Positions 1 to 64,000 of a stretch of 64,000 nt of DNA are shown piece by piece. Each line of letters starts with the position of its first letter. Position 1 is the first letter of the stretch. The DNA comes from Bacteroidaceae bacterium (lineage in GTDB: Bacteria > Bacteroidota > Bacteroidia > Bacteroidales > Bacteroidaceae), in the NCBI GenBank assembly GCA_017645305.1, contig JAGCPD010000009.1, positions 62,001-126,000 on the forward strand, written 5' to 3'. The notes under the pieces are model-generated. The model was not told where the DNA came from. It did not search any database and saw nothing but the letters and a program-made list of their open reading frames with translations. A program made the translations under genes and the position numbers.

Positions 1-1584
1 GTTGTCAAGGTTTCCGGGTGTCTCAGTGTATGAGTTCTCGCCTACACAGGCCAGGATGATATCAGCCTTCAGGGCAGCAGCAACGGCTTTTGCAATCTCT
101 GGCTCATTCTCCTCCCAGTATTGTCCGTCGTTGTTGTAGGTAACACCGGCCTCGTAGATGATATTGTCCTTGCCGAAACGCTGCTGCATAGCTTCCAGTA
201 TGGTGTTCTTGTCAGAAGCGTTTTTGTCGGCATCCTTCCCCTGCCAAGTGTAGCTCCAACCGCCGTTCAGACATCTCATAGAGTTGGCGTTAGGTCCTGT
301 CACAAGGATATTCTTGCCTTGCTGCAGTGGCAATGTGTTGTTCTGGTTCTTCAGCAGTACCATAGTTTCTACGGCAGCATCAAGGGCAGCCTTTCTGTGG
401 GCAGCTGAACCAAATTCAGGATAGTCCTTGGGGTTGGTGTCGGGTTGTTCAAAAAGTCCCATACGCATCTTCATTCTTAGAACACGTCGAACAGCATCGT
501 CTATGCGCTCCATGCTTACACGGCCCTCGCGTACCAATTCTACCAGCAGGTCGCAGAACGAAAGGTCGTAAGGCTCCATAGTCATATCAATACCTGCGTT
601 AATGGCCATGCAGATAGCGTCTTTCTTGTTGGCTGCTACCATCTCTCTCTTCCACAGGTTGTCTATGTCTGCCCAGTCAGTAACGAGCATACCATCCCAA
701 CCGGTTTCCTCCTTGAGCCATTGGGTGAGGTATTTGGCATTGATATGCATGGGGATACCGTTAACAGAGCCAGAGTTAACCATCACAGAGGTTGCACCAG
801 CCTCGACACATGCCTTGAACGGTGCAAAATGCTTCTCGCGCAACTCAAACTCTGGTAGATAGCTTGGTGTACGGTCCTTGCCCGTGCGGGCAATACCATA
901 CGCCATAAAGTGTTTTACGGAGGTACCTATATGATAGCGGTCAATATTCTTTTCTTTACCTTGGAATCCTTCAATCATGGTCTTTCCCATAACGGCATTG
1001 ACCAGACAATCCTCGCCGAAGTTCTCCCATACACGTGGCCAACGGGGGTCGCGAGACAGGTCAACGGTAGGTGAGTATGTCCATGGGCAGTTGGAGGCGC
1101 GTGTCTCGTATGCCGTGATAGTGGCAGCTTTCAGGGCCAACTCGGGATTAAAAGAAGCACCAAGGTTAATGTTCTGTGGGAACAGCGTACCGCCCAGCGT
1201 ATAGGTAGTGCCGTGATTCTGATCGAGACCATATACGCAGGGGATGCCGCATCCGCGTATGGAGTATTCGTTGATGGTGCTGATGGTTTTGTACCAGTAT
1301 TCTGGTGTCTGAGCCACAGGACCTGGGGCGTTCAGGATAGAGCCTACCTTATATTTTATTAGGGCGCGTTCCAGTTTGTCGTTGTCCAGGACGAAGTTTC
1401 CCTTCTCCCAGTGCCCAATGACGTCTATGACCAGCTCGGTCATCTGTCCCACTTTCTCCTCGAGTGTCATTTTTGCCACATGGGCAATAATATCCTGCTC
1501 TGTGCGGAGCTTTACGGCTTTCTGGTCGGCAAAGACCGCACAATGCACCATAGCCAGACAAACCGTTAATAATAACTTTTCCAT
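1..1584 (-). CDS. GH3 beta-glucosidase, secreted (C-terminus outside the window)
   Basis: I translated this from the minus strand; the frame is open from the ATG at 1584 to the window edge, giving 528 residues of a protein that normally has 700-850. The first 20 or so residues look like a signal peptide. The body shows glycoside hydrolase family 3 features: an N-terminal TLEEKVGQM segment, a GLDQNHG segment, KHF followed by an RT segment, and VTDWADI, whose Asp is the family's catalytic nucleophile, followed by the start of the second domain (TMVLLKNQNNTLPL). The family hydrolyses terminal beta-linked glucose or xylose from oligosaccharides; the exact substrate cannot be read here. A -7 like box (TATCTTTG on the minus strand, 1619-1626) precedes it, without a clear -33 element. 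The direction and gap of 85 bases allow but do not prove readthrough from glmS. Confidence 0.93.
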   Translation of the reverse strand, partial: MEKLLLTVCLAMVHCAVFADQKAVKLRTEQDIIAHVAKMTLEEKVGQMTELVIDVIGHWEKGNFVLDNDKLERALIKYKVGSILNAPGPVAQTPEYWYKTISTINEYSIRGCGIPCVYGLDQNHGTTYTLGGTLFPQNINLGASFNPELALKAATITAYETRASNCPWTYSPTVDLSRDPRWPRVWENFGEDCLVNAVMGKTMIEGFQGKEKNIDRYHIGTSVKHFMAYGIARTGKDRTPSYLPEFELREKHFAPFKACVEAGATSVMVNSGSVNGIPMHINAKYLTQWLKEETGWDGMLVTDWADIDNLWKREMVAANKKDAICMAINAGIDMTMEPYDLSFCDLLVELVREGRVSMERIDDAVRRVLRMKMRMGLFEQPDTNPKDYPEFGSAAHRKAALDAAVETMVLLKNQNNTLPLQQGKNILVTGPNANSMRCLNGGWSYTWQGKDADKNASDKNTILEAMQQRFGKDNIIYEAGVTYNNDGQYWEENEPEIAKAVAAALKADIILACVGENSYTETPGNLDN

Positions 1585-1669
1585 ATTGTTTACATACATT
1601 TTAGGTTAATATTCTCCACAAAGATACAAATAATTTCGAATATGACTAAGAAAAGGCCTTAAAATGAAC

Positions 1670-3517
1670 TTACTCTACCGTTACGCTCTTGGCCAGATTG
1701 CGGGGACGGTCAACGTCCTTGCCCTTGCAGACGGCAATGTGGTAGGCTAGCAACTGCAGGGGAATGCTGGCGATGAGGGGCTGGAAGCACTCCAACGTAT
1801 CAGGGAGGGTGATGATGTGGTCGGCAAACTTCTGAATCTGGTCGTCGCCCTCAGTAACAAGGGCTGTGACACGTCCGCCACGGGCACGTACCTCTTGTAT
1901 GTTGCTGATGACTTTCTCATAAAGTCGGTCACGTGTGGCAATGACGAAGACAGGCATTTCGGAGTCAATAAGGGCGATGGGGCCGTGCTTCATTTCGGCA
2001 GCAGGATAGCCCTCTGCATGGATGTAGCTGATTTCCTTCAGCTTCAGCGCACCCTCCAGTGCTACGGGGTAGTTGTAGCCACGTCCCAGATAGAGGCAGT
2101 TCTTGGCGTATGTGAAGATGGGCGCCAGACGTTCTATCTGCTCGTTGGTATTCAGGGCCTGCTCCATTTTCTCTGGAATCAGCGTCAGTTCCTTTACCAT
2201 CTCCTTGTACTGGTCGCCAGGGATAGTGCGGCGCTCGTTGGCAATACACAAAGCAAGCATGGAGAGGACGGTTACCTGACCGGTGAAGGCCTTGGTGGAA
2301 GCCACTCCAATCTCTGGCCCTACGTGGATGTAGACACCCGTAGAGGTCTGACGGGGAATGCTGGCACCAATGGCGTTGCAGACACCAAAGACAAAGGCTC
2401 CGGCCTTGCGCGCCAGTTCGATGGCTGCCAATGTGTCGGCCGTCTCACCGCTCTGCGAGATAGCGACGACTACATCATCAGGGTAGATGACAGGGTCACG
2501 ATAACGGAACTCTGAGGCGTACTCTACTTCTACAGGGATGCGACAAAGGCTCTCGAAGAGTTGCTTGCCGATGAGACCCGCATGCCAACTGGTTCCACAA
2601 GCCACAATGATGATACGGCGGGCACTGACCAGTTTCTCGCGATAATCAATGACGGCAGAGAGAGTAATACGGTCGGCATCTACGTTGATACGGCCACGCA
2701 TACAGTCGCGCAGACACCCGGGTTGTTCAAAGATTTCCTTAAGCATGAAGTAGGGATAGCCGCCCTTTTCCAACTGTCCTAACGTAACGTCTATTTGCTT
2801 CACGTTGGGCTTTTGTGTCTCATTATCCATGTTCACTACCTTCAGTTCTTCGCCCAGATGCAACACGGCAATGTCACCGTCGTTCAGATAGACTACCTTG
2901 TCGGTGTATTCGGCAATGGGACTTGCATCTGAAGCCAGATAGAAGGCACCGTCATTACCGAGACCTACTACCAAGGGTGAGCTTTGGCGGGCACAGATAA
3001 CGGTGTCTGGATGTTCGCGGTCCAGGATGGCGATAGCGTAAGCGCCTATTACCTGGTGTAAAGCTACCTGAACGGCTTCCAGGAGTCCTATTCCGTTGCT
3101 TTGCATAATGTATTCCACCAGTTGCACCAGCACTTCCGAGTCAGTGACACTCTTAAACTGTATGCCGCGTCCGACGAGCTTTTCCTTCAGTGTCAGGTAG
3201 TTCTCGATGATGCCATTGTGGATGAGTGCCAGCCTACCAGAAGCTGAGTAGTGGGGATGGGCGTTGGTGCTGTTAGGCTCTCCGTGCGTGGCCCAGCGGG
3301 TATGGGCAATGCCCACACTGCCCGTGGTATCTTTTTCTTCGCAAAAGGCTTCCAGGTCTGCAACCTTTCCCTTGGCTTTATACACGTTTAGGTTACCGCT
3401 CTCACTAATCATTGCCACTCCGGCGCTGTCATAGCCTCGGTATTCCAGTCTCTGTAGTCCTTTAATCAGGATGGGGTAGGCACGCTTGGTGCCGATGTAG
3501 CCTACAATTCCGCACAT
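1670..3517 (-). CDS. glmS: Glutamine--fructose-6-phosphate aminotransferase (isomerising)
   Basis: GlmS makes glucosamine-6-phosphate from fructose-6-phosphate and glutamine, the first committed step to UDP-GlcNAc for peptidoglycan and LPS. The 615 residues match the usual length. The protein begins MCGIVGYIG, so Cys2 is the N-terminal nucleophile of the class II glutaminase domain (about 1-225). Two SIS sugar-isomerase domains follow, with ACGTSWHA and SQSGETADT phosphate-binding segments, and the protein ends in the typical NLAKSVTVE. The start is fixed by the need for Cys2. A well-formed Bacteroidetes promoter lies upstream (see 3599-3629). No glmS ribozyme-like leader is evident: the leader is only about 80 bases. 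Confidence 0.98.
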   Translation of the reverse strand: MCGIVGYIGTKRAYPILIKGLQRLEYRGYDSAGVAMISESGNLNVYKAKGKVADLEAFCEEKDTTGSVGIAHTRWATHGEPNSTNAHPHYSASGRLALIHNGIIENYLTLKEKLVGRGIQFKSVTDSEVLVQLVEYIMQSNGIGLLEAVQVALHQVIGAYAIAILDREHPDTVICARQSSPLVVGLGNDGAFYLASDASPIAEYTDKVVYLNDGDIAVLHLGEELKVVNMDNETQKPNVKQIDVTLGQLEKGGYPYFMLKEIFEQPGCLRDCMRGRINVDADRITLSAVIDYREKLVSARRIIIVACGTSWHAGLIGKQLFESLCRIPVEVEYASEFRYRDPVIYPDDVVVAISQSGETADTLAAIELARKAGAFVFGVCNAIGASIPRQTSTGVYIHVGPEIGVASTKAFTGQVTVLSMLALCIANERRTIPGDQYKEMVKELTLIPEKMEQALNTNEQIERLAPIFTYAKNCLYLGRGYNYPVALEGALKLKEISYIHAEGYPAAEMKHGPIALIDSEMPVFVIATRDRLYEKVISNIQEVRARGGRVTALVTEGDDQIQKFADHIITLPDTLECFQPLIASIPLQLLAYHIAVCKGKDVDRPRNLAKSVTVE

Positions 3518-3598
3518 ATAGATTTTATTTGCTTTTGGTTGTACATCTTATGGATTTGGTTCTCCGTCTTTTTGCTGTCAATTTGATTAAAACGGGTG

Positions 3599-3629
3599 CA
3601 AAGATACGTCATTTTGGTTGATTTTCAAA
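3599..3629 (-). promoter_or_regulatory. Promoter of glmS
   Basis: On the minus strand TTTG (3629-3626) is followed by 19 bases and then TATCTTTG (3606-3599). This matches the Bacteroidetes housekeeping consensus of TTTG, 19-20 bases, TAnnTTTG. The predicted transcript start lies about 75-80 bases upstream of the glmS ATG. Confidence 0.7.
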
Positions 3630-3720
3630 GAAAACGAAAGCAAAAAGTTGACAAAACTCAGTTTTGTTGATGTGTTTAATAGAACTTTCTGAGGTAAAGC
3701 TGGAAGTAAATGTTGTCAGG

Positions 3721-4761
3721 TCATTCTATCTTCATCAACAGCAAGCCGATGGCAATCCAGATAATCTCCCTGACACGACAAATGATACTGACAAACATTC
3801 CTGTGGCAGCAGAAAGGCCCAATGCTGCTATGGAGAGCATGAAGCCACCCTCCTGAACGCCTAACTGCAGTGGCAGGAAGCCTATGAGGTTGGCAAAGAG
3901 GGAGGTGAAAGCCAAAATGAGAACACTGTGCAAGAAAGTGAGGATGTAACCCTCTATCCCTCCTCCACCGTTGATGCCGATGCTCAGGAGCATGAACATA
4001 ATCTCAAGACTTTGCACGATGCGCGAGAGGTACTCCAACAGGAAACTGCTGTAAAAGGCTTTTTTGTCTTGCTGATGCAGGGCTGCTATCTGACGATCGA
4101 CGTTTTGCAGGGCTTCTGAGTGCTTTTCCAGAAAACGCTGGCTCCAGCCCTTAAGACCGGGTATTTTGCCAATCAGACGCAGGGTCTTAATGACCAAGCC
4201 GTTTTTGTAGCCACGTGAGAATAGGTAAAAGGCTATCAGGCAGAAAACGAATGCAATGCCAAGAAGGGTGCCGTATAGGGTATTAAGCTTCACGTCGGGG
4301 TCGCCATACGCCACTAACGCCAGCCAGATGAAGATGCTGGTGAACCAAAGCCAGAAGTGGGCAAAGATGTGCATCATGGCATAGAGGATGACGCTGGAGG
4401 TGGCCTCTTGCTTGTTGACATCACGAGACAATTCCAAGATGCGGTAGGGTTCGCCTCCTAAACCGCCTACAGGTGTGGCATAGTTGAGGGCATAGCCTGT
4501 TATGGTTAGTTTGAATATACGCCAGAAGCTGACTTTGTCGGCATCTTTGCAGTTTCCGCGTATAACCTGACGCCAAGAGAGGGCATTAATGCCATAAACG
4601 AAAAACCAGACGCCCACAATGGGTATCATCCATTTTCCGGCATCACAAATGTGTTGCCACAGTTCCGGGAAACTGACATCAAAGGTGAATAACATCACCA
4701 CCACAACAATAACTCCTACGAAGAAGAGGATGTTGTTGATACGTTTCTTAGTCCACTGCAT
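3721..4761 (-). CDS. Flippase-like integral membrane protein (UPF0104 / lysylphosphatidylglycerol synthase TM family)
   Basis: A 346-residue protein made almost entirely of hydrophobic segments (about eight), with the family's GGLGGEPYRILEL segment in the first third and a GFLPLQLGVQEGG segment near the end, both typical of the membrane part shared with MprF. Family members are thought to move lipids or lipid-linked sugars across the inner membrane; the substrate here is unknown. It lies 52 bases downstream of the CDP-alcohol phosphatidyltransferase on the same strand, so the pair are probably co-transcribed, and a job in moving or modifying the product of that enzyme is a reasonable inference. 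The gap between the two holds a simple (gagtgaa/aaatgaa) repeat. Confidence 0.85.
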   Translation of the reverse strand: MQWTKKRINNILFFVGVIVVVVMLFTFDVSFPELWQHICDAGKWMIPIVGVWFFVYGINALSWRQVIRGNCKDADKVSFWRIFKLTITGYALNYATPVGGLGGEPYRILELSRDVNKQEATSSVILYAMMHIFAHFWLWFTSIFIWLALVAYGDPDVKLNTLYGTLLGIAFVFCLIAFYLFSRGYKNGLVIKTLRLIGKIPGLKGWSQRFLEKHSEALQNVDRQIAALHQQDKKAFYSSFLLEYLSRIVQSLEIMFMLLSIGINGGGGIEGYILTFLHSVLILAFTSLFANLIGFLPLQLGVQEGGFMLSIAALGLSAATGMFVSIICRVREIIWIAIGLLLMKIE

Positions 4762-4765
4762 AGTT

Positions 4766-4813
4766 TAAATGAAGAGTGAAAAATGAAAAATAAAATTTTC
4801 GTTTTGGTTATCG
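4766..4813. repeat. Simple heptad-like intergenic repeat (gagtgaa/aaatgaa plus GTTTTCG type)
   Basis: The gap between the phosphatidyltransferase and the flippase gene contains units of the form gagtgaa, aaatgaa and a gttttggttatcg block. The same types recur at 39381-39420 and in several other gaps. Confidence 0.5.
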
Positions 4814-5797
4814 TTATAGCTTATCTGCTACACGTTTGCAGAATCCCTCATGCCGATGTCTGATCCAACGACAGAAGATTTCCATGCAGGTAACCTCGAA
4901 TACGATAAAGTAAACAGAGGGGAGGTCAATAAGACAGAAAAGAATGAAAAAGGCGGTGCGGAAGTTGAAAGTAAGCATGCCGTTCCACTTCATCAGCTTG
5001 AGCGACTCATCATGCAACTCCTGACGAATCTCGGCAGGCATGTTATTGGCAGAGCCGAACTTCTCTTTCAATACACACATCAAGCGTTGGAACTGGGGGG
5101 TTGCCTTCTCCTGCTGACGGGTATAGGATATGTAAGATTTTAGGAATATCTTCCAGAGGCGGTTTCCCATGGTGGGAGTAGCATCATACTCCTGCTGTTG
5201 CTGTTCGGAATTAACCAGTTCGCTTCCCTTTTCGCCTTTAAGGAAGAAGAGATGTGTCTGAATGTAATAGTCGGCAATGCGTTGCTGTCCGCTCATGCTG
5301 TAGAAGCCAGAAACAAGTACAAAGACAAACAGAACGCCTGTAGCTATGAGAGCGTTTGTCGGGGTGTCTGCAATGCCAAAGAAATCGAATTCTAAACTGT
5401 GATGACAATAAAAACGGTAGGTGAGTGCAATGTATATGGGAACAAACCATGTAGGACCGGCCAGGCCGTCCAGAATTCGACCCATGCGGGACGATTTTCC
5501 CGTCATACGGGCCAGCTGTCCGTCGGTACAGTCATATACATCAGCCCAAATGAGCAGGAAGATGGCCAGCAGATTATACCATAGCCCGCTCATACCCTCG
5601 TAATAGTAACAACCATGGGCAAAGAAGACGCAGCTTCCTGCACCGATAATCATGGACAGTATGGTAACGGTATTGGGGTGAATGTCAAATTTTGCGAACC
5701 CGAGAGCACAGTAGTATGCAAGGGGACGTACTACGCGAATGTCCAACCAATCGTCTGTCTCTGAGGATTTTAAGGTAGATAAAACTTTTTCTTTCAT
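4814..5797 (-). CDS. CDP-alcohol phosphatidyltransferase family protein with a changed catalytic motif
   Basis: A 327-residue membrane enzyme. Members transfer a phospho-alcohol from a CDP-alcohol, or phosphatidyl from CDP-diacylglycerol, to an alcohol acceptor. The signature D-x2-D-G-x2-A-R-x8-G-x3-D-x3-D starts at Asp89: Asp89, Asp92, Gly93, Ala96, Arg97, Gly106 and Asp110 are present, but the last Asp, at residue 114, is Gly (DGLAGP). That Asp is usually taken as the catalytic base. Hydrophobic segments surround the motif and continue at the C-terminus (about 275-310). It sits upstream of the flippase-like gene and is divergent from an aminotransferase and a nucleotidyltransferase, which suggests a CDP-activated head group made by those two. 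Whether it is active is open. Confidence 0.88.
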   Translation of the reverse strand: MKEKVLSTLKSSETDDWLDIRVVRPLAYYCALGFAKFDIHPNTVTILSMIIGAGSCVFFAHGCYYYEGMSGLWYNLLAIFLLIWADVYDCTDGQLARMTGKSSRMGRILDGLAGPTWFVPIYIALTYRFYCHHSLEFDFFGIADTPTNALIATGVLFVFVLVSGFYSMSGQQRIADYYIQTHLFFLKGEKGSELVNSEQQQQEYDATPTMGNRLWKIFLKSYISYTRQQEKATPQFQRLMCVLKEKFGSANNMPAEIRQELHDESLKLMKWNGMLTFNFRTAFFILFCLIDLPSVYFIVFEVTCMEIFCRWIRHRHEGFCKRVADKL

Positions 5798-5826
5798 GTT
5801 TTATGACTAATGTCTTTTTCAGCGTG

Positions 5827-5858
5827 CAAAATTACGCCAAAAAAACTAGATAGCAAAA
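5827..5858 (-). promoter_or_regulatory. Promoter of the phosphatidyltransferase-flippase pair
   Basis: On the minus strand TTTTG (5858-5854) is followed by 19 bases and TAATTTTG (5834-5827), close to the Bacteroidetes consensus. The start codon at 5797 is about 30 bases downstream. Confidence 0.65.
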
Positions 5859-5874
5859 TAATCAGGTAAAGTAT

Positions 5875-5905
5875 TTTGTTATCCCGCGATTTCTGCGTAC
5901 CTTTG
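5875..5905 (+). promoter_or_regulatory. Promoter of the aminotransferase-nucleotidyltransferase pair
   Basis: TTTG (5875-5878), 19 bases, TACCTTTG (5898-5905), then the ATG at 5947. It is divergent from the promoter at 5827-5858, with the -33 elements only about 17 bases apart, so the two could be controlled together. Confidence 0.7.
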
Positions 5906-5946
5906 CATAATATTTACAATAGAAAGAAAAAAGTTTTGTATAGAAT

Positions 5947-6984
5947 ATGAATTATCTTGATAGAAATGAATTTAACTTCAAACCGTCTGAGAAGGTGGTT
6001 GAAGCTATCAAAAATTTTGAACCCGAAACGCTTTGTTTTTATACACGCATATACGATCAGGGAAAAAAGAGCGTTATATCTGTTCGTCTTTCGGAAATAT
6101 ACCATGTACCTGAGGAGCAAGTCCTGCTAGGCTATGGCGGTGAGGAAATGTTGAAGAATGCCATTCACTATTTCCTGATGGAGGGTGACAACAAGACCAT
6201 TCTAATTCCAGAATTCTCATGGTGGTATTATAACCGTGTAGCTGGTGAATGCGGAGGTAACTTCGAGATGTATCCCCTGCATGAGACTGGTGACACTTTC
6301 GCTTATGATGTGGATGAGGTAATAGCGTACACCAACCGCATTCATCCCCGTATGCTGTTGTTGGCTTCACCCAATAATCCCACAGGAAACAGTCTGAGCA
6401 GTGAGGAGATAGGCAAGATTATGGAGAATATACCTGCCGATACAATGGTGTTGGTAGATGAAGCTTACGCAAGTTTCATTACTACGGATACTGACTATAT
6501 TGCTCCTCTGGTAAACAAGTATAATAACCTTATCATCTCGCGTACCCTTTCCAAGTTCTACGGCTTGCCAGGACTGCGTGTAGGTTTTGCTTTCATTGGT
6601 GCTGGACATGATCAGTTCTTGTCGTACTGTAATAAATATCTGGGATATAACAGATTTTCTGAGGCTGTTGCTTTGGCGGCTTTGGAGAGTGATGACCACT
6701 ATCGTCGTGTAGCAGATGAGATGGAGTGGGACCGTCAGCTCTTTAAGAAGGAACTGGGTGACCTGCCCGGATTCAAAGTGTATAAGAGTGTTGCCAACTT
6801 TATCCTTATAAAGTATCCTGTAGAAATGAAAGAAGCTCTGCAGAAGGCTCTGGTTGACCAGAATTACAAGATTAAGTATATGACCGATAAGGGACTGGAG
6901 GATTGTCTGCGTATTACATTAGGACGTAAAGAGCAGATTCAGGTGGTGGTTGACACTATCAAGAAGGTTTATCAGAACAAGTAA
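5947..6984 (+). CDS. PLP-dependent class I/II aminotransferase or decarboxylase (HisC/CobD-like)
   Basis: A 345-residue fold-type I PLP enzyme of the histidinol-phosphate aminotransferase and threonine-phosphate decarboxylase group. Visible landmarks are SPNNPTGN (about 141-148), the PLP-contacting Asp171 in VDEAYASF, and SRTLSKFYGLPGLRVGF with the Schiff-base Lys203. It is followed after 17 bases by a nucleotidyltransferase and is not next to other his genes, so a role in histidine synthesis is not supported by context. It could supply an amino-alcohol or amino-phosphonate to be activated with CTP, for example by transamination of a phosphonoaldehyde or decarboxylation of a phospho-amino acid. 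Which reaction it performs cannot be decided from motifs alone. Confidence 0.85.
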   Translation: MNYLDRNEFNFKPSEKVVEAIKNFEPETLCFYTRIYDQGKKSVISVRLSEIYHVPEEQVLLGYGGEEMLKNAIHYFLMEGDNKTILIPEFSWWYYNRVAGECGGNFEMYPLHETGDTFAYDVDEVIAYTNRIHPRMLLLASPNNPTGNSLSSEEIGKIMENIPADTMVLVDEAYASFITTDTDYIAPLVNKYNNLIISRTLSKFYGLPGLRVGFAFIGAGHDQFLSYCNKYLGYNRFSEAVALAALESDDHYRRVADEMEWDRQLFKKELGDLPGFKVYKSVANFILIKYPVEMKEALQKALVDQNYKIKYMTDKGLEDCLRITLGRKEQIQVVVDTIKKVYQNK

Positions 6985-7001
6985 GTCATTAGTAATTTTT
7001 A

Positions 7002-7736
7002 ATGAAAGCAATAATATTGGCAGCGGGCATGGCTTCAAGGCTACGCCCGCTTACTCTTACCACTCCCAAGAGTCTGTTAAAGGTAGATGAACGTTCCTTG
7101 CTACAGCGTAGCATGGATGCCCTTATTGCCAATGGTATTAAGGATTTCTGTATCGTTACCGGCTATCTGCATGAGATGATAGAGGATTTTGTCAGAAAAC
7201 AGTACGCAGGGAAAATAAGCGTTACCTTTATATATAATGAGTTATACGAAACGACCAATAACATCTACTCTCTTTGGTTAGCCAGACCTTATGCAGAAGG
7301 ACAGGAGGTGTTGCTGTTGGACAGTGATTTGCTTTACGATCCTCAGATTGTAACTCGCGTGATGGCTACGGGGAGTCCCAATGTACTTACTCTTATCAGA
7401 CATGAGCTGGGTGAGGAAGAGATGAAGGTGGTAACAGACGTAAATGGCAGTATAAGGGAAATCAGCAAGACCTGTAACCCTGCTGATGCAGCAGGCGAGA
7501 GTTTGGGCATCGAGAAGATGGGAGAAGCATACACTTCGGCTTTGTATAAAGAGCTGGAGGTTATGATGGATCTGGAGCATTTGGAAAATGTCTTCTATGA
7601 GCGTGCCTTTGAACGTCTGATTTCTCAAGGTCATACATATAAAGTATTAGACGTTACAGAACTCTTCTCTTGCGAGTTGGATACCATAGAGGATTTTGAA
7701 AATGCCAAGGCAAAGATTCCTGCAAAATTATTTTGA
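7002..7736 (+). CDS. Nucleotidyltransferase, LicC/phosphocholine cytidylyltransferase-like
   Basis: A 244-residue enzyme of the sugar-phosphate nucleotidyltransferase fold. The N-terminal MKAIILAAGMASRLRPLT is the NTP-binding loop (GxxxRLxPLT), TPKSLLKV is the following Lys segment, and LLLDSDLLYD (about 105-114) carries the metal-binding Asp. The short length and lack of a left-handed helix domain fit the LicC-type group that makes CDP-choline, CDP-ethanolamine or CMP-aminoethylphosphonate rather than the longer glucose-1-phosphate enzymes. It is downstream of the aminotransferase by 17 bases, probably one operon, and its product would be a suitable substrate for the divergent CDP-alcohol phosphatidyltransferase. 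The substrate is inferred. Confidence 0.82.
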   Translation: MKAIILAAGMASRLRPLTLTTPKSLLKVDERSLLQRSMDALIANGIKDFCIVTGYLHEMIEDFVRKQYAGKISVTFIYNELYETTNNIYSLWLARPYAEGQEVLLLDSDLLYDPQIVTRVMATGSPNVLTLIRHELGEEEMKVVTDVNGSIREISKTCNPADAAGESLGIEKMGEAYTSALYKELEVMMDLEHLENVFYERAFERLISQGHTYKVLDVTELFSCELDTIEDFENAKAKIPAKLF

Positions 7737-7793
7737 GTAAGAAATAAAGGGGAATTTAAAAGGAAGCTAATAGCTTCGTTCGTGGACAATAGT

Positions 7794-7826
7794 AAAAAAG
7801 CGGATGAAAAAACATCCGCTTTTTTA
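7794..7826. terminator. Bidirectional terminator between the nucleotidyltransferase gene and valS
   Basis: Hairpin with arms AAAAAGCGGATG and CATCCGCTTTTT around a six-A loop. It has A-run and T-run on either side and so can end both convergent transcripts. Confidence 0.85.
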
Positions 7827-7843
7827 TGTTTAAATAGCATTGC

Positions 7844-10552
7844 TTACTTTAATGCCTTGATTGTTTCCTGCAGAGCAGCAATCTTACTTTCTGCATCTGC
7901 GAGTTTCTTGCGCTCCAGTTCTACAACCTGGGCAGGGGCATTCTGAACAAATCGCTCGTTGCTGAGTTTCTTTTGAATTCCCATCATGAAGCCTTGCAGA
8001 CGCTTGATCTCGGCCTCGGCCTTTTCTATTTCTGCGGCAGCATCTATCAGATTGCCCAGGGGAACGGCATATTCCTCGGTACCGATGAGAAAGGACTGTG
8101 TGCCCTCGCTCTTTTTCTCCACGACAGTGATTTCTGAAAGTCCTGCCAATTTCTGAATGGTATCGGCCCATGTGGTGTTGTCAACGCCTTTTGGAGTTTC
8201 CAACTTCAGCGGCTCGCGTGGAGAGATGTTCTTGCTCTGACGGATGGCACGTACGCCTGAGATAACCTGTTTGGCGTGTTCAAACTGAGCAATGAGCTGG
8301 GCATCGGCCTGTGTGGGAGCAGCCAATTCTAAGGTGCTGACCATGATGCTTTCTCCCTCTTTCCGTTCAGCAATATGCTGATACAATTCTTCTGTAATGA
8401 AAGGCATGAAGGGATGGATAATCTTCATCAGCTGTTCAAAGATATCGAGGGTAGCCTGCAGTGTGGCTGTATCTATGGGGGCCTGATAAGCAGGCTTAAT
8501 CATTTCGAGATACCAGCCAGAGAACTCGTCGGTAAACAACTTGAAGACTGTCATCAATGCCTCGTTAAGACGGTATTTGCTGTATAGGTCGTTGATTTCT
8601 GCTACTGCTGTGCGTATGGTGGCTTGCATCCATGCGATGGCCTTCTGGTTGGCTTCGGGCTGTGCTATATCGGCCTTCTCCCATCCCTTTACCAGACGGA
8701 AGGCGTTCCAAATCTTGTTACAGAATGCAGCACCCTGCTGGCAGAGATCCTCCTTAAAGAGAATGTCGTTGCCTGCAGGAGCAGCAAGGAGCATACCCAT
8801 GCGAACACCGTCGGCACCATACTTCTCAATAAGACCAATGGGGTCTGGACTATTGCCAAGACTCTTGGACATCTTACGGCCAATCTCGTCGCGTACAATA
8901 CCTGTGAAATATACATTACGGAAGGGAACGTCCTTAAGATATTCCTCTCCGGCCATAATCATACGGGCAACCCAGAAGAAGATAATATCAGGACCTGTTA
9001 CAAGGTCGCTGGTGGGGTAGTAGTATTTTATTTCTTCGTTGCCGGGATTGTTGATTCCGTCAAACAAGGATATGGGCCACAGCCAACTGGAGAACCAGGT
9101 GTCCAGTGCATCTTCATCCTGAGAGAGCATATCCATGGTGATCTCCTTGCCATATTTTTCCTGAGCTTTCTGCAAAGCGTCCTCCTTTGAGAGGGCAACA
9201 ACAAAGCGCTCTTCCTCATCCTCACCACCATTGATGAAGTAAGCAGGAATGCGGTGTCCCCACCACAGCTGACGAGAGATACACCAGTCTTGAATGTTCT
9301 CTAACCAATTGCGGTACGTGGTGACATACTTGGTGGGGTAGAACTTAATCTTACCCTCGAGCACAGGAGGCAGTGCAATGTCTGCCATGTGCTTCATGGA
9401 GAGGAACCACTGCTTACATAAACGGGGCTCAACAGCTGTATCTTGGTTACGTTCACTGTAGCCTACCTTGTTCTCGTAGTCTTCTATCTTCTCCATGAGG
9501 CCGGCTTCTTGCAGGTCTTTGGATATTTGTTTGCGAACCTCCATACGGTCCATACCTACGTAGAGGGGACTCTGGTCAGAGATGGTTCCGTCAGGGTTGA
9601 AGATATCTATTGTTTCCAGGTTGTGGGTCTTACCCAGCTGATAGTCGTTAACATCGTGTGCAGGCGTTACTTTTAGACAGCCGGTACCGAATTCTACATC
9701 TACGTAGCGGTCTTCTATAACGGGTATAACCCGGTTTACCAAGGGAACAATAACCTTATGACCACGCAGCCACTGGTTCTTGGGATCTTTGGGGTTAATA
9801 CACATAGCGGTATCTCCCATGATAGTCTCAGGACGTGTGGTTGCAACAACGGCATAGTAGCCCTTCTCGTCTTTGTGGATTACATTGCCGGCAGCTATAA
9901 GGTCCTTAGCATCCTTAATATCTTTAAGGTCCTTAACATAATACTTCAAGTGGAACAGATGACTCTTCTCATCATGGTAGATAACCTCTTCTGTAGAAAG
10001 TACCGTCTGTGCCTTGGGATCCCAGTTTACCATACGCAGTCCACGATAGATGAGTCCCTTGTCGTAGAGGTCGCAGAATACCTTCAGTACACTCTCACTG
10101 CGCTTTTCATCCATAGTGAAAGCTGTACGGTCCCAGTCGCAGGAAGCGCCCAAACGTCTTAGCTGCTTAAGAATGATGCCTCCGTGCTCATGTGTCCAAT
10201 CCCAGGCGTGTTCAAGGAATTGTTCACGTGTAAGGTCTCTTTTCCTGATACCCTGAGCGGCCAGTTTGTTTACCACTTTTGCTTCAGTTGCGATAGATGC
10301 ATGGTCTGTTCCAGGCACCCAGCAGGCATTCTTTCCGTCAAGACGAGCCTTGCGGACAAGAATATCCTGAATGGTGTTGTTCAGCATGTGACCCATGTGT
10401 AGTACGCCCGTTACATTTGGTGGTGGAATGACTATTGTATAGGGCTCACGTCCATCTGGCTTTGAAGCAAAAAGCTTGTGGTCTAACCAGTACTGGTACC
10501 ATTTGGCTTCAATCTCGTTAGGAGCATATTTTGTTTTTAATTCATAATTCAT
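7844..10552 (-). CDS. valS: Valyl-tRNA synthetase
   Basis: Class I synthetase that charges tRNA-Val. The catalytic core shows the HIGH-type motif in [12 protein letters not shown] and the KMSKS motif in [10 protein letters not shown]; an editing domain ([13 protein letters not shown] upstream, [12 protein letters not shown] inside) and a C-terminal coiled-coil arm (last 70 residues) complete it. I use the ATG at 10552, which gives 902 residues beginning [22 protein letters not shown]. An in-frame ATG at 10606 would add 18 residues, but that extension is encoded by the dispersed AATTCAT-type repeat and homologues start near the AKWYQYW segment. Even the first five residues of my choice derive from the repeat. 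Two, perhaps three, tandem promoter copies lie upstream at 10624-10793. Confidence 0.95.
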
Positions 10553-10575
10553 AATTTTCAATTCACAATTTAGTT
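10539..10575. repeat. AATTCAT-type heptad repeat overlapping the valS start
   Basis: Units close to aattcat, aattcat, aattttc, aattcac run across the presumed valS start codon, so the first codons of valS are written in repeat sequence. Compare 10801-10832 and 18458-18490. Confidence 0.6.
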
Positions 10576-10623
10576 TATTCATAATGAAACAACGTCTATT
10601 CTTCAATAGGCGTTAATTGGGTG

Positions 10624-10655
10624 CAAAGTTACGAATAAGCGAGAACAATACAAAA
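10624..10655 (-). promoter_or_regulatory. valS promoter, cassette copy 1
   Basis: Minus strand TTTTG (10655-10651), 19 bases, TAACTTTG (10631-10624). The spacer is nearly the same as in the copies at 10706, 19550, 19631, 19714, 51979 and 52143, with a conserved CGCTTATTCG next to the -7 box. Confidence 0.75.
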
Positions 10656-10705
10656 TAAAAGTATTTTTTATTTTTATTGTCGAGCGAAAGAAAGTTCGGC
10701 ATAGC

Positions 10706-10737
10706 CAAAGTTACGAATAAGCGAGCACAATACAAAA
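10706..10737 (-). promoter_or_regulatory. valS promoter, cassette copy 2
   Basis: Minus strand TTTTG (10737-10733), 19 bases, TAACTTTG (10713-10706). It is 82 bases upstream of copy 1 and separated from it by a block GCCGAACTTTCTTTCGCTCG followed by an AT-rich run, as at 19582-19630. Confidence 0.7.
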
Positions 10738-10785
10738 TAAAACAGTTTTTATTTTTATTGCAGAGAGTGTGTCAACGGCAATAGC

Positions 10786-10793
10786 CAAAGATA
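10786..10793 (-). promoter_or_regulatory. Remnant of a third valS cassette (-7 box only)
   Basis: TATCTTTG on the minus strand, 80 bases from copy 2, preceded by the same ATAGCC junction. The expected spacer and -33 box are replaced by the heptad repeat at 10801-10832, as if the repeat had interrupted the cassette. Confidence 0.45.
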
Positions 10794-10800
10794 CAGAATA

Positions 10801-10832
10801 ATTATGGATTATGAATTGTGAATTATGAATTA
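10801..10832. repeat. Heptad repeat (attatga/attgtga units)
   Basis: Four and a half seven-base units: attatgg, attatga, attgtga, attatga, atta. It sits between the valS promoters and the mazG -7 box. The 319-base gap 10553-10871 is fully accounted for by the cassettes, this array and the mazG promoter. Confidence 0.65.
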
Positions 10833-10838
10833 AATGAC

Positions 10839-10846
10839 TATCTTTG
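10839..10846 (+). promoter_or_regulatory. -7 box of the mazG promoter
   Basis: TATCTTTG, 26 bases before the mazG ATG. A weak -33 element (ATTG, 10815-10818) is supplied by the adjoining heptad repeat at a spacing of 20. Confidence 0.55.
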
Positions 10847-10871
10847 CCGTCAAATACAGAAAAAGAATAAT

Positions 10872-11660
10872 ATGCATTCAAAAGAAGATAAAATGGCGGC
10901 ATTTGGCAGACTGCTGGATGTAATGGACGACCTTAGAGAGAAGTGTCCTTGGGATAAGAAACAGACGTATGAGAGTTTGCGCCCAAATACAATAGAAGAG
11001 ACTTTTGAGCTTTGTGATGCCTTGATGAAGCACGATGAGAAGAATATCTGCAAGGAGTTGGGAGACGTCTTGCTGCATGTAGTATTCTATGCTAAGATAG
11101 GCAGCGAAGGAAGTTCTTTTGATATTGCGGATGTCTGCAATAAACTTTGTGACAAACTGATATTCCGTCATCCACATGTTTATGGTGATGCTGTTGCCAA
11201 AACGGCTGGTGATGTTGTAGAGAACTGGGAGAAGATTAAGCAGAAAGAGAAAGACGGCAACAAAACTGTTCTTTCCGGTGTTCCTGACGCTTTGCCATCG
11301 CTGATAAAGGCTTACCGTATTCAGGATAAGGCAAGGAACGTGGGTTTTGACTGGGACAAGAAAGAGGATGTATGGGAGAAGGTCCGCGAAGAGTTGGGTG
11401 AATTGGAGGCGGAACTCCGTCAGGAAGATAACTGTGAGAAGCAGACGGCAGAACTGGGCGACTTCCTTTTCAGTGTAATCAATGCTGCCCGATTATACCA
11501 TCTGAATCCTGACAATGCCCTTGAACACACAAATCAGAAATTTATCAGGCGTTTTAACTATGTAGAGAAAAAAGCTAAGGATTTGGGAATGCAGCTACAA
11601 CAGATGACGCTGGCGCAGATGGATGAATTATGGAACGAGGCAAAAAGGCTGGAAAGGTAA
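10872..11660 (+). CDS. mazG: Nucleoside triphosphate pyrophosphohydrolase MazG
   Basis: A 262-residue MazG of the tandem type, which hydrolyses (d)NTPs to monophosphates and is linked to removal of damaged nucleotides and stress control. The first MazG domain starts at LREKCPWDKKQTYESLRPNTIEE and has the EELGDVLLH-like ELGDVLLHVVFYAKI segment; the second carries VREELGELEAEL and AELGDFLFSVINAARL. The start at 10872 (MHSKEDKMAAFG) is chosen because the longer frame from 10818 would run through the heptad repeat and the -7 box. It is convergent with the small protein gene at 11762. Confidence 0.93.
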   Translation: MHSKEDKMAAFGRLLDVMDDLREKCPWDKKQTYESLRPNTIEETFELCDALMKHDEKNICKELGDVLLHVVFYAKIGSEGSSFDIADVCNKLCDKLIFRHPHVYGDAVAKTAGDVVENWEKIKQKEKDGNKTVLSGVPDALPSLIKAYRIQDKARNVGFDWDKKEDVWEKVREELGELEAELRQEDNCEKQTAELGDFLFSVINAARLYHLNPDNALEHTNQKFIRRFNYVEKKAKDLGMQLQQMTLAQMDELWNEAKRLER

Positions 11661-11670
11661 ACGCGGAAAA

Positions 11671-11705
11671 AAGGAAGGGATGGAAAAACGGATTCCCTCC
11701 CTTCT
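11671..11705. terminator. Probable terminator between mazG and the 11762 gene
   Basis: Imperfect hairpin AAGGAAGGGA / TCCCTCCCTT with one mismatch, between two convergent genes. The T-run is weak. Confidence 0.4.
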
Positions 11706-11761
11706 CGCCTCGGTTAAATTGTTGAATGATTGGATTGATTAATAGCAATGAGGCCAACTTT

Positions 11762-12223
11762 TTATTTCCTTTGGTGTCTTCCTTTTCCCCTTTTGGAATC
11801 GAACTGCCTAAGCATCATGCGATGGTAGGCATCTTCTGCCAGCATGGCTTTATAGACTTTCTGCGCAGGAACAACTTTGTATAGTTTCTTATAGTAAGCT
11901 TCCTGAATCTGTGCCATTTTTGTGTTTAACTCACAGATACGCTGAATTTTGTTTGTATAGTCCTTCTCTGACGGGGTTTCCTCTTTTGGAATCCTTTTCA
12001 GTTTAAAGATTTCTTTCTGTAAATTCCGCTGCTCTTCCTTCATCTTGTGAAAGATGGGAAAGAATGTCTGTGCTTCAGAACTGGTTAATTCTGCCTTTTG
12101 GGTGATAAACTCTTCTAATTTGGCACGGAATTCCTCCGGGTTAAACTTCCATCTCTCATGCTGAGCCAGGATGTAGCACGTTGTGCAGAGCTGAAATAAG
12201 ATAAAAATAAATAATTTTTTCAT
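11762..12223 (-). CDS. Small secreted protein, Spy/CpxP-like in character
   Basis: 153 residues with a clear signal peptide (about 1-20, ending at YILAQ) and a mature part that is highly charged and helical, with the segment LTSSEAQTFFPIFHKMKEEQRN. Proteins of this kind follow ECF sigma factor genes in many Bacteroidetes and look like periplasmic stress sensors or chaperones of the Spy type; I base that on character, not on a certain family match. It follows the single-span membrane protein by 4 bases and belongs to the operon headed by the sigma factor at 12596-13138. Confidence 0.75.
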   Translation of the reverse strand: MKKLFIFILFQLCTTCYILAQHERWKFNPEEFRAKLEEFITQKAELTSSEAQTFFPIFHKMKEEQRNLQKEIFKLKRIPKEETPSEKDYTNKIQRICELNTKMAQIQEAYYKKLYKVVPAQKVYKAMLAEDAYHRMMLRQFDSKRGKGRHQRK

Positions 12224-12227
12224 GTTT

Positions 12228-12554
12228 TTATTCTGCCTCCGTCAGATATGTTGCAATTTCCATATTGTTAATCATACTGTAATCAAGTGCGTCTTCGATG
12301 TATTGGCTGTTGTCTGCCTCGAGTGGTATGTCCTGTTGTCTGAAGTTGGTAAAAACGAATGTCGAACCTAATATGCATCCCGTCATCATGGCAGCAATGC
12401 TCCAGTGTATTATCTTGCGACGTTTCTTCTGTTGTACTATACGCTTCATAACGCGCTGAGGAAACTCATCAAAGTAGTTGTCTGGAACGCGAAAAGGATT
12501 TTCGTTTCCAAATTTTTCTGTTATATGTTTTTCCTCAATCATTGTATCTCTCAT
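12228..12554 (-). CDS. Single-span membrane protein following an ECF sigma gene (possible anti-sigma factor)
   Basis: 108 residues: a cytoplasmic N-terminal part with NPFRVPDNYFDEFPQRV, a basic stretch (QQKKRRK), one membrane span (about 50-70) and a short outer tail rich in acidic residues. Position between a sigma factor and a periplasmic Spy-like protein suggests that it holds the sigma factor inactive, but no known anti-sigma domain can be recognised. An internal ATG (residue 5) is an alternative start. Confidence 0.7.
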   Translation of the reverse strand: MRDTMIEEKHITEKFGNENPFRVPDNYFDEFPQRVMKRIVQQKKRRKIIHWSIAAMMTGCILGSTFVFTNFRQQDIPLEADNSQYIEDALDYSMINNMEIATYLTEAE

Positions 12555-12595
12555 TTTGTTTATCTGTTTATATGATGTGTTATGACGCAGAAGGT

Positions 12596-13138
12596 TTAAT
12601 CATTCTGCTGAAAAAAATCAGTTATTTTTTTTACGGCATGATGATAGGATGCCTTTAGGGCCCCTATGCTGGTTCCAAGTATTTGACTCATATCTTCATA
12701 TTTCATCTCCTGGAAATATTTTAGGTTGAAAACCACTTTCTGCTTGTTGGGGAGAAGGGCAATGGCTTCCTGAAGGAGTGCTTGCGTCTCATCACCGTCG
12801 AAATAGGGGTCGGAAAGAAGTTGGCTGGCAATATATTCGTTAGTACCGGAACTGATGTCTGAGACCCGTTTCTTTTTTTCAAGGAAACTTAGGGATTCGT
12901 TGACGGCAATACGGAAAAGCCATGTGCTGATTTTGGATTCCGCCCGAAATTCATCAAGTGCCAACCAAGCCTTAATAAAAGTGTTTTGCAGCACATCGTC
13001 TGCATCCTCGTGAGTGATGACAAGCCTACGTATCTGCCAATAAAGCACCTCTTGATACTCGTGTACCAAGGTATTAAAGGCATTTTCTCTTTGCGCTTCG
13101 TCTTTTAACTGGGCTATGATGCGTACTTCGTCAATCAT
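12596..13138 (-). CDS. RNA polymerase ECF-type sigma-70 factor
   Basis: 180 residues with sigma region 2 (EYQEVLYWQIRRLVITHEDADDVLQNTFIKAW and the WLFRIAVNESLSFL segment) and region 4 (LPNKQKVVFNLKYFQEMKYEDMSQILGTSIGALKASYHHAVKKI, a helix-turn-helix that binds the -35 region). Its own operon holds the two small envelope proteins at 12228 and 11762, a common Bacteroidetes layout for envelope-stress control. The L,D-transpeptidase operon lies just upstream on the same strand (35-base gap), so joint transcription is possible. Confidence 0.92.
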   Translation of the reverse strand: MIDEVRIIAQLKDEAQRENAFNTLVHEYQEVLYWQIRRLVITHEDADDVLQNTFIKAWLALDEFRAESKISTWLFRIAVNESLSFLEKKKRVSDISSGTNEYIASQLLSDPYFDGDETQALLQEAIALLPNKQKVVFNLKYFQEMKYEDMSQILGTSIGALKASYHHAVKKITDFFQQND

Positions 13139-13173
13139 CTCTCAGTCTTTTGATGTAGAAATAGCATTTTGGT

Positions 13174-14715
13174 TTAAAAACTGTCCAAAGCTTTTTCTAT
13201 TATTGTATCGTAATGGTAATTATCGGGATGCTCTTCCAACTCGCCTTTATGATTTGGATAGAGGGTGTAGTAATCCAGGAAGACAGAGAAGTTCGACTCG
13301 ATAGGGTAAACTTTGTTCTTGGGACGCCCTATTTGCGGATTCTGGGCCTTATAATTCTTTCCCCATTTTGTCAATGGTGCCTTGCCAATCTGCATACGTA
13401 TCTTGTCTTGCTGGATGCTGTCGGTGTTTTCCATTACAAAGAAAGCCAATTCTAAAGGTTTCTCCAAGCGAATACACCCGTGACTGACGGCTCTTGTGGC
13501 AAGCTTAAAGGCTGATGGCATATTAGTGTCATGAAGATAAACGGAATAATCGTTGGGGAAACGGAAAATTATACGTCCCAAAGAGTTTCCCCATCCGTTT
13601 TCTTGCCTGACAACATATTGTCCGCTATTCAACTGTGAAGAACTTAATGCTGTGGGATTAACGGCCTGATGTGTTTTCTTGTCAATTATAGCATAACGGT
13701 GACGTGTAAAATAGGCGGAGTCGCCTGTATGGGACGGTGCTATCTCGTGGCGTATAATGCTGGGCGGAATAACCCAATATGGATTCAGTTCTATTTTGTT
13801 TATTTTGCTTATAAGCATAGGCGACTTATGTGCAATGGCACCTCCGCAGATGCGCATAGTAAGGACGCTGTCAGTTTTTTCATTAACAGCCGTAAGTTGA
13901 AAGCCTGCCAGGTTTACCCATATGTACTTTCCTTGTGGACGGGGATATCTCCATCTGGCTCTCTCCATATTGATGCGTGCCAGACGTGCACGTTCTGTAT
14001 CACCTCCCTTTTTGGCGGAAACGTATTCTTGCTTTAGTGTCTTGTAAAGAGAAATCCGGGGTTGTATTTTACTTAAAAAGAGACCGGCATTCCCTTTCTG
14101 TGCTTCATGAATGGCGTGCTGATAGAAACTGTCTGTGGCGGCTTCTGTTTGAATACTAAAGTGATGCCGTTGCGAGGCTTCAGGAAGCGATTTCTCAGAT
14201 TCAATGTTGTTAAGAAGGTATGCAGGAAGCGTGTATCCGTACCGTTGTCCTGCAGCATATCTCAGGAAAGCTTTGGTAAGGTTGAACTCAAGGCGTCCCA
14301 TCAATTTGTTTATATTTTCTTCCTGTTTGTTTTTCTTGTCGCGTAGAGTCTGTAAATCCTTTTCTATTACAGGAATCAGGAATACCGATGGTTTAAACCC
14401 TTCCTCTTCTGTTTTCCTTAAATATGAAATCAGCGTGTCGGCTTTGTCATTAACACCATGCCTTGTTATCCATACGAAGCGTCCCTTTTCCCTGTAGTAT
14501 TTCTTTGTAAAAGCATCGGCGTACATCTTTGTCTCTTCTTGTGTGAGCAACTCTATCTCATTGCGGATGTGCTTGCTCTTCAAACTGTATTCCTGAAGTA
14601 TCCACTCCTGTATGTCTTGCATGAATACAATCTGTCCTTGCTTGTTGTTCTCCTGGCAAGAAATGAACGAAAAAATAAAGAGAGAAAGATAAAAAAACTT
14701 GCGAAAAGGCTTCAT
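13174..14715 (-). CDS. L,D-transpeptidase, YcbB-like lipoprotein
   Basis: 513 residues with a lipoprotein signal (LFIFSFISCQENN; Cys at about residue 20), a scaffold or peptidoglycan-binding-like region, and a C-terminal YkuD catalytic domain. The catalytic signature is VYLHDTNMPSAFK with a His and, downstream, SHGCIRLE, in which Cys414 is the nucleophile. Such enzymes form meso-DAP to meso-DAP cross-links in peptidoglycan or attach proteins to it. Its ATG overlaps the stop codon of the preceding gene by 4 bases (ATGA), so the two are translationally coupled. Confidence 0.93.
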   Translation of the reverse strand: MKPFRKFFYLSLFIFSFISCQENNKQGQIVFMQDIQEWILQEYSLKSKHIRNEIELLTQEETKMYADAFTKKYYREKGRFVWITRHGVNDKADTLISYLRKTEEEGFKPSVFLIPVIEKDLQTLRDKKNKQEENINKLMGRLEFNLTKAFLRYAAGQRYGYTLPAYLLNNIESEKSLPEASQRHHFSIQTEAATDSFYQHAIHEAQKGNAGLFLSKIQPRISLYKTLKQEYVSAKKGGDTERARLARINMERARWRYPRPQGKYIWVNLAGFQLTAVNEKTDSVLTMRICGGAIAHKSPMLISKINKIELNPYWVIPPSIIRHEIAPSHTGDSAYFTRHRYAIIDKKTHQAVNPTALSSSQLNSGQYVVRQENGWGNSLGRIIFRFPNDYSVYLHDTNMPSAFKLATRAVSHGCIRLEKPLELAFFVMENTDSIQQDKIRMQIGKAPLTKWGKNYKAQNPQIGRPKNKVYPIESNFSVFLDYYTLYPNHKGELEEHPDNYHYDTIIEKALDSF

Positions 14716-15014
14716 CGAATGGAAATCTTACGCACTACCTTCCCTATTTTCAGCAGGTAACAACCCTTTGGCAGGTTAACTGTGAATGTCTTTCCGGTGT
14801 TGTCTGTCTTTATGGTAGTGACTTTAGTGCCAGTAAGATTGAAGACTTCAATATCCTCACCGTTAGTGCCGGAAACACGGACTGTATTTCCGCTAACGGT
14901 AATGCTGACAGCAGAAATGCTGGTTTCAATACCATCATTATCCGTCGTGTCCAAAGCAAATGCCGGAGCAAAAAACAGCACCAAGGGTAATATTATGAAT
15001 AGAATTTTCTTCAT
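14712..15014 (-). CDS. Small secreted protein with a T9SS-like C-terminal tail
   Basis: 100 residues: a signal peptide (about 1-20, ending AFA) and then essentially a single sorting-type beta domain, with EVFNLTGTKVTTI and the end GCYLLKIGKVVRKISIR. This resembles the C-terminal type A sorting domain of type IX secretion substrates, here without any cargo domain. It overlaps the L,D-transpeptidase start by 4 bases. A -7 box TAACTTTG and a TTTG 20 bases further up are found on the minus strand at about 15032-15062. Function unknown. Confidence 0.75.
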   Translation of the reverse strand: MKKILFIILPLVLFFAPAFALDTTDNDGIETSISAVSITVSGNTVRVSGTNGEDIEVFNLTGTKVTTIKTDNTGKTFTVNLPKGCYLLKIGKVVRKISIR

Positions 15015-15103
15015 ATCCTCGTCATTCGTAACGCAAAGTTATTGATTTTATTTTATTGCGACAAACATTTTTGATGAAAAATGACATTTTACCGTCACTT
15101 TTT

Positions 15104-16018
15104 CTATAATTTAATGTTTAAGCCCTCAAAAGCGAGTCTTGTTTGAGGAAAAATGGCAGTTGCTTCTGCCAATAGGAGTTCTTCTTCTTTTACTCTGGCG
15201 CTGAAGTGCCCGATGCATAGTTTTTCCACATGTGAGTCTCTTGCAATGGTGGCTGCCTGTGAGGCTGTGGAATGTAGCGTTTCCTGTGCTCGCATCTGCA
15301 AGTCATCAGGGTAGGTGGCCTCATGATACAAGAGTGTGACATCTTGCAGTATCTGGGTAATACAGGGAAGGTATATGGTGTCAGAGCAGTAGGCATAAGA
15401 ACGGGCCTTTTCTGCCGGTGTTACCAGTCTTTCGTGAGGAATAACCGTTCCATCTTCCGTTGTCCATGATGCTCCGGCTTTTATGTTGTTTATTTGCGAA
15501 AAAGGAATGTTAAAGGCATCAATCATCTCGCGCCGGATATGTGGCAGTGGCGGTGTTTCCCTGAATAGAAATCCAGAACAGGGTATTCTGTGTTGGAGGG
15601 GAATACTCCAAACTGAAACGCTGCGGTCTTTAAATATTATATTATGTACGCGCGTATCAATTGGATGGAAGATAATTTGAAATGCGATACCTTCACAATA
15701 AATGCGTATAACGTTATCCAGATATTCCTGAAGCTGCTGGGGACCATGTATATGCAGATCTGCCGTTCTTCCCAGCAGGGCCATTGTGCTGATGAGTCCT
15801 GGTAGCCCGAAAACGTGATCTCCGTGATTGTGTGAGATGAAGATGTGCCCTATGCGAGCCATTGGCAAATTCATTTTCTGCATCTGAATCTGTGCTCCTT
15901 CTCCGCAGTCTATCATGTAATATTTCCCCCTGATATTCACAATCTGGGAGCTGGGCAGATGTCTGAGCGTTGGTTTTGCCGATCCGCATCCTAATATGTT
16001 GACTTCAAAAATCTCCAT
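15104..16018 (-). CDS. rnz: Ribonuclease Z (tRNA 3' endonuclease)
   Basis: A 304-residue metallo-beta-lactamase fold nuclease that trims tRNA 3' ends; the six tRNA genes nearby lack an encoded CCA and so need it. It begins with ILGCGSAKPT, has the zinc motif HNHGDHVFGLPG, and later SDTIYLP, LLYHEATYPDD and the CIGHFSARV segment with the last His ligand, all typical of the full-length bacterial short form. Confidence 0.96.
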   Translation of the reverse strand: MEIFEVNILGCGSAKPTLRHLPSSQIVNIRGKYYMIDCGEGAQIQMQKMNLPMARIGHIFISHNHGDHVFGLPGLISTMALLGRTADLHIHGPQQLQEYLDNVIRIYCEGIAFQIIFHPIDTRVHNIIFKDRSVSVWSIPLQHRIPCSGFLFRETPPLPHIRREMIDAFNIPFSQINNIKAGASWTTEDGTVIPHERLVTPAEKARSYAYCSDTIYLPCITQILQDVTLLYHEATYPDDLQMRAQETLHSTASQAATIARDSHVEKLCIGHFSARVKEEELLLAEATAIFPQTRLAFEGLNIKL

Positions 16019-16055
16019 TCTTTCTCTTCCCGTTGTTTTTTGCGCAAGTAATTAG

Positions 16056-16086
16056 AAAAAGGGACAGCTTTTTTGCTGCCCCTTCT
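16056..16086 (-). terminator. Terminator of rpsA
   Basis: On the minus strand AAGGGGCAGC, a loop of As, GCTGTCCCTT and a T-run, with one mismatch in the stem, 27 bases after the rpsA stop codon. Confidence 0.75.
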
Positions 16087-16112
16087 TAATATTGTCTTGC
16101 AGGTTTGCTTAA

Positions 16113-17903
16113 TTATTCGCCAGCCTGCATCTTAGCCTTCAGGGCTGCCAAAGCGTCCAGGTCACCCAGAGTCGTGCTTGCTGCTTGATTCTGGATAGCG
16201 GGAGCTTCCTCCTTGCGGGCAGCATTGGCGCGCTTGGTAGTCTTCTTAGCCTCGCGAGCTTCTGCACGCTGAACATCCTCATAGATGCGGCTGTGGCTCA
16301 GGATGATGCGCTTGCTTTCCTTGTTGAACTCAATAACCTTGAACTGCAGCTTCTCGTTGAGCTGTGCCTGGCTGCCGTCCTCCTTAACAAGGTGCTTGGG
16401 AGTAGCAAAGCCTTCTACGCCATACTCAAGCTGGATAACAGCGCCCTTGTCAAGCATTTCTACGATAGTACCCTCGTGGATGGTGTCCTGAGCGAATACC
16501 GTTTCGAATACATCCCAAGGATTCTCCTCTAACTGCTTGTGACCCAAAGATAGACGGCGGTTAGTCTTGTCAATCTCCAATACGCAAACCTCTATCTCGG
16601 CACCAATCTGAGTGAACTCGCTGGGGTGCTTGATCTTCTTTGTCCAGCTGAGGTCGCTGATGTGGATAAGACCGTCAACACCTTCCTCAATCTCAACAAA
16701 TACACCAAAGTTGGTAAAGTTGCGAACCTTTGCTGTGTGCTTGCTTCCGATGGGGTACTTGGCCTCGATGTCCTCCCAAGGATCGTCCTTAAGCTGCTTG
16801 ATGCCAAGAGACATCTTGCGCTCCTCGCGGTCCAAAGTCAGGATAACGGCTTCTACCTCGTCCCCAACCTTCATGAAGTCTTGGGCGCTGCGCAGATGCT
16901 GGCTCCAGCTCATTTCTGAAACGTGGATCAGACCTTCTACGCCTGGAGCGATTTCTACGAATGCTCCGTAGTCTGCCATAACAACAACCTTGCCCTTTAC
17001 GTGGTCACCTACCTTCAGGTCGGCATCCAGAGCATCCCATGGGTGAGGAGTCAATTGCTTCAAACCTAAGGCGATGCGCTTCTTCTCATTGTCGAAGTCC
17101 AGAATAACAACGTTGATCTTCTGGTCGAGTTCAACAATTTCCTTAGGATCATTTACGCGGCCCCAGCTGAGGTCTGTAATGTGAATAAGACCATCTACGC
17201 CACCCAGGTCAATGAATACACCGTAAGAGGTGATGTTCTTAACGGTACCCTCAAGTACCTGACCCTTCTCAAGACGGCCAATGATTTCTTGCTTCTGAGC
17301 CTCCAGCTCTGCTTCGATGAGAGCCTTGTGGCTTACAACGACGTTCTTGTAGTCCTGGTTGATCTTAACAACCTTGAACTCCATAGTCTTGCCTACGAAG
17401 ATATCGTAGTCGCGGATGGGCTTAACGTCAATCTGAGAGCCGGGCAGGAAGGCCTCGATGCCGAATACATCGACAATCATACCACCCTTAGTGCGGCACT
17501 TAACGTAACCCTTGATAATCTCTTCCTTCTCCAGAGCCTCGTTTACACGATCCCAGCTGCGGCTAGCGCGAGCTTTCTTATGAGAAAGAATCAACTGCCC
17601 CTTCTTGTCTTCCTGATTCTCGATGTAAACCTCTACGGTGTCACCTACCTTCAGGTCGGGGTTGTAACGGAATTCGCTTGCAGGTATGATACCATCGCTC
17701 TTGAAGCCGATGTTAACTACAACCTCGCGCTTGTTCATTGCGATTACAGTTCCATCAACTACATCGTGGTCATTTACCTTGTTCAGAGAACCATTATAGG
17801 CCTCTTCCTGAGCCTCGCGGCTTGTTTCTGCTTTGTTGTCACCATTGGCGTATGCTTCCCAATCGAAGTCTTCCAGAGGTGCAACGTTTTTAAAATCTGC
17901 CAT
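16113..17903 (-). CDS. rpsA: 30S ribosomal protein S1
   Basis: 596 residues with six S1 RNA-binding repeats in a row (for example VDGTVIAMNKREVVVNIG, IIKGYVKCRTKGGMIVDVFG, LEGTVKNITSYGVFIDLGGVDGLIH, VKGKVVVMADYGAFVEIAPGVEGLIH, HTAKVRNFTNFGVFVEIEEGVDGLIH, HEGTIVEMLDKGAVIQL). S1 holds mRNA on the small subunit; in Bacteroidetes, where Shine-Dalgarno pairing is rare, it matters for initiation on AU-rich leaders. A -7 box TACCTTTG (minus, 17956-17949) lies 46 bases before the ATG. It carries an acidic N-terminal leader (LEDFDWEAYANG) of the Bacteroidetes type. Confidence 0.97.
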   Translation of the reverse strand: MADFKNVAPLEDFDWEAYANGDNKAETSREAQEEAYNGSLNKVNDHDVVDGTVIAMNKREVVVNIGFKSDGIIPASEFRYNPDLKVGDTVEVYIENQEDKKGQLILSHKKARASRSWDRVNEALEKEEIIKGYVKCRTKGGMIVDVFGIEAFLPGSQIDVKPIRDYDIFVGKTMEFKVVKINQDYKNVVVSHKALIEAELEAQKQEIIGRLEKGQVLEGTVKNITSYGVFIDLGGVDGLIHITDLSWGRVNDPKEIVELDQKINVVILDFDNEKKRIALGLKQLTPHPWDALDADLKVGDHVKGKVVVMADYGAFVEIAPGVEGLIHVSEMSWSQHLRSAQDFMKVGDEVEAVILTLDREERKMSLGIKQLKDDPWEDIEAKYPIGSKHTAKVRNFTNFGVFVEIEEGVDGLIHISDLSWTKKIKHPSEFTQIGAEIEVCVLEIDKTNRRLSLGHKQLEENPWDVFETVFAQDTIHEGTIVEMLDKGAVIQLEYGVEGFATPKHLVKEDGSQAQLNEKLQFKVIEFNKESKRIILSHSRIYEDVQRAEAREAKKTTKRANAARKEEAPAIQNQAASTTLGDLDALAALKAKMQAGE

Positions 17904-18023
17904 ACAGATTAATTAATTGTTAATAAATAATGTTAATAAACTCGGGCGCAAAGGTACAAAAAAAGATAGAGCTAAGCACCCGTATTGCCGCTCTACTTAC
18001 CTTATTATATACGTGTTTTAATA

Positions 18024-18326
18024 TTATTTAACACAAGTTGCGTCCTTGTGGGCTTCCAAAAGCTCTTTTATTTTCCTTGGAAGTATGTTTTTCTCTACTC
18101 TTTTGATGTTTTTCTTGACATCCCATTTGTTAGCTCTTTCAGAAATAGTGAGTGTGCGTGATGTCTTTCCGTCTTTGTGAATATACTTAAGTGACCATCT
18201 TAAATCATACACCATATCCCCGAACGATTCGCACTTCTTAGACAGAAGTACTTCACCGTGAGGACCGACTTTCTTTTCTCCAGACCAGAAAGTGAGGTAC
18301 ACCTGGTTAATAAACGTATCAAACAT
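18024..18326 (-). CDS. Conserved-looking small protein of unknown function
   Basis: 100 residues from the ATG at 18326, beginning MFDTFINQVYLTFWSGEKKVGPHGE. A longer frame starts at 18341 but that would lie only about 9 bases from the -7 box TAACTTTG (minus, 18357-18350), so the shorter start is preferred. The protein is basic, soluble and has no recognisable domain; central residues TSRTLTISERANKWDVKKNIKRVEK suggest helices. No operon partner. Confidence 0.55.
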   Translation of the reverse strand: MFDTFINQVYLTFWSGEKKVGPHGEVLLSKKCESFGDMVYDLRWSLKYIHKDGKTSRTLTISERANKWDVKKNIKRVEKNILPRKIKELLEAHKDATCVK

Positions 18327-18430
18327 GTTTTTTACCCACATCTTGAAGGCAAAGTTATGAATTTATTTTTAATAAAAAGAAAAAGTCCAAAATTTTTTTA
18401 ATTTTCTTTTCTATTAGGATAGGTTTTGTG

Positions 18431-18545
18431 GCTCGCTAACCGCTAACCCTTTTTTTAATTAAACAATTCATAATTCATAATTCATAATCGTCTAACGTCT
18501 AACGTCTAAAGCCTAAAGTCTAAAACGGTTTTGGTTATCGTTTGT
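18431..18545. repeat. Mosaic of heptad repeats (GCTAACC, AATTCAT, GTCTAAC types)
   Basis: Within the 412-base gap 18327-18738 lie, in order, GCTAACC units (18435-18448), AATTCAT units (18458-18490), GTCTAAC and AGTCTAA units (18490-18524), then a GTTTTGG/GTTATCG block. The rest of the gap holds a -7 box for the gene to the left and the tRNA promoter to the right; nothing else is seen. Confidence 0.7.
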
Positions 18546-18649
18546 AAAGCGATATGTCGGCATTGTTCTGCAAAAAAGTTCTTTCCTTAGTATATAATAA
18601 TGTATAGATGTCGAGGAGGGAATTTTTTTTCAAAAAAAAGGTTGAAATG

Positions 18650-18681
18650 CTTGGCGTGTATTGAAAAATACTGTACCTTTG
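18650..18681 (+). promoter_or_regulatory. Promoter of the tRNA cluster
   Basis: CTTGG at 18650-18654, about 19 bases, TACCTTTG (18674-18681), 58 bases before the first tRNA gene. Confidence 0.55.
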
Positions 18682-18738
18682 CACACGCAAATCGGAAATG
18701 GCATTGCCGAGTGCGGCAAAAATGGCCTCCGGATGCAA

Positions 18739-18813
18739 GGGCGTTTAGCTCAGCTGGTTCAGAGCATCTGCCTTACAAGCAGAGGGTCGGCGGTTCGAAT
18801 CCGTCAACGCCCA
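18739..18813 (+). tRNA. tRNA-Val (anticodon TAC)
   Basis: Acceptor arms GGGCGTT and AACGCCC, anticodon loop CTTACAA, T-loop GGTTCGAATCC. CCA is not encoded. Confidence 0.96.
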
Positions 18814-18826
18814 CAATACTTTACAT

Positions 18827-18900
18827 GGCTCCTTAGCTCAACTGAATAGAGCATTTGACTACGGATCAAAAGGTTGTGGGTTTGAATCCCGCAGGAGTCA
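18827..18900 (+). tRNA. tRNA-Arg (anticodon ACG)
   Basis: Acceptor arms GGCTCCT and AGGAGTC (one G-T pair), anticodon loop CTACGGA, T-loop GGTTTGAATCC. The A at position 34 is expected to be deaminated to inosine. CCA not encoded. Confidence 0.95.
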
Positions 18901-18923
18901 CCTCCTGGCAGTGGCCAGTGGAC

Positions 18924-19006
18924 GGGTAGGTAGGTAAGTGGTTAAAACGGGCAGACTGTAAATCTGTTGCCTCACGGCTTCGGCAGTTCGAATCTGTCCC
19001 TGCCCA
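18924..19006 (+). tRNA. tRNA-Tyr (anticodon GTA)
   Basis: Acceptor arms GGGTAGG and CCTGCCC, anticodon loop CTGTAAA, long variable arm (TGCCTCACGGCTTCGGCA region), class II tRNA. CCA not encoded. Confidence 0.95.
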
Positions 19007-19019
19007 CAATGTAAGGTTT

Positions 19020-19092
19020 GCGGAAATAGCTCAGTTGGTAGAGCACAACCTTGCCAAGGTTGGGGTCGCGAGTTCGAGTCTCGTTTTCCGCT
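19020..19092 (+). tRNA. tRNA-Gly (anticodon GCC)
   Basis: Acceptor arms GCGGAAA and TTTCCGC, anticodon loop TTGCCAA, T-loop GTTCGAGTC. CCA not encoded. Confidence 0.96.
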
Positions 19093-19104
19093 CTTTTTCT
19101 TCTT

Positions 19105-19178
19105 GGTGCGTTAGTTCAGCTGGTTAGAATACATGCCTGTCACGCATGGGGTCACGGGTTCGAGTCCCGTACGCACCG
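19105..19178 (+). tRNA. tRNA-Asp (anticodon GTC), copy 1
   Basis: Acceptor arms GGTGCGT and ACGCACC, anticodon loop CTGTCAC. The gene is identical to the copy at 19385-19458. Confidence 0.96.
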
Positions 19179-19223
19179 CAACATAGCAAAAAGTGTTTTT
19201 CATGGTATTAGATTTTTAAGGTC

Positions 19224-19261
19224 AAGATTCAAGGTCAGTGATGATATTGAATCTTTTTTTT
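19224..19261 (+). terminator. Terminator after tRNA-Asp copy 1
   Basis: AAGATTCAA, 14-base loop, TTGAATCTT and a T-run. The same hairpin, base for base, follows copy 2. Confidence 0.85.
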
Positions 19262-19333
19262 GTGTCTGTACTTTCTTTTTCCAGAGATTTGTTGGCTATT
19301 TTTGTTATGATGTAAAAAAAAATTACCCGAAAG

Positions 19334-19365
19334 TTTGCAGCATTTCTCAAAAACGTGTATCTTTG
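19334..19365 (+). promoter_or_regulatory. Separate promoter of tRNA-Asp copy 2
   Basis: TTTG (19334-19337), 20 bases, TATCTTTG (19358-19365), 19 bases before the tRNA. It lies after the first terminator, so copy 2 is its own transcription unit. Confidence 0.65.
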
Positions 19366-19384
19366 TATTCGAAATCTTAATACT

Positions 19385-19458
19385 GGTGCGTTAGTTCAGC
19401 TGGTTAGAATACATGCCTGTCACGCATGGGGTCACGGGTTCGAGTCCCGTACGCACCG
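19385..19458 (+). tRNA. tRNA-Asp (anticodon GTC), copy 2
   Basis: Identical in sequence to 19105-19178 and followed by near-identical trailer and terminator sequence, pointing to a local duplication. Confidence 0.96.
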
Positions 19459-19508
19459 CAAAGTGAAAGTAGTAAAAAAATGTTTTCATGGTATTAGATA
19501 TTAAGGGT

Positions 19509-19548
19509 AAGATTCAAGGTCAGTGATGATATTGAATCTTTTTTTTTT
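19509..19548 (+). terminator. Terminator after tRNA-Asp copy 2
   Basis: AAGATTCAA, 14-base loop, TTGAATCTT, long T-run that leads directly into the first promoter cassette of the next gene. Confidence 0.85.
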
Positions 19549-19549
19549 A

Positions 19550-19581
19550 TTTTGTATTTCTCTCACTTAATCGTAACTTTG
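19550..19581 (+). promoter_or_regulatory. Promoter cassette 1 of the GH5-GH43 gene
   Basis: TTTTG, 19 bases, TAACTTTG (19574-19581). First of three tandem copies spaced 81 and 83 bases apart; the spacer ends CACTTAATCG. The cassettes and the terminator fill the 340-base gap 19459-19798. Confidence 0.7.
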
Positions 19582-19630
19582 GCTAAGCCGAACTTACTTT
19601 CGCTCGACAATAAAAATAAAAAAAAAATTA

Positions 19631-19662
19631 TTTTGTATTGTTCTCGCTTATTCGTAACTTTG
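19631..19662 (+). promoter_or_regulatory. Promoter cassette 2 of the GH5-GH43 gene
   Basis: TTTTG, 19 bases, TAACTTTG (19655-19662). The spacer is the same as that of valS copy 1 in all 19 positions (read on the opposite strand). Confidence 0.75.
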
Positions 19663-19713
19663 ACGATGTCGAACTTCCTTTCGTTCGGAAATGAAAAGAA
19701 AAACGGGCTTTTC

Positions 19714-19745
19714 TTTTGCATTTCCCTCACTTAATCGTAACTTTG
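19714..19745 (+). promoter_or_regulatory. Promoter cassette 3 of the GH5-GH43 gene
   Basis: TTTTG, 19 bases, TAACTTTG (19738-19745), 53 bases before the start codon; the copy most likely to drive the gene. Confidence 0.75.
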
Positions 19746-19798
19746 CAGCATTATTTAAAAAGAGGTAATCATAATAAAGAAAAAATAATGTTTCATGT

Positions 19799-22700
19799 AT
19801 GAAAAAAATATCAGTTTTATTGTATGCGTGCTTGGCCTTCGTTTTGTCGGCTCAGGCCCAGCTTAAAAAGCCTTTGCCTGCCCTTCATGTCGAAGGCCGG
19901 TGGCTGGTGGATACACATGGAAATCACGTGGTGTTGCACGGTGTAATGGATACGCCAAATATGTACTTCAACGACTGGCGCTGGGGTTCGCCTTGGGGCG
20001 AGAATGCCGTTCAGTACGACTCGAACGGTGCCACAAAGTGCAAAGCGTATTTCAAGAAGTTGTTCGTAGGACTGGAGCAAGCCAAATGCGATGTGTTTCG
20101 TCTGCATCTGGACCCCTGTTGGACGAATGATCCCAATAAAGAAGCTGCCGGTGACGGAAGCGAAGCAGATATCTCGCGCTTCAATTCCACACGTTTAAGG
20201 ACGTTCCTGAGGACGTTGTACTTCCCCCTTGCTAAAGATGCCATCAACCACGGTATGTACGTGGTGATGCGTCCGCCAGGCGTATGTCCCGGCTCCCTGA
20301 AAGTGGGGGATGAGTACAATGAATATCTGATGACGGTTTGGGACATCGTATCCCAGAACGACTCAGTAAAGAAATATGCAGGCCAAATCAGCATTGAGCT
20401 GGCCAACGAGCCTGTTTCCCTGAAGAACGCCAATGATGAGGACGACGCAGCCGCCCTGCACGACTACTTCCAGCCTATCGTCAACAAGATTCGCGAAAAT
20501 GGCTTTACGGGCATTATCTGGGCACCGGGCACTGGGTGGCAGGCCAACTATACCAGCTACGCATCGTACCCCATAGAAGGACCCGACATAGGCTATGCCG
20601 TACACGACTATACAGGCTGGTACGGGAGCAGTGACAGCCATTGCAACCCTCAGGACAAGATTAATCAGTTCCACAAGCAGGTGCCTGTGGTCGATTTCGC
20701 TCCCGTGATTATCACCGAGGTGGACTGGAGTCCGGAAAACCCCGACAAGGAAGGCCACATTAACGAACACGGAGACTGGGTGCAGCCCAACTACGGCACA
20801 TGGTCAACAGGCTCCACCTCCAAGTGGGGCAAGGCATACAAAGCCTGTCTGGACTACTACGGCAATATCTCTATGACGCTCTCTGGTACGCACTGCCTAT
20901 TGGATGTCGATAAGCTTGTTGCAGACGGCACCGTGACACCCGCCTTTGGAGGGCTGGAGGAAGCCTGTGGAAAAGCCTGCTTCGACTGGTATGCTGAGTA
21001 CTACAATGTTGATTGGGCACATCCCGACTACAAGAATGTCTCCCTGAGAGATTTGGGTAACGGCAAGTACAAGAATCCTGTCGTCATGGCCGACTTCCCT
21101 GACCCGGATGTAGTTCGTGCAGGCGATACTTTCTATATGGTATCTACCACTATGCACCACTTCCCCGGGGCTACCATCCTGAAGTCAAAAGACCTGGTAA
21201 ACTGGCAATACTGTGCTCAGCCCCTTGCCCAGCTATCGACCTCTGACCGCTACAACCTCCTAAATGACCAGAACGCCTACGCTGCTGGTATGTGGGCGTG
21301 CTCTATGGCCTATCACGACGGTACGTTCTACATTCTTATCAATGGTAACGATGCCGGAGGATATGTGCTTTCGACAACCGACCCCGAAGGAATCTGGGAT
21401 ATGAAGAAGCTCTCACGTATCTACTACGACCCGGGTATGCTCTTTGACAACGGTAAGGTCTATGTGGCCTGCGGTATCAACGACATCAAGATTTGCGAAT
21501 TGGACGAGAAGTTCAACTTCAAACAGGAGAAGTCCGTCGTTACCCGCGAAGGTTCGGGACTGGAGGGCTGCCACCTGTACAAGATAGGCGAATACTATTA
21601 TATCTATGCCACCTACGGCGGATGGCCAAGCGGACAGGTGGCCTTCCGCTCCAAGGACATTTTCGGTCCCTACGAAGAAAAGGTGCTTGTGGAGAAGACC
21701 ATCAACAATAAGCCCAACACCATTCATCAGGGTGCTCTTATAGAGACTTCGACAGGCGACTGGTGGACCATCATGCAACAGGATGTAGGCTGTCTGGGGC
21801 GCTTCCCCAACCTGCAGCCTGTAACATGGACCGACGGTTGGCCCATCGTGGGCAACAAGGGTGTTCCCTACGAGACGACCAAGAAGCCTGTAACAGGTGC
21901 TGCCACTAAGCGTGAGCCGCTGCCTACCAACGACAACTTCCGCAGCTACCCGTTAGGTATGCAGTGGCAGTGGAACCACAACCCCGACGATGGGGCATGG
22001 ACACTCTTCGAACGTCCAGGATGGCTGCGTCTGAGGACATCGGAAACAGTTTCTCGCTTGACACAAGCCCGCAATATGTTGACACAGCGCATCTTTGCTT
22101 TTGAAAATTCATCATCGGTAGGTACCGTGCGTATGGATGTCAGCAACCTGCATGAAGGCGACCACGCCGGCATTTGCATCTTCCAGGATCCCTATGCAAT
22201 GCTTGCCGTACGTGTCAAGGACGGTCAGAAGCAGTTGGTATGGCGGCAAGACACTTTGCGCGTACACAGTGACTTTACTCCTACGGAACAGGTAGAGACG
22301 GTTGATATCAATGATGTTGTCTATCTGCGTGCTACCGTATCTTACTCCACCAGCAAGACGCAGTTCTACTATTCGCTTGACAATGTCACCTATCACCCCA
22401 TAGGCGGTGAGACATCGCTCAGTTTTAGCCTGACGGTCTTCGTGGGAGCACGTTTCGGCCTCTTCTGCTATGCCACACGGAATGAAAGTGAAGGCTATGC
22501 CGACTTTGACTGGTTCTCGACCGAGAAGGACTTCGACGAGTCTTATTACTTCCCAGACACCTTCGAGGGCTACAATCAGGATATGCTTACGGCAGACTCC
22601 CTTATCCTGGAAAAAGAGAGCTATGAGATTATGACCGGCAACAGCACACCGCTTGAGCTGAAGGCTATTTTCCGAGACGGTCATACCGAGGAAGTTGCAG

Positions 22701-23437
22701 CTAAGGCCCAATATTCCTATAGTTCTGACGGTATCATCAGTGCTGCACGCGGTCGTTTGCGTGGTCTGAAGGAAGGAAACGTAGAGGTGGAGGCATCCTA
22801 CAAGGATCCTATGGGTAATATCCTGACAGCAAACTTCTCTGTGCACTCCTCTTTCTTCCCCTTCGGCAAGGAATTTATCACAACGAACTTCTTCGGAGAG
22901 GGCACCTACAGCGAGAAGAGTCATATTTTCAGGCCCAGCCAATACGGTCAGATGGGTTGGCAATATACCGATGGTGCCGACTGGAGCGACTATAAATACC
23001 TGGTTATCAATCTTTCACGTGCCCAGACCTGTAGTGCACACCTGAATATCTTCACAGCCAACAGTATCTGGAGTGACTGTTGCGAATCTCCCGGCTTTGG
23101 CTCCAGAAAGCAGATTGTAGTGAACCTTCAGGAGGCTAAATACACCTCAGGCGATAAGACGGGACAGCCCCTTGACCTGAAGAACATACGTATTGTATGC
23201 TTCTGGGGTAGTGGAAACGGGACAATTATTGTCGATACCATGTATTTGACCAATAACGATGACTATTCGCAGGAAGAGCCCGATGCTATCGAAGTGGCTG
23301 AGGCTCAGTCTGCTAAGGTTGACGTATATTCCATCCACGGTGTCTGTCTGCGCCGTCAGGTTGATGTACGGAAAGCCCTGCAGGGGCTGCCCTCCGGCAT
23401 CTACATTGTAGGCGGGAAGAAATACACTGTGAATTAA
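19799..23437 (+). CDS. Secreted GH5-GH43 multidomain glycoside hydrolase
   Basis: 1212 residues. Signal peptide 1-20 (VLSAQAQ). About 28-400 is a GH5 domain: the acid/base Glu204 in IELANEP and the nucleophile Glu307 in IITEVDW. About 420-720 is a GH43 five-bladed propeller: general base Asp435 in DFPDPDV and general acid Glu589 in LEGCHLY. Then follow a concanavalin-like beta-xylosidase C-terminal region (about 730-920), a bacterial Ig-like segment (about 935-1015), a further beta-rich domain that may bind carbohydrate, and a short C-terminal tail ending SGIYIVGGKKYTVN. The pairing of an endo-acting family with a debranching or exo-acting one suggests attack on arabinoxylan or a related hemicellulose; this is inference. 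No SusC/SusD genes lie nearby. Three tandem promoter cassettes precede it. Confidence 0.92.
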   Translation: MKKISVLLYACLAFVLSAQAQLKKPLPALHVEGRWLVDTHGNHVVLHGVMDTPNMYFNDWRWGSPWGENAVQYDSNGATKCKAYFKKLFVGLEQAKCDVFRLHLDPCWTNDPNKEAAGDGSEADISRFNSTRLRTFLRTLYFPLAKDAINHGMYVVMRPPGVCPGSLKVGDEYNEYLMTVWDIVSQNDSVKKYAGQISIELANEPVSLKNANDEDDAAALHDYFQPIVNKIRENGFTGIIWAPGTGWQANYTSYASYPIEGPDIGYAVHDYTGWYGSSDSHCNPQDKINQFHKQVPVVDFAPVIITEVDWSPENPDKEGHINEHGDWVQPNYGTWSTGSTSKWGKAYKACLDYYGNISMTLSGTHCLLDVDKLVADGTVTPAFGGLEEACGKACFDWYAEYYNVDWAHPDYKNVSLRDLGNGKYKNPVVMADFPDPDVVRAGDTFYMVSTTMHHFPGATILKSKDLVNWQYCAQPLAQLSTSDRYNLLNDQNAYAAGMWACSMAYHDGTFYILINGNDAGGYVLSTTDPEGIWDMKKLSRIYYDPGMLFDNGKVYVACGINDIKICELDEKFNFKQEKSVVTREGSGLEGCHLYKIGEYYYIYATYGGWPSGQVAFRSKDIFGPYEEKVLVEKTINNKPNTIHQGALIETSTGDWWTIMQQDVGCLGRFPNLQPVTWTDGWPIVGNKGVPYETTKKPVTGAATKREPLPTNDNFRSYPLGMQWQWNHNPDDGAWTLFERPGWLRLRTSETVSRLTQARNMLTQRIFAFENSSSVGTVRMDVSNLHEGDHAGICIFQDPYAMLAVRVKDGQKQLVWRQDTLRVHSDFTPTEQVETVDINDVVYLRATVSYSTSKTQFYYSLDNVTYHPIGGETSLSFSLTVFVGARFGLFCYATRNESEGYADFDWFSTEKDFDESYYFPDTFEGYNQDMLTADSLILEKESYEIMTGNSTPLELKAIFRDGHTEEVAAKAQYSYSSDGIISAARGRLRGLKEGNVEVEASYKDPMGNILTANFSVHSSFFPFGKEFITTNFFGEGTYSEKSHIFRPSQYGQMGWQYTDGADWSDYKYLVINLSRAQTCSAHLNIFTANSIWSDCCESPGFGSRKQIVVNLQEAKYTSGDKTGQPLDLKNIRIVCFWGSGNGTIIVDTMYLTNNDDYSQEEPDAIEVAEAQSAKVDVYSIHGVCLRRQVDVRKALQGLPSGIYIVGGKKYTVN

Positions 23438-23459
23438 ATCTGTGTAAAAAAGTAACGTT

Positions 23460-23897
23460 ATGATTAGAAGGTTATTATTGAGCGTCTTGCTGTGTGCAAC
23501 ATGTTTGTGCCCTGTATTTGCCCAAGCCGACAAGATTGTTGGCGAGTATCAGTGTGTGCATAATGGTGTGGATTCCAGGATTAAGATTTTCAAATACTCT
23601 GACGGCTACAGGGCTCAGTGTGTATGGGTGTCAAACCTGAAGAAGGAGGACGGCACGCTGAGAAGGGACGTTAAGAACCCTGATCCGGCCAAGAGAAACA
23701 TTACCAACGACAAGATAGTCCTGATAGACAAGGTGAAGTTCGACGGTAAGGATACCTGGAAGGACGGTAAGATCTACGACCCCACCCGGGGAAGGTATTT
23801 TACGGTAACTTTAAGTTTTAAGGACGAGAATACTTTGGCAGTAAGAGGCTCTGTAGCCTTTATTGGAAAGTCCGTTTATTGGAAAAAACTGAAGTAA
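23460..23897 (+). CDS. DUF2147 family secreted protein
   Basis: 145 residues with a signal peptide (about 1-21, ending VFAQA). The mature part starts DKIVGEYQCVHNGVDSRIKIFKYSDGYRAQCVW and has KNPDPAKRN and KIYDPTRGRYFTVTLSFKDENTLAVRGSV, the pattern of DUF2147, a lipocalin-like or FABP-like beta-barrel family of unknown function. It starts 22 bases after the GH5-GH43 gene and ends 6 bases before radA, so it may be read with either. Confidence 0.85.
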   Translation: MIRRLLLSVLLCATCLCPVFAQADKIVGEYQCVHNGVDSRIKIFKYSDGYRAQCVWVSNLKKEDGTLRRDVKNPDPAKRNITNDKIVLIDKVKFDGKDTWKDGKIYDPTRGRYFTVTLSFKDENTLAVRGSVAFIGKSVYWKKLK

Positions 23898-23903
23898 ACG
23901 GTT

Positions 23904-25316
23904 ATGGCCAAGGATAAGACCATATTTGTTTGCGACTATTGCGGACAGGAAAGTCTGAAGTGGGTGGGTAAATGCCCTTCGTGTGGCCGATGGAACAGCA
24001 TGAAGGAATTCAAGGCCCCCTCTAACTCCCTTTCTCACTCTAAGGGGAAAACCTATTCAGGTGCTCAAGGACGTGAGGAAGGAGCACCCGTTCCTGTGCG
24101 TGACATCGTGGCCGATTCCGAGCCTCGTATCAATATGGGCGATTCTGAATTGAATCGTGTTCTGGGAGGCGGATTGGTGCCCGGCAGTCTGGTGCTGCTG
24201 GGAGGAGAGCCGGGAATAGGCAAGAGCACACTGGTCTTGCAGACCGTCCTCCGGCTGGAAGATAAAAGGGTATTGTATGTAAGTGGCGAGGAAAGTGCCA
24301 GGCAGATAAAGCTAAGGGCAGACAGGCTGAAGCCTCACCCTCAATCCCTTTCCGGGAGAGAGGAGAGCACGGACTCCGACTTGTTAATCCTTACAGAAAC
24401 CTCGCTGGAACATATTTATACGCAGATTGAAGAGACAAAGCCAGACCTGGTGGTCATTGACTCTATTCAAACCATCCAGACAGAAACGGTGGAAAGCAGT
24501 CCAGGCAGTCTCAGCCAGATTCGTGAGTGTGCTGCCAGTTTGCTCAAGTATGCCAAGAGCGGCGGTGTAAGCATTATTCTTATTGGTCATATTACTAAAG
24601 AAGGAACGCTGGCAGGTCCAAAGGTGCTGGAACATATTGTGGATGCCGTTTTGCAGTTCGAGGGCGACCAGCACTATATGTACCGCATTCTCAGGAGCAT
24701 AAAAAACCGTTTCGGAAGTACCAGTGAGTTGGGAATCTACGAGATGAAGCACGACGGGCTCCGCCAGGTCTCCAATCCCAGCGAATTGCTCCTTACCGAT
24801 GACAGGGAAGGGCTTTCAGGCATTGCCATTGCCTGCGCGATAGAGGGTGTCAGGCCTTTTATGATAGAGACCCAGGCTTTGGTCAGCACCGCAGCCTACG
24901 GAACAGCCCAGCGCAGCACAACGGGGTATGAAAGCCGCAGGCTGAATATGCTTTTGGCAGTCCTGGAGAAGCGTGTGGGCTTCAAACTGGCCACAAAGGA
25001 TGTTTTCCTGAATATTGCAGGCGGGTTGCGTGTAACAGACCCCGCTTTGGATTTGGCTGTCATAGCGGCTGTTCTCAGCAGTAACGGAGATATGCCGATT
25101 GATACGGATGTCTGTGTAACGGGCGAGGTTGGGTTGAGCGGAGAGATACGTCCCGTCTCGCGCATAGAACAGAGAATTGCAGAAGCGCAGAAACTGGGAT
25201 TCCAGCGTATGCTCATCCCTTCCCATAACTTTAAGGGAATTGATACAAAGCAGTATAAAATAGAGATTGTACCTGTCCGCAGAGTTGCCGAAGCCGTTCG
25301 CGAACTGTTTGGTTAG
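23904..25316 (+). CDS. radA: DNA repair protein RadA (Sms)
   Basis: 470 residues. N-terminal zinc finger CDYCGQESLKWVGKCPSCG, RecA-like core with Walker A GGEPGIGKST, the RadA-specific KNRFGS motif, and a C-terminal Lon-like domain (VGLSGEIRPV). RadA is a hexameric helicase that helps branch migration in recombination. Two segments look inserted relative to the family: residues after KEFKAP (NSLSHSKGK...) and after RLKP (HPQSLSGREEST). Both are encoded by CCCTTT/AAGGG-type palindromic sequence (about 24018-24052 and 24341-24375); see findings. Confidence 0.95.
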   Translation: MAKDKTIFVCDYCGQESLKWVGKCPSCGRWNSMKEFKAPSNSLSHSKGKTYSGAQGREEGAPVPVRDIVADSEPRINMGDSELNRVLGGGLVPGSLVLLGGEPGIGKSTLVLQTVLRLEDKRVLYVSGEESARQIKLRADRLKPHPQSLSGREESTDSDLLILTETSLEHIYTQIEETKPDLVVIDSIQTIQTETVESSPGSLSQIRECAASLLKYAKSGGVSIILIGHITKEGTLAGPKVLEHIVDAVLQFEGDQHYMYRILRSIKNRFGSTSELGIYEMKHDGLRQVSNPSELLLTDDREGLSGIAIACAIEGVRPFMIETQALVSTAAYGTAQRSTTGYESRRLNMLLAVLEKRVGFKLATKDVFLNIAGGLRVTDPALDLAVIAAVLSSNGDMPIDTDVCVTGEVGLSGEIRPVSRIEQRIAEAQKLGFQRMLIPSHNFKGIDTKQYKIEIVPVRRVAEAVRELFG

Positions 25317-25346
25317 TCACAAATTCAGAAAATACCAGCGTGCTTT

Positions 25347-25378
25347 TTTGGCAAATTCAGCGGAAGTGTGTATATTTG
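25347..25378 (+). promoter_or_regulatory. Promoter of the 25408 gene
   Basis: TTTG (25347-25350), 20 bases, TATATTTG (25371-25378), 29 bases before the chosen ATG. Confidence 0.7.
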
Positions 25379-25407
25379 CACTCAAAAGAGATAAATCTAT
25401 ACTTGAA

Positions 25408-25980
25408 ATGAAGAAAATATTGAGTTCTTGTCTGCTGCTCCTGATGGTTCAGGCTGCCAGTGCTTATGAGGTTTCAGTATCAATGCTCCAGGTTAATGAC
25501 AGCACCTGGAATTTTAATGTTTGCTTAGGAGAGAACGATATGGATTTCACCGCCTTCCAGATGGATGTGGCACTGGAGGGAGAGGCCGATGTTCCCGAGG
25601 CAAGTCTGACTTGCGACAGCTTGTTGTCTAATCACGACCTGATGTTGGGAACTCCCAAAGGTAAGTTCAGGATTATCGCCTTTAGCAAGTCCAGCACTCC
25701 TTTTAAGAGTCAGAACGGCAGTCTGATGTCGTTTACCGTAAAGGGTAATCCCAGCACTGTCAGCATAGACAAGATTCTGTTTGTTGAGCCCAATGCTACT
25801 TCCCATCCTGCTGAGGACGTAACAGCCATAACGGTAGAGGATCCTACTGCCATAATGGGGGTTGCTGCGGCATCAAGCAAGAAAATTGAAGGTGCCTATG
25901 ACCTCACAGGTCGCAAGGTTACACACCGCAAGAACGGTGCCGTGTTTGTTATTGACGGCAAGAAGGTCTTGGTGAAATAA
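25408..25980 (+). CDS. Secreted protein, cohesin-like fold in appearance, with short C-terminal tail
   Basis: 190 residues from the ATG at 25408; the frame is open further upstream but overlaps radA and the promoter, and only this start gives a signal peptide (MKKILSSCLLLLMVQAASA). The mature part (FTAFQMDVALEGEADV, LMSFTVKGNPSTVSI) has the alternating pattern of a cohesin-like or Ig-like beta-sandwich; this is a resemblance, not a firm family call. The C-terminus GAYDLTGRKV ... AVFVIDGKKVLVK is the tail shared by several secreted proteins in this window. Convergent with the FAD dehydrogenase gene, 13 bases away. Confidence 0.75.
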   Translation: MKKILSSCLLLLMVQAASAYEVSVSMLQVNDSTWNFNVCLGENDMDFTAFQMDVALEGEADVPEASLTCDSLLSNHDLMLGTPKGKFRIIAFSKSSTPFKSQNGSLMSFTVKGNPSTVSIDKILFVEPNATSHPAEDVTAITVEDPTAIMGVAAASSKKIEGAYDLTGRKVTHRKNGAVFVIDGKKVLVK

Positions 25981-25993
25981 CGGTTCACTTAGA

Positions 25994-27598
25994 CTAACCG
26001 CCTAAGTAGGCAGCGCAGGCTTCTGCACAGCGTTCGCCATCTACTCCGGCACTTACGATACCACCTGCATAGCCGGCTCCTTCTCCGCAAGGGAAGAGTC
26101 CGGCTATTCTTATGTGCTGCAGCGTTTCGGCATTACGGACAATTCGCACAGGACTGCTGGTTCGTGTCTCCACACCTATTACGGTAGCCTCGTTGGTAAG
26201 AAAACCGTGTTTCTGTCTGCCCCATATCTTAAAGGCCTCTCTGAGTCTGCTGCTCACAAAGCTGGGCATCCAGAAGTGTAGCGGACTGGCCAGTAATCCT
26301 GGTGCGTAGGAGGATGGGTTGAGGTCGGCCGAGAGACGGCCGTTTACAAAATCTGCCATCCTTTGTGCAGGTGCAGTCTGTTTCCGGTTTCCCTGCAGCC
26401 AGCATTGTTTCTCCATTTCTTCCTGAAAATGCATCATCGAGAGAGCCTCACATGACTCTCCTCCTTGGGGGAGTAGCAGGGGGACATCTTCAGGCCTTAT
26501 CTCCACCACCATTCCGCTGTTGCTCCATTTGCCGGCGCGGTTGCTGGGGCTCATACCGTTTACCACAATTTGTTCTGGTCCGCTTGCGGCAGGTACGACG
26601 AATCCCCCCGGACACATACAGAAGCTATAGACACCGCGACCTTCCACCTGCTGAACCATACTGTATTCAGCTGCAGGAAGCCAATTCCCCCGTCCCTGCC
26701 TGCTGTGGTATTGAATCTGGTCTATCAGTGCGGCAGGATGCTCCAGACGCACGCCTACGGCTATTCCTTTGGCTTCTATCTCAATGTCGTTGTCAGAGAG
26801 CCAGCGATAGACATCGCGTGCAGAATGGCCTGTAGCCAGAATTACGGGACCGTAATAGGTTAGCGTGGAGCGGTTAGCGGTTAGCGTAGAGTGGTTGTCG
26901 TTCCTTCCTACCGCTTCAATGCCTACAATTTTGTCGTCCTTAATGAGGAGCCCCGTCATTTTAGTTTGGAAGTGTACTTCTCCGCCACATTTCAGGATGG
27001 TGTTACGCATATTTTCAATCACACGGGGCAGTCGGTCTGTTCCAATGTGCGGATGTGCATCCACCAGAATGTTGGGACTGGCACCATGCTGTACAAAAAT
27101 GTTCAGGATTCTCTCGCTGTTGCCGCGCTTCTTGCTGCGCGTATATAGCTTGCCGTCGCTATAGGCTCCGGCTCCACCTTCGCCAAAGGAATAGTTGCTC
27201 TCAGGATTTACCTGTTGTTCAGGGCGGATACGTGCAAGGTCTTTCTTCCTTTCATGCACGTCTTTTCCGCGCTCTATTACTATGGGGCGCAGTCCCAATT
27301 CTATGAGTCTCAGCGCTGCAAACAGTCCGCCAGGTCCTGCTCCGACAACAATTACTTCAGGCCTGCCGCTGACATCGTGGTATTCGATGGGTGTGTACAG
27401 AAGCTCTTCAGGTTCCTCATTTATGTAAATCCTTATGGTCAGGTTTACGTAAATGGTGCGCTGGCGGGCGTCGATACTGCGTTTCAATACCCTTATGGCT
27501 TGGGCCTTTATACCTTCATTTTGCAGGAGGTATGCCTTGATACTTTGTTCGTTGTATGCCTCTTGAGGCAGGATTCTGAGGTTGAGTTCGCGTGTCAT
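25994..27598 (-). CDS. FAD-dependent dehydrogenase (COG2509-type), with a heptad repeat inside the gene
   Basis: 534 residues. An N-terminal domain (about 1-78) precedes the dinucleotide-binding motif VIVVGAGPGGLFAALRL (GAGPGG at 86-91), followed by PIVIERGKDVHERKKD, an SFGEGGAGAYSDGKL segment and a C-terminal FPCGEGAGYAGGIVSAGVDG segment; this is the pattern of the uncharacterised FAD dehydrogenases of COG2509. Residues 234-247 (DNHSTLTANRSTLT) are encoded by six seven-base units of the GCTAACC type at 26858-26899. A second possible insert (LLPQGGESCEALS) is encoded by palindromic sequence near 26455-26478. No partner gene on the same strand. Confidence 0.88.
   Translation of the reverse strand: MTRELNLRILPQEAYNEQSIKAYLLQNEGIKAQAIRVLKRSIDARQRTIYVNLTIRIYINEEPEELLYTPIEYHDVSGRPEVIVVGAGPGGLFAALRLIELGLRPIVIERGKDVHERKKDLARIRPEQQVNPESNYSFGEGGAGAYSDGKLYTRSKKRGNSERILNIFVQHGASPNILVDAHPHIGTDRLPRVIENMRNTILKCGGEVHFQTKMTGLLIKDDKIVGIEAVGRNDNHSTLTANRSTLTYYGPVILATGHSARDVYRWLSDNDIEIEAKGIAVGVRLEHPAALIDQIQYHSRQGRGNWLPAAEYSMVQQVEGRGVYSFCMCPGGFVVPAASGPEQIVVNGMSPSNRAGKWSNSGMVVEIRPEDVPLLLPQGGESCEALSMMHFQEEMEKQCWLQGNRKQTAPAQRMADFVNGRLSADLNPSSYAPGLLASPLHFWMPSFVSSRLREAFKIWGRQKHGFLTNEATVIGVETRTSSPVRIVRNAETLQHIRIAGLFPCGEGAGYAGGIVSAGVDGERCAEACAAYLGG
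26858..26899. repeat. Six GCTAACC-type heptads inside a coding gene
   Basis: Plus strand units: ggttagc, gtggagc, ggttagc, ggttagc, gtagagt, ggttgtc. The array is 42 bases, so it keeps the frame. Read on the coding strand, the unit that would place TAA in frame is GCTCCAC instead of GCTAACC. Confidence 0.85.
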
Positions 27599-27667
27599 AC
27601 ATTAATAATGTATAGCAAAAGTATAAATAAATTCTATTTTTTCGTCTTCTAATTAGAAAAATATTAT

Positions 27668-27675
27668 TACTTTTG
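27668..27675 (+). promoter_or_regulatory. -7 box of the threonine operon promoter
   Basis: TACTTTTG, 34 bases before the thrA ATG. No convincing -33 element; a T-run lies at 27637-27642. No leader peptide with runs of Thr or Ile codons is seen in the 110-base gap. Confidence 0.5.
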
Positions 27676-27708
27676 CACAGGTTTTGTATAAGATTAGTTA
27701 GCAAAGGG

Positions 27709-30132
27709 ATGAAAGTACTTAAATTTGGCGGAACATCCGTAGGTTCTGCAGAAAGTATTCTGAATGTAAAAAAGATTGTAGAAGGTCAGGACGAGCCCGT
27801 AATAGTAGTGGTAAGTGCACTGGGCGGAATCACAGACAAACTTATAAAGACCAGCCAGATGGCTGTAGAAGGCGACTCTCAGTATCAAAAGAGTTTTTTT
27901 GAGATTGCCGAGCGTCATGAAGAGATGATTAAGGCCGTCATTCCTGCGGGCAAAGAGCGTGACACGCTGGTGGCTGTTGTAAGGGAGAGTCTTGAGGAAC
28001 TGAGAAGCATCTATCAGGGTGTGTATCTGATTCGTGATTTAAGTCCGAAGACCTCAGCCGCTATCGTCAGCTACGGTGAGCGTATCAGTACCCGTATTGT
28101 AGCTACCCTGATAGAAGGGGCAGAATGGTTTGACAGCCGTGATTTCATAAAGACCGAGATAAAGCAGGGCAGGAAACGCCTGGCAACGGAAATTACCAAC
28201 AAGCTTGTTCGTCAGAACTGGAAGACGTTGCCCAAAATCAGTATCGTCGGCGGATTCATCAGTACAGATGCCGAGAGCGGAGAGATTACCAATTTGGGCA
28301 GGGGCGGAAGCGACTATACCGCCAGTATTATTGCGGCAGCCCTGGATGCCAGCGTGTTGGAAATCTGGACCGATGTTGACGGATTCATGACAGCCGACCC
28401 CCGTGTTATCAGCACAGCCTATGTCATCCCCGAGTTGAGTTACGTCGAGGCTATGGAGCTTTGCAACTTCGGTGCAAAGGTTGTCTATCCTCCCACCATA
28501 TATCCCGTTTGCATCAAGAATATTCCCATACTCATCAAGAACACCTTTAACCCAGACGCTCCGGGCTCTATAATAAAGGATGTAGTGAAGGACGATAAGC
28601 GAAGCATCAAGGGTATCAGCAGTATCAAGGGTACTTCACTTATCACAGTCTCCGGTTTGTCTATGGTGGGAGTGATTGGTGTGAACCGTCGCATCTTTAC
28701 CTGTCTGGCGGAGAATGGCATCAGCGTGTTTATGGTCAGCCAGGCCAGTTCCGAGAACAATACCAGCATCGGTGTGCAGGATGTTGATGCCGAAGAGGCT
28801 TGCCGTGTATTGAACCTGGAGTTCCAGAAAGAGATAGAAGACGGTGCTATGTTCCCGATGATAGCAGAGAAGGGGCTGGCTACCGTTGCTGTCGTGGGCG
28901 AGAATATGAAGCATACGCCCGGTATCGCAGGTAAGCTGTTCGGTACGTTGGGGCGTAGCGGTATCAGCGTTATTGCCTGTGCACAGGGTGCCAGCGAGAC
29001 CAACATCTCATTTGTCATCAACCAGAATTATTTGCGTAAGGCGCTGAATGTTATCCACGATTCCTTTTTCCTGAGCGAGTTTCAGGTGCTTAATATCTTC
29101 ATCTGCGGCGTGGGAACCGTCGGAGGCAGCCTTATAGAGCAGATACACCAGCAGCAGGAAAAGCTGAAACGTGAGCTTCGCCTGAAACTCAATGTGGTTG
29201 GAATAGCCAGCGGACATAACGCTATGTTCCGTCGCGAGGGATTGCCGCTGGATAATTTCCGTGAGCGTCTGCGTCAGGCAGAACCCAGCAACATACAGCG
29301 TTTGCACGACGAGGTGATAGGAATGAACATCTTTAACAGCGTCTTTGTAGATTGTACTGCCAGCGAGGAAGTTGCGGGCCTGTACAAGGATTTCCTTACG
29401 CACAACATTAACGTGGTGGCAGCCAACAAGATAGCCGCCAGCAGCGATTATGCCAACTACAGCGAACTAAAGCATATAGCCCAGAAGCGAGGGGTTAAGT
29501 TCCTCTTCGAGGCTAACGTGGGGGCAGGCTTGCCCATTATACGTACCATCAACGACCTTTGCAACTCAGGTGATAAGATCCTGCGTATAGAGGCTGTCCT
29601 GAGCGGCACGTTGAATTTCATCTTCAATACCATCAGCAAGGATATTCCTTTCAGTAAGACGGTGGAGATGGCAAAGGCCGAAGGCTACAGCGAGCCAGAC
29701 CCCCGTGTAGATCTTAGCGGAAAGGATGTAGTCCGCAAACTGGTGATACTTGCCCGCGAGGCCGGTTATGAGATTAATCAGGAGGATGTAGAGGCTAAGC
29801 TGTTCATTCCCCAGCGTTTCTTTGACGGAAGCATAGAGGATTTCTGGAAGAACCTTCCCTCTTTGGATGCCGACTTCGAGGCCCGTCGTGCCGTCCTTGA
29901 AAAGGAAAACAAGGTATGGCGCTTCGTTGCCAAGTTTGAGAACGGCAAGGCCAGCGTGTCACTCGGAGAGTTCAGTCGCGATCACTCGTTCTATGTGCTC
30001 GAGGGTTCCAATAATATTGTACTTCTTACCACAGAGCGTTACAACGAGTATCCTATGCTCATTCAGGGATACGGTGCAGGAGCCAGTGTTACGGCAGCCG
30101 GTGTCTTTGCAGATATCATGAGCCTGGCCTAA
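27709..30132 (+). CDS. thrA: Bifunctional aspartokinase / homoserine dehydrogenase
   Basis: 807 residues from the ATG at 27709 (MKVLKFGGTSVGSAESI); a longer frame from 27673 would include the promoter box. The kinase domain (about 1-290) starts with KFGGTSVG; two ACT domains follow (SMVGVIGVNRRIF, ENMKHTPGIAGKLFGTLGRSGIS), then a homoserine dehydrogenase domain with the NAD(P)-binding GVGTVGGSL and FEANVGAGLPII and SGTLNFIFNTI segments. It catalyses the first and third steps from aspartate to threonine and methionine and is normally feedback-inhibited by threonine through the ACT domains. First gene of thrA-apgM-thrC. Confidence 0.97.
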   Translation: MKVLKFGGTSVGSAESILNVKKIVEGQDEPVIVVVSALGGITDKLIKTSQMAVEGDSQYQKSFFEIAERHEEMIKAVIPAGKERDTLVAVVRESLEELRSIYQGVYLIRDLSPKTSAAIVSYGERISTRIVATLIEGAEWFDSRDFIKTEIKQGRKRLATEITNKLVRQNWKTLPKISIVGGFISTDAESGEITNLGRGGSDYTASIIAAALDASVLEIWTDVDGFMTADPRVISTAYVIPELSYVEAMELCNFGAKVVYPPTIYPVCIKNIPILIKNTFNPDAPGSIIKDVVKDDKRSIKGISSIKGTSLITVSGLSMVGVIGVNRRIFTCLAENGISVFMVSQASSENNTSIGVQDVDAEEACRVLNLEFQKEIEDGAMFPMIAEKGLATVAVVGENMKHTPGIAGKLFGTLGRSGISVIACAQGASETNISFVINQNYLRKALNVIHDSFFLSEFQVLNIFICGVGTVGGSLIEQIHQQQEKLKRELRLKLNVVGIASGHNAMFRREGLPLDNFRERLRQAEPSNIQRLHDEVIGMNIFNSVFVDCTASEEVAGLYKDFLTHNINVVAANKIAASSDYANYSELKHIAQKRGVKFLFEANVGAGLPIIRTINDLCNSGDKILRIEAVLSGTLNFIFNTISKDIPFSKTVEMAKAEGYSEPDPRVDLSGKDVVRKLVILAREAGYEINQEDVEAKLFIPQRFFDGSIEDFWKNLPSLDADFEARRAVLEKENKVWRFVAKFENGKASVSLGEFSRDHSFYVLEGSNNIVLLTTERYNEYPMLIQGYGAGASVTAAGVFADIMSLA

Positions 30133-30158
30133 ATGTCCGTTATCCATAAACCATTCGA

Positions 30159-31385
30159 ATGAAACATCTTATTATTTTAGGCGATGGTATGGCCGATTGG
30201 GCTGTACCGCAGCTGGGTGGAAATACACTTCTTCAGTATGGCCGTACGCCACACCTTGACTGGTTGGCCCGACACGGTAGGAACGGTCTTCTTAAGACTG
30301 TCCCGGAGGGCTTTCATCCTGGTAGCGAGGTTGCCAACAGCAGTATTCTGGGATATGACCAGCATCTGGTTTACGAAGGCCGCGGCCCCCTTGAGGCTGC
30401 CAGTATAGGCGTAAAACTGGAGCCGGGCGACCTAGCTATGCGTTGCAATCTGGTTTGTTTGGAGGGCGACCTGCTCAAGAATCATTCCTGCGGCCGTTTG
30501 GAAACCGAGGAGGCCGATGTGCTTATCCGTTTCCTGCAGGAAAAGTTGGGTAACCAGCGCGTACACTTCTATACAGGTGTCCAGTACCGTCATCTTTTGG
30601 TGATAAAGGGAGGCAACAAGCATCTTAACTGTACGCCTCCGCACGATATTCCCTTGAAACTCTGGAGGGAGAACCTTCCCAGTGCCTCTTCCGAGGGAGG
30701 GGGAGAGAGTACTGCTGCTTTGCTTATTGATTTGATTCTCAAGAGTCAGCAGTTGCTCAAAGACCATCCGCTAAACATAGCGCGTCAGCAGCAGGGATTG
30801 GACCCAGCCAACTGCATCTGGCCCTGGGGTGGGGGATACAGGCCCCAGATGGTGCCCCTTACCACCACCTATCCTCAAATACGTAAAGGCTCCGTTATAA
30901 CAGCAGTCGATTTGATTCGCGGTATCGGTATCTATGCCGGTTTGCGTGTGATAGACGTTAAGGGTGCCACAGGACTGTGGGATACCAACTACGAGGGAAA
31001 AGCCCAGGCCGCCATTCAGGCACTCAGGGAGGGCGACGATTTTGTGTATGTCCATGTTGAGGCCAGCGATGAGGCTGGGCACGATGGTAACCTGGAACTC
31101 AAGCTGCAGACCATAGAGCATTTAGACAGCAGGCTGGTAGCTCCTGTTCTGGAGGCAATTCCTTCGCTTCAGGAGGAGGTCGCCATAGCCGTATTGCCTG
31201 ATCATCCCACACCCGTCGCTCATCGTACCCACACGGCAGAGCCCGTCCCCTTCTGCATTTACTATCCGGGCATAGAGCCTGACAGTGTGCAGACATTCGA
31301 TGAGGTGGCGGCGCGCAAAGGTTCATACGGTTGTCTTGAAGGAAATCAGTTTATCCAGATTTTTATGAAATCTGGCCAAGATTAA
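30159..31385 (+). CDS. Phosphoglycerate mutase-like protein, proposed homoserine kinase
   Basis: 408 residues of the cofactor-independent phosphoglycerate mutase / alkaline phosphatase superfamily (archaeal ApgM type). MKHLIILGDGMADW carries the first metal Asp, SNSSILGYD-like ANSSILGYDQ the nucleophile Ser, VEASDEAGHDGN and LPDHPTPVAHRTHT the remaining metal ligands. In Bacteroidetes this gene stands between thrA and thrC where thrB would be, and is annotated in family databases as a proposed homoserine kinase; no ThrB of the GHMP type is found here. A Ser/Gly-rich segment (SASSEGGGEST) is encoded by palindromic sequence at about 30688-30713. Its stop codon is the first TAA of the heptad array that follows. 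Confidence 0.88.
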   Translation: MKHLIILGDGMADWAVPQLGGNTLLQYGRTPHLDWLARHGRNGLLKTVPEGFHPGSEVANSSILGYDQHLVYEGRGPLEAASIGVKLEPGDLAMRCNLVCLEGDLLKNHSCGRLETEEADVLIRFLQEKLGNQRVHFYTGVQYRHLLVIKGGNKHLNCTPPHDIPLKLWRENLPSASSEGGGESTAALLIDLILKSQQLLKDHPLNIARQQQGLDPANCIWPWGGGYRPQMVPLTTTYPQIRKGSVITAVDLIRGIGIYAGLRVIDVKGATGLWDTNYEGKAQAAIQALREGDDFVYVHVEASDEAGHDGNLELKLQTIEHLDSRLVAPVLEAIPSLQEEVAIAVLPDHPTPVAHRTHTAEPVPFCIYYPGIEPDSVQTFDEVAARKGSYGCLEGNQFIQIFMKSGQD

Positions 31386-31470
31386 TTATTAATTATTAAT
31401 TGTTAATTGTTAATTGTTAATTGTTAATTCGTTTTCGTTATCGTTAATCATTCGCTAACCGCTAACCCCA
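31382..31470. repeat. Heptad array (ATTAATT/GTTAATT) plus GTTTTCG and GCTAACC units between the mutase-like gene and thrC
   Basis: About seven attaatt/gttaatt units, then gttttcgttatcgtt, then two gctaacc units. It lies inside the threonine operon and supplies the stop codon of the upstream gene (TAA at 31383-31385). Confidence 0.75.
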
Positions 31471-31482
31471 AATAAAATAATT

Positions 31483-32811
31483 ATGAATTACTATAGTACA
31501 AACGGAAAAGCTCCTCTTGCAACGCTTCAGAAAGCAGTTGTAAAGGGATTGGCAGAAGACAAGGGGCTCTATATGCCCCAAAGTATCAAACCCCTACCAC
31601 AGTCGTTCTTCGACAAGATACATGACCTCACCTTTCAGGAGATAGCCTATCAGGTGGCTGACTGTTTCTTTGGCGAGGATGTCGAGGCTGATGCGTTGCG
31701 CAGGATTGTCAACGACACCCTTTCCTTCGATGTCCCTCTGGTAAAGGTTTCCGACCCCAAAGGAGAAGGACAGAAGGGAGCCATTTATAGTTTGGAACTC
31801 TTTCACGGTCCTACGTTGGCCTTCAAGGATGTGGGCGCACGCTTCATGGCGCGATTATTGCGTTACTTTGCTCCCGCCAGCGGTGGGAAAAAAGTGAACG
31901 TACTGGTAGCCACCAGTGGCGATACAGGCTCTGCCGTTGCCAACGGATTCCTGGGCGTAGAGGGTATTCACGTGTATGTCCTCTATCCCAAGGGCAAGGT
32001 AAGTCCCATTCAGGAATGCCAGTTCACCACCTTGGGACAGAATATTACTGCCATCGAGGTAGATGGTGTCTTCGACGATTGCCAGGCGCTTGTCAAGAGT
32101 GCCTTTATCGACAAGGATTTGACTGACCACATGCAGCTCACCTCTGCCAACAGTATCAATGTGGCACGTTTCCTGCCCCAGAGCTTCTATTATTTCTATG
32201 CCTATGCGCAACTGAAGAAGTTAGGGCTTGCTGATAACGTGGTGGCATGTGTGCCAAGCGGAAACTTCGGCAACCTCTGTTCTGCGCTCTTCGGCAAGCG
32301 TATGGGTCTGCCCGTAAAGCGTTTCATTGCCGCCAATAATGAGAACGATGTCTTCTACTATTACCTAATGACAGGCTCGTACTACCCAAAGAGAAGTATG
32401 CAAACCATTGCCAACGCTATGGATGTGGGCGACCCCAGCAATTTTGCCCGTATTTACGACCTCTATGGACGTAGCCATGAAGCCATCTGTGCCGATATTT
32501 CAGGTGCTACCTATACAGACGAGCAGATTGCCTATACTATGCGCCAGTGTCTCTGCGAGACAGGCTATCAGCTTGACCCTCATGGTGCCTGTGGCTACCG
32601 TGCTTTGCAAGAGGGATTATGTGAAGGTGAGGTTGGCTTCTTCCTCGAGACCGCTCATCCAGCCAAGTTCAAGCAGGTGGTGGATGAAATCTGCGATACC
32701 GACATAGAAATTCCTGCCCGCCTGCAAGCCTTTATGCAGGGTAAGAAGCAGAGCGTCGGCATGAGTAAGAATTTTGCTGACTTCAAGGCTTATTTGCTGA
32801 AGCAGCAATAG
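31483..32811 (+). CDS. thrC: Threonine synthase
   Basis: 442 residues, PLP-dependent, converts O-phosphohomoserine to threonine. N-terminal MNYYSTNGKAPLATLQKAVVKGLAEDKGLYMP, the PLP-lysine segment FHGPTLAFKDVGARF, the SGDTGSAVANGF phosphate cradle and SANSINVARFLPQ are all present. It completes the route with thrA and the mutase-like gene. Its last 29 bases overlap the end of the convergent trmO gene. Confidence 0.96.
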   Translation: MNYYSTNGKAPLATLQKAVVKGLAEDKGLYMPQSIKPLPQSFFDKIHDLTFQEIAYQVADCFFGEDVEADALRRIVNDTLSFDVPLVKVSDPKGEGQKGAIYSLELFHGPTLAFKDVGARFMARLLRYFAPASGGKKVNVLVATSGDTGSAVANGFLGVEGIHVYVLYPKGKVSPIQECQFTTLGQNITAIEVDGVFDDCQALVKSAFIDKDLTDHMQLTSANSINVARFLPQSFYYFYAYAQLKKLGLADNVVACVPSGNFGNLCSALFGKRMGLPVKRFIAANNENDVFYYYLMTGSYYPKRSMQTIANAMDVGDPSNFARIYDLYGRSHEAICADISGATYTDEQIAYTMRQCLCETGYQLDPHGACGYRALQEGLCEGEVGFFLETAHPAKFKQVVDEICDTDIEIPARLQAFMQGKKQSVGMSKNFADFKAYLLKQQ

Positions 32812-33487
32812 GCTGTGCCTCGGTTACTGTGGCTTTTCCGTCAGCAACACGGAACTTCACCTCGTAGCCGGCAAACTCTAAGGCATAGATGCGTTCAGGG
32901 TCCTGCTGGTAGTGGGGACGGGGGTCGGCAGCCAGTACGCCACGCAGCGCTTCCCGTCTTTCGGCATCAAACAGATTTGCAATATCAGACGGAATCTCTA
33001 CTTCCAGAGGTTCCGTCTTTTGGTTTTGCTCCTCGGCAAATCCGCCTCGTGCGTCAGGGTGGGAATCGGTAAAGGGCAGGTAAGGTTTAATGTCCAGAAT
33101 GGGTGTCCCGTCCATCAGGTCGGCCCCTTCCACCTCTATCACGGGCCCTTCGGGTGTCTGCAACTCAATCTTTGTGATGCGTACCGAAGAAAGCCCTATG
33201 CTGTTAGGCCGGAAAGGGCTCCTTGTTGCCCATACCCCCATACGCTGGTTACCTCCCAAGCGCGGAGGGCGCACCGTAGGGCTCCATCCGTCATCCTCCC
33301 TGTGTGCCTCCGAGAAGTCCCACAGCAGCCAGATGTGCGAGAAGCCTTCCAGGCCCCGCAACGCCTCGGCATTGCGGAATTCCGGTTCAAAAACGATGCG
33401 TCCCTTCAGTCCCTTTACCAGTCCGCTCTGACGCGGAACGCCGAACTTGGTCTTGAAGTCGGTATGTATCTTGGCAACTGTCTTCAT
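32783..33487 (-). CDS. trmO: tRNA (N6-threonylcarbamoyladenosine37-N6)-methyltransferase TrmO
   Basis: 234 residues of the TsaA/TrmO (UPF0066) family: IHTDFKTKFGVPRQSG at the N-terminus, HIWLLWDFSEAHRED, the motif WATRSPFRPNSIGLSSVRI, and VEGADLMDGTPILDIKPYLPFTD, which bind S-adenosylmethionine and t6A. It methylates t6A37 in some ANN-decoding tRNAs; the t6A maker tsaC is also in this window (45929). The gene end overlaps thrC by 29 bases tail to tail. It is separated from clpB upstream by 20 bases. Confidence 0.93.
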   Translation of the reverse strand: MKTVAKIHTDFKTKFGVPRQSGLVKGLKGRIVFEPEFRNAEALRGLEGFSHIWLLWDFSEAHREDDGWSPTVRPPRLGGNQRMGVWATRSPFRPNSIGLSSVRITKIELQTPEGPVIEVEGADLMDGTPILDIKPYLPFTDSHPDARGGFAEEQNQKTEPLEVEIPSDIANLFDAERREALRGVLAADPRPHYQQDPERIYALEFAGYEVKFRVADGKATVTEAQPIAASANKP

Positions 33488-33507
33488 CTTTCCCTGCCTC
33501 CAGTCGT

Positions 33508-35640
33508 TTATCCTATGGCGTTGCGGAATGTAAGGTGATTATCCTCGACATCCACCTCAATGGGAATGTTTTGTTGAAGCGTTCCGCCCAGCATAGCCTT
33601 GCTCAGGTCGTTCAGCAGCAGGCGCTGTATGGCACGTTTCACAGGCCGTGCACCGAAGTCGGGGTCGTAGCCCTCCCTTGCCAGCAGTTCTATGGCAGGT
33701 TCCGTCACCTTCAGCTTCACGTTGTTCTGCTCCAGCATCTTGGCAATGCCGTTGATCTGCAGACGTACCACCTGTTTAATCTCGCCCTGTGTAAGCGGAT
33801 GGAAGACAATCGTCTCATCTATACGGTTCAGGAACTCAGGTCGGATGGTCTGGCGCAGCAGCTGCAGCACCTCCTGCTTCGTCTCCTCCAGCTTCTCGGT
33901 AGGTGCATTGGCAAAGAGCTGGCTTCCCAGGTTGCTGGTCATGATGATGATGGTGTTCTTGAAGTTCACCGTACGTCCCTTCGAGTCAGTCAGCCTGCCG
34001 TCGTCCAGCACTTGCAGCAGCGTGTTGAAGACATCCGGGTGAGCCTTCTCAATCTCATCGAAGAGCACCACCTGATACGGCTTACGCCTTACGGCCTCCG
34101 TCAGCTGTCCGCCCTCGTCGTAGCCCACATATCCTGGCGGGGCACCAATCAGACGCGTCACGCTGAACTTCTCCTGGTACTCACTCATATCTATACGCGT
34201 CATCATGCTCTCATCGTTGAACAGGTAGTCAGCCAGCGCCTTAGCCAGCTCCGTCTTACCCACACCCGTAGTACCCAGGAAGATAAAGGAGCCTATGGGT
34301 CGCTTGGGGTCCTGCATACCGGCACGACTGCGCCTTACGGCATCGCTCACGGCCTGTATGGCCTCGTCCTGCCCGATTACACGCTTGTGCAGTTCCTCCT
34401 CCAGGTGCAGCAGTTTCTCGCGTTCGCTCTGCATCATCTTTCTTACGGGTATTCCCGTCCAGCGGCTTACCACATCGGCAATGTCGTCAGCCGTCACCTC
34501 CTCCTTTAGCATAGCCTCACTGCCCTGAGCCTCTTTCAGTTGCTGTTGTGTAGCCTCAATGTCCTTCTCCAGCTGCTGCAGCTTGCCGTAGCGAATCTCA
34601 GCCACCTTGGCATAGTTGCCCTCGCGTTCAGCCCTTTCAGCCTCGAACTTCAGGGTTTCTATCTGCTGTTTGTTCTGCTGTATGTGGTTCAGCAGGTTCT
34701 TCTCGCCCTGCCATTTCTGTTTGAAGTGGTTTTCCTGCTCCTGCAGTTCCGCAATCTCCTTGTTCAGGGCCTCCAGTTTAGGCTGGTCCCCCTCGCGCTT
34801 GATGGCCTCACGCTCAATTTCCAGTTGCTTCAGCCTACGGCTTATCTCATCCAGTTCCTCAGGCACCGAGTCGCGTTCCATACGCAGCTTGGCGGCTGCC
34901 TCGTCCATCAGGTCAATAGCTTTGTCAGGCAGGAAACGTTCCGTAATGTATCGCGTAGAGAGTTCCACAGCCGCAATGATGGCATCATCCTGGATACGTA
35001 CGTGGTGATGGTTCTCATAGCGCTCCTTCAGACCACGCAGGATGCTGATGCTGGCCAGACGGTCCGGCTCATCCACCATTACGGTCTGGAAGCGTCGCTC
35101 CAGTGCCTTATCCACCTCAAAGTACTTCTGGTATTCGTCCAGCGTGGTAGCACCGATGCTGCGCAGTTCGCCTCTGGCCAGGGCAGGTTTCAGGATGTTG
35201 GCGGCATCCATAGCGCCCTCGCTCTTGCCGGCACCCACCAGCGTGTGAATCTCATCTATGAACAGGATAATGTTACCCTCGCTCTGAACCACCTCGTTTA
35301 CAACGCCCTTTAGACGCTCCTCAAACTCACCCTTGTATTTGGCTCCAGCTACCAGAGCACCCATATCCAGGCTGTATAGCTGTTTCTCCTTCAGGTTCTC
35401 AGGCACATCGCCCCTGAGGATACGGTGTGCAAGTCCCTCCACAATAGCGGTCTTACCGGTACCCGGTTCACCTATCAGTATGGGGTTGTTCTTTGTACGT
35501 CGCGAGAGGATCTGCAGCACACGCCTTATCTCCTCGTCCCTTCCTATTACGGGGTCCAGCTTGCCGGCACGTGCCTCATCCACAAGGTTTCTTGCAAACT
35601 GTTGCAGGAAACTATTTTGATTGTTGTTCTGTTTCATCAT
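33508..35640 (-). CDS. clpB: ClpB-type disaggregase lacking the N-terminal domain
   Basis: 710 residues against about 860 for the usual ClpB. It starts [40 protein letters not shown], which is the linker just before the first AAA+ module; the roughly 150-residue N-terminal substrate domain is missing. Present are NBD1 (Walker A GEPGTGKT at 57-64), the coiled-coil M-domain (about 255-375) that marks ClpB rather than ClpA or ClpC, and NBD2 (GTTGVGKT). The start has a purine-rich site (GGAAAGGAGAAGAAT) and upstream lies only poly(T) and heptad repeats, with no N-domain in any frame. ClpB with DnaK pulls apart protein aggregates. Bacteria often make a short form as well from an internal start; here it appears to be the only form at this locus. 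Confidence 0.93.
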
Positions 35641-35659
35641 ATTCTTCTCCTTTCCTTTT

Positions 35660-35813
35660 CTTTTTTTTTTTTTTTTTCTTTATTTTAATGAACCGCTAAC
35701 CGCTAACCCTTTTTTCAATTAACAATTAATAATTAACAATTAACCTCTCCAAAATAGTTTTGGTTTTCGTTTTGGTTTTCGTTAAATTTCGCTAACCGCT
35801 AACCGCTAACTGA
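35660..35813. repeat. Poly(T) tract and mosaic heptad arrays upstream of clpB
   Basis: A T-tract (35664-35679), GCTAACC units (35692-35710), ATTAACA/ATTAATA units (about 35716-35743), GTTTTGG/GTTTTCG units, and three more GCTAACC units (35790-35812). The 345-base gap 35641-35985 otherwise holds a terminator at its right end. I could not assign the clpB promoter with confidence. Confidence 0.7.
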
Positions 35814-35925
35814 TAGCCGTTCAACAGAAGTACAACAAACCTCGTGCAACTTGTTTGTTATCAGACAAATTGGCGTTTTTTGCGTCATTTTGGCAAGTCA
35901 GACGGGTTGTGAGGTAGTATAAAAC

Positions 35926-35967
35926 AAAAAGGCAAGCCCGAACCCTTTGGTTCCAAGCTTGCCTTTT
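35926..35967 (-). terminator. Terminator after the small peptide gene
   Basis: Outer arms AAAAGGCAAGC / GCTTGCCTTTT with an inner stem GAACC/GGTTC. It lies 19 bases after the stop of the 35986-36159 gene and works on both strands by symmetry. Confidence 0.85.
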
Positions 35968-35985
35968 CTGAAGCCTATGGCTCAA

Positions 35986-36159
35986 TTACCATTCTTCGTC
36001 CCAAACGCTCTTGTTATTGATAACACCTTTCGTCAGGATTTCAGTGTCGCTTTCAAGTTGATTACCTTCAGAATTATCAAGCACTACACTTGTCTGCAAT
36101 ACAGCGTGCTTAACATGCAGCGTAACGACTATTGTCTCTGGACTTATATATTTTTTCAT
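35986..36159 (-). CDS. Small peptide (57 residues) with an acidic Trp-rich end
   Basis: MKKYISPETIVVTLHV at the N-terminus and SVWDEEW at the C-terminus. The ATG at 36159 has a strong Shine-Dalgarno sequence (AAAGGAGG, 8 bases upstream), which is unusual in this group and decides the start over a longer frame from 36201 that overlaps the upstream gene. It begins 19 bases after the stop codon of the 915-residue secreted protein and is followed by a good terminator, so it is a real second gene of that operon. No signal peptide, no Cys. Similar short frames (MKKxYxxP ... WDDDW) are, to my knowledge, common and undescribed in Bacteroidales. Confidence 0.75.
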   Translation of the reverse strand: MKKYISPETIVVTLHVKHAVLQTSVVLDNSEGNQLESDTEILTKGVINNKSVWDEEW

Positions 36160-36178
36160 AATTATTTCCTCCTTTGGT

Positions 36179-38926
36179 TTAGAATAAGACTTTTTTTCCA
36201 TTCACGATGTATAAGCCCTTAGTCGGCTTCTGAACGCGGCGGCCGCTGAGGTCGTAAACAGCTCCATTTTCAATTTCCAATTTTCCATTTTCCATTGCAT
36301 TAATGCCAGTTGCGTCATCATCGTCATCGTCGAAGACAAATGTAAAGCCCTTGGTACCGCCACCGCCAATTTCCATGTAAGCCTTGCCTGCGGGAACGGT
36401 TACGTCGCTCTTTACGAGATAGAAGCCAATCTTTCCTTCGTTATCACCATCCTTACCAACACCTAAACCATAAATGGTAGAACCGTCACCTGTAACAGAG
36501 CCGTCAGATGCTTCGAGAAGGTTGCCGGAAACGTCGTCTGCTGCCGTCGTGATAACTGGGAGATAATAAGTTCCAGCGTCAGCCTTTACGACTATTGGCT
36601 CATCAGCGGGAATATTAGACACCTCAGTCAGCGTCACTGTGCTTGCACCTGTGGCTGTAGCAATGTAAGCCTTTACACCTGATGGGAGGGTAACCTTACC
36701 CGTTGTTGTGTAAGTTGTATAGCCAGCAGTACCAACAGTCACTGACTCGCAGCCCTTTAAAGAGAAATTACCTAATGCGACATTACCGCTGCTCTTAGTG
36801 GTGTAAATCCACTTGAGGTAACGTGTCGTAGCGGGAATATTTGTGAATGTTTCGGTAGCCTTTGAGCCTAGTTCTGTATAACTCTTCAAATCTGTATAAC
36901 TTGAACCGTCAGCAGAATACTGAACTTTGAATGTACCACCAGAGAAACTATTACCCTGAATATCATACTTTAGTTCGCCAGGGGCTTCATTAATCCTTAA
37001 AATGAGATTATCATCCGTATTATCAAATTTAAGTTTTGGAGATGAACCATAATCAGTACCAAGAGCAGACTGGGTCATACCTGTTGGGAGACTGCCCTTC
37101 CCACTATCGAAACTAAATGGCAGATTTGCATAGTCGCGAACCGTATATGTTGCAGAAGCAACCTCGCTGTTTGCCATACCATCTTTTGCGGCAATAGCCT
37201 TAATCGTTTGATTGGCGTTTATGGTAAGTGAACTGCTATAAACGGAACTGCTTGTTGTGGGAGTTGTACCATTGGTGGTGTAATATATTGTGGCACCATC
37301 GGTAGCACAGCTCAAAGAAACACTTGTTCCCTTATCTACGATACCTTCTGAAACTGAGAACGTAGGTGTTGCGCAAGGTGCAGCAATGGTATAAGAAGCA
37401 CTTGCCACCTCACTGTCAGTCAATCCGTCCTTCACTGCGATAGCCTTAACGGTTGTGGCGGCGGTGATAGTTGGCTTGCTAGCGGGGTTATATGCTGTGC
37501 TGCTTGATGTGGGAGTAGAGCCATCTGTAGTGTAGTAGATGCTGGCACCCTCCGTTGCACAGGTAATGGTTACCTTTGTTCCAGAGGCAACGGCACCACT
37601 GGCAGGAGAGATACTGGGAGTAGCAACAACTGTAAGCGCTGCCTGAACACCCTCCAACACGATGTCGTCAATACGTACATTGCTACTTGTGGTTGTGGTA
37701 AATACGATAGTAATATTTTCAGTTGACGTTGTAACACCTTTAAATGTTACAGTATGTGTATCTTTTGAACTAAAGGTCAAGCCGTCACCTTCGTTTTCTT
37801 CACCATCTACGGTAATGCCGTCTGTGGTGGTCTTTACATTAACATCAACAGCATTTGATTTGAATGTCAGAGTCAAATCACCAGAGTAACCATAGGTAGG
37901 ATAAAGAAGGGGAATCGTGGCAGAGAATGTTCCAGAACTCTTACCCACAAGCAGCTCGGGTGAAGTGCCACCAGCAATTACTGCTTCATAGATTTTTGTT
38001 GTACCACTTCCATCGGTACAAGCATAAGAATAAGTACCACCATCAGGCACATCATCAGCAGAATAGCCTGAGAAATCCTCACTCCAAATTGTTTCGAGGT
38101 CGGGATCTTTATTGGTAACCGTCATTTCATAAGTATCAGAGCTGGATTTATAGGTATCGGCAACACCAGCATAGGAGGCTGTAAAGGTAACTGTTCCAGC
38201 ACCAACAAGGGTCACAGCGCCAGTGCTAGAATTAATAGTTGCAACTTCATCATTATCTCCGCTCCAAGTAACAGAGGCTTCGGGTACAGCCGCAGCAGGA
38301 GAACCATAGGTTACAGAGGCTGCTAAAGAGCCAGCATCGGTACTGACGAATTTATTTGTGTTAGTGATGCCAGCATCGGATATCGTCGTGGTGGTAGTTG
38401 CACCTGACGAAACAGCTTCGTAGGTATAAGTTATATAATATGCCTTAACACCTTTAGAAATTCCTGTTACAGTCACAGTCACAACAGTTCCAGTTTGTGC
38501 TTTAGTTGAAGAAACCGTAACATCAGAAGTCCCACTCAAAGAGCCGCTTCCAACAGTCGTGTCACCGACTTTCAAGGTAACAGTACCAGCCGTACTATCG
38601 AAGCCACCAAATTTTGCACTAAAAGCTTTTACATTTACGTCAGCAGCAGCAATCGTGGCTGTGAATGTTATGCTTGTCGCGGGTTTTTTTGAAGAACCTA
38701 TTTGTGCATAGCTTGTGTTTGGCGTAAAAGATGTTGTTCCTACAGTTGTAACACTCCATGTTTTACTTTGACTGTCTGAACCAGATACACTTGCATCATT
38801 AACATTTAAGCTTCCTGTTCCGGAACCGAAATTAATAATTCCAGTAGTATCCGCCCAAACAGAATTTGCCCCCCCCACTACCAGGGCGCATAGCAGGAGC
38901 ATTGTTTTTAGTAGTTTTTGTTTCAT
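36179..38926 (-). CDS. Large secreted protein with chitobiase/beta-hexosaminidase C-terminal repeats
   Basis: 915 residues. Signal peptide 1-25 (VVGGANSVWA). Ser/Thr/Gly-rich beta domains follow, then a bacterial Ig-like segment (about 200-275), and two tandem CHB_HEX_C_1-type repeats (about 430-600), each with the pattern ASIYYTTDGSTPTSSS ... TIKAIAAKDG ... SEVASATYTV. A further beta-sandwich and a tail ending VYDLSGRRVQKPTKGLYIVNGKKVLF complete it. There is no catalytic domain that I recognise; it is probably a cell-surface or exported adhesive protein. A short Asp run (DDDDDDAT, about 872) precedes the tail. Its own promoter is at 38994-39025, and the 57-residue peptide gene follows it. 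Confidence 0.85.
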   Translation of the reverse strand: MKQKLLKTMLLLCALVVGGANSVWADTTGIINFGSGTGSLNVNDASVSGSDSQSKTWSVTTVGTTSFTPNTSYAQIGSSKKPATSITFTATIAAADVNVKAFSAKFGGFDSTAGTVTLKVGDTTVGSGSLSGTSDVTVSSTKAQTGTVVTVTVTGISKGVKAYYITYTYEAVSSGATTTTTISDAGITNTNKFVSTDAGSLAASVTYGSPAAAVPEASVTWSGDNDEVATINSSTGAVTLVGAGTVTFTASYAGVADTYKSSSDTYEMTVTNKDPDLETIWSEDFSGYSADDVPDGGTYSYACTDGSGTTKIYEAVIAGGTSPELLVGKSSGTFSATIPLLYPTYGYSGDLTLTFKSNAVDVNVKTTTDGITVDGEENEGDGLTFSSKDTHTVTFKGVTTSTENITIVFTTTTSSNVRIDDIVLEGVQAALTVVATPSISPASGAVASGTKVTITCATEGASIYYTTDGSTPTSSSTAYNPASKPTITAATTVKAIAVKDGLTDSEVASASYTIAAPCATPTFSVSEGIVDKGTSVSLSCATDGATIYYTTNGTTPTTSSSVYSSSLTINANQTIKAIAAKDGMANSEVASATYTVRDYANLPFSFDSGKGSLPTGMTQSALGTDYGSSPKLKFDNTDDNLILRINEAPGELKYDIQGNSFSGGTFKVQYSADGSSYTDLKSYTELGSKATETFTNIPATTRYLKWIYTTKSSGNVALGNFSLKGCESVTVGTAGYTTYTTTGKVTLPSGVKAYIATATGASTVTLTEVSNIPADEPIVVKADAGTYYLPVITTAADDVSGNLLEASDGSVTGDGSTIYGLGVGKDGDNEGKIGFYLVKSDVTVPAGKAYMEIGGGGTKGFTFVFDDDDDDATGINAMENGKLEIENGAVYDLSGRRVQKPTKGLYIVNGKKVLF

Positions 38927-38993
38927 AATGATATATATTTTAGGTTATAAATTAAGTTCTCTTTTCAATTCCCGTTTTGGGATTTCTCGCCCC

Positions 38994-39025
38994 CAAAATT
39001 ACAAAAAAGTGTTGAGAGCGCAAAA
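38994..39025 (-). promoter_or_regulatory. Promoter of the 915-residue secreted protein
   Basis: Minus strand TTTTG (39025-39021), 19 bases, TAATTTTG (39001-38994), about 68 bases before the ATG. Unlike the cassette family the spacer differs. Confidence 0.7.
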
Positions 39026-39267
39026 TAAAAATCGATTTATTTTTCTCTTTTTTTCACCTGCCTTTGCCAGAATCGCAAAAGACATGCTTTTCGGAAAAGT
39101 GTCACACGTGTCAAAGTGGTCAAGGCTGCGATTAAGTGAGTGTAGAGCCAACTTGTCCTACCTATGCCGAGCGTAAGCAGGCTCGCCAAAATGACCGCGA
39201 CAGTGCAAAAAAATCTGGAAAAAAATCAAGAAAAAATCGTACACCGCAATGAGCGTGCCGTACCTTT

Positions 39268-39388
39268 GCACTATGAAAAGGCAAGGGTTAAGGCGGTGCG
39301 TTAAGGGAAAATAGTGCTACTCCTAAAGGAAAATTTTGCAGCCCTTAAGGGGAGCAAAAATCCCCTTTACAGGGGATTCTTGAATGAA
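39268..39388 (+). ncRNA. Possible small transcript with paired alternative hairpins
   Basis: A -7 box TACCTTTG (near 39271) is followed by a 13-codon reading frame (ATGAAAAGG...TAG), then AAGGGGA-loop-TCCCCTT overlapping a second hairpin AATCCCC-TTTACA-GGGGATT. The two hairpins share the TCCCC strand and exclude each other. No plus-strand gene follows, and the -33 element is poor, so this is tentative. The rest of the 639-base gap 38927-39565 holds the promoter at 38994, heptad-like repeats (39381-39500), and otherwise nothing I can name. Confidence 0.3.
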
Positions 39389-39500
39389 AAATGAAAGAGT
39401 GAAAAGTGAAAAATGATAATTAGAGAAAATATTTGACGTTTTGGTAAAGTTTAATGTTTAAAGTGTAATGTTTAATGTCAGTTTTAAAGTTTAAAGTTTA
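39381..39500. repeat. Heptad-like repeats (aaagtga, tttaaag, tttaatg units)
   Basis: gaaagagtgaaaagtgaaaaatga at 39390-39414 and several tttaatg/tttaaag units at 39449-39500. Confidence 0.5.
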
Positions 39501-39565
39501 TGAGCAGTTTTTAATGGCTCTGTCCGAAAAGCCTGTTGAAATCATCATCTGCAATGCGCATAATG

Positions 39566-40030
39566 TCATTGATTTTTCCGAATCAGTTCATCAGCGCGAA
39601 TGATAAGATATTTCAATTCGTTGCGTGCTTTGGACTCATCTAGAATCGAGAAGCCAACTTTTGTAAAAAGACCATCTCCATTTTTATTATAGACAACCTG
39701 CGTCACAGGGACTCTTTCGATACCAAACCTATCCGTAATATTTTTTGTGGATGCGAGTTTAATATCCAATGTATAATAGTCAGCAAGTTCAGGGTAATTT
39801 TCGTACATAAATAATAATACACGCCGTTTATATATTAACGAGGGATAGCATGAACTCATATCGTAGGTAATAACTAAGGGACGGTTAAGCTGACTTAACA
39901 ACTCTTTGTATTGTTGTTCTGTTGTAATTTTGGGTAAATCGCGTACTGTCAGCGAACTTGTTTGTGCTTGCGTGCAAAAATTTATCATGCATAATACCGC
40001 AATGCATGTGAGGATTCTTTTAATGTACAT
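39566..40030 (-). CDS. Secreted thioredoxin-fold protein without a CxxC motif
   Basis: 154 residues, signal peptide about 1-22 (NFCTQAQ). The order of elements fits a thioredoxin fold: PLVITYDMSSCYPSLIYKRR where the active-site helix begins, ADYYTLDIKLASTKNITDRFGIERVPVTQVV with a Pro in the cis-Pro position. Only one Cys is present where CxxC is expected (SSCYPS), so it is unlikely to be an ordinary oxidoreductase. No neighbours on the same strand. Confidence 0.6.
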   Translation of the reverse strand: MYIKRILTCIAVLCMINFCTQAQTSSLTVRDLPKITTEQQYKELLSQLNRPLVITYDMSSCYPSLIYKRRVLLFMYENYPELADYYTLDIKLASTKNITDRFGIERVPVTQVVYNKNGDGLFTKVGFSILDESKARNELKYLIIRADELIRKNQ

Positions 40031-40077
40031 AGTTGTGATGCTTTGATGTTAAAAAATGAAATTAAATAGGGAATTAA

Positions 40078-40230
40078 ATAAGGGAGGTAGCCGGTCGCAG
40101 GCTGGCTGGACGGTAGTCCCTCTTTTACTTCCGAAAGTGCTGTAAAAGAATAACAATGCTTTTCATACCTTATATAATTTAGAACCTCTCACATGGGGGA
40201 GAGGCGTCCCCGTATTATTGTTTATTGATG
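40078..40230. other. Gene-free stretch with GC-rich hairpins
   Basis: Within the 569-base gap 40031-40599 there is AGGGAGG ... TCCCTC TTTT (about 40081-40126), which looks like a terminator on the plus strand, and CCTCTC-ACATG-GGGGAGAGG (about 40186-40210), of the same palindromic class seen inside some genes. No open frame with support. Confidence 0.4.
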
Positions 40231-40385
40231 CCACTGGTTGAATAATCTTTTGCAAAGGAACCACAAAAGGAGCAAAATAAAGCCCAAACGTTTGAATCGT
40301 ATGAGCCGTATGTTACATGAGTTTCACGAATTTATACCCCCAAATGTTAAAAATGAGGGGAAAATGAAACTTTTTTATAAAATAA

Positions 40386-40417
40386 TTTGGTTTATAAAAT
40401 AAACTTGTTTACCTTTG
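40386..40417 (+). promoter_or_regulatory. Promoter of the 40600-41528 operon
   Basis: TTTG (40386-40389), 20 bases, TACCTTTG (40410-40417). The leader is about 175 bases and contains heptad and GAAAAC-type repeats (40481-40545). Confidence 0.65.
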
Positions 40418-40480
40418 CAGCGCAATCCGGATGAAAAGCGTCTTTCCTGAACTTACTGCAGAAGGGGAGGGGAGGGGCTT

Positions 40481-40545
40481 GGTTTTAGACTTTAGGCGTT
40501 AGACGTTAGACTTTAGTAACCAAAACGAAAACGAAAACCAAAAAT
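40481..40545. repeat. Heptads (TTTAGAC/GTTAGAC type) and GAAAAC units in an mRNA leader
   Basis: tttagac, tttaggc, gttagac, gttagac, tttagta, followed by aaaacgaaaacgaaaacc. It lies between the promoter and the start codon of the gene at 40600. Confidence 0.7.
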
Positions 40546-40599
40546 CGTTCAGGTTCAGAGTTTTGTCGTTGAGTATTTAAACTTAAAATGTAAGAAAAA

Positions 40600-41238
40600 A
40601 TGGAAGAGAACAACATTTTGACTGCTGAGCGCAGTCTGGAAATCATTCGTGAGTCAATTGAGCGCAGCCAGCGTACGATAACCAGAAATTCGGCCTTGCC
40701 GCAGATATGGTGGGGTGTCTGCGTTGTGGTATTTTCATTTATCATTGCCTATCTGTGGGCCAATCACGGCGGACCGAGCTGGAATGCTCTATGGGCAGTT
40801 ATGTGGTTGGTTGGCTACGTAGGCAACAGGATGATTGACAAGAAGAAAGAAACTGTCCCCACAACCTTTGTGGGCAAGACCATCGGCTATGTTTGGGCTA
40901 CATTCGGAATGTTCTGCGGAGGACTCGGACTTATGTTTTGCTTAATAGGCAAGGGAATCCTGCCTTTGGAACTGATTATGCCCAAAGTGTATGTATTCGG
41001 CTGCATTACGAGCATCATCTCCCTGTGCTTCGGAATGGGAACGGCCATAACGGGACTTATCATCCGTAACCGCATCATTCAGATTTGCGGCTTCATCGCG
41101 GGTTTGGGCGGCTTCTTCGGTGCCCTGCATTTTCCCGGTCACGAACAGCTTTATGTGATGGCAGTTGTAGCAGTCATAGGCCTCATTGTTCCCGGAGTGT
41201 TGATTGAATTACAGAACCAAAAAGTAAGGAGAGCGTAA
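40600..41238 (+). CDS. Six-span membrane protein of unknown function
   Basis: 212 residues. A soluble N-terminal part (about 1-35, with RSLEIIRESIERSQRTITRNS) is followed by about six hydrophobic segments. It ends 2 bases before a winged-helix regulator gene. Pairs of this kind, a small multi-span protein with a wHTH protein, are common in Bacteroidetes; the regulator probably controls the pair. No domain name can be given with confidence. Confidence 0.75.
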   Translation: MEENNILTAERSLEIIRESIERSQRTITRNSALPQIWWGVCVVVFSFIIAYLWANHGGPSWNALWAVMWLVGYVGNRMIDKKKETVPTTFVGKTIGYVWATFGMFCGGLGLMFCLIGKGILPLELIMPKVYVFGCITSIISLCFGMGTAITGLIIRNRIIQICGFIAGLGGFFGALHFPGHEQLYVMAVVAVIGLIVPGVLIELQNQKVRRA

Positions 41239-41240
41239 CT

Positions 41241-41528
41241 ATGTTCCAGCCATTAGACCCATTATTGCACGCTGAGTTGCGACTGGCCATTATGTCGCTG
41301 CTTATCAGTGCCGACGAGGCGGAGTTCCCCTACATAAAGGAGCAGACGGGAGCTACGGCAGGCAACCTGAGTGTGCAGGTGGATAAACTGTCGGCAGCCG
41401 GTTACATAGAGGTGGAAAAGACCTTCAAGGGTAAGCGCCCCTGTACCATCTGCCGCATCACCGATAACGGAAGACAGGCATTTGAGGCTTACGTGAAAGC
41501 CCTGAAAAGCTACCTGAAGGTGAAGTAA
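41241..41528 (+). CDS. Winged-helix transcriptional regulator (MarR/ArsR-like)
   Basis: 95 residues, a single winged helix: LHAELRLAIMSLLISADEAEFPYIKEQTGATAGNLSVQVDKLSAAGYIEVEKTFKGKRPCTICRITDNGRQAFEAY. The recognition helix is GNLSVQVDKLSAAGYI. The family usually binds DNA as a dimer and controls its own operon. It follows the membrane protein gene by 2 bases. Confidence 0.85.
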   Translation: MFQPLDPLLHAELRLAIMSLLISADEAEFPYIKEQTGATAGNLSVQVDKLSAAGYIEVEKTFKGKRPCTICRITDNGRQAFEAYVKALKSYLKVK

Positions 41529-41537
41529 GGCCAGAAA

Positions 41538-41576
41538 AAGAAAGATGTGCGGGATTTGCTCCTGCACATCTTTCTT
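41538..41576. terminator. Bidirectional terminator between the regulator and glucokinase genes
   Basis: Perfect 13-base arms AAGAAAGATGTGC and GCACATCTTTCTT with a 13-base loop, between convergent genes. Confidence 0.85.
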
Positions 41577-41600
41577 GTGTTATAAACCAGGGTGTGGTGA

Positions 41601-42572
41601 TTAGTCTTCCCAACCTAATGCGCTGGCACCAAGAACGGCAGCGTTGGCGTTCATGAGACCAGAAACCAAGAACTTAGCCTTGCCCTTGAAGATCTTCAGT
41701 ACGGCATTGTCATAAGCTTCCTTGATGGGATTCATAATCAGGTCGCCAGCCTTGCAGAGACCGCCGAAGAAGATGAATGCCTCGGGACTGGAGAAGGCTG
41801 CGAAATCGGCACAAGCCTCGCCCAGCATCTTGCCTGTGAACTGGAAAATCTCGTTTGCAACCTCGTCGCCCTTGCTGGCAGCGATACTTACGTCCAGAGA
41901 CTCAATCTCCTCGAGGGGCTTCTCGCGCAGGAGGGATGGACGGTCAGTAGTGCTCAGAATCTCGCGTGCTGTACGTGCAACACCTGTGGCAGAGCAGTAT
42001 GCTTCTAAGCAGCCGGAACGGCCACAACCGCAGGGACGGCCGTTAGCTGTGCGGTCCATGATAACATGACCCAGCTCGCCGGCAAAACCATCGCTTCCAT
42101 ATACCAGCTGGCCGTTGATAACGATACCGCTACCAACACCGGTACCCAGGGTGATGACGATGAAGTTCTTCATTCCGCGTGCTGCACCGTATGCCATCTC
42201 GCCCATAGCAGCAGCATTGGCATCGTTAGTCAGCTTAACGGGAATGCCCGTCTTTTCCTTAAACATATCTGCCAGGGGTACAACGCCGTTATGAGCCCAG
42301 GGAAGATTGGGGGCAAACTCGATGGTACCATTGTAGTAGTTACCGTTGGGAGCACCGATACCAATACCCTGAACCTGATCTGCGCCGCCAATCTGGGCAA
42401 GCAAAGGCTTCAGGCACTCTACACCGGCCTCTACGAACTCTTCGGCAGTCTTGTACTGCTGGGTCTTGATAGAATTCTCGCCTACTACTTCTCCACGGGC
42501 GTTAACTACGCCGAATACGGTGTTTGTGCCACCCAGGTCAACACCAATCACATAAGGTTTTACTTTGTCCAT
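41601..42572 (-). CDS. ROK-family glucokinase
   Basis: 323 residues. ATP site VIGVDLGGTNTVFGVV, a GIGAPN segment, the catalytic Asp in LTNDANAAAMGE, the phosphate-binding LGTGVGSGIVINGQL, and the ROK zinc-binding motif with CGCGRSGCLEAYCS. It phosphorylates glucose or a related hexose on entry to glycolysis. Monocistronic by position; a heptad/octad repeat (gtttatga units, 42578-42620) is directly upstream. Confidence 0.93.
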   Translation of the reverse strand: MDKVKPYVIGVDLGGTNTVFGVVNARGEVVGENSIKTQQYKTAEEFVEAGVECLKPLLAQIGGADQVQGIGIGAPNGNYYNGTIEFAPNLPWAHNGVVPLADMFKEKTGIPVKLTNDANAAAMGEMAYGAARGMKNFIVITLGTGVGSGIVINGQLVYGSDGFAGELGHVIMDRTANGRPCGCGRSGCLEAYCSATGVARTAREILSTTDRPSLLREKPLEEIESLDVSIAASKGDEVANEIFQFTGKMLGEACADFAAFSSPEAFIFFGGLCKAGDLIMNPIKEAYDNAVLKIFKGKAKFLVSGLMNANAAVLGASALGWED

Positions 42573-42712
42573 AAAGTTGTGAGTTTATGAGTTTATAAGT
42601 TTGTTGAGTTTTTAAGTTTAGGACAAAGGTATGCATTTTCTGCCGAGAAACACAATTTTTACGTCGAAAATCTATGAAAAGTCAATAAAATGTGCGAAAT
42701 TTGCAGCGTTAT

Positions 42713-43366
42713 ATGATGTTCATACATTCTGTAGATGTTATAGACCTGATGCTGAGGGGTCTTGTAATCGGGATTATTGCAAGTGCTCCGATGGGTCCGG
42801 TGGGTATTCTGGTTGTACAGCGTACCCTGAAGAAGGGCCGTCTGTATGGGTTTGCAACCGGTGTCGGTGCCGCCGTCAGTGATATAGTATATGCTATCGT
42901 AACGGGTTTGGGCATGGGACTGGTGCTGGATTTCATAGAGAAGCCTTCCACCATGCTTTATCTGCGTCTGGGCGGCAGCGTAATGCTTTTCCTGTTCGGA
43001 CTTTGGATGTTCAAGTCGAAACCCACGGCTCCGCACACACCGAGCGGCAAACTGGGCTCGTTTACACATAACGGGTTTACGGGTTTCCTGCTAACGCTCA
43101 GCAATCCCCTGATAGTGTTCCTTTTTGTGGCGCTTTTTGCCCGCTTTAACTTTGTGGTTCCCAATCATCTGTGGGAGCAGACGCTGGGCTATGCCGCCAT
43201 CTTTGGCGGTTCCCTGTTATGGTGGGCTTGCCTGACAAGTGCCTTGAGAACCATGAAGGCACGTCTGCAGATGGAGTCGATAAATATCTTCAACCGCCTT
43301 CTGGGTACGTTGGTTATGGCTGTCTCGGGCATAGGGTTCATTTTGACTGTTATGGGTAAATTATGA
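42713..43366 (+). CDS. LysE/RhtB-family exporter
   Basis: About 217 residues with six hydrophobic segments and the family's N-terminal signature GIIASAPMGPVGILVVQRTLKKGRLYGFATGVGAAVSDIVYA. Members export amino acids or other small molecules; the substrate is unknown. The start is uncertain: ATG at 42713 is used, 42692 lies too close to a promoter-like TTTGC, and ATG at 42749 (MLRGLVIG) would match the family's usual start best. Its stop overlaps the ATG of the DUF4924 gene (ATGA). Confidence 0.85.
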   Translation: MMFIHSVDVIDLMLRGLVIGIIASAPMGPVGILVVQRTLKKGRLYGFATGVGAAVSDIVYAIVTGLGMGLVLDFIEKPSTMLYLRLGGSVMLFLFGLWMFKSKPTAPHTPSGKLGSFTHNGFTGFLLTLSNPLIVFLFVALFARFNFVVPNHLWEQTLGYAAIFGGSLLWWACLTSALRTMKARLQMESINIFNRLLGTLVMAVSGIGFILTVMGKL

Positions 43367-43896
43367 TAGTAGCAGAGAAACTCAGGAAGCAGAATATCTC
43401 GGCTTACATAATATATATGTTCCAGGTGGAGGATATCATCCGTGCCTACGGGCTGGATGTGGAACGTATCTGCAACGAGTACCTGCCCCGTTTCCAATAC
43501 ACAGAGGAGCAGATAGCCGCCCAGCGCGACTGGTATGCGGGCCTGATAAGGATGATGCAGGAGGAAGGAGTGCAGGAGAGCGGACACGTACAGGTGGTTA
43601 AGAATACGTTGCTGTTGATGGCCGACAGACACCAGGAGCTTTTGGCCGACCCCAAGCAGCCTTTCTATAGCGCCGCCTATTACAAGTCTTTGCCTTACAT
43701 TGTGGAGCTGAGGAGCCGTGGTATGGGAAAGGAGAAGAACGAGATAGAAAACTGTGTGGATGCCATATACGGTGCCACCGTGCTGAAGATGCAGGGGCGC
43801 GAGCTTTCCGAGCAGACCAAACAGGCGCTGCAGCCTATCAGCCGCCTGCTGGAGATGCTGAGCCAGCTGTATAGTGGTTTAGACTTTAGGCGTTAG
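43363..43896 (+). CDS. DUF4924 family protein
   Basis: 177 residues starting MIVAEKLRKQNISAYIIYMFQVEDIIRAYGLD, with FQYTEEQIAAQRDWYAGLIRMMQEEGVQESGHVQ and a helical C-terminal half; this is the Bacteroidetes-specific DUF4924 as I know it, function unknown. It overlaps the LysE-type gene by 4 bases. The last residues (LDFRR) and the stop codon TAG are encoded by the TTTAGAC-type heptad array that starts at about 43879, so the natural end of the protein may have been a few residues different before the array was gained. Confidence 0.85.
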   Translation: MIVAEKLRKQNISAYIIYMFQVEDIIRAYGLDVERICNEYLPRFQYTEEQIAAQRDWYAGLIRMMQEEGVQESGHVQVVKNTLLLMADRHQELLADPKQPFYSAAYYKSLPYIVELRSRGMGKEKNEIENCVDAIYGATVLKMQGRELSEQTKQALQPISRLLEMLSQLYSGLDFRR

Positions 43897-43930
43897 GCTT
43901 TAGACTTTAGTAACGAGAACGAAAACCAAA
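43876..43930. repeat. Heptad array (TTTAGAC/GTTAGGC) and GAAAACC units after the DUF4924 gene
   Basis: tttagac, tttaggc, gttaggc, tttagac, tttagta, then acgagaacgaaaaccaaaa. It supplies the stop codon of the upstream gene. Confidence 0.75.
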
Positions 43931-44004
43931 ACCGGCGGCTCATCGAAATATCGTAATAACGTAATAACGAAATAACGACATAACTAAAAAAAGGCCGCCG
44001 ACGA
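43931..44004. repeat. 74-base element with GC arms, copy 1 (left of prfC)
   Basis: Arms CGGCGGC and GCCGCCG enclose five eight-base units (CGAAATAT, CGTAATAA, CGTAATAA, CGAAATAA, CGACATAA) and a short A-run. Copy 2 at 45761-45834 has the same orientation and differs at one base. Confidence 0.9.
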
Positions 44005-44075
44005 AGACGGAAAAGGGTTAGCGGTTTAGACTTTAGGCTTTAGACTTTAGGCGTTAGACTTTAGTAACGAGAACG
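44005..44075. repeat. GCTAACC- and TTTAGAC-type heptads upstream of prfC
   Basis: ggttagc followed by about six tttagac/tttaggc/gttagac units, ending 26 bases before the prfC ATG. Confidence 0.7.
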
Positions 44076-44101
44076 ATGTGGCAATTATACAAATAAGATA
44101 A

Positions 44102-45703
44102 ATGAACGCAGAAATAGAAAGAAGAAGAACGTTTGCCATTATCTCGCATCCTGATGCGGGTAAGACAACCCTTACCGAGAAGCTGTTGCTCTTTGGAGGA
44201 CAGATTCAGGTGGCAGGCGCGGTAAAAAGCAATAAAATCAAGAAAACGGCTACCAGTGACTGGATGGAGATAGAGAAACAGCGTGGTATCTCTGTTACAA
44301 CCAGCGTGATGGAGTTCGACTACGAGGGATATAAGGTTAATATCCTGGACACCCCGGGTCACCAGGACTTTGCCGAGGATACCTTCCGCACCCTGACGGC
44401 TGTTGACAGCGCTATCATCGTGGTGGATGGGGCAAAGGGTGTTGAGGCGCAGACACGTAAGCTGATGACGGTCTGCCGTATGCGCAAGACTCCGGTTATC
44501 ATCTTTGTAAACAAGATGGACCGCGAGGGAAAGGACCCCTTCGACCTGCTGGACGAGCTGGAGGAGGAACTGAAGATTAAGGTGCGTCCGCTAAGCTGGC
44601 CCATCAATCAGGGTATGCGTTTCAAGGGCGTGTATAATATCTATGAGCAGAACCTGAACCTGTTCACGCCCAACAAGCAGAAAGTGACTGAAAAGTTCAG
44701 CGTGGAGCTCGATTCTGTCGAGCTTGACAACGCTGTGGGCGAGGATGATGCCGCAAAGCTGCGTGAGGACCTGGAGATGATAGAGGGCGTCTATCCAACC
44801 GTAGAGGAGGTGATTGGCGTTTCTGAAAACGGTACGTCGGCTTATCTGGATGCCGAGGTGGCTCCCGTATTCTTCGGCTCTGCCCTTAACAACTTCGGCG
44901 TTCAGGAATTGCTGGACTGCTTTGTGAAGATTGCTCCCTATCCGCGTCCCACAACGGCCGAAGAGCGTGAGGTGAAGCCTGAGGAGGGCAAATTCACCGG
45001 CTTTATCTTCAAGATTACGGCAAACATAGACCCCAACCATCGCAGTTGTATTGCCTTCTGCAAGGTATGCTCGGGCAAGTTCGTACGTAACGCTCCGTAT
45101 CTGCATGTCAGAAACGGCAAGACGGTGCGATTCAGCAGCCCTACCCAGTTTATGGCACAGCGCAAGGAGACCATCGACGAGGCGTGGCCTGGAGACATCG
45201 TGGGTTTGCCGGACAACGGCATCTTTAAGATTGGCGATACGCTGACAGAGGGTGAGCAGCTGCATTTCCGCGGACTGCCTTCATTCTCGCCTGAAATGTT
45301 CAAGTACATAGAGAATGCCGACCCCATGAAGACCAAGCAGTTGGAGAAAGGTATCAGCCAGCTGATGGACGAGGGTGTGGCACAGCTCTTTGTCAATCAG
45401 TACAACAACCGCAAGATTATAGGTACGGTGGGGCAGTTGCAGTTCGAGGTTATACAATACCGCCTGGAGAACGAATACAATGCCAAGTGCCGATGGGAGC
45501 CCGTGAGCCTGTACAAGGCTTGCTGGATAGAGTGCGAACCGGGCTACGAGGCTGAGTTGGAGCAGTTCAAGAAGCGCAAGTACCAGTATCTGGCCAAAGA
45601 CCGTGAGGGCAGGGATGTGTTCCTGGCTGACAGCGGTTACGTGCTTAGTATGGCTCAGCAGGATTTTAAACATATAAAGTTCCATTTTACCAGTGAGTTT
45701 TAA
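44102..45703 (+). CDS. prfC: Peptide chain release factor 3
   Basis: 533 residues, full length. GTPase motifs: [15 protein letters not shown] (P-loop), [11 protein letters not shown] (switch), [21 protein letters not shown]; then domains II and III with [19 protein letters not shown]3 recycles RF1 and RF2 after peptide release. The gene is flanked on both sides by the same 74-base element and by heptad arrays, so it could be duplicated or lost by recombination between direct repeats about 1.8 kb apart. Confidence 0.97.
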
Positions 45704-45760
45704 CGAAAACGGGTTAGCGGTTAGTGGTTAGCGGTTAGCGAGGGAAAAACGAAAACGAAA
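45704..45760. repeat. GCTAACC-type heptads and GAAAAC units after prfC
   Basis: Starts at the prfC stop codon: cgaaaacg, then ggttagc, ggttagt, ggttagc, ggttagc, then aaaacgaaaacgaaaacc. Confidence 0.75.
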
Positions 45761-45834
45761 ACCGGCGGCTCATCGAAATATCGTAATAACGTAATAACGA
45801 AATAACGACATAACAAAAAAAAGGCCGCCGACGA
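45761..45834. repeat. 74-base element with GC arms, copy 2 (right of prfC)
   Basis: Same sequence and orientation as 43931-44004 except taacaaaaaa in place of taactaaaaa. Confidence 0.9.
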
Positions 45835-45930
45835 GAACGAAAACGAAGACGAAAACGAAGACGAAAACGAAAACTATTTTGGAAGGGTTAGCGGTTAATT
45901 GTTAATTATTAATTGTTAATTGTTAATTAT
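45835..45930. repeat. GAAAAC hexamers and AATTGTT heptads up to the tsaC start
   Basis: Alternating gaaaac/gaagac units, a ggttagc unit, then aattgtt/aattatt units running into the tsaC ATG at 45929. Confidence 0.7.
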
Positions 45931-46498
45931 GAACTGTGAAATTGACATAAAGAATGCTGTGGATGTGCTGCGTAAGGGTGGCGTTATCCTTTATCCTACA
46001 GACACTATCTGGGGTATAGGCTGCGATGCCACCAATCCGGATGCCGTGCGTCGTGTCTATGAGATAAAGAAGCGCGAGGACAGCAAGGCACTCATCTGTC
46101 TGGTAGATAGTGCCAACCGTATGCAGCGCTATTTCCGTAACGTCCCTGATGTGGCGTGGGACTTGGTGGATTATGCAACCACGCCCCTGACGCTGATTCT
46201 GGACGATGCCGTAAACATAGCTCCCAACCTGTTGGCCGAGGACGGCAGCCTGGGAATAAGGGTAACGCACGAGGAGTTCAGCCGCCAGATTTGCTACAGG
46301 TTCCAGAAGGCTATTGTCAGTACCAGTGCCAATGTGAGCGGAGAGCCTTCACCACAGAACTTCTACGAGGTTTCTGACGAGATAAAGAATCAGGTGGATT
46401 ATATTGTCAATTTCCGCAGGGGAGAAAAGACTAAGGCTCAGCCGAGCAGAATAGTAAAACTGACAAAGAACGGCGAGGTTAAGGTAATAAGAGGATAG
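45929..46498 (+). CDS. tsaC: Threonylcarbamoyl-AMP synthase (YrdC/Sua5 domain)
   Basis: 189 residues. YrdC-fold landmarks GGVILYPTDTIWGIGCDA, SKALICLVDS, TTPLTLILDDA, GSLGIRVTHEEFSRQI and the Ser-rich STSANVSGEPSPQNF. It makes the intermediate for t6A37 in ANN-decoding tRNAs. The ATG at 45929 is taken; a TTG nine bases upstream is part of the heptad repeat. The ClC gene follows 2 bases after the stop. Confidence 0.94.
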   Translation: MNCEIDIKNAVDVLRKGGVILYPTDTIWGIGCDATNPDAVRRVYEIKKREDSKALICLVDSANRMQRYFRNVPDVAWDLVDYATTPLTLILDDAVNIAPNLLAEDGSLGIRVTHEEFSRQICYRFQKAIVSTSANVSGEPSPQNFYEVSDEIKNQVDYIVNFRRGEKTKAQPSRIVKLTKNGEVKVIRG

Positions 46499-46500
46499 GA

Positions 46501-48291
46501 ATGGGAAAGAAAGGCAGAGATACTATGGCTTATGTACTGCGCTGGCGTCGCAGACATCTGAACGACAATCGGTTTATGCTTGTTGTCAGTTTCTTCGTAG
46601 GTATCTTTACTGCCTGTGCAGGACTGCTTCTGAAGTGGCTTATCTCGCAGATAGAGCATCTGCTGACCCAGAGCTTCGTTGCATCAACAGCCAACTGGCT
46701 TTATCTGGTGTATCCTATTATAGGTATATGGCTTACAATGCTCTTTATCCGTTATGTGGTTCGTGACGACATCAGTCACGGAGTAACCAAGATTCTCTTT
46801 GCCATTGCGCGAAAACAGAGTCAGATAAAGGAGCATAATACATGGTCGTCAGTTGTGGCCAGTGCCATAACCATCGGCTTTGGAGGCAGTGTGGGAGCCG
46901 AGGCCCCCATAGTGCTTACCGGTAGTGCCATAGGCAGCTCCCTGGGCCGTATATTCCGTTTGAGCAGTAAGCAGATGATGCTGCTTGTAGGCTGCGGAGC
47001 GGCAGGCGCTGTAGCGGGTATCTTCAAGGCACCCATAGCCGGACTTGTGTTTGTGCTGGAGGTGCTGATGATAGACCTTACGATGACCAGCCTTCTTCCT
47101 TTGCTGGTGAGCTGTGTAACGGCAGCGGCCCTTACCTTTGCGGTATCCGGGATAAATCCCATCTTTGAGTTCCATCTTCAGGATGCTTTCGTGGTTGAAA
47201 GGCTTCCGGCTTATGTGGCGTTGGGAGGGGTGTGCGGATTGGTTGCACTCTACTTCACAAGAACGATGAACATGCTGGAAGGCGTGTTCCGCAAACTGCA
47301 GAACAGGTATCAGAAGCTGGCGCTGGGAGCCGTAATACTGAGTCTGCTGATTTATCTGTTCCCCTCGTTGTACGGCGAGGGTTACGACCTTATCTCGCTG
47401 CTGCTGAACGGAACAGGCGAGGCCGACTGGAATACGGCAATGAACCGTTCTCTGTTCTATGGCAGTGATTATCTGCTGGTTTACCTTTTCCTGATAATCG
47501 TCTTTAAGGTATTTGCTTCTACGGCCACCAACGGCGGCGGAGGCTGTGGCGGTATCTTTGCTCCCAGCCTGTTCCTCGGTTGTGTCTGCGGCTTTGTCTT
47601 CTGCCGTATGTGGAATATATACGATGTGCTGGGCTTGCAGATTCCGGAACGCAACTTTGCCATGTTGGGAATGTGCGGACTTATGAGCGGCGTTATGCAC
47701 GCACCGCTTACGGGTATCTTCCTGATTGCCGAGCTGACAGGCGGCTACCAGCTTTTCATGCCCTTGATGGTGGTGTCTGTGATGGCTTACCTGACCATAA
47801 AAGCCTTTGAGCCTCATAGCATCTATGCAATGCGTCTGGCACAGCGAGGCGACTTGCTTACGCATCATACAGACAAGTCAATCCTTACGCTTATGAGTAT
47901 GGACAGCGTTATTCAGCATTACGAGAACGTTCTGTATCCCGATATGACGCTGGGCGATGTTGCCATTCAGGTGAGCAACAGCAAGAACCACGTGTTCCCT
48001 GTTGTGAACAGGCAGATGCAGTTTGTGGCAGCAGTCTATCTGGATGATATCCGCCACCTTATTTTCCGCTCCGAGCTGTACCGTCAGTTTACGGTGGCTC
48101 AATTGATGAACAAGCCGGAGGCTATCCTTAAGGTTAACGATTCTATGGATGTCGTTGTCTCGACGTTCGACCGTACCCACGCCTGGACCCTTCCCGTCGT
48201 TGATGATGATGGCGTTTTTGTGGGCTTTATCCGTAAGAGTTCTGTGCTTACGGTTTATCGCCAGTTGCTGGCCGACCTTTCTACAGATTAA
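46501..48291 (+). CDS. ClC-family chloride channel or antiporter with CBS domains
   Basis: 596 residues. The transport core (about 20-440) shows GGSVGAEAPIVLTGSAIGS, where the Glu corresponds to the gating glutamate of the usual GREGP, and GGGCGGIFAPSLFLG for the GxFxP filter; the GSGIP filter is replaced by DISHGVTK. Two CBS-like repeats (about 455-590) end the protein and could sense nucleotides. Co-transcribed with tsaC by spacing. Whether it is a channel or a Cl-/H+ exchanger cannot be read with certainty. Its end overlaps the convergent comEC-like gene by 11 bases. Confidence 0.92.
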   Translation: MGKKGRDTMAYVLRWRRRHLNDNRFMLVVSFFVGIFTACAGLLLKWLISQIEHLLTQSFVASTANWLYLVYPIIGIWLTMLFIRYVVRDDISHGVTKILFAIARKQSQIKEHNTWSSVVASAITIGFGGSVGAEAPIVLTGSAIGSSLGRIFRLSSKQMMLLVGCGAAGAVAGIFKAPIAGLVFVLEVLMIDLTMTSLLPLLVSCVTAAALTFAVSGINPIFEFHLQDAFVVERLPAYVALGGVCGLVALYFTRTMNMLEGVFRKLQNRYQKLALGAVILSLLIYLFPSLYGEGYDLISLLLNGTGEADWNTAMNRSLFYGSDYLLVYLFLIIVFKVFASTATNGGGGCGGIFAPSLFLGCVCGFVFCRMWNIYDVLGLQIPERNFAMLGMCGLMSGVMHAPLTGIFLIAELTGGYQLFMPLMVVSVMAYLTIKAFEPHSIYAMRLAQRGDLLTHHTDKSILTLMSMDSVIQHYENVLYPDMTLGDVAIQVSNSKNHVFPVVNRQMQFVAAVYLDDIRHLIFRSELYRQFTVAQLMNKPEAILKVNDSMDVVVSTFDRTHAWTLPVVDDDGVFVGFIRKSSVLTVYRQLLADLSTD

Positions 48292-49429
48292 AATCCTCCC
48301 GTCCCCATTTGATGTGGCTTCTGGCAATGATGCACAGCAGTAGCATATAGACCAGGCAAACCTGCCACCAGCTGGGATACAGGTCTGTTATGGTGGCGTA
48401 CGGAATGCCGGCTGCCGTTTTCACAATTCCGTTTTGTAGCGTAATGGCTGTGTTCAGCAACCATGTGAGGCATCCTACGGGAGCCAGCAGTACCATCAGT
48501 CCCAAATAGATAATCACGGTGGTAAGCGGGATTAATATTGTACTGACAAGGGCTCCTGCCAACGGAAGGGTGTGGAAGTAAAAGATGCTCAGCGGTGCTG
48601 TCCCTAATTGGGCGACAACCGACAACAGCAGCATTTCCGCGATTATATTCTGTAGCCCCAAAGCCCTCTTTAGGGGCTGGTATAAGGCAATAATGAAAAA
48701 CACTGCCAAGAAAGAGAGCTGGAAGCCGATGCCGAATAGGGCGCTGGGACTGAACAGTAGTATGGCTAAGGCACTCAGCGCCAGTATGTGCAGGGGAGGG
48801 GTGTCGTTTTGTGCCAGGGTGGCAATGGTGGCAAAAGAGAACATGATGGTGGCCCTTACCAGCGATATGGGCATTCCCGCTACAAAGGCATAGCCCCAGA
48901 TTGTAAGCAGAATGGGTGGCAGCCAAAACCATTTCCATTCGCTAAAACGGATACGCCTGACAAAGAATATGTATAATAATCCGTATATGATGCCTAAGTG
49001 CATTCCGCTAAGGGCCAGCAGATGCGAGACACCTGCCTGTGCATAGCTCCTGCGTGTTTCTTTGTCAAGTTCCGTTTTATTGCCCAGGAGCAAAGCTGAG
49101 CTTAAGGACAGGGCCTCGTCGCCCAGCCCGGCTTTGTGCAACCGTTCTGTCAGCAATTGCTGCTGCTCCTGTGCTTTCTCGCAGACAGTGTTGTAAAGTG
49201 GGTTTTCGGGCGGCATCTCCTTCTCCATCCCTATGCGTGCCATTCCCAATGTTATCCAGAACAGAAAGAGCAAGGCATCAGCTGCGTATGTTTTTTTCCT
49301 TAGCAGCATACCGGCCGTCAGTAAGGCAACGGAAGCACATAAAAAGTAAATGCCGGGGAGCGGGTTCCCCAGCATAATACCTATTATATATAAAAGCGTA
49401 GCCCATATCAGGGGCTGTCTTATAATCAT
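48281..49429 (-). CDS. ComEC/Rec2-type membrane protein, competence domain only
   Basis: 382 residues, about half of a typical ComEC. The competence domain is recognised by LSSALLLGNKTELDKETRRSYAQAGVSHLLALSGMHLGIIYGLL and several further spans. The C-terminal metallo-beta-lactamase domain is absent. ComEC forms the inner-membrane channel for single-stranded DNA uptake; short forms like this exist in Bacteroidetes and their competence role is unclear. Its ATG overlaps the rpe stop by 4 bases. Confidence 0.9.
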   Translation of the reverse strand: MIIRQPLIWATLLYIIGIMLGNPLPGIYFLCASVALLTAGMLLRKKTYAADALLFLFWITLGMARIGMEKEMPPENPLYNTVCEKAQEQQQLLTERLHKAGLGDEALSLSSALLLGNKTELDKETRRSYAQAGVSHLLALSGMHLGIIYGLLYIFFVRRIRFSEWKWFWLPPILLTIWGYAFVAGMPISLVRATIMFSFATIATLAQNDTPPLHILALSALAILLFSPSALFGIGFQLSFLAVFFIIALYQPLKRALGLQNIIAEMLLLSVVAQLGTAPLSIFYFHTLPLAGALVSTILIPLTTVIIYLGLMVLLAPVGCLTWLLNTAITLQNGIVKTAAGIPYATITDLYPSWWQVCLVYMLLLCIIARSHIKWGREDFNL

Positions 49430-50070
49430 AAGGCGCTTAACTGTGCGCAGGCTTCTGACGGGTTGGGGGCCTTGAAGATATAGTTTCCGGCTACCAGCAC
49501 GTCGGCACCGGCTTCTTTCAGCAGTTTGCCCGTTTGGGTGTTGACACCGCCGTCAATCTCTATCAGGGCTTTGCTTCCCGTCTCGTTTATCAGCTTACGC
49601 AGTTCTTTTACCTTTGTTGTCGTATGTGGTATGAACTTCTGGCCGCCGAAGCCAGGGTTCACACTCATCAGCAGTACCAAGTCAACATCTTCTATGATAT
49701 CCTGCAGCACACTAACCGGTGTGGCAGGGTTCAGTGTTACGCCTGCCTTCATGCCAGCCTCATGAATCTGGCCTATCACACGATGAAGATGGGTACATGC
49801 CTCGTAGTGAACGTTCATAATATAGGCTCCCAGGTCTTTCACCTCCTGTACAAATTTCTCAGGCCGGACAATCATCAGGTGAACGTCCAGCGGTTTCTTG
49901 CACAGCTTGGCAACATGTTTCAGGACGGGGAAGCCAAAAGAGATGTTGGGGACGAAAACGCCGTCCATAACATCCAGATGCAACCAGTCTGCAGAACTTT
50001 GGTTGAGCCATTCCATTTCGCCTTTCAGGTCGGCAAAATCAGCCGCTAACAGCGAGGGAGACACTATCAT
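49426..50070 (-). CDS. rpe: Ribulose-phosphate 3-epimerase
   Basis: 214 residues, a TIM barrel converting ribulose-5-phosphate and xylulose-5-phosphate. Motifs: PSLLAADFADL, DWLHLDVMDGVFVPNISFG (metal His and Asp), DVHLMI, NPGFGGQKFIP, EIDGGVN and DVLVAGNYIF. Full length. It is the first gene before comEC with a 4-base overlap. Confidence 0.97.
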   Translation of the reverse strand: MIVSPSLLAADFADLKGEMEWLNQSSADWLHLDVMDGVFVPNISFGFPVLKHVAKLCKKPLDVHLMIVRPEKFVQEVKDLGAYIMNVHYEACTHLHRVIGQIHEAGMKAGVTLNPATPVSVLQDIIEDVDLVLLMSVNPGFGGQKFIPHTTTKVKELRKLINETGSKALIEIDGGVNTQTGKLLKEAGADVLVAGNYIFKAPNPSEACAQLSAL

Positions 50071-50277
50071 GCTAATAGAGCTTTATGCAAGTTAGGAACT
50101 GGGGACGGTAAGTGCGCGCAAATTGGCGAATGCGTGCTAAGACTGCAGTGCTTGGTTGAAAATAAGGAAGAGGTAAAGCTTGTTCCATAGGCACGAATCG
50201 GAAAGTTTATATTTGCTTGGTATCTTTACAAATAAAACGTTCCGATTCGGTAAAATATTGTGCTAATGGCATTATTT

Positions 50278-50868
50278 TTATCCAACTAATGCCATATTGT
50301 GCTGCTGCACCAGTTTTCTGAGATTAATGAGTGCGTATCTCATACGGCCCAGCGAGGTGTTGATGCTTACGCCGGTTTTCTCGGCAATCTCCTTGAAACT
50401 CAGGTCTTCGTAGAAACGCAGGATAATAACCTCGCGCTGAACCTCGGGCAGATAATCCAGCATCTTACGTATCTGGTCGGCTTTCTGCTGCTCGATGATG
50501 TTTGTCTCAACGCCCACTTCGCTCAGCCGTATGTCGTTGAGAATGTTGGGCGAGAATTTCTCCTGGGTAATCAGCTTTCCTGATTCCGTCTCGCGTGAAG
50601 AGTCGATAATCAGGTTGTGGGCTATACGAATGAGCCAGGCACTGAACTTTCCGGTTGTCTGATACTTGTGTCCGCGAATGGCTATAATGGCACGCGTGAA
50701 GGTTTCCTGGAAAATATCATTTGCCCGTTCCTCTTCTTTTACAAGGAAGAGAATATAGGAGAAAACATAATTCTGATGACGCTGTAACAACTCGTCAAAA
50801 GCATTATCATTACCATTCTCATACAACTCTACCAACTCATAGTCGGTGCTTGTACTTAGATTCTTCAT
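50278..50868 (-). CDS. RNA polymerase ECF-type sigma-70 factor
   Basis: 196 residues. Region 2: FDELLQRHQNYVFSYILFLVKEEERANDIFQETFTRAI and FSAWLIRIAHNLIIDSSRE; region 4: LPEVQREVIILRFYEDLSFKEIAEKTGVSINTSLGRMRYALINLRKL. It has no adjacent anti-sigma gene; the 207-base gap to rpe holds nothing recognisable. This type, widespread in Bacteroidetes, is of unknown regulon here. Confidence 0.92.
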   Translation of the reverse strand: MKNLSTSTDYELVELYENGNDNAFDELLQRHQNYVFSYILFLVKEEERANDIFQETFTRAIIAIRGHKYQTTGKFSAWLIRIAHNLIIDSSRETESGKLITQEKFSPNILNDIRLSEVGVETNIIEQQKADQIRKMLDYLPEVQREVIILRFYEDLSFKEIAEKTGVSINTSLGRMRYALINLRKLVQQHNMALVG

Positions 50869-51001
50869 TACGCTAGTTTTAATAGTTTACGTGTAATGTT
50901 TCTCTATAGGCAATGTTCGTTTTAACGGGTTATTTTTATAATTGCAAATGCAAAGTAAACACTTTTTTAGCAATCTGCCAAATTTTTTATTGTTTTTTTA
51001 C

Positions 51002-51961
51002 TTATAAGGTCCATCCTTCGGTGTGTGCTCCACGCAGAAAGTCTGTAATCTGCATACGTTTTTTGCCGGAAACCTGCACTTCTGTAAAATAAAGGTATCC
51101 GTCAGGAAGTGCTGCGCGCAGGTAGGTCTTGCCGTCAGTTTGCAAGGCAGGCTCATTTAAGCCCGTCTGTGCTTTTTCTTTCTTGGCACGGAAGATTTTC
51201 ATCACCATTTCTTTCCCGTCCTGCGTGTGCAGTGTCGTCCATGCAGCAGGGTAGGGGCTCAGGCCCCTGACAAAATTATAAACCTGCTCAGGGTCTGTCC
51301 ACCTAATCTCGCATGTTTCCTTGAAGATTTTGGGTGCAGGACGCAAAGGCTCGTCTGTCATGAACTGACTCTGGTCTGTGGCTTCGGCTTTCCCTTCGGC
51401 TATCAGATCTACCGTCCTCTGAACCAAGTCTGCTCCCTGAATCATCATGCGGTCATGAATATCCTCCAGACAATCCTCTTCTCCTATGGGAATGCGCTCT
51501 TGCAGGATGATGCGCCCTGTGTCTATGTCCTCGTCAAGGAAGAAAGTGGTAATTCCCGTTTCCTTGTCACCGTTGATGATAGCCCAGTTGATGGGCGCAG
51601 CACCCCGGTATTGGGGCAGCAGGGCAGCGTGCAGGTTAAAGGTTCCCAAGCGTGGCATCCCCCATACCACCTGAGGCAGCATCCTGAAGGCAACGACAAT
51701 CTGAAGGTCAGCTTTAAGATTCCTCAAAGCATTTAGGAATTCCTCGTCTTTCAGTTTCTCTGGCTGAAGGACGGGAATGTTGTGGCTGACGGCATATTGT
51801 TTAACCGGACTTGACTGCAGTACATCATGGTGTCTGCCAATGGCCTTATCAGGCATAGTCACTACTCCCACCACGTTATATCCGTTATCCACCAGTTTTG
51901 CCAAAGAGGGAACGGCAAAGTCCGGCGTCCCCATAAACACAATTCTCAGGTCTTTCTCCAT
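51002..51961 (-). CDS. fmt: Methionyl-tRNA formyltransferase
   Basis: 320 residues from the ATG at 51961 (MEKDLRIVFMGTPDFAVPSL). A longer frame reaches 52033 but that would cross the promoter cassette at 51979. The formyl-transfer domain has HAALLPQYRGAAPINWAIINGD and GITTFFLDEDIDTGRI; the C-terminal domain follows (about 205-320). It formylates initiator Met-tRNA with 10-formyl-THF. The -7 box lies only 18 bases upstream of the ATG, so the leader is very short. Confidence 0.96.
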   Translation of the reverse strand: MEKDLRIVFMGTPDFAVPSLAKLVDNGYNVVGVVTMPDKAIGRHHDVLQSSPVKQYAVSHNIPVLQPEKLKDEEFLNALRNLKADLQIVVAFRMLPQVVWGMPRLGTFNLHAALLPQYRGAAPINWAIINGDKETGITTFFLDEDIDTGRIILQERIPIGEEDCLEDIHDRMMIQGADLVQRTVDLIAEGKAEATDQSQFMTDEPLRPAPKIFKETCEIRWTDPEQVYNFVRGLSPYPAAWTTLHTQDGKEMVMKIFRAKKEKAQTGLNEPALQTDGKTYLRAALPDGYLYFTEVQVSGKKRMQITDFLRGAHTEGWTL

Positions 51962-51978
51962 CTCATTCAAATTTTGCA

Positions 51979-52010
51979 CAAAGTTACGAATAAGTGAGCG
52001 GAATACAAAA
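51979..52010 (-). promoter_or_regulatory. fmt promoter, cassette copy
   Basis: Minus strand TTTTG (52010-52006), 19 bases, TAACTTTG (51986-51979). Spacer ends CACTTATTCG, the cassette type. Confidence 0.75.
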
Positions 52011-52095
52011 TAAATCTTTATTTTTATTCCCAAACGTGAGGACTCCGCCTGCGCCTGAGCACCTACTGGAGCGCAAGAAGTTCGAGATATAATCT

Positions 52096-52127
52096 CAAAG
52101 TTACGGATAAGTGAGTGAAAAAGGAAA
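52096..52127 (-). promoter_or_regulatory. Second, decayed cassette in the fmt direction
   Basis: TAACTTTG on the minus strand (52103-52096) with a cassette spacer (CACTTATCCG next to the box), but TTTCC in place of TTTTG. Confidence 0.5.
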
Positions 52128-52142
52128 ATAAAAGCCTTTTTA

Positions 52143-52174
52143 TTTTGTATTGTTCTCGCTTAATCGTAATTTTG
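52143..52174 (+). promoter_or_regulatory. Promoter cassette of the sensor-kinase-like gene
   Basis: TTTTG (52143-52147), 19 bases, TAATTTTG (52167-52174), 29 bases before the ATG at 52204. It is divergent from the two fmt copies. Confidence 0.75.
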
Positions 52175-52203
52175 CAGTGTTGATTGTCTAAAATAGGAAT
52201 ATT

Positions 52204-53583
52204 ATGAATAAGAAAACCGTTGTTTTATTTGTCAGCATAATGCTGTGCTGCACATTGGTAAATGCACAGACAAACGAGTTGTGGCAGCGTGCCGAGAACG
52301 AGGCTGCAGCCGGACGCTATAAAGAGGCTTTTGAGCATCTGCGTAACATAGAACAGCAGATTGCCTCTAACTCGAAGCTGGATGCCAAGGGAAAGGCTGC
52401 CGGGCGATACAAGACTTCGCGCATTAGAATGAATATGTACATGAAGATGCGCAGGAGCGAGAGCGCGATGGAACATCTGGAGAAGATGGAGCGCTTTGCC
52501 AATGCATCGGGTGACGAGGAAGTTAAGAGCGACCTTCTGTATAACAAGGCTATCTTCTACTATTCCTTTGGAAAGACGGAGAAGGGTAACGAGGTCTTTA
52601 AGGAGATGTCGGCCAGACTTACGGCTCAGAAGGAGTATGACAAGGTGGACGATGCCTATCAGAAGCTTATTGAGGGCGGTAGAAAGTCGGGCAACGCCAG
52701 TATGGTGGCACAGGCGTACAGCCAATATGTTGCCTGGAAGGATTCTGCTGCCACACTTAAGCTGGCCGATGTGTCCGGTGCCCTGAAGGAGCAGATAAAG
52801 GCTGGTGAGGCTACGATAGCAGATATGGATAGCAAGCTGGCTTCCCGCAGGGGGATCATTATTGCCCTGTGCATCCTGACGGTTGTGTTAGTGGCTGCAT
52901 TGGTGATTGGAGCCCTGTTGGTTCTGCGCCTTTTGCTTCTCACGCGCAAGCAGAAGAAGACCATCCGCCTTTTGGGCGAGAACATTGCGCTGAAGGCCAA
53001 GTTCACCAGCAACATATCAGCACAGTTGACGCCGGCATTGCAGAAACTGGACAGCAGTCAGGCTGAGGTAAGGGCATTGCTGGATTTCTCGAACCATATA
53101 CAGATGCTCTCGCAGTTGGAGGCCGGAATGGGTACGGCTGTGGAGACAGAGGAGATAAGTCTGCCTGCCTTCTGCGATGAAATAATGAGTCAGATTCGCG
53201 GCAAGGAGAAGAACGGTGTAATCCTGAACGCGGAAGCGCCCAAGATGAGTGCTCCGTTCAACCGCGAGTATGTATCCCACATTCTGCTGCATCTGCTTAA
53301 CAATGCCCTGTACTATACGCCCGAGGGCGGACACATCCGTCTGGAATTCAAAAAGAGGAGTGTGCATAAGTACCAGTTCATTGTATCAAATACGGGGCCT
53401 GTTATCCCCGAGGAGAAGCGCGAGGATGTCTTCAAGCCCTTCCTGGAGGTCCGCGACCTTACCGTTGGCGACGGCCTGGGTCTGCCCATCTGTCAGCAGA
53501 TGGCCATAAGAATGAACGGTGACCTTGCCATCGACCCCGAGTTTACCAAAGGCACCCGCTTTGTGCTCAGCATTAATGCGTAA
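52204..53583 (+). CDS. TPR-like sensor histidine kinase homologue lacking the phospho-acceptor His
   Basis: 459 residues. Signal peptide 1-21, a periplasmic helical repeat region (about 25-210, TPR-like), one membrane span (about 218-247), then a kinase-like cytoplasmic part. Where the H-box (SHELRTPL) should be, residues 269-278 read SNISAQLTPA, with no His. The ATPase part keeps the N-box (LLNNALYYTPEGG, 364-376) and G2 (GDGLGL, 422-427), but G1 is SNTGPV instead of DTGPG. It may bind ATP without autophosphorylation, or act with a partner. It is 22 bases upstream of the M60-like gene and probably in its operon. Confidence 0.8.
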   Translation: MNKKTVVLFVSIMLCCTLVNAQTNELWQRAENEAAAGRYKEAFEHLRNIEQQIASNSKLDAKGKAAGRYKTSRIRMNMYMKMRRSESAMEHLEKMERFANASGDEEVKSDLLYNKAIFYYSFGKTEKGNEVFKEMSARLTAQKEYDKVDDAYQKLIEGGRKSGNASMVAQAYSQYVAWKDSAATLKLADVSGALKEQIKAGEATIADMDSKLASRRGIIIALCILTVVLVAALVIGALLVLRLLLLTRKQKKTIRLLGENIALKAKFTSNISAQLTPALQKLDSSQAEVRALLDFSNHIQMLSQLEAGMGTAVETEEISLPAFCDEIMSQIRGKEKNGVILNAEAPKMSAPFNREYVSHILLHLLNNALYYTPEGGHIRLEFKKRSVHKYQFIVSNTGPVIPEEKREDVFKPFLEVRDLTVGDGLGLPICQQMAIRMNGDLAIDPEFTKGTRFVLSINA

Positions 53584-53605
53584 ATGTTAACTAAAAAATA
53601 ATATT

Positions 53606-56600
53606 ATGAAAGAAAAGAAATTTACATCATTTGTCAGGTTGCTGCTGACACTTTATGTCTGTTTCACAGCCACACATCTGTGGGCTGACACGGAAATTCA
53701 TGTTGAAACGGCAGGAACCCTATCTACCTTGCTACCCACCAGTGATGCGAAGCTAAAGGTTACCGGCTCTATCAACGGTTCGGATATCAAATACATCCGT
53801 TCCCTGGTAACAGCAGGTACGGTAACGTCCCTCGACTGGTCGGAAGTCCGCATCGTAAGCGGCGGAGAGGCCTACTACGGCTCTTTTACCACAGCAAACG
53901 ACGTGATTGGCGAACAGATGTTCTACGAGTGCTCGAAGCTTCAGACAATGATTCTGCCCACCACCATAACCAACATCCAGACCAATGCCTTCGCACGCAC
54001 GGGTCTTAAGGCCATTGACATTCCAAACTCGGTAACGCGGGTTGGCGGTGATGCATTTGCCTATTGCAGTTCGCTGGAAACCGTTGTCATCGGCAGGAAA
54101 GTAAAGCAGATGGACCAGGGCGTGTTCTGGAGCTCGAACGTCAAGAATGCCTACGTAAAACCCACCATACCCCCTACGATAGGAGCCTATATGTTCGTCT
54201 CGACCGTCAAGGTCTATGTCTATACGGGAGTGTTAGCCGAATACAAGGCCTCCAACTGGAAAGATTTTACCATCACCGGCGGGTTGGAGAACACCTATCC
54301 GATGGAGGAAGACCCCAATACTGTTGCCAAGGCCCTGTGCGGCAATTTCTTTGAGGATGCTGCCTGCACACAGCTGAAGCCCGAATACCAGGCTATGAGC
54401 GACGAGGAACTGACTGCCGCCCTGACCGGGGTGGGTATGCCGGAATTGATGATAACCACAGCCTTGAAGATAAAGAACAACAGCTGGGCTGCCTATGAGC
54501 AAGACTTCCGCATTCACAGCTACAAGCCTTACAGCGATGCCACCTACTGGAACAACAAGATGATGAGCTCGGGCGGTTCATACATGGGTAACCCGACAGG
54601 TATCTATGCCAAGGAAGACGGTGACGAGATCTTTGTATTTGTGGATAGCGATGTGCCCAGCGATGCTACGCTCTATTTTGCCGGATGCGTGGAGAACCAG
54701 CTCATCTATAGTGCCCAGACAGGCACAAAGCTGGAAAAGGGCCTGAATATCATTGACGGTGTTAAGAATGCCCTCTACTATATCGTTTATACAGCCGACA
54801 CGAAGTCGATGAAAAAAACATTGAGCGAATGGCCCAACATAAAGATTCATGTGGAAGGCGGTGTGGTAAACGGCTACTATGACGTAAGCCGCCGCAGCGA
54901 TGCAGACTATAAGGCCCTGCTGAAGGCTGCCACCCTGAACCGCTTTACCGTCAGGGGCGGGGAGTCACTCTTCCACCTAAAGACCGCTTCCTTCAAGACC
55001 GTATTCCCCAACACCATAGACAAGAGCATCTGCTGGTATGACAGTGTGGCTGTCTGGGAGAAGGAACTGATGGGTATGGCAGAGAGTGTTGCCTCGGGCA
55101 AGAGGGCAGGCTATCCCTGGTACCTGACTGGCGGCGAGGCTATCTTCCCTATCTATTACAACAACCCGAACTTTGCCATCGAAGGCGAGCCGGAGGACGC
55201 CGGCTATGCTAACTCGAGCGCTTACAGAGTTTCCTTTAATGGCATCGACTGCATACGTAACTGCCTGAATGCCCTGAATCCCGATATGGACGACTGGTGC
55301 GCAGGTCACGAGTGCGGACATAACAACCAGAGGGCTATCAATGTGGAGGGCTGTACCGAGGCTTCGAACAACGTCTTCTCTAACCTGGTACGCTATTTGG
55401 ACGGACTGAACTCGTCCGGCGGCTCTACGCTCTCTACCGTTATGGAAGAGTATGCCCGTCGCGAACCCTTCTACTACAGGGATGTGAACAGCCGTCTGCG
55501 TTTCTACTGGGACCTCTACCTCTATTATCATCTGGGACAGAAGAACACATCGTTCTATCCCGAACTCTTCAAGGCATTGCGCAAAGACCCGTTGGTTCTT
55601 TACAACAGCACAAACAACAACAACGGCGGACTGAAGTTTGTCCGCAAGGTCTGCGAAGTGGCTCAGGAAGACCTGACGGACTTCTTTGACATCTGGGGAT
55701 TCTTCGAGCCCATAAAGAGCGGTTCCATCATCGAGGATTACGGCAATCATCCCATAGCCGTCACAAGAAGCAACATCAGCAGCACAAAAGCCAAGATTGC
55801 ACAATACGAGAAGAAGAACCGCGAGATTATCTTTGTGGAAGACCGTGCGGACTATGTGCTCTCGACAGGGTTCCTGCAGGCTGCTGGCAAGAAGCGCAAC
55901 GGTTCAGACCAGGTAGGGCAGTGCGGCGAACTGGGACAGTTTACCAGCTATCTGCCAGGAGGCTGCGAACCGTCGGAATACGTATATTTCAAGTCTGACT
56001 CGCTCTATGCAATGGAGGGCAAAGGCGGACTGGGCTTCCTGATGCTGGACGAGGAGAACAATATCAAGTATGCTTCCAACGCTAAGAACCTATGCATCCC
56101 CACCAGCGTAGGCAATGACTTCACCATCTATTCATACGATGCCGACGGTTCACTGCACGAGGTTACCAAGGCAGGAGAAGGCACGGTGTATGTGCAGCTT
56201 GCTACTGCAGGAAGTCTGAAGAGAAAGCTGGAGAACGATCAGGTCATCAAGCTGATTGTCAGCGGACCGATAAATACAACGGACATCAGCTATATGAAGC
56301 AGCTCATCAACAACGAGAACCTTCAGGCCATAGACATAGAAAAGGCAACCAGAATCACCATGTTAAGTGCCAGCACCTTCTCGGGCATTAAGAAGCTTGT
56401 TTCCATAAAGCTGCCCCTGACACTTACCAGTATCGGTTCCAATGCATTCTCTAACTCAGGAATCAGATTCATAGAGATTCCCGACAAGGTAACTTCTGTC
56501 GGCGGTGATGCCTTTGCCTATTGCAACTCACTGACATCCGTACTTATCGGTAAGAATGTTAAAACGATGGACCAAGGCGTTTTCTACGGCTCTGCCGTCA

Positions 56601-56917
56601 AGGAAGCCTATGTCAAGCCTCTTACCCCGCCAACCCTGAACGGAGTCAGCGACTATCTCTTCTCTGGCAACAAACGTACCATCCACGTCTATTCCAATGT
56701 TTTGGATAAGTACATTGCTGCAGGGTGGGACCGCTTTGGCACGTTAGTAGGCGATTTGGAAAACTGCGAGATTATCACAACTCCTGTTCAGGCTCCTATG
56801 GCTGATACGAAGAGCATTCTGGAGGACAGTCCTATCTATAACCTGCAGGGTATGCGTGTAAACAGCCAGAAACCAGGAAACATCTACATTCAGAACGGCA
56901 AGAAATTCCGTTATTGA
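53606..56917 (+). CDS. Secreted M60-like metallopeptidase flanked by BspA leucine-rich repeats, copy 1
   Basis: 1103 residues. Signal peptide about 1-27. A BspA-type LRR_5 region (about 35-225; e.g. LKAIDIPNSVTRVGGDAFAYCSSLETVVIG) leads into a peptidase region (about 300-760) with the zincin motif HECGHNNQ: His568, Glu569, His572, and a downstream Glu (581 or 585) as the probable third ligand. This is the M60/enhancin-like (gluzincin) pattern, a group that includes mucin-cleaving proteases of gut Bacteroidetes. A second BspA block (about 865-1055) repeats DKVTSVGGDAFAYCNSL, then the tail IYNLQGMRV ... NIYIQNGKKFRY. Copy 2 follows 38 bases later with the same layout. Confidence 0.9.
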   Translation: MKEKKFTSFVRLLLTLYVCFTATHLWADTEIHVETAGTLSTLLPTSDAKLKVTGSINGSDIKYIRSLVTAGTVTSLDWSEVRIVSGGEAYYGSFTTANDVIGEQMFYECSKLQTMILPTTITNIQTNAFARTGLKAIDIPNSVTRVGGDAFAYCSSLETVVIGRKVKQMDQGVFWSSNVKNAYVKPTIPPTIGAYMFVSTVKVYVYTGVLAEYKASNWKDFTITGGLENTYPMEEDPNTVAKALCGNFFEDAACTQLKPEYQAMSDEELTAALTGVGMPELMITTALKIKNNSWAAYEQDFRIHSYKPYSDATYWNNKMMSSGGSYMGNPTGIYAKEDGDEIFVFVDSDVPSDATLYFAGCVENQLIYSAQTGTKLEKGLNIIDGVKNALYYIVYTADTKSMKKTLSEWPNIKIHVEGGVVNGYYDVSRRSDADYKALLKAATLNRFTVRGGESLFHLKTASFKTVFPNTIDKSICWYDSVAVWEKELMGMAESVASGKRAGYPWYLTGGEAIFPIYYNNPNFAIEGEPEDAGYANSSAYRVSFNGIDCIRNCLNALNPDMDDWCAGHECGHNNQRAINVEGCTEASNNVFSNLVRYLDGLNSSGGSTLSTVMEEYARREPFYYRDVNSRLRFYWDLYLYYHLGQKNTSFYPELFKALRKDPLVLYNSTNNNNGGLKFVRKVCEVAQEDLTDFFDIWGFFEPIKSGSIIEDYGNHPIAVTRSNISSTKAKIAQYEKKNREIIFVEDRADYVLSTGFLQAAGKKRNGSDQVGQCGELGQFTSYLPGGCEPSEYVYFKSDSLYAMEGKGGLGFLMLDEENNIKYASNAKNLCIPTSVGNDFTIYSYDADGSLHEVTKAGEGTVYVQLATAGSLKRKLENDQVIKLIVSGPINTTDISYMKQLINNENLQAIDIEKATRITMLSASTFSGIKKLVSIKLPLTLTSIGSNAFSNSGIRFIEIPDKVTSVGGDAFAYCNSLTSVLIGKNVKTMDQGVFYGSAVKEAYVKPLTPPTLNGVSDYLFSGNKRTIHVYSNVLDKYIAAGWDRFGTLVGDLENCEIITTPVQAPMADTKSILEDSPIYNLQGMRVNSQKPGNIYIQNGKKFRY

Positions 56918-56955
56918 TTTCTTGGAAGTAAAAAGAGGGAGTAAAAAGACACACA

Positions 56956-59900
56956 ATGAGACGCAATAAAGGTATGATAAAAGCGCTGCTTACGGGCATT
57001 GCCTTTCTCTGTTCATTGAGTGTGTGGTCTGTGACCGAAGTGAATGTTACAAAGGCAGGGACACTCTCTGCCCTTGTGCAGGACATTGAAATAGAGAAAT
57101 CGCTCAAGCTGACCGGCTCAATCAACGGTACCGATGTCAAGTTTGTACGTGAGCTGGTGGTTGCAGGAAAGGTGACCTCGCTGGATTTGTCTGAGGTACG
57201 GATTGTAAAGGGCGGAGAGGCATACCACGAGGACTATACCACCGCGAACGACGTTTTGGGCGACTATATGTTTGCGGACTGTTCCAGGCTCACGACAGTT
57301 CTACTGCCAACGACAATAACCTCTATCGGCAGGTATGCCTTCTCTAAGACGGGGCTCAGGGAGGTTGACATACCCAATAGCGTAACACGTCTGGGAGGTG
57401 CCTGCTTCGCCGACTGTAATTCCCTGACCAAGGTGGTTATCGGCAGCAGGGTATCCAAGTTGGAGCAGGCTGTGTTCTACAACTCGTCGGCTATCAAATA
57501 CGCCAATGTGAAGCCCAAGACACCGCCTTCCTTAGATGCCTATATCTTCACAGCTAGACCCACCATACGTGTCTATCAAAGCGTGCTGGACGATTATAAG
57601 GGCTCAACATGGAGCCAGTACGGTAGCATCGTAGGAACACTGGACAGGTATTATCCTGATGAGGATGTTGACTCCAGCGCCATCGTCAATGAGCAGGCTG
57701 GTACCTGGTTCGACGATGTTGCCTGCACCCAATTGAAGGATACGTACAAGTCTATGACTGACGAGGAGCTGACTGCTGCTATGACGGAGGGCGGTATGCC
57801 GTCGTTCATGATTGCCATCGCCCTGAAGCTGAAGAATGCGGACTGGGCTGCATACGAGCAGGACTTCCGCATCCACAGTTACAAGGCCTACAGCGATGCC
57901 GGCTACTGGAACGGCAAGCTACGCAGCACGGGCGGCTCCTTCATGGGTAATCCTACAGGCATCTATACCAAAAGCTATGAACCGCTCTATGTCTTTGTTG
58001 ATGCTGATGTGCCCGCCAATGCCACCCTGTACATTGCCGGTTGTTCAGGAAACGAACTGGTGACAAGCGCCAAGCAAGGCAAGATGCTGAAGAAGGGCTT
58101 GAATATAGTCGAGGGTAAGGAGAATGCGCTTTTCTACATTCTTTATACGGCTGATACGCAGAAAAAGACCAAGACCCTGAGCGAGTGGCCCGAGATGAAG
58201 ATTCACATTGAGGGCGGTCTGGTAAATGGCTATTACGATGTGGCCCGTCAGAGCGATGACGACTACAAGGCGCTGCTAAAGGCTGCCAAATACGAGCGTT
58301 TTACTGTCAAGGGCGGACAGTCGCTTTTTAACTTCAAGACAAGCACCTACCGTACCGTATGGCCTTCTACTATTGACAAGAGCATTTGCTGGTTCGACAG
58401 CCTGACCGTGTGGGAGAAGGAACTTATGGGTATATGCGAGTCGGTGGCTACTGGCAAGAGGGTAGGGGCTCCGTTCTACCTGGCTGGCGGCGAGGCAATC
58501 TTCCCTCTCTACTACAACAATCCCAACTTTGCGATAGAGGGCGAGGAGTCTGACGGCGGTTTCGCCAACTCTGCCTCTTACCGTACGTGCTACAATTCTA
58601 CGGGCTGCGTCCGCAGTTCATTTGATGTAAGCCGTACGGCGGACTTCGACGAATGGTGTGCGGCACACGAGTGCGGACACAACAATCAGGGTGCCATTAC
58701 CGTAGAGGGCGGTACGGAGGTTAGCAATAACCTCTTCTCCAACTTCATTCGCTATCATTCAGGCCTCGTTACAACAAGCGGTGCTTCACTGGCAACCGTT
58801 ATGGATGAATATTCGAGACATGAGCCGTTCTTTACTCGTCCCCTTGACAGTCAGATGCGTATGTACTGGCAGCTCTACCTCTACTACCATCTGGCGCAGA
58901 AGAACACCTCGTTCTATCCTACGCTCTTTAAGAAGCTGCGTGAGGATCCGTTGACATTGTATAGCTCCAACACAGGATGTCTGAAGTTTGTGCGCAAGGT
59001 GTGCGAGGTGGCACAGGAAGACCTTACTGATTTCTTTACCGTTTGGGGATTCTTTGAGCCGCTTACCAACTATACTGTCAATGATTACGGTGCACACAGC
59101 ATGACGGTCAGGAAAACTGATATCAACAACACGCTGGCGGAGATTGCCAAGTATCCCGTCAAAAACCGCGAGATACTGTTTATAGAAGACCGTGTTGAAA
59201 ATGTACCTACGACAGACTTCCTCACTACAGCTGGACAGAAGCGCCGCAACTCAGAGTTGGTCGGACAGTGTGGCAATGTGGGGCAGTTCACCGACTTCCT
59301 GCCTGGTGTAGCCAAACCTTCTGAGTACAGTTATCTGCAGGCAGACTCGCTTTATGCTCTTGACGGGGCCGGAGGTCTGGGCTTCCTGATGCTGGATGAG
59401 GAGGGCAAACTGAAGTATGCTGCCAATAGCAGGAACTTCTGCATCCCCACCAGTATAGGCGAGGACTTTACCCTTTATTCGTACGACGAGGGGGGCGTGC
59501 TGCGTGAGATTCCAAAGGCAGGAGACGGTGCAGAGCGCGTGGAAATGCTAAGCGCAGGATCGCTCTCCAGAAAGCTTTCTGACAAGGCTATCAAGGCTAT
59601 CATCAGCGGCAATATCAACGGTACTGACGTCAAGTACCTGCGTCAGCTCCTCACAGAGGGAAATCTGGCATCTATCGACCTGACAGAAGCAAAAATTGTT
59701 ACAGGCGGCACAGCCTATTACCAAACCTACAAGACTTCTGCCAATACTATGGGTACCTATATCTTTGATCATTTCAAGCAGCTTGCCTCTATACGCCTGC
59801 CTTTGAAGCTTACCACGATAAGTGAACATTCCTTCCGTGCGTTAGGAATAAGAATGATTGAGATTCCGGATGCTGTAACCTCCATTGGACTTGAAGCCTT

Positions 59901-60294
59901 TGGCGATTGCAGTATGCTCTCAACCGTTATTATAGGCCAGAAGATGAAGACGATAAGCCAGGGAGTCTTCTACAATTCTCCCGTCAAGGATGTTTATGTT
60001 AAAGCCCTTACGCCTCCAACCCTTTCGGATTATGTTTTCAACAGCCATCCTACGATTCATGTCTATGCGAGTGTCCTTGACAACTATCAGGCATCAAACT
60101 GGGCAAAATTCGGCACCATAGTGGGCGATTTGGAGGATTTCATTGATGGCATAGAGACTATCGGAGAGGAACTTCCCCAAGGGGATAGTGAGTCGTTGGC
60201 TCCCGTTTACAACCTGCACGGGATTCAGGTCACCACCCTCCAACCAGGTACTATCTATATTAGAAACGGCAGGAAGTTTATGTTCAAGCCATAG
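56956..60294 (+). CDS. Secreted M60-like metallopeptidase flanked by BspA leucine-rich repeats, copy 2
   Basis: 1112 residues, clearly a tandem paralogue of the preceding protein: long stretches such as AYEQDFRIHSYK, MGNPTGIY and TIDKSICW match. Signal peptide about 1-25. Zincin motif HECGHNNQ with His571, Glu572 and His575, and EGGTE downstream. N-terminal and C-terminal BspA-type LRR blocks and the tail VYNLHGIQV ... TIYIRNGRKFMF. Before the tail it has EELPQGDSES, encoded by a palindromic sequence near 60165-60192 and absent from copy 1. Both copies keep all metal ligands and so should be active; substrate differences are likely in the LRRs. Confidence 0.9.
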   Translation: MRRNKGMIKALLTGIAFLCSLSVWSVTEVNVTKAGTLSALVQDIEIEKSLKLTGSINGTDVKFVRELVVAGKVTSLDLSEVRIVKGGEAYHEDYTTANDVLGDYMFADCSRLTTVLLPTTITSIGRYAFSKTGLREVDIPNSVTRLGGACFADCNSLTKVVIGSRVSKLEQAVFYNSSAIKYANVKPKTPPSLDAYIFTARPTIRVYQSVLDDYKGSTWSQYGSIVGTLDRYYPDEDVDSSAIVNEQAGTWFDDVACTQLKDTYKSMTDEELTAAMTEGGMPSFMIAIALKLKNADWAAYEQDFRIHSYKAYSDAGYWNGKLRSTGGSFMGNPTGIYTKSYEPLYVFVDADVPANATLYIAGCSGNELVTSAKQGKMLKKGLNIVEGKENALFYILYTADTQKKTKTLSEWPEMKIHIEGGLVNGYYDVARQSDDDYKALLKAAKYERFTVKGGQSLFNFKTSTYRTVWPSTIDKSICWFDSLTVWEKELMGICESVATGKRVGAPFYLAGGEAIFPLYYNNPNFAIEGEESDGGFANSASYRTCYNSTGCVRSSFDVSRTADFDEWCAAHECGHNNQGAITVEGGTEVSNNLFSNFIRYHSGLVTTSGASLATVMDEYSRHEPFFTRPLDSQMRMYWQLYLYYHLAQKNTSFYPTLFKKLREDPLTLYSSNTGCLKFVRKVCEVAQEDLTDFFTVWGFFEPLTNYTVNDYGAHSMTVRKTDINNTLAEIAKYPVKNREILFIEDRVENVPTTDFLTTAGQKRRNSELVGQCGNVGQFTDFLPGVAKPSEYSYLQADSLYALDGAGGLGFLMLDEEGKLKYAANSRNFCIPTSIGEDFTLYSYDEGGVLREIPKAGDGAERVEMLSAGSLSRKLSDKAIKAIISGNINGTDVKYLRQLLTEGNLASIDLTEAKIVTGGTAYYQTYKTSANTMGTYIFDHFKQLASIRLPLKLTTISEHSFRALGIRMIEIPDAVTSIGLEAFGDCSMLSTVIIGQKMKTISQGVFYNSPVKDVYVKALTPPTLSDYVFNSHPTIHVYASVLDNYQASNWAKFGTIVGDLEDFIDGIETIGEELPQGDSESLAPVYNLHGIQVTTLQPGTIYIRNGRKFMFKP

Positions 60295-60327
60295 GAAATC
60301 CCAATCCCTGCATCAGGAAAATAAAGA

Positions 60328-60369
60328 AGTGCCCCCCGAAAGTCGGATACAGAACTTTCGGGGGGCACT
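60328..60369 (+). terminator. Strong hairpin after the second M60-like gene
   Basis: Perfect 16-base arms AGTGCCCCCCGAAAGT and its complement with a 10-base loop. A T-run is missing on the plus side, so it may also protect the mRNA end. No gene is supported between here and 60534. Confidence 0.75.
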
Positions 60370-60533
60370 ATACTTATTGAACGTTAATATGTGTAAGAAC
60401 CAACTTTTTTCACCTCCTCAACTAGGTATATGGCGGAAATGAGTGATTCTATTTCTTGGAACTCATCTGCCGAGTGAACAGAGAATACAATACTGCATGT
60501 GACAATTTTGTCTCTTGTTTTACCAAGTATGTC

Positions 60534-62156
60534 CTATCCTGTAATGAAACCGATGGAACGCCGCTCGTCTTGGATGTTCTCCAAGCGTTTTCTCATTTTT
60601 TCATAATATTGTTGGGTTTCGCGGCTTGTTCGTGGCTTGGTCTGTCGTACCACTTGTTCTATTAACTCCTGGTCTATGTCGGTGTTAGTACGCGATGCAT
60701 TCAGTGCTGCTTGATCGCACACGAAGGCTATCTCGCTGGCAATATAGTCTTTTGTAAGTGCTGCCAAACGACCATAGTTGATGTCATCACTGCAAGGCCG
60801 GTTAGCGAGATGTATTCTGAAAAGACCCTCACGGGCAGTAGAATCAGGCATTGGCACATACACGATGTGGTCCATACGACCTCTACGCAGAACGGCGGGG
60901 TCAATAAGTTCGGGCTGGTTGGTTGTGGCAATGACGAACACGCGATCCTGCCCGCAGTTATTCAGCTGAGTCAACAGTTCGTTAACCTCGCCCGAAAGAT
61001 TTGCATTGTGGTGTTCGATACGTTTCGATGCTATTGCCTCGAACTCATCGAAACACAATACAGTAGGTGCATTGGCACGAGCCTCTTCAAACAACATGCC
61101 AATCTTTTCCTGGGTACCATGTATATAAGTGCTAGCCAAATCGGACGACTTCACAAACCTGTAATTGTATTTTGCTTCTTCGGAAAACCGTTCGGCAATG
61201 AATGTCTTGCCGCATCCTGGAGGACCATAGAGAAGCATTCCGTTGGGGATGTTCAGCTTATAACGCTTAGCCCGTTCTTGGTCACGCAGTACATAGAGCA
61301 CACTCTCGTTGAGTAATGTCTTTAGTTCCTCCATGCCCGCAACGTCGGCAAAACCATTACCCTTAGGTCTGTTATTTTGGTGTGCACTGTTTCCCAGAAG
61401 GGAGGAGCCTTCCAACGATGTCACGTCTATGTCAATAGTCCCCAAAATGCTCTTTATCATTTCGTCGGCACTGCTAAAGCCGTTGTCGTTGAGCGCTTTT
61501 GCTATTACTGCCAGCAATTGTTGATCCATTCCGGTTGGCATCACATTTGGCATCCGGGGCGGATGCTGTGCCTCCATTCCGAAACAAAGTCGGTAGAGCA
61601 AGGAGCCAACATCGTGTAGGTCGGCCCTTATTTCGGATTCTGTTACCGGCTTACATTGCAGGCCAAAGCCCGAAAGCCTGATATCAGTCAATTGTCCGGT
61701 GAGATCAAGCAAAATGCTTTTCGTGGAAATGTGTCCGTGGACGACAGGTTGTGGCAGTGTGTGCAGTTGGCGAAGAAGGCGTAGGAGTGTGAGTGTAATC
61801 TGTCGTGTATCCTCAACCTTCATGTTTGGCAGGCGCTTGAGGTGTGCTTCCAGTGTCTCGCAGCTTACGAACTGGGTGATTATGTAACTGAAATGCTGCT
61901 GTCCCATGTCAAAGGAGCCAGCATCCTCGTAGGCACACACATTAGGGTGGGATATGCATCGGCGCATGGCGATGACCTTCACCTCGCCCAGTTCATCAAT
62001 GGAATCAGCTGGTAGCAGGTCGTGGTTGTATAGGGTCAGGAAGTGTAGCCTACGTTGTTCGTCACGCACGCGGTAGGTTTCCGAATAGCTGTCCTGTGCC
62101 TGTGGGAATACTACCGTATAACGGTTATCAATAATCTGGTCCTTTTCAAATTTCAT
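60534..62156 (-). CDS. Pseudokinase - AAA+ ATPase fusion protein
   Basis: 540 residues. Residues about 8-240 have the layout of a Ser/Thr protein kinase: a glycine-loop region, SHPNVCAYEDAG, VVHGHISTKSILLDL in the place of HRDLKPxNILLD, and LSGFGL in the place of SDFGL. The catalytic Asp, the metal-binding Asp and the Asn are all lost, so it is a pseudokinase. Residues about 265-490 are an AAA+ module of the FtsH/CDC48 type: FADVAGMEELK, Walker A GPPGCGKT (311-318), Walker B VLCFDEFEA (366-374), sensor ATTNQPELIDPA, arginine fingers RRGR (424-427). No membrane segment or protease. The Hsp70-like gene precedes it by 33 bases on the same strand, probably one operon. Confidence 0.88.
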   Translation of the reverse strand: MKFEKDQIIDNRYTVVFPQAQDSYSETYRVRDEQRRLHFLTLYNHDLLPADSIDELGEVKVIAMRRCISHPNVCAYEDAGSFDMGQQHFSYIITQFVSCETLEAHLKRLPNMKVEDTRQITLTLLRLLRQLHTLPQPVVHGHISTKSILLDLTGQLTDIRLSGFGLQCKPVTESEIRADLHDVGSLLYRLCFGMEAQHPPRMPNVMPTGMDQQLLAVIAKALNDNGFSSADEMIKSILGTIDIDVTSLEGSSLLGNSAHQNNRPKGNGFADVAGMEELKTLLNESVLYVLRDQERAKRYKLNIPNGMLLYGPPGCGKTFIAERFSEEAKYNYRFVKSSDLASTYIHGTQEKIGMLFEEARANAPTVLCFDEFEAIASKRIEHHNANLSGEVNELLTQLNNCGQDRVFVIATTNQPELIDPAVLRRGRMDHIVYVPMPDSTAREGLFRIHLANRPCSDDINYGRLAALTKDYIASEIAFVCDQAALNASRTNTDIDQELIEQVVRQTKPRTSRETQQYYEKMRKRLENIQDERRSIGFITG

Positions 62157-62189
62157 CGAATCAATTATGCATTATATATTAATTTCACG

Positions 62190-64000
62190 TCAGCTCAACA
62201 GTCCGTTGCAGGGCTTCTCTTTCATGACAAGTTTTACTTCGTTTTTGTTGTCGTCAGACGATGACGAACTGTCAGATTCTTTTTCTTCTTCCTTGATTCT
62301 CAGGTCAAACAACAGATCTAAAAGCGGGTCAAGTCTTGCTTTGGTCGGTTTGTCCTTCACTATCTCCAGTGCCTTGTCGATGGCTTTACGGGCCTTCTCG
62401 GCATCGCGCCATTTGTAAGATTCGTAGTGTATATCAAAATGATAGACCCAGCTAACATAGTTACGAAGGATTTCTAACGAGCGCATAAACTGTTTTATGT
62501 TGACTAAAAGCAGGTTTGCCATCCTTACGTCTGCACTTTCCTTCACTTCTTTCACCTGCAATTCCAACTGATGAACTTTCATCTGAGAATACCCGTCGCC
62601 GTATGTTTCCTGTAACATTGCCAGTTTGCGCATGGTTGTTTCTAACTGGTACTGTACCCGCTGCCATTCGGTACTTCCTTCAAGGGCTTCTATCTTACGC
62701 AGTATCTCCTTTAAGTGTTGCAGCACGGCCTTTTTCTCCTGACTGTTACGATTTTCTTCTTCCACTTGCTGTAGCTGCTGTCTCAATGACTCGATGTCGG
62801 TGTAGCCATCCTGACTCAGAATGTACAGACATTTGTAGGCACTTGCAATGTCGGTAGTGATTCGGCTTACAGCCTCTTCCATCGACTGCTTCTTGTTGGT
62901 AGGCAGTTCCTTTTTAATCGTAACATCGGATTCGGGCAAATATACTTCCAAGGTCATCTGTTCCGAACGGTCTGCTTTTATTGTTACTTCTACCATGCTG
63001 CCCACTGGAACTAATTGCGGAACTTCATCACCGGTAACAACCACGTCGGCTACCCATTCATACAGATAAGACCGCATACCCTTTTGGTAGTCATCGGCCT
63101 GATACACAGGAATGGTCAGAATGTCTGAGGCTATTCCCGGTCGCAGTATGCTGGTGGTGCGTCGGTCGCGTATCACACCTACGGCTGGCAATGGCTTGTT
63201 CTTCTCCAATCCTATTAAGGGAAGGAACACTCCGTCCTGCTTTTGGTCGTTCCACACCGAAATGCCAATGTGGTATGGCAGTATGGCGCTTCCTACTTTT
63301 GTGCCTTGTTGCACTACGAACTGCTCAGGCAGACATTTTATAACATTACCTTCACGGTCAGAAGCCTTCACCTGGAACGTGTTGGGCCGGCCCTTTTCCA
63401 ATTGGATGGTAACAACCCGTCCATTAGGTGTTACCTCTATGCGCCCGCTGCTCCAAGCCCCATCGCTACGGCTTAGCTCTACATTAAGTGTTATGTCTTT
63501 GGGAGTGCGTAGGCTCACCCAGTCTGTCAGTTCTACTGTGGTGGGTTCGTAGCCGATGTCTATCAGCACGGCATCTGCATCTTCTCTACTGTCGTTTACC
63601 ATCTCTGCAGGCATGTCCAGTGTGGAGGCATAGAGGGCTGCACCCCTGGCCACTACCGTCATGGGGTCTATGTCGGCATTAGCTACAGGAGCTACTTGCT
63701 TTTCCAGCATCTGATGGATAAGGGGCAAGCGCGTGGGGCCACCCACAAGGATAATCTGACTAACCTGACTGCCTTTTAAGTTGTTGCGTCTAAGCAATGT
63801 GAGACAGATGTCAACAGCTTTCTGAAAAATGGGGCGCATTACTTCGAAGGCTTGCTGCCGGGTAATGGTAAGATCTATCTCCATTTCTTCACCGTCATCA
63901 TCTGCCCCCAGGTCGCCTAAATTCGACAACACATCCTCGCTCTGCTTGTATGAGAGTTGTATCTTTGCCTCCTCGGCGTATGTCTTCAGCGCATCACGTA
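62190..64000 (-). CDS. Hsp70-family protein with long helical C-terminus (N-terminus outside the window)
   Basis: The frame is open to the window edge (603 residues). It contains the second half of an Hsp70 ATPase domain: AEEAKIQLSY, a variable acidic insert (GDLGADDDGEE), ILVGGPTRLPLIHQML, and MTVVARGAALYA. A beta-sandwich substrate domain follows (about DAVLIDIGYEPTTVEL to about VTIKADRSEQMTLEVYLPE), then an unusually long charged helical region (the last 240 residues) with an Asp/Glu/Ser-rich part (SDSSSSSDD) near the end. There is no DnaK-type EEVD tail. The first ATG-like start near 63932 (a GTG) is not real: conserved residues continue upstream. It is the upstream gene of the pseudokinase-AAA+ protein. 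Confidence 0.88.
   Translation of the reverse strand, partial: RDALKTYAEEAKIQLSYKQSEDVLSNLGDLGADDDGEEMEIDLTITRQQAFEVMRPIFQKAVDICLTLLRRNNLKGSQVSQIILVGGPTRLPLIHQMLEKQVAPVANADIDPMTVVARGAALYASTLDMPAEMVNDSREDADAVLIDIGYEPTTVELTDWVSLRTPKDITLNVELSRSDGAWSSGRIEVTPNGRVVTIQLEKGRPNTFQVKASDREGNVIKCLPEQFVVQQGTKVGSAILPYHIGISVWNDQKQDGVFLPLIGLEKNKPLPAVGVIRDRRTTSILRPGIASDILTIPVYQADDYQKGMRSYLYEWVADVVVTGDEVPQLVPVGSMVEVTIKADRSEQMTLEVYLPESDVTIKKELPTNKKQSMEEAVSRITTDIASAYKCLYILSQDGYTDIESLRQQLQQVEEENRNSQEKKAVLQHLKEILRKIEALEGSTEWQRVQYQLETTMRKLAMLQETYGDGYSQMKVHQLELQVKEVKESADVRMANLLLVNIKQFMRSLEILRNYVSWVYHFDIHYESYKWRDAEKARKAIDKALEIVKDKPTKARLDPLLDLLFDLRIKEEEKESDSSSSSDDNKNEVKLVMKEKPCNGLLS

Follow-up and report, generated by a model that had tools for sequence, protein, structure and literature searches.

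Palindromic repeats that move and promoters that move have both been described before, and the kinds nearest to the repeat described here are the BOX elements, the REP sequences with their RAYT proteins, and the BrickBuilt MITE. BOX elements of Streptococcus pneumoniae are interspersed modular repeats with extensive predicted structure, for which effects on expression have been reported (PMC3049150). REP sequences and BIMEs are abundant intergenic palindromes, found in clusters, that consist of a stem with a bulge and keep their structure while the stem sequence varies (PMC3733652, PMC6006769), and a Bacteroidetes subclass is reported to be flanked by "atypical secondary structures" (PMC6006769). 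The BrickBuilt MITE of Porphyromonas gingivalis has promoter activity shown with lacZ, one of its copies lying before argS (PMC4596501). The consensus recognised by sigma-ABfr in the Bacteroidetes is TTTG / TAnnTTTG; ordinary promoters of this kind have a free spacer and no paired upstream arm (PMC7366714).

The units considered here, first seen in the window (the whole 64,000-nt stretch of Bacteroidaceae DNA that was analysed), have the same boxes and spacing as those ordinary promoters, but both boxes lie within one hairpin. Like BOX, they form tandem modules of varying number, are structured and precede unrelated genes; BOX, however, is arranged as boxA-boxB(n)-boxC, whereas the unit here, compared by description, is a single module, repeated whole, that holds a sigma-ABfr promoter and ends in the -7 box (PMC3049150). 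They share with REPs and BIMEs the features listed above, but REPs are 20-40 bp long with an unpaired GTAG or CGTC tag, whereas the units measure 74-83 nt and show no tag at their foot in alignments. BrickBuilt is likewise intergenic, from the Bacteroidales and internally repeated in tandem, but it has a 23-nt minisatellite and terminal repeats like those of known ISs (PMC4596501), whereas the promoter here lies inside a single covarying hairpin. The Correia elements (CREE) of Neisseria are also small inverted repeats able to bring promoters, but differ by description in size and target (cited in PMC3049150). Neither Rfam nor the open-access literature searched yielded a case in which both core boxes lie in one covarying hairpin that lands exactly on the -7 box of another gene. 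With a probability of roughly three in four, the units constitute a family of interspersed palindromic repeats, similar in kind to REP, BOX and MITE sequences, that carry a built-in sigma-ABfr promoter, amplify, and supply genes with new promoters.

Anatomy and covariation of the unit

A preliminary description of the window had reported tandem promoter cassettes ahead of a GH5-GH43 gene (a label that NCBIfam did not confirm), valS and fmt, repeated every 80-83 bases around a nearly constant spacer. The repeats are present at all three places and exceed chance: TTTTG-TATT-N2-TCTCGCTTATTCG-TAACTTTG, allowing up to three mismatches, matches the window six times and 100 shuffles not at all, and the GCCGAAC...TTTCGCTCG block between copies occurs three times against 0.03 expected. 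The features of the window, with matches to the covariance model (CM) of the unit where noted, are as follows.

10624-10705, minus strand: valS array, unit 2 (CM match L001:1501-1578)
10706-10785, minus strand: valS array, unit 1, inserted, not in sister species (CM match L001:1583-1670)
10786-10793, minus strand: -7 box of the older, ordinary valS promoter, TATCTTTG, aligning with the single promoter in L168/G208, G199 and G195
19540-19581, plus strand: GH5-GH43 array, first copy, right half only (-33, spacer, -7), no left arm
19582-19662, plus strand: GH5-GH43 array, full unit, arm type A (ACAATAAAAATAAAA / TTATTTTGTATTGT)
19663-19745, plus strand: GH5-GH43 array, full unit, arm type B (GGAAATGAAAAGAAAA / TTTTCTTTTGCATTTCC), the gene's terminal promoter
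39121-39185, minus strand: GC-rich unit with no promoter box, CGAGCCTGC ... GCAGCCTTG, ends still complementary
51979-52095, minus strand: fmt unit, 117 nt, with a GC-rich insert GCGCTCCAGTAGGTGCTCAGGCGCAGGCGGA in its left part
52096-52174, no single strand: symmetrical back-to-back unit, 79 nt, with a minus-strand box toward fmt and the plus-strand promoter of a histidine-kinase-like gene

Several particulars of the preliminary description changed on this reading. The 80-83 spacing held for the GH5 and valS arrays, whereas periods of 74-76 and 84-85 occur elsewhere; all three GH5 copies exist, but the first is a half unit; and the three copies at fmt are not a tandem array, since 51979 and 52096 read in the minus direction but 52143 in the plus direction, the last two within the back-to-back unit that serves two divergent genes, as another symmetrical unit does at locus L048. 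The insert GCGCTCCAGTAGGTGCTCAGGCGCAGGCGGA is shared by units at L057, L089 and L007. Two stretches of the window, 19193-19261 and 19480-19546, each following a tRNA-Asp copy, match the Bacteroidetes FopS sRNA family just below the cut-off, and the second ends just ahead of the GH5 array.

Read side by side, the sites show that a full unit, as a rule 74-83 nt long, is one imperfect palindrome that includes a complete promoter. From left to right it comprises a small hairpin, CGAA-NNTAC and TYYCGCTCG, then two arms separated by a loop, with the -33 TTTG inside the right arm, and finally the strongly conserved spacer CTCRCTTAWTCG and TAnnTTTG. The outer helix pairs the left end (CGAA-N-TAC, also written CGAA-NNTAC) with the unit's own -7 box, GTA-N-CTTTG, while the inner helix pairs the upstream arm with the -33 box and the "variable" spacer bases, the -33 TTTG lying in the 3' arm. 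The internal loop between the helices keeps its sequence (TYYCGCTCG / CTCRCTTAWTC, the latter being the "spacer"), and the small hairpin between units changes its own (GGC-TAT-GCC, GACC-TGC-GGTC, GAGAC-TTT-GTCTC). The ends are thus 9-bp imperfect, covarying terminal inverted repeats, and together with a GC content of about 26-40% in most units, the absence of coding capacity and the dispersal described below they give the unit the features of a MITE. In a second subfamily (L088, L070:1554-1645, L030:2812-2895 and L251) the left end is CGAAGATAG-GCNGCACCTCGG, the right end CTCGGTTTGCACTATCTTTG, and the outer helix is free of mismatches.

The arms occur as types that change in concert (ACAATAAAAATAAAA/TTTTATTTTGTATTGT, GGAAATGAAAAGAAAA/TTTTCTTTTGCATTTCC, GGGAATAAAAATAAA/TTATTTTGTATTCC, GGAAAAGTTCAAAT/ATTTGGCTTTTC), and because left and right change jointly, the five spacer bases that had been taken as free to vary form one side of a helix; the unit of conservation is not the spacer, as first proposed, but a hairpin spanning the whole promoter. 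In a set of 34 units, pairing holds in 90.9% of the cells across the 21 base pairs of both helices, and double changes fill 79 cells where shuffling gave 25.7, whereas helices slid out of register on the same set gave 42-51% paired and 7-17 double-change cells. For 121 distinct units from several genomes of the genus, in an alignment that had been fitted to the structure, 93.9% of cells are paired and double changes number 298 against 88.9 shuffled; the shuffle controls are inflated by related rows, a flaw from which the slid controls are free, and units that are related cannot be counted as independent. The decisive pair involves the first "n" of TAnnTTTG, a position at which the promoter consensus allows any base: in 179 of 224 units it covaries with a position about 60 nt farther upstream (T-A in 95, A-T in 44, G-C in 40). 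Arrays in which the upstream box differs from the downstream one are informative here: the partner is the unit's own -7 box in 29 of 37 units and the upstream neighbour's box in 4, so that every unit forms a single hairpin across its own promoter.

A stable fold with compensatory pairs, which upstream copies could transcribe, would also suit an RNA element acting in read-through transcripts, whether to attenuate them, to affect their stability or to mark where they are processed. The outer helix, however, has the -7 box itself as its 3' strand, so the main transcript would begin past the hairpin; many sites hold a single copy; and Rfam covariance models gave no match to the units. This is the least probable of the alternatives considered.

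The palindrome persists where the promoter is missing. GC-rich units that lack a promoter box, among them window 39121-39185, keep their ends paired with different letters, CGAGCCTGC/GCAGCCTTG, and the common denominator of the units is structure, not the promoter. Some of these promoterless units overlap the 3' ends of opposite-strand genes; those at L029:1320-1398, L085 and L090 cover the last codons of genes ending in GKKVAIK-type tails.

Dispersal and turnover among genomes

In the genome searched (3.47 Mb, 75 contigs), the core CGCTTATTCGTAACTTTG was found with up to two mismatches at 63 places and its reversed control at none. Unit totals rest on covariance-model searches, the genome-wide check that the preliminary description had called for, which returned 118 matches at E<=0.1 and about 105 at E<0.01. 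Among named relatives, rumen Bacteroidales/Bacteroidaceae MAGs, for example RUG12069 and RGIG6899, are the closest. Of 61 genomes from the genus, 9 have no copy and the richest at least 71, and two genomes searched more deeply hold 86 and 81 units at E<=1e-7; because MAG assemblies break at repeats, arrays are under-counted. At the family level some genera include both carrier and empty species. The spread looks mostly old, since units at different loci differ substantially.

The clearest comparison is at valS. In G199, G208 and G195 the gene has a single ordinary promoter, TTATCTTTG followed directly by CACCCGATT, whereas here 162 bp, comprising two units, separate GTATCTTTG from CACCCAATT, with both flanks kept. 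The inserted DNA sits exactly after the TTTG of the old promoter, and its last unit brings a new -7 box, TAACTTTG (10624-10631), the present box of valS, 42 nt ahead of the called ORF start. The presumed remnant of a decayed unit at 10786 is instead the older promoter's -7 box, TATCTTTG, which stands alone in the sister species. At one gene at least, the alignments thus indicate that the repeat landed exactly on an existing promoter and replaced it. CTTTG occurs on both sides of the insertion, which may reflect either duplication of 5 bp or a motif used for cleavage. In more distant relatives the valS promoter contains other units or part-units (L137, L140, L162) or none.

This is the one clean empty site, the remaining comparisons showing turnover rather than a single dated insertion. 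Every close genome differs at fmt, and in G199 the promoter of the adjacent kinase gene is a plain one. At two loci a single whole unit distinguishes G199 from G208, a pair with about 96% identity at valS; the differences between sister species amount to one 84-bp or one 82-bp unit between flanks about 98% identical, and arm types differ at several orthologous promoters. The ffh gene was dropped as a second empty site because its neighbouring genes differ: it is a rearranged gene with a unit promoter, lying behind a unit here (L036/L376) and, in G199, a relative with 98% identity, immediately after another gene (L377).

Swapping of whole arm types at orthologous promoters, together with the near-identity of tandem units in places (L018, L048), would be expected if the palindromes were kept perfect by mutation alone, through quasi-palindrome template switching and gene conversion between units, with nothing recognising the structure. 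Against this rather improbable account, the loops flanking the helices keep their sequence while the stems vary, as expected of a structure that is read, and the repeat must also have reached new loci, as at valS. The suggestion that unrelated genes share a promoter module that is mobile or amplifies is supported by some 105-118 copies, patchy occurrence in the genus, the empty site and whole-unit changes; a spacer held at the same genes in all strains, which would have pointed to ordinary descent, was not what the sister genomes showed, as valS and the gene beside fmt lack units there. With dozens of sister-species comparisons within one rumen genus, the family offers a ready natural experiment on bacterial promoter swapping.

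Promoter content and use

The unit contains both sigma-ABfr boxes, TAnnTTTG at -7 and TTTG near -33, spaced by 19-20 nt. Where the downstream feature is rnpB (RNase P RNA), a tRNA or a TPP riboswitch, its 5' end follows the terminal box by 13-40 nt; start codons mostly follow it by about 15-60 nt. The genes downstream are unrelated, among them valS, fmt, hisH, coaX, ffh and those for a histidine-kinase-like protein, agmatine deiminase, an rRNA methyltransferase and asparaginase. The terminal box is under selection: its TTTG is kept in 151 of 163 terminal copies against 47 of 73 internal ones, and ATTG is found in 1 terminal and 17 internal copies. From this pattern the last copy appears to be held as a promoter and the others relaxed, which does not support the idea that each copy fires. 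If units do fire in culture, they would provide natural, stackable promoters for Prevotella-like rumen bacteria.

The strong conservation of CTCRCTTAWTCG, and the right-half-only copies that appear from their sequence to be stand-alone promoters, are what ordinary promoters would show if the spacer held a site for a common regulator or an alternative sigma factor, tandem copies raising output. Such an arrangement is unlikely, as it leaves unexplained the covariation of the -7 "n" and of the arms with distant bases, the promoterless units with paired ends, the range from 0 to over 80 copies in one genus, and the loss of TTTG from internal copies. Since both core elements lie inside covarying helices, the hairpin might alternatively be a regulatory switch selected gene by gene, extrusion of a cruciform under supercoiling hiding -33 and -7. 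The genes served are unrelated, however, some genomes of the genus lack the repeat, and the structure persists in promoterless units, so that a supercoiling switch is still less likely than a regulator site.

Routes of multiplication and the search for a mobiliser

As a family of interspersed repeats with a built-in promoter, the units have probably multiplied by two routes. In the first, a unit would insert directly 3' of the TTTG in a pre-existing -7 box, and its right end would re-supply TAnnTTTG, so that the gene receives a new promoter; in the second, whole units would be gained or lost in tandem, for which slippage or recombination would suffice. The last copy would then work as the promoter and upstream copies would be under weaker promoter constraint. 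The conserved hairpin is probably recognised as single-stranded DNA by a trans-acting transposase or strand-processing enzyme, and survival of insertions where the gene gets a working promoter would explain their position and orientation. In a further possible, but doubtful, extension, the promoter itself would be the mobile entity: the folded strand, with both boxes paired, would be the substrate of a putative enzyme that targets the -7 TTTG, promoters would be swapped gene by gene, and the fold may gate transcription.

Insertion 3' of (C)TTTG at valS, the same end letters, hairpin ends and conserved ends and loops resemble folded-strand elements (IS200/IS605, REP), a likeness rather than evidence of membership; no transposase was found. 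Unlike RAYT (TnpA-REP) genes, which are flanked by REPs, Y1 genes here neither flank nor track the units, and a RAYT/IS200 mobiliser was rejected because Y1_Tnp neither follows copy number in the 61 genomes nor adjoins units. The only Y1_Tnp-like locus of the genome, L060 (G000:C28), is broken into two overlapping frames, seems to be degenerate and has no unit nearby; among 12 Y1_Tnp loci examined, none had a clear adjoining unit and one had a weak match. A search of the unit's own genome for an autonomous element with similar ends, confined to Y1_Tnp, found none, and no IS matched the unit.

A multicopy IS of G208 and G193 was also rejected as the mobiliser, since its inverted ends (CTATGTTkGC) and 6-bp TAACTT duplication are unlike those of the units. 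Its end matched nothing in plasmids or viral contigs, a match in G201 being due to chance, and its transposase falls in assembly gaps. In every case seen, in G208 (right ends at L308, L309, L311, L317, L342 and L362; left ends at L357, L359 and L360) and in G193 (L349/L371 and L352/L366), this IS lies in the -7 box beside a unit; it uses the units' -7 box as its target.
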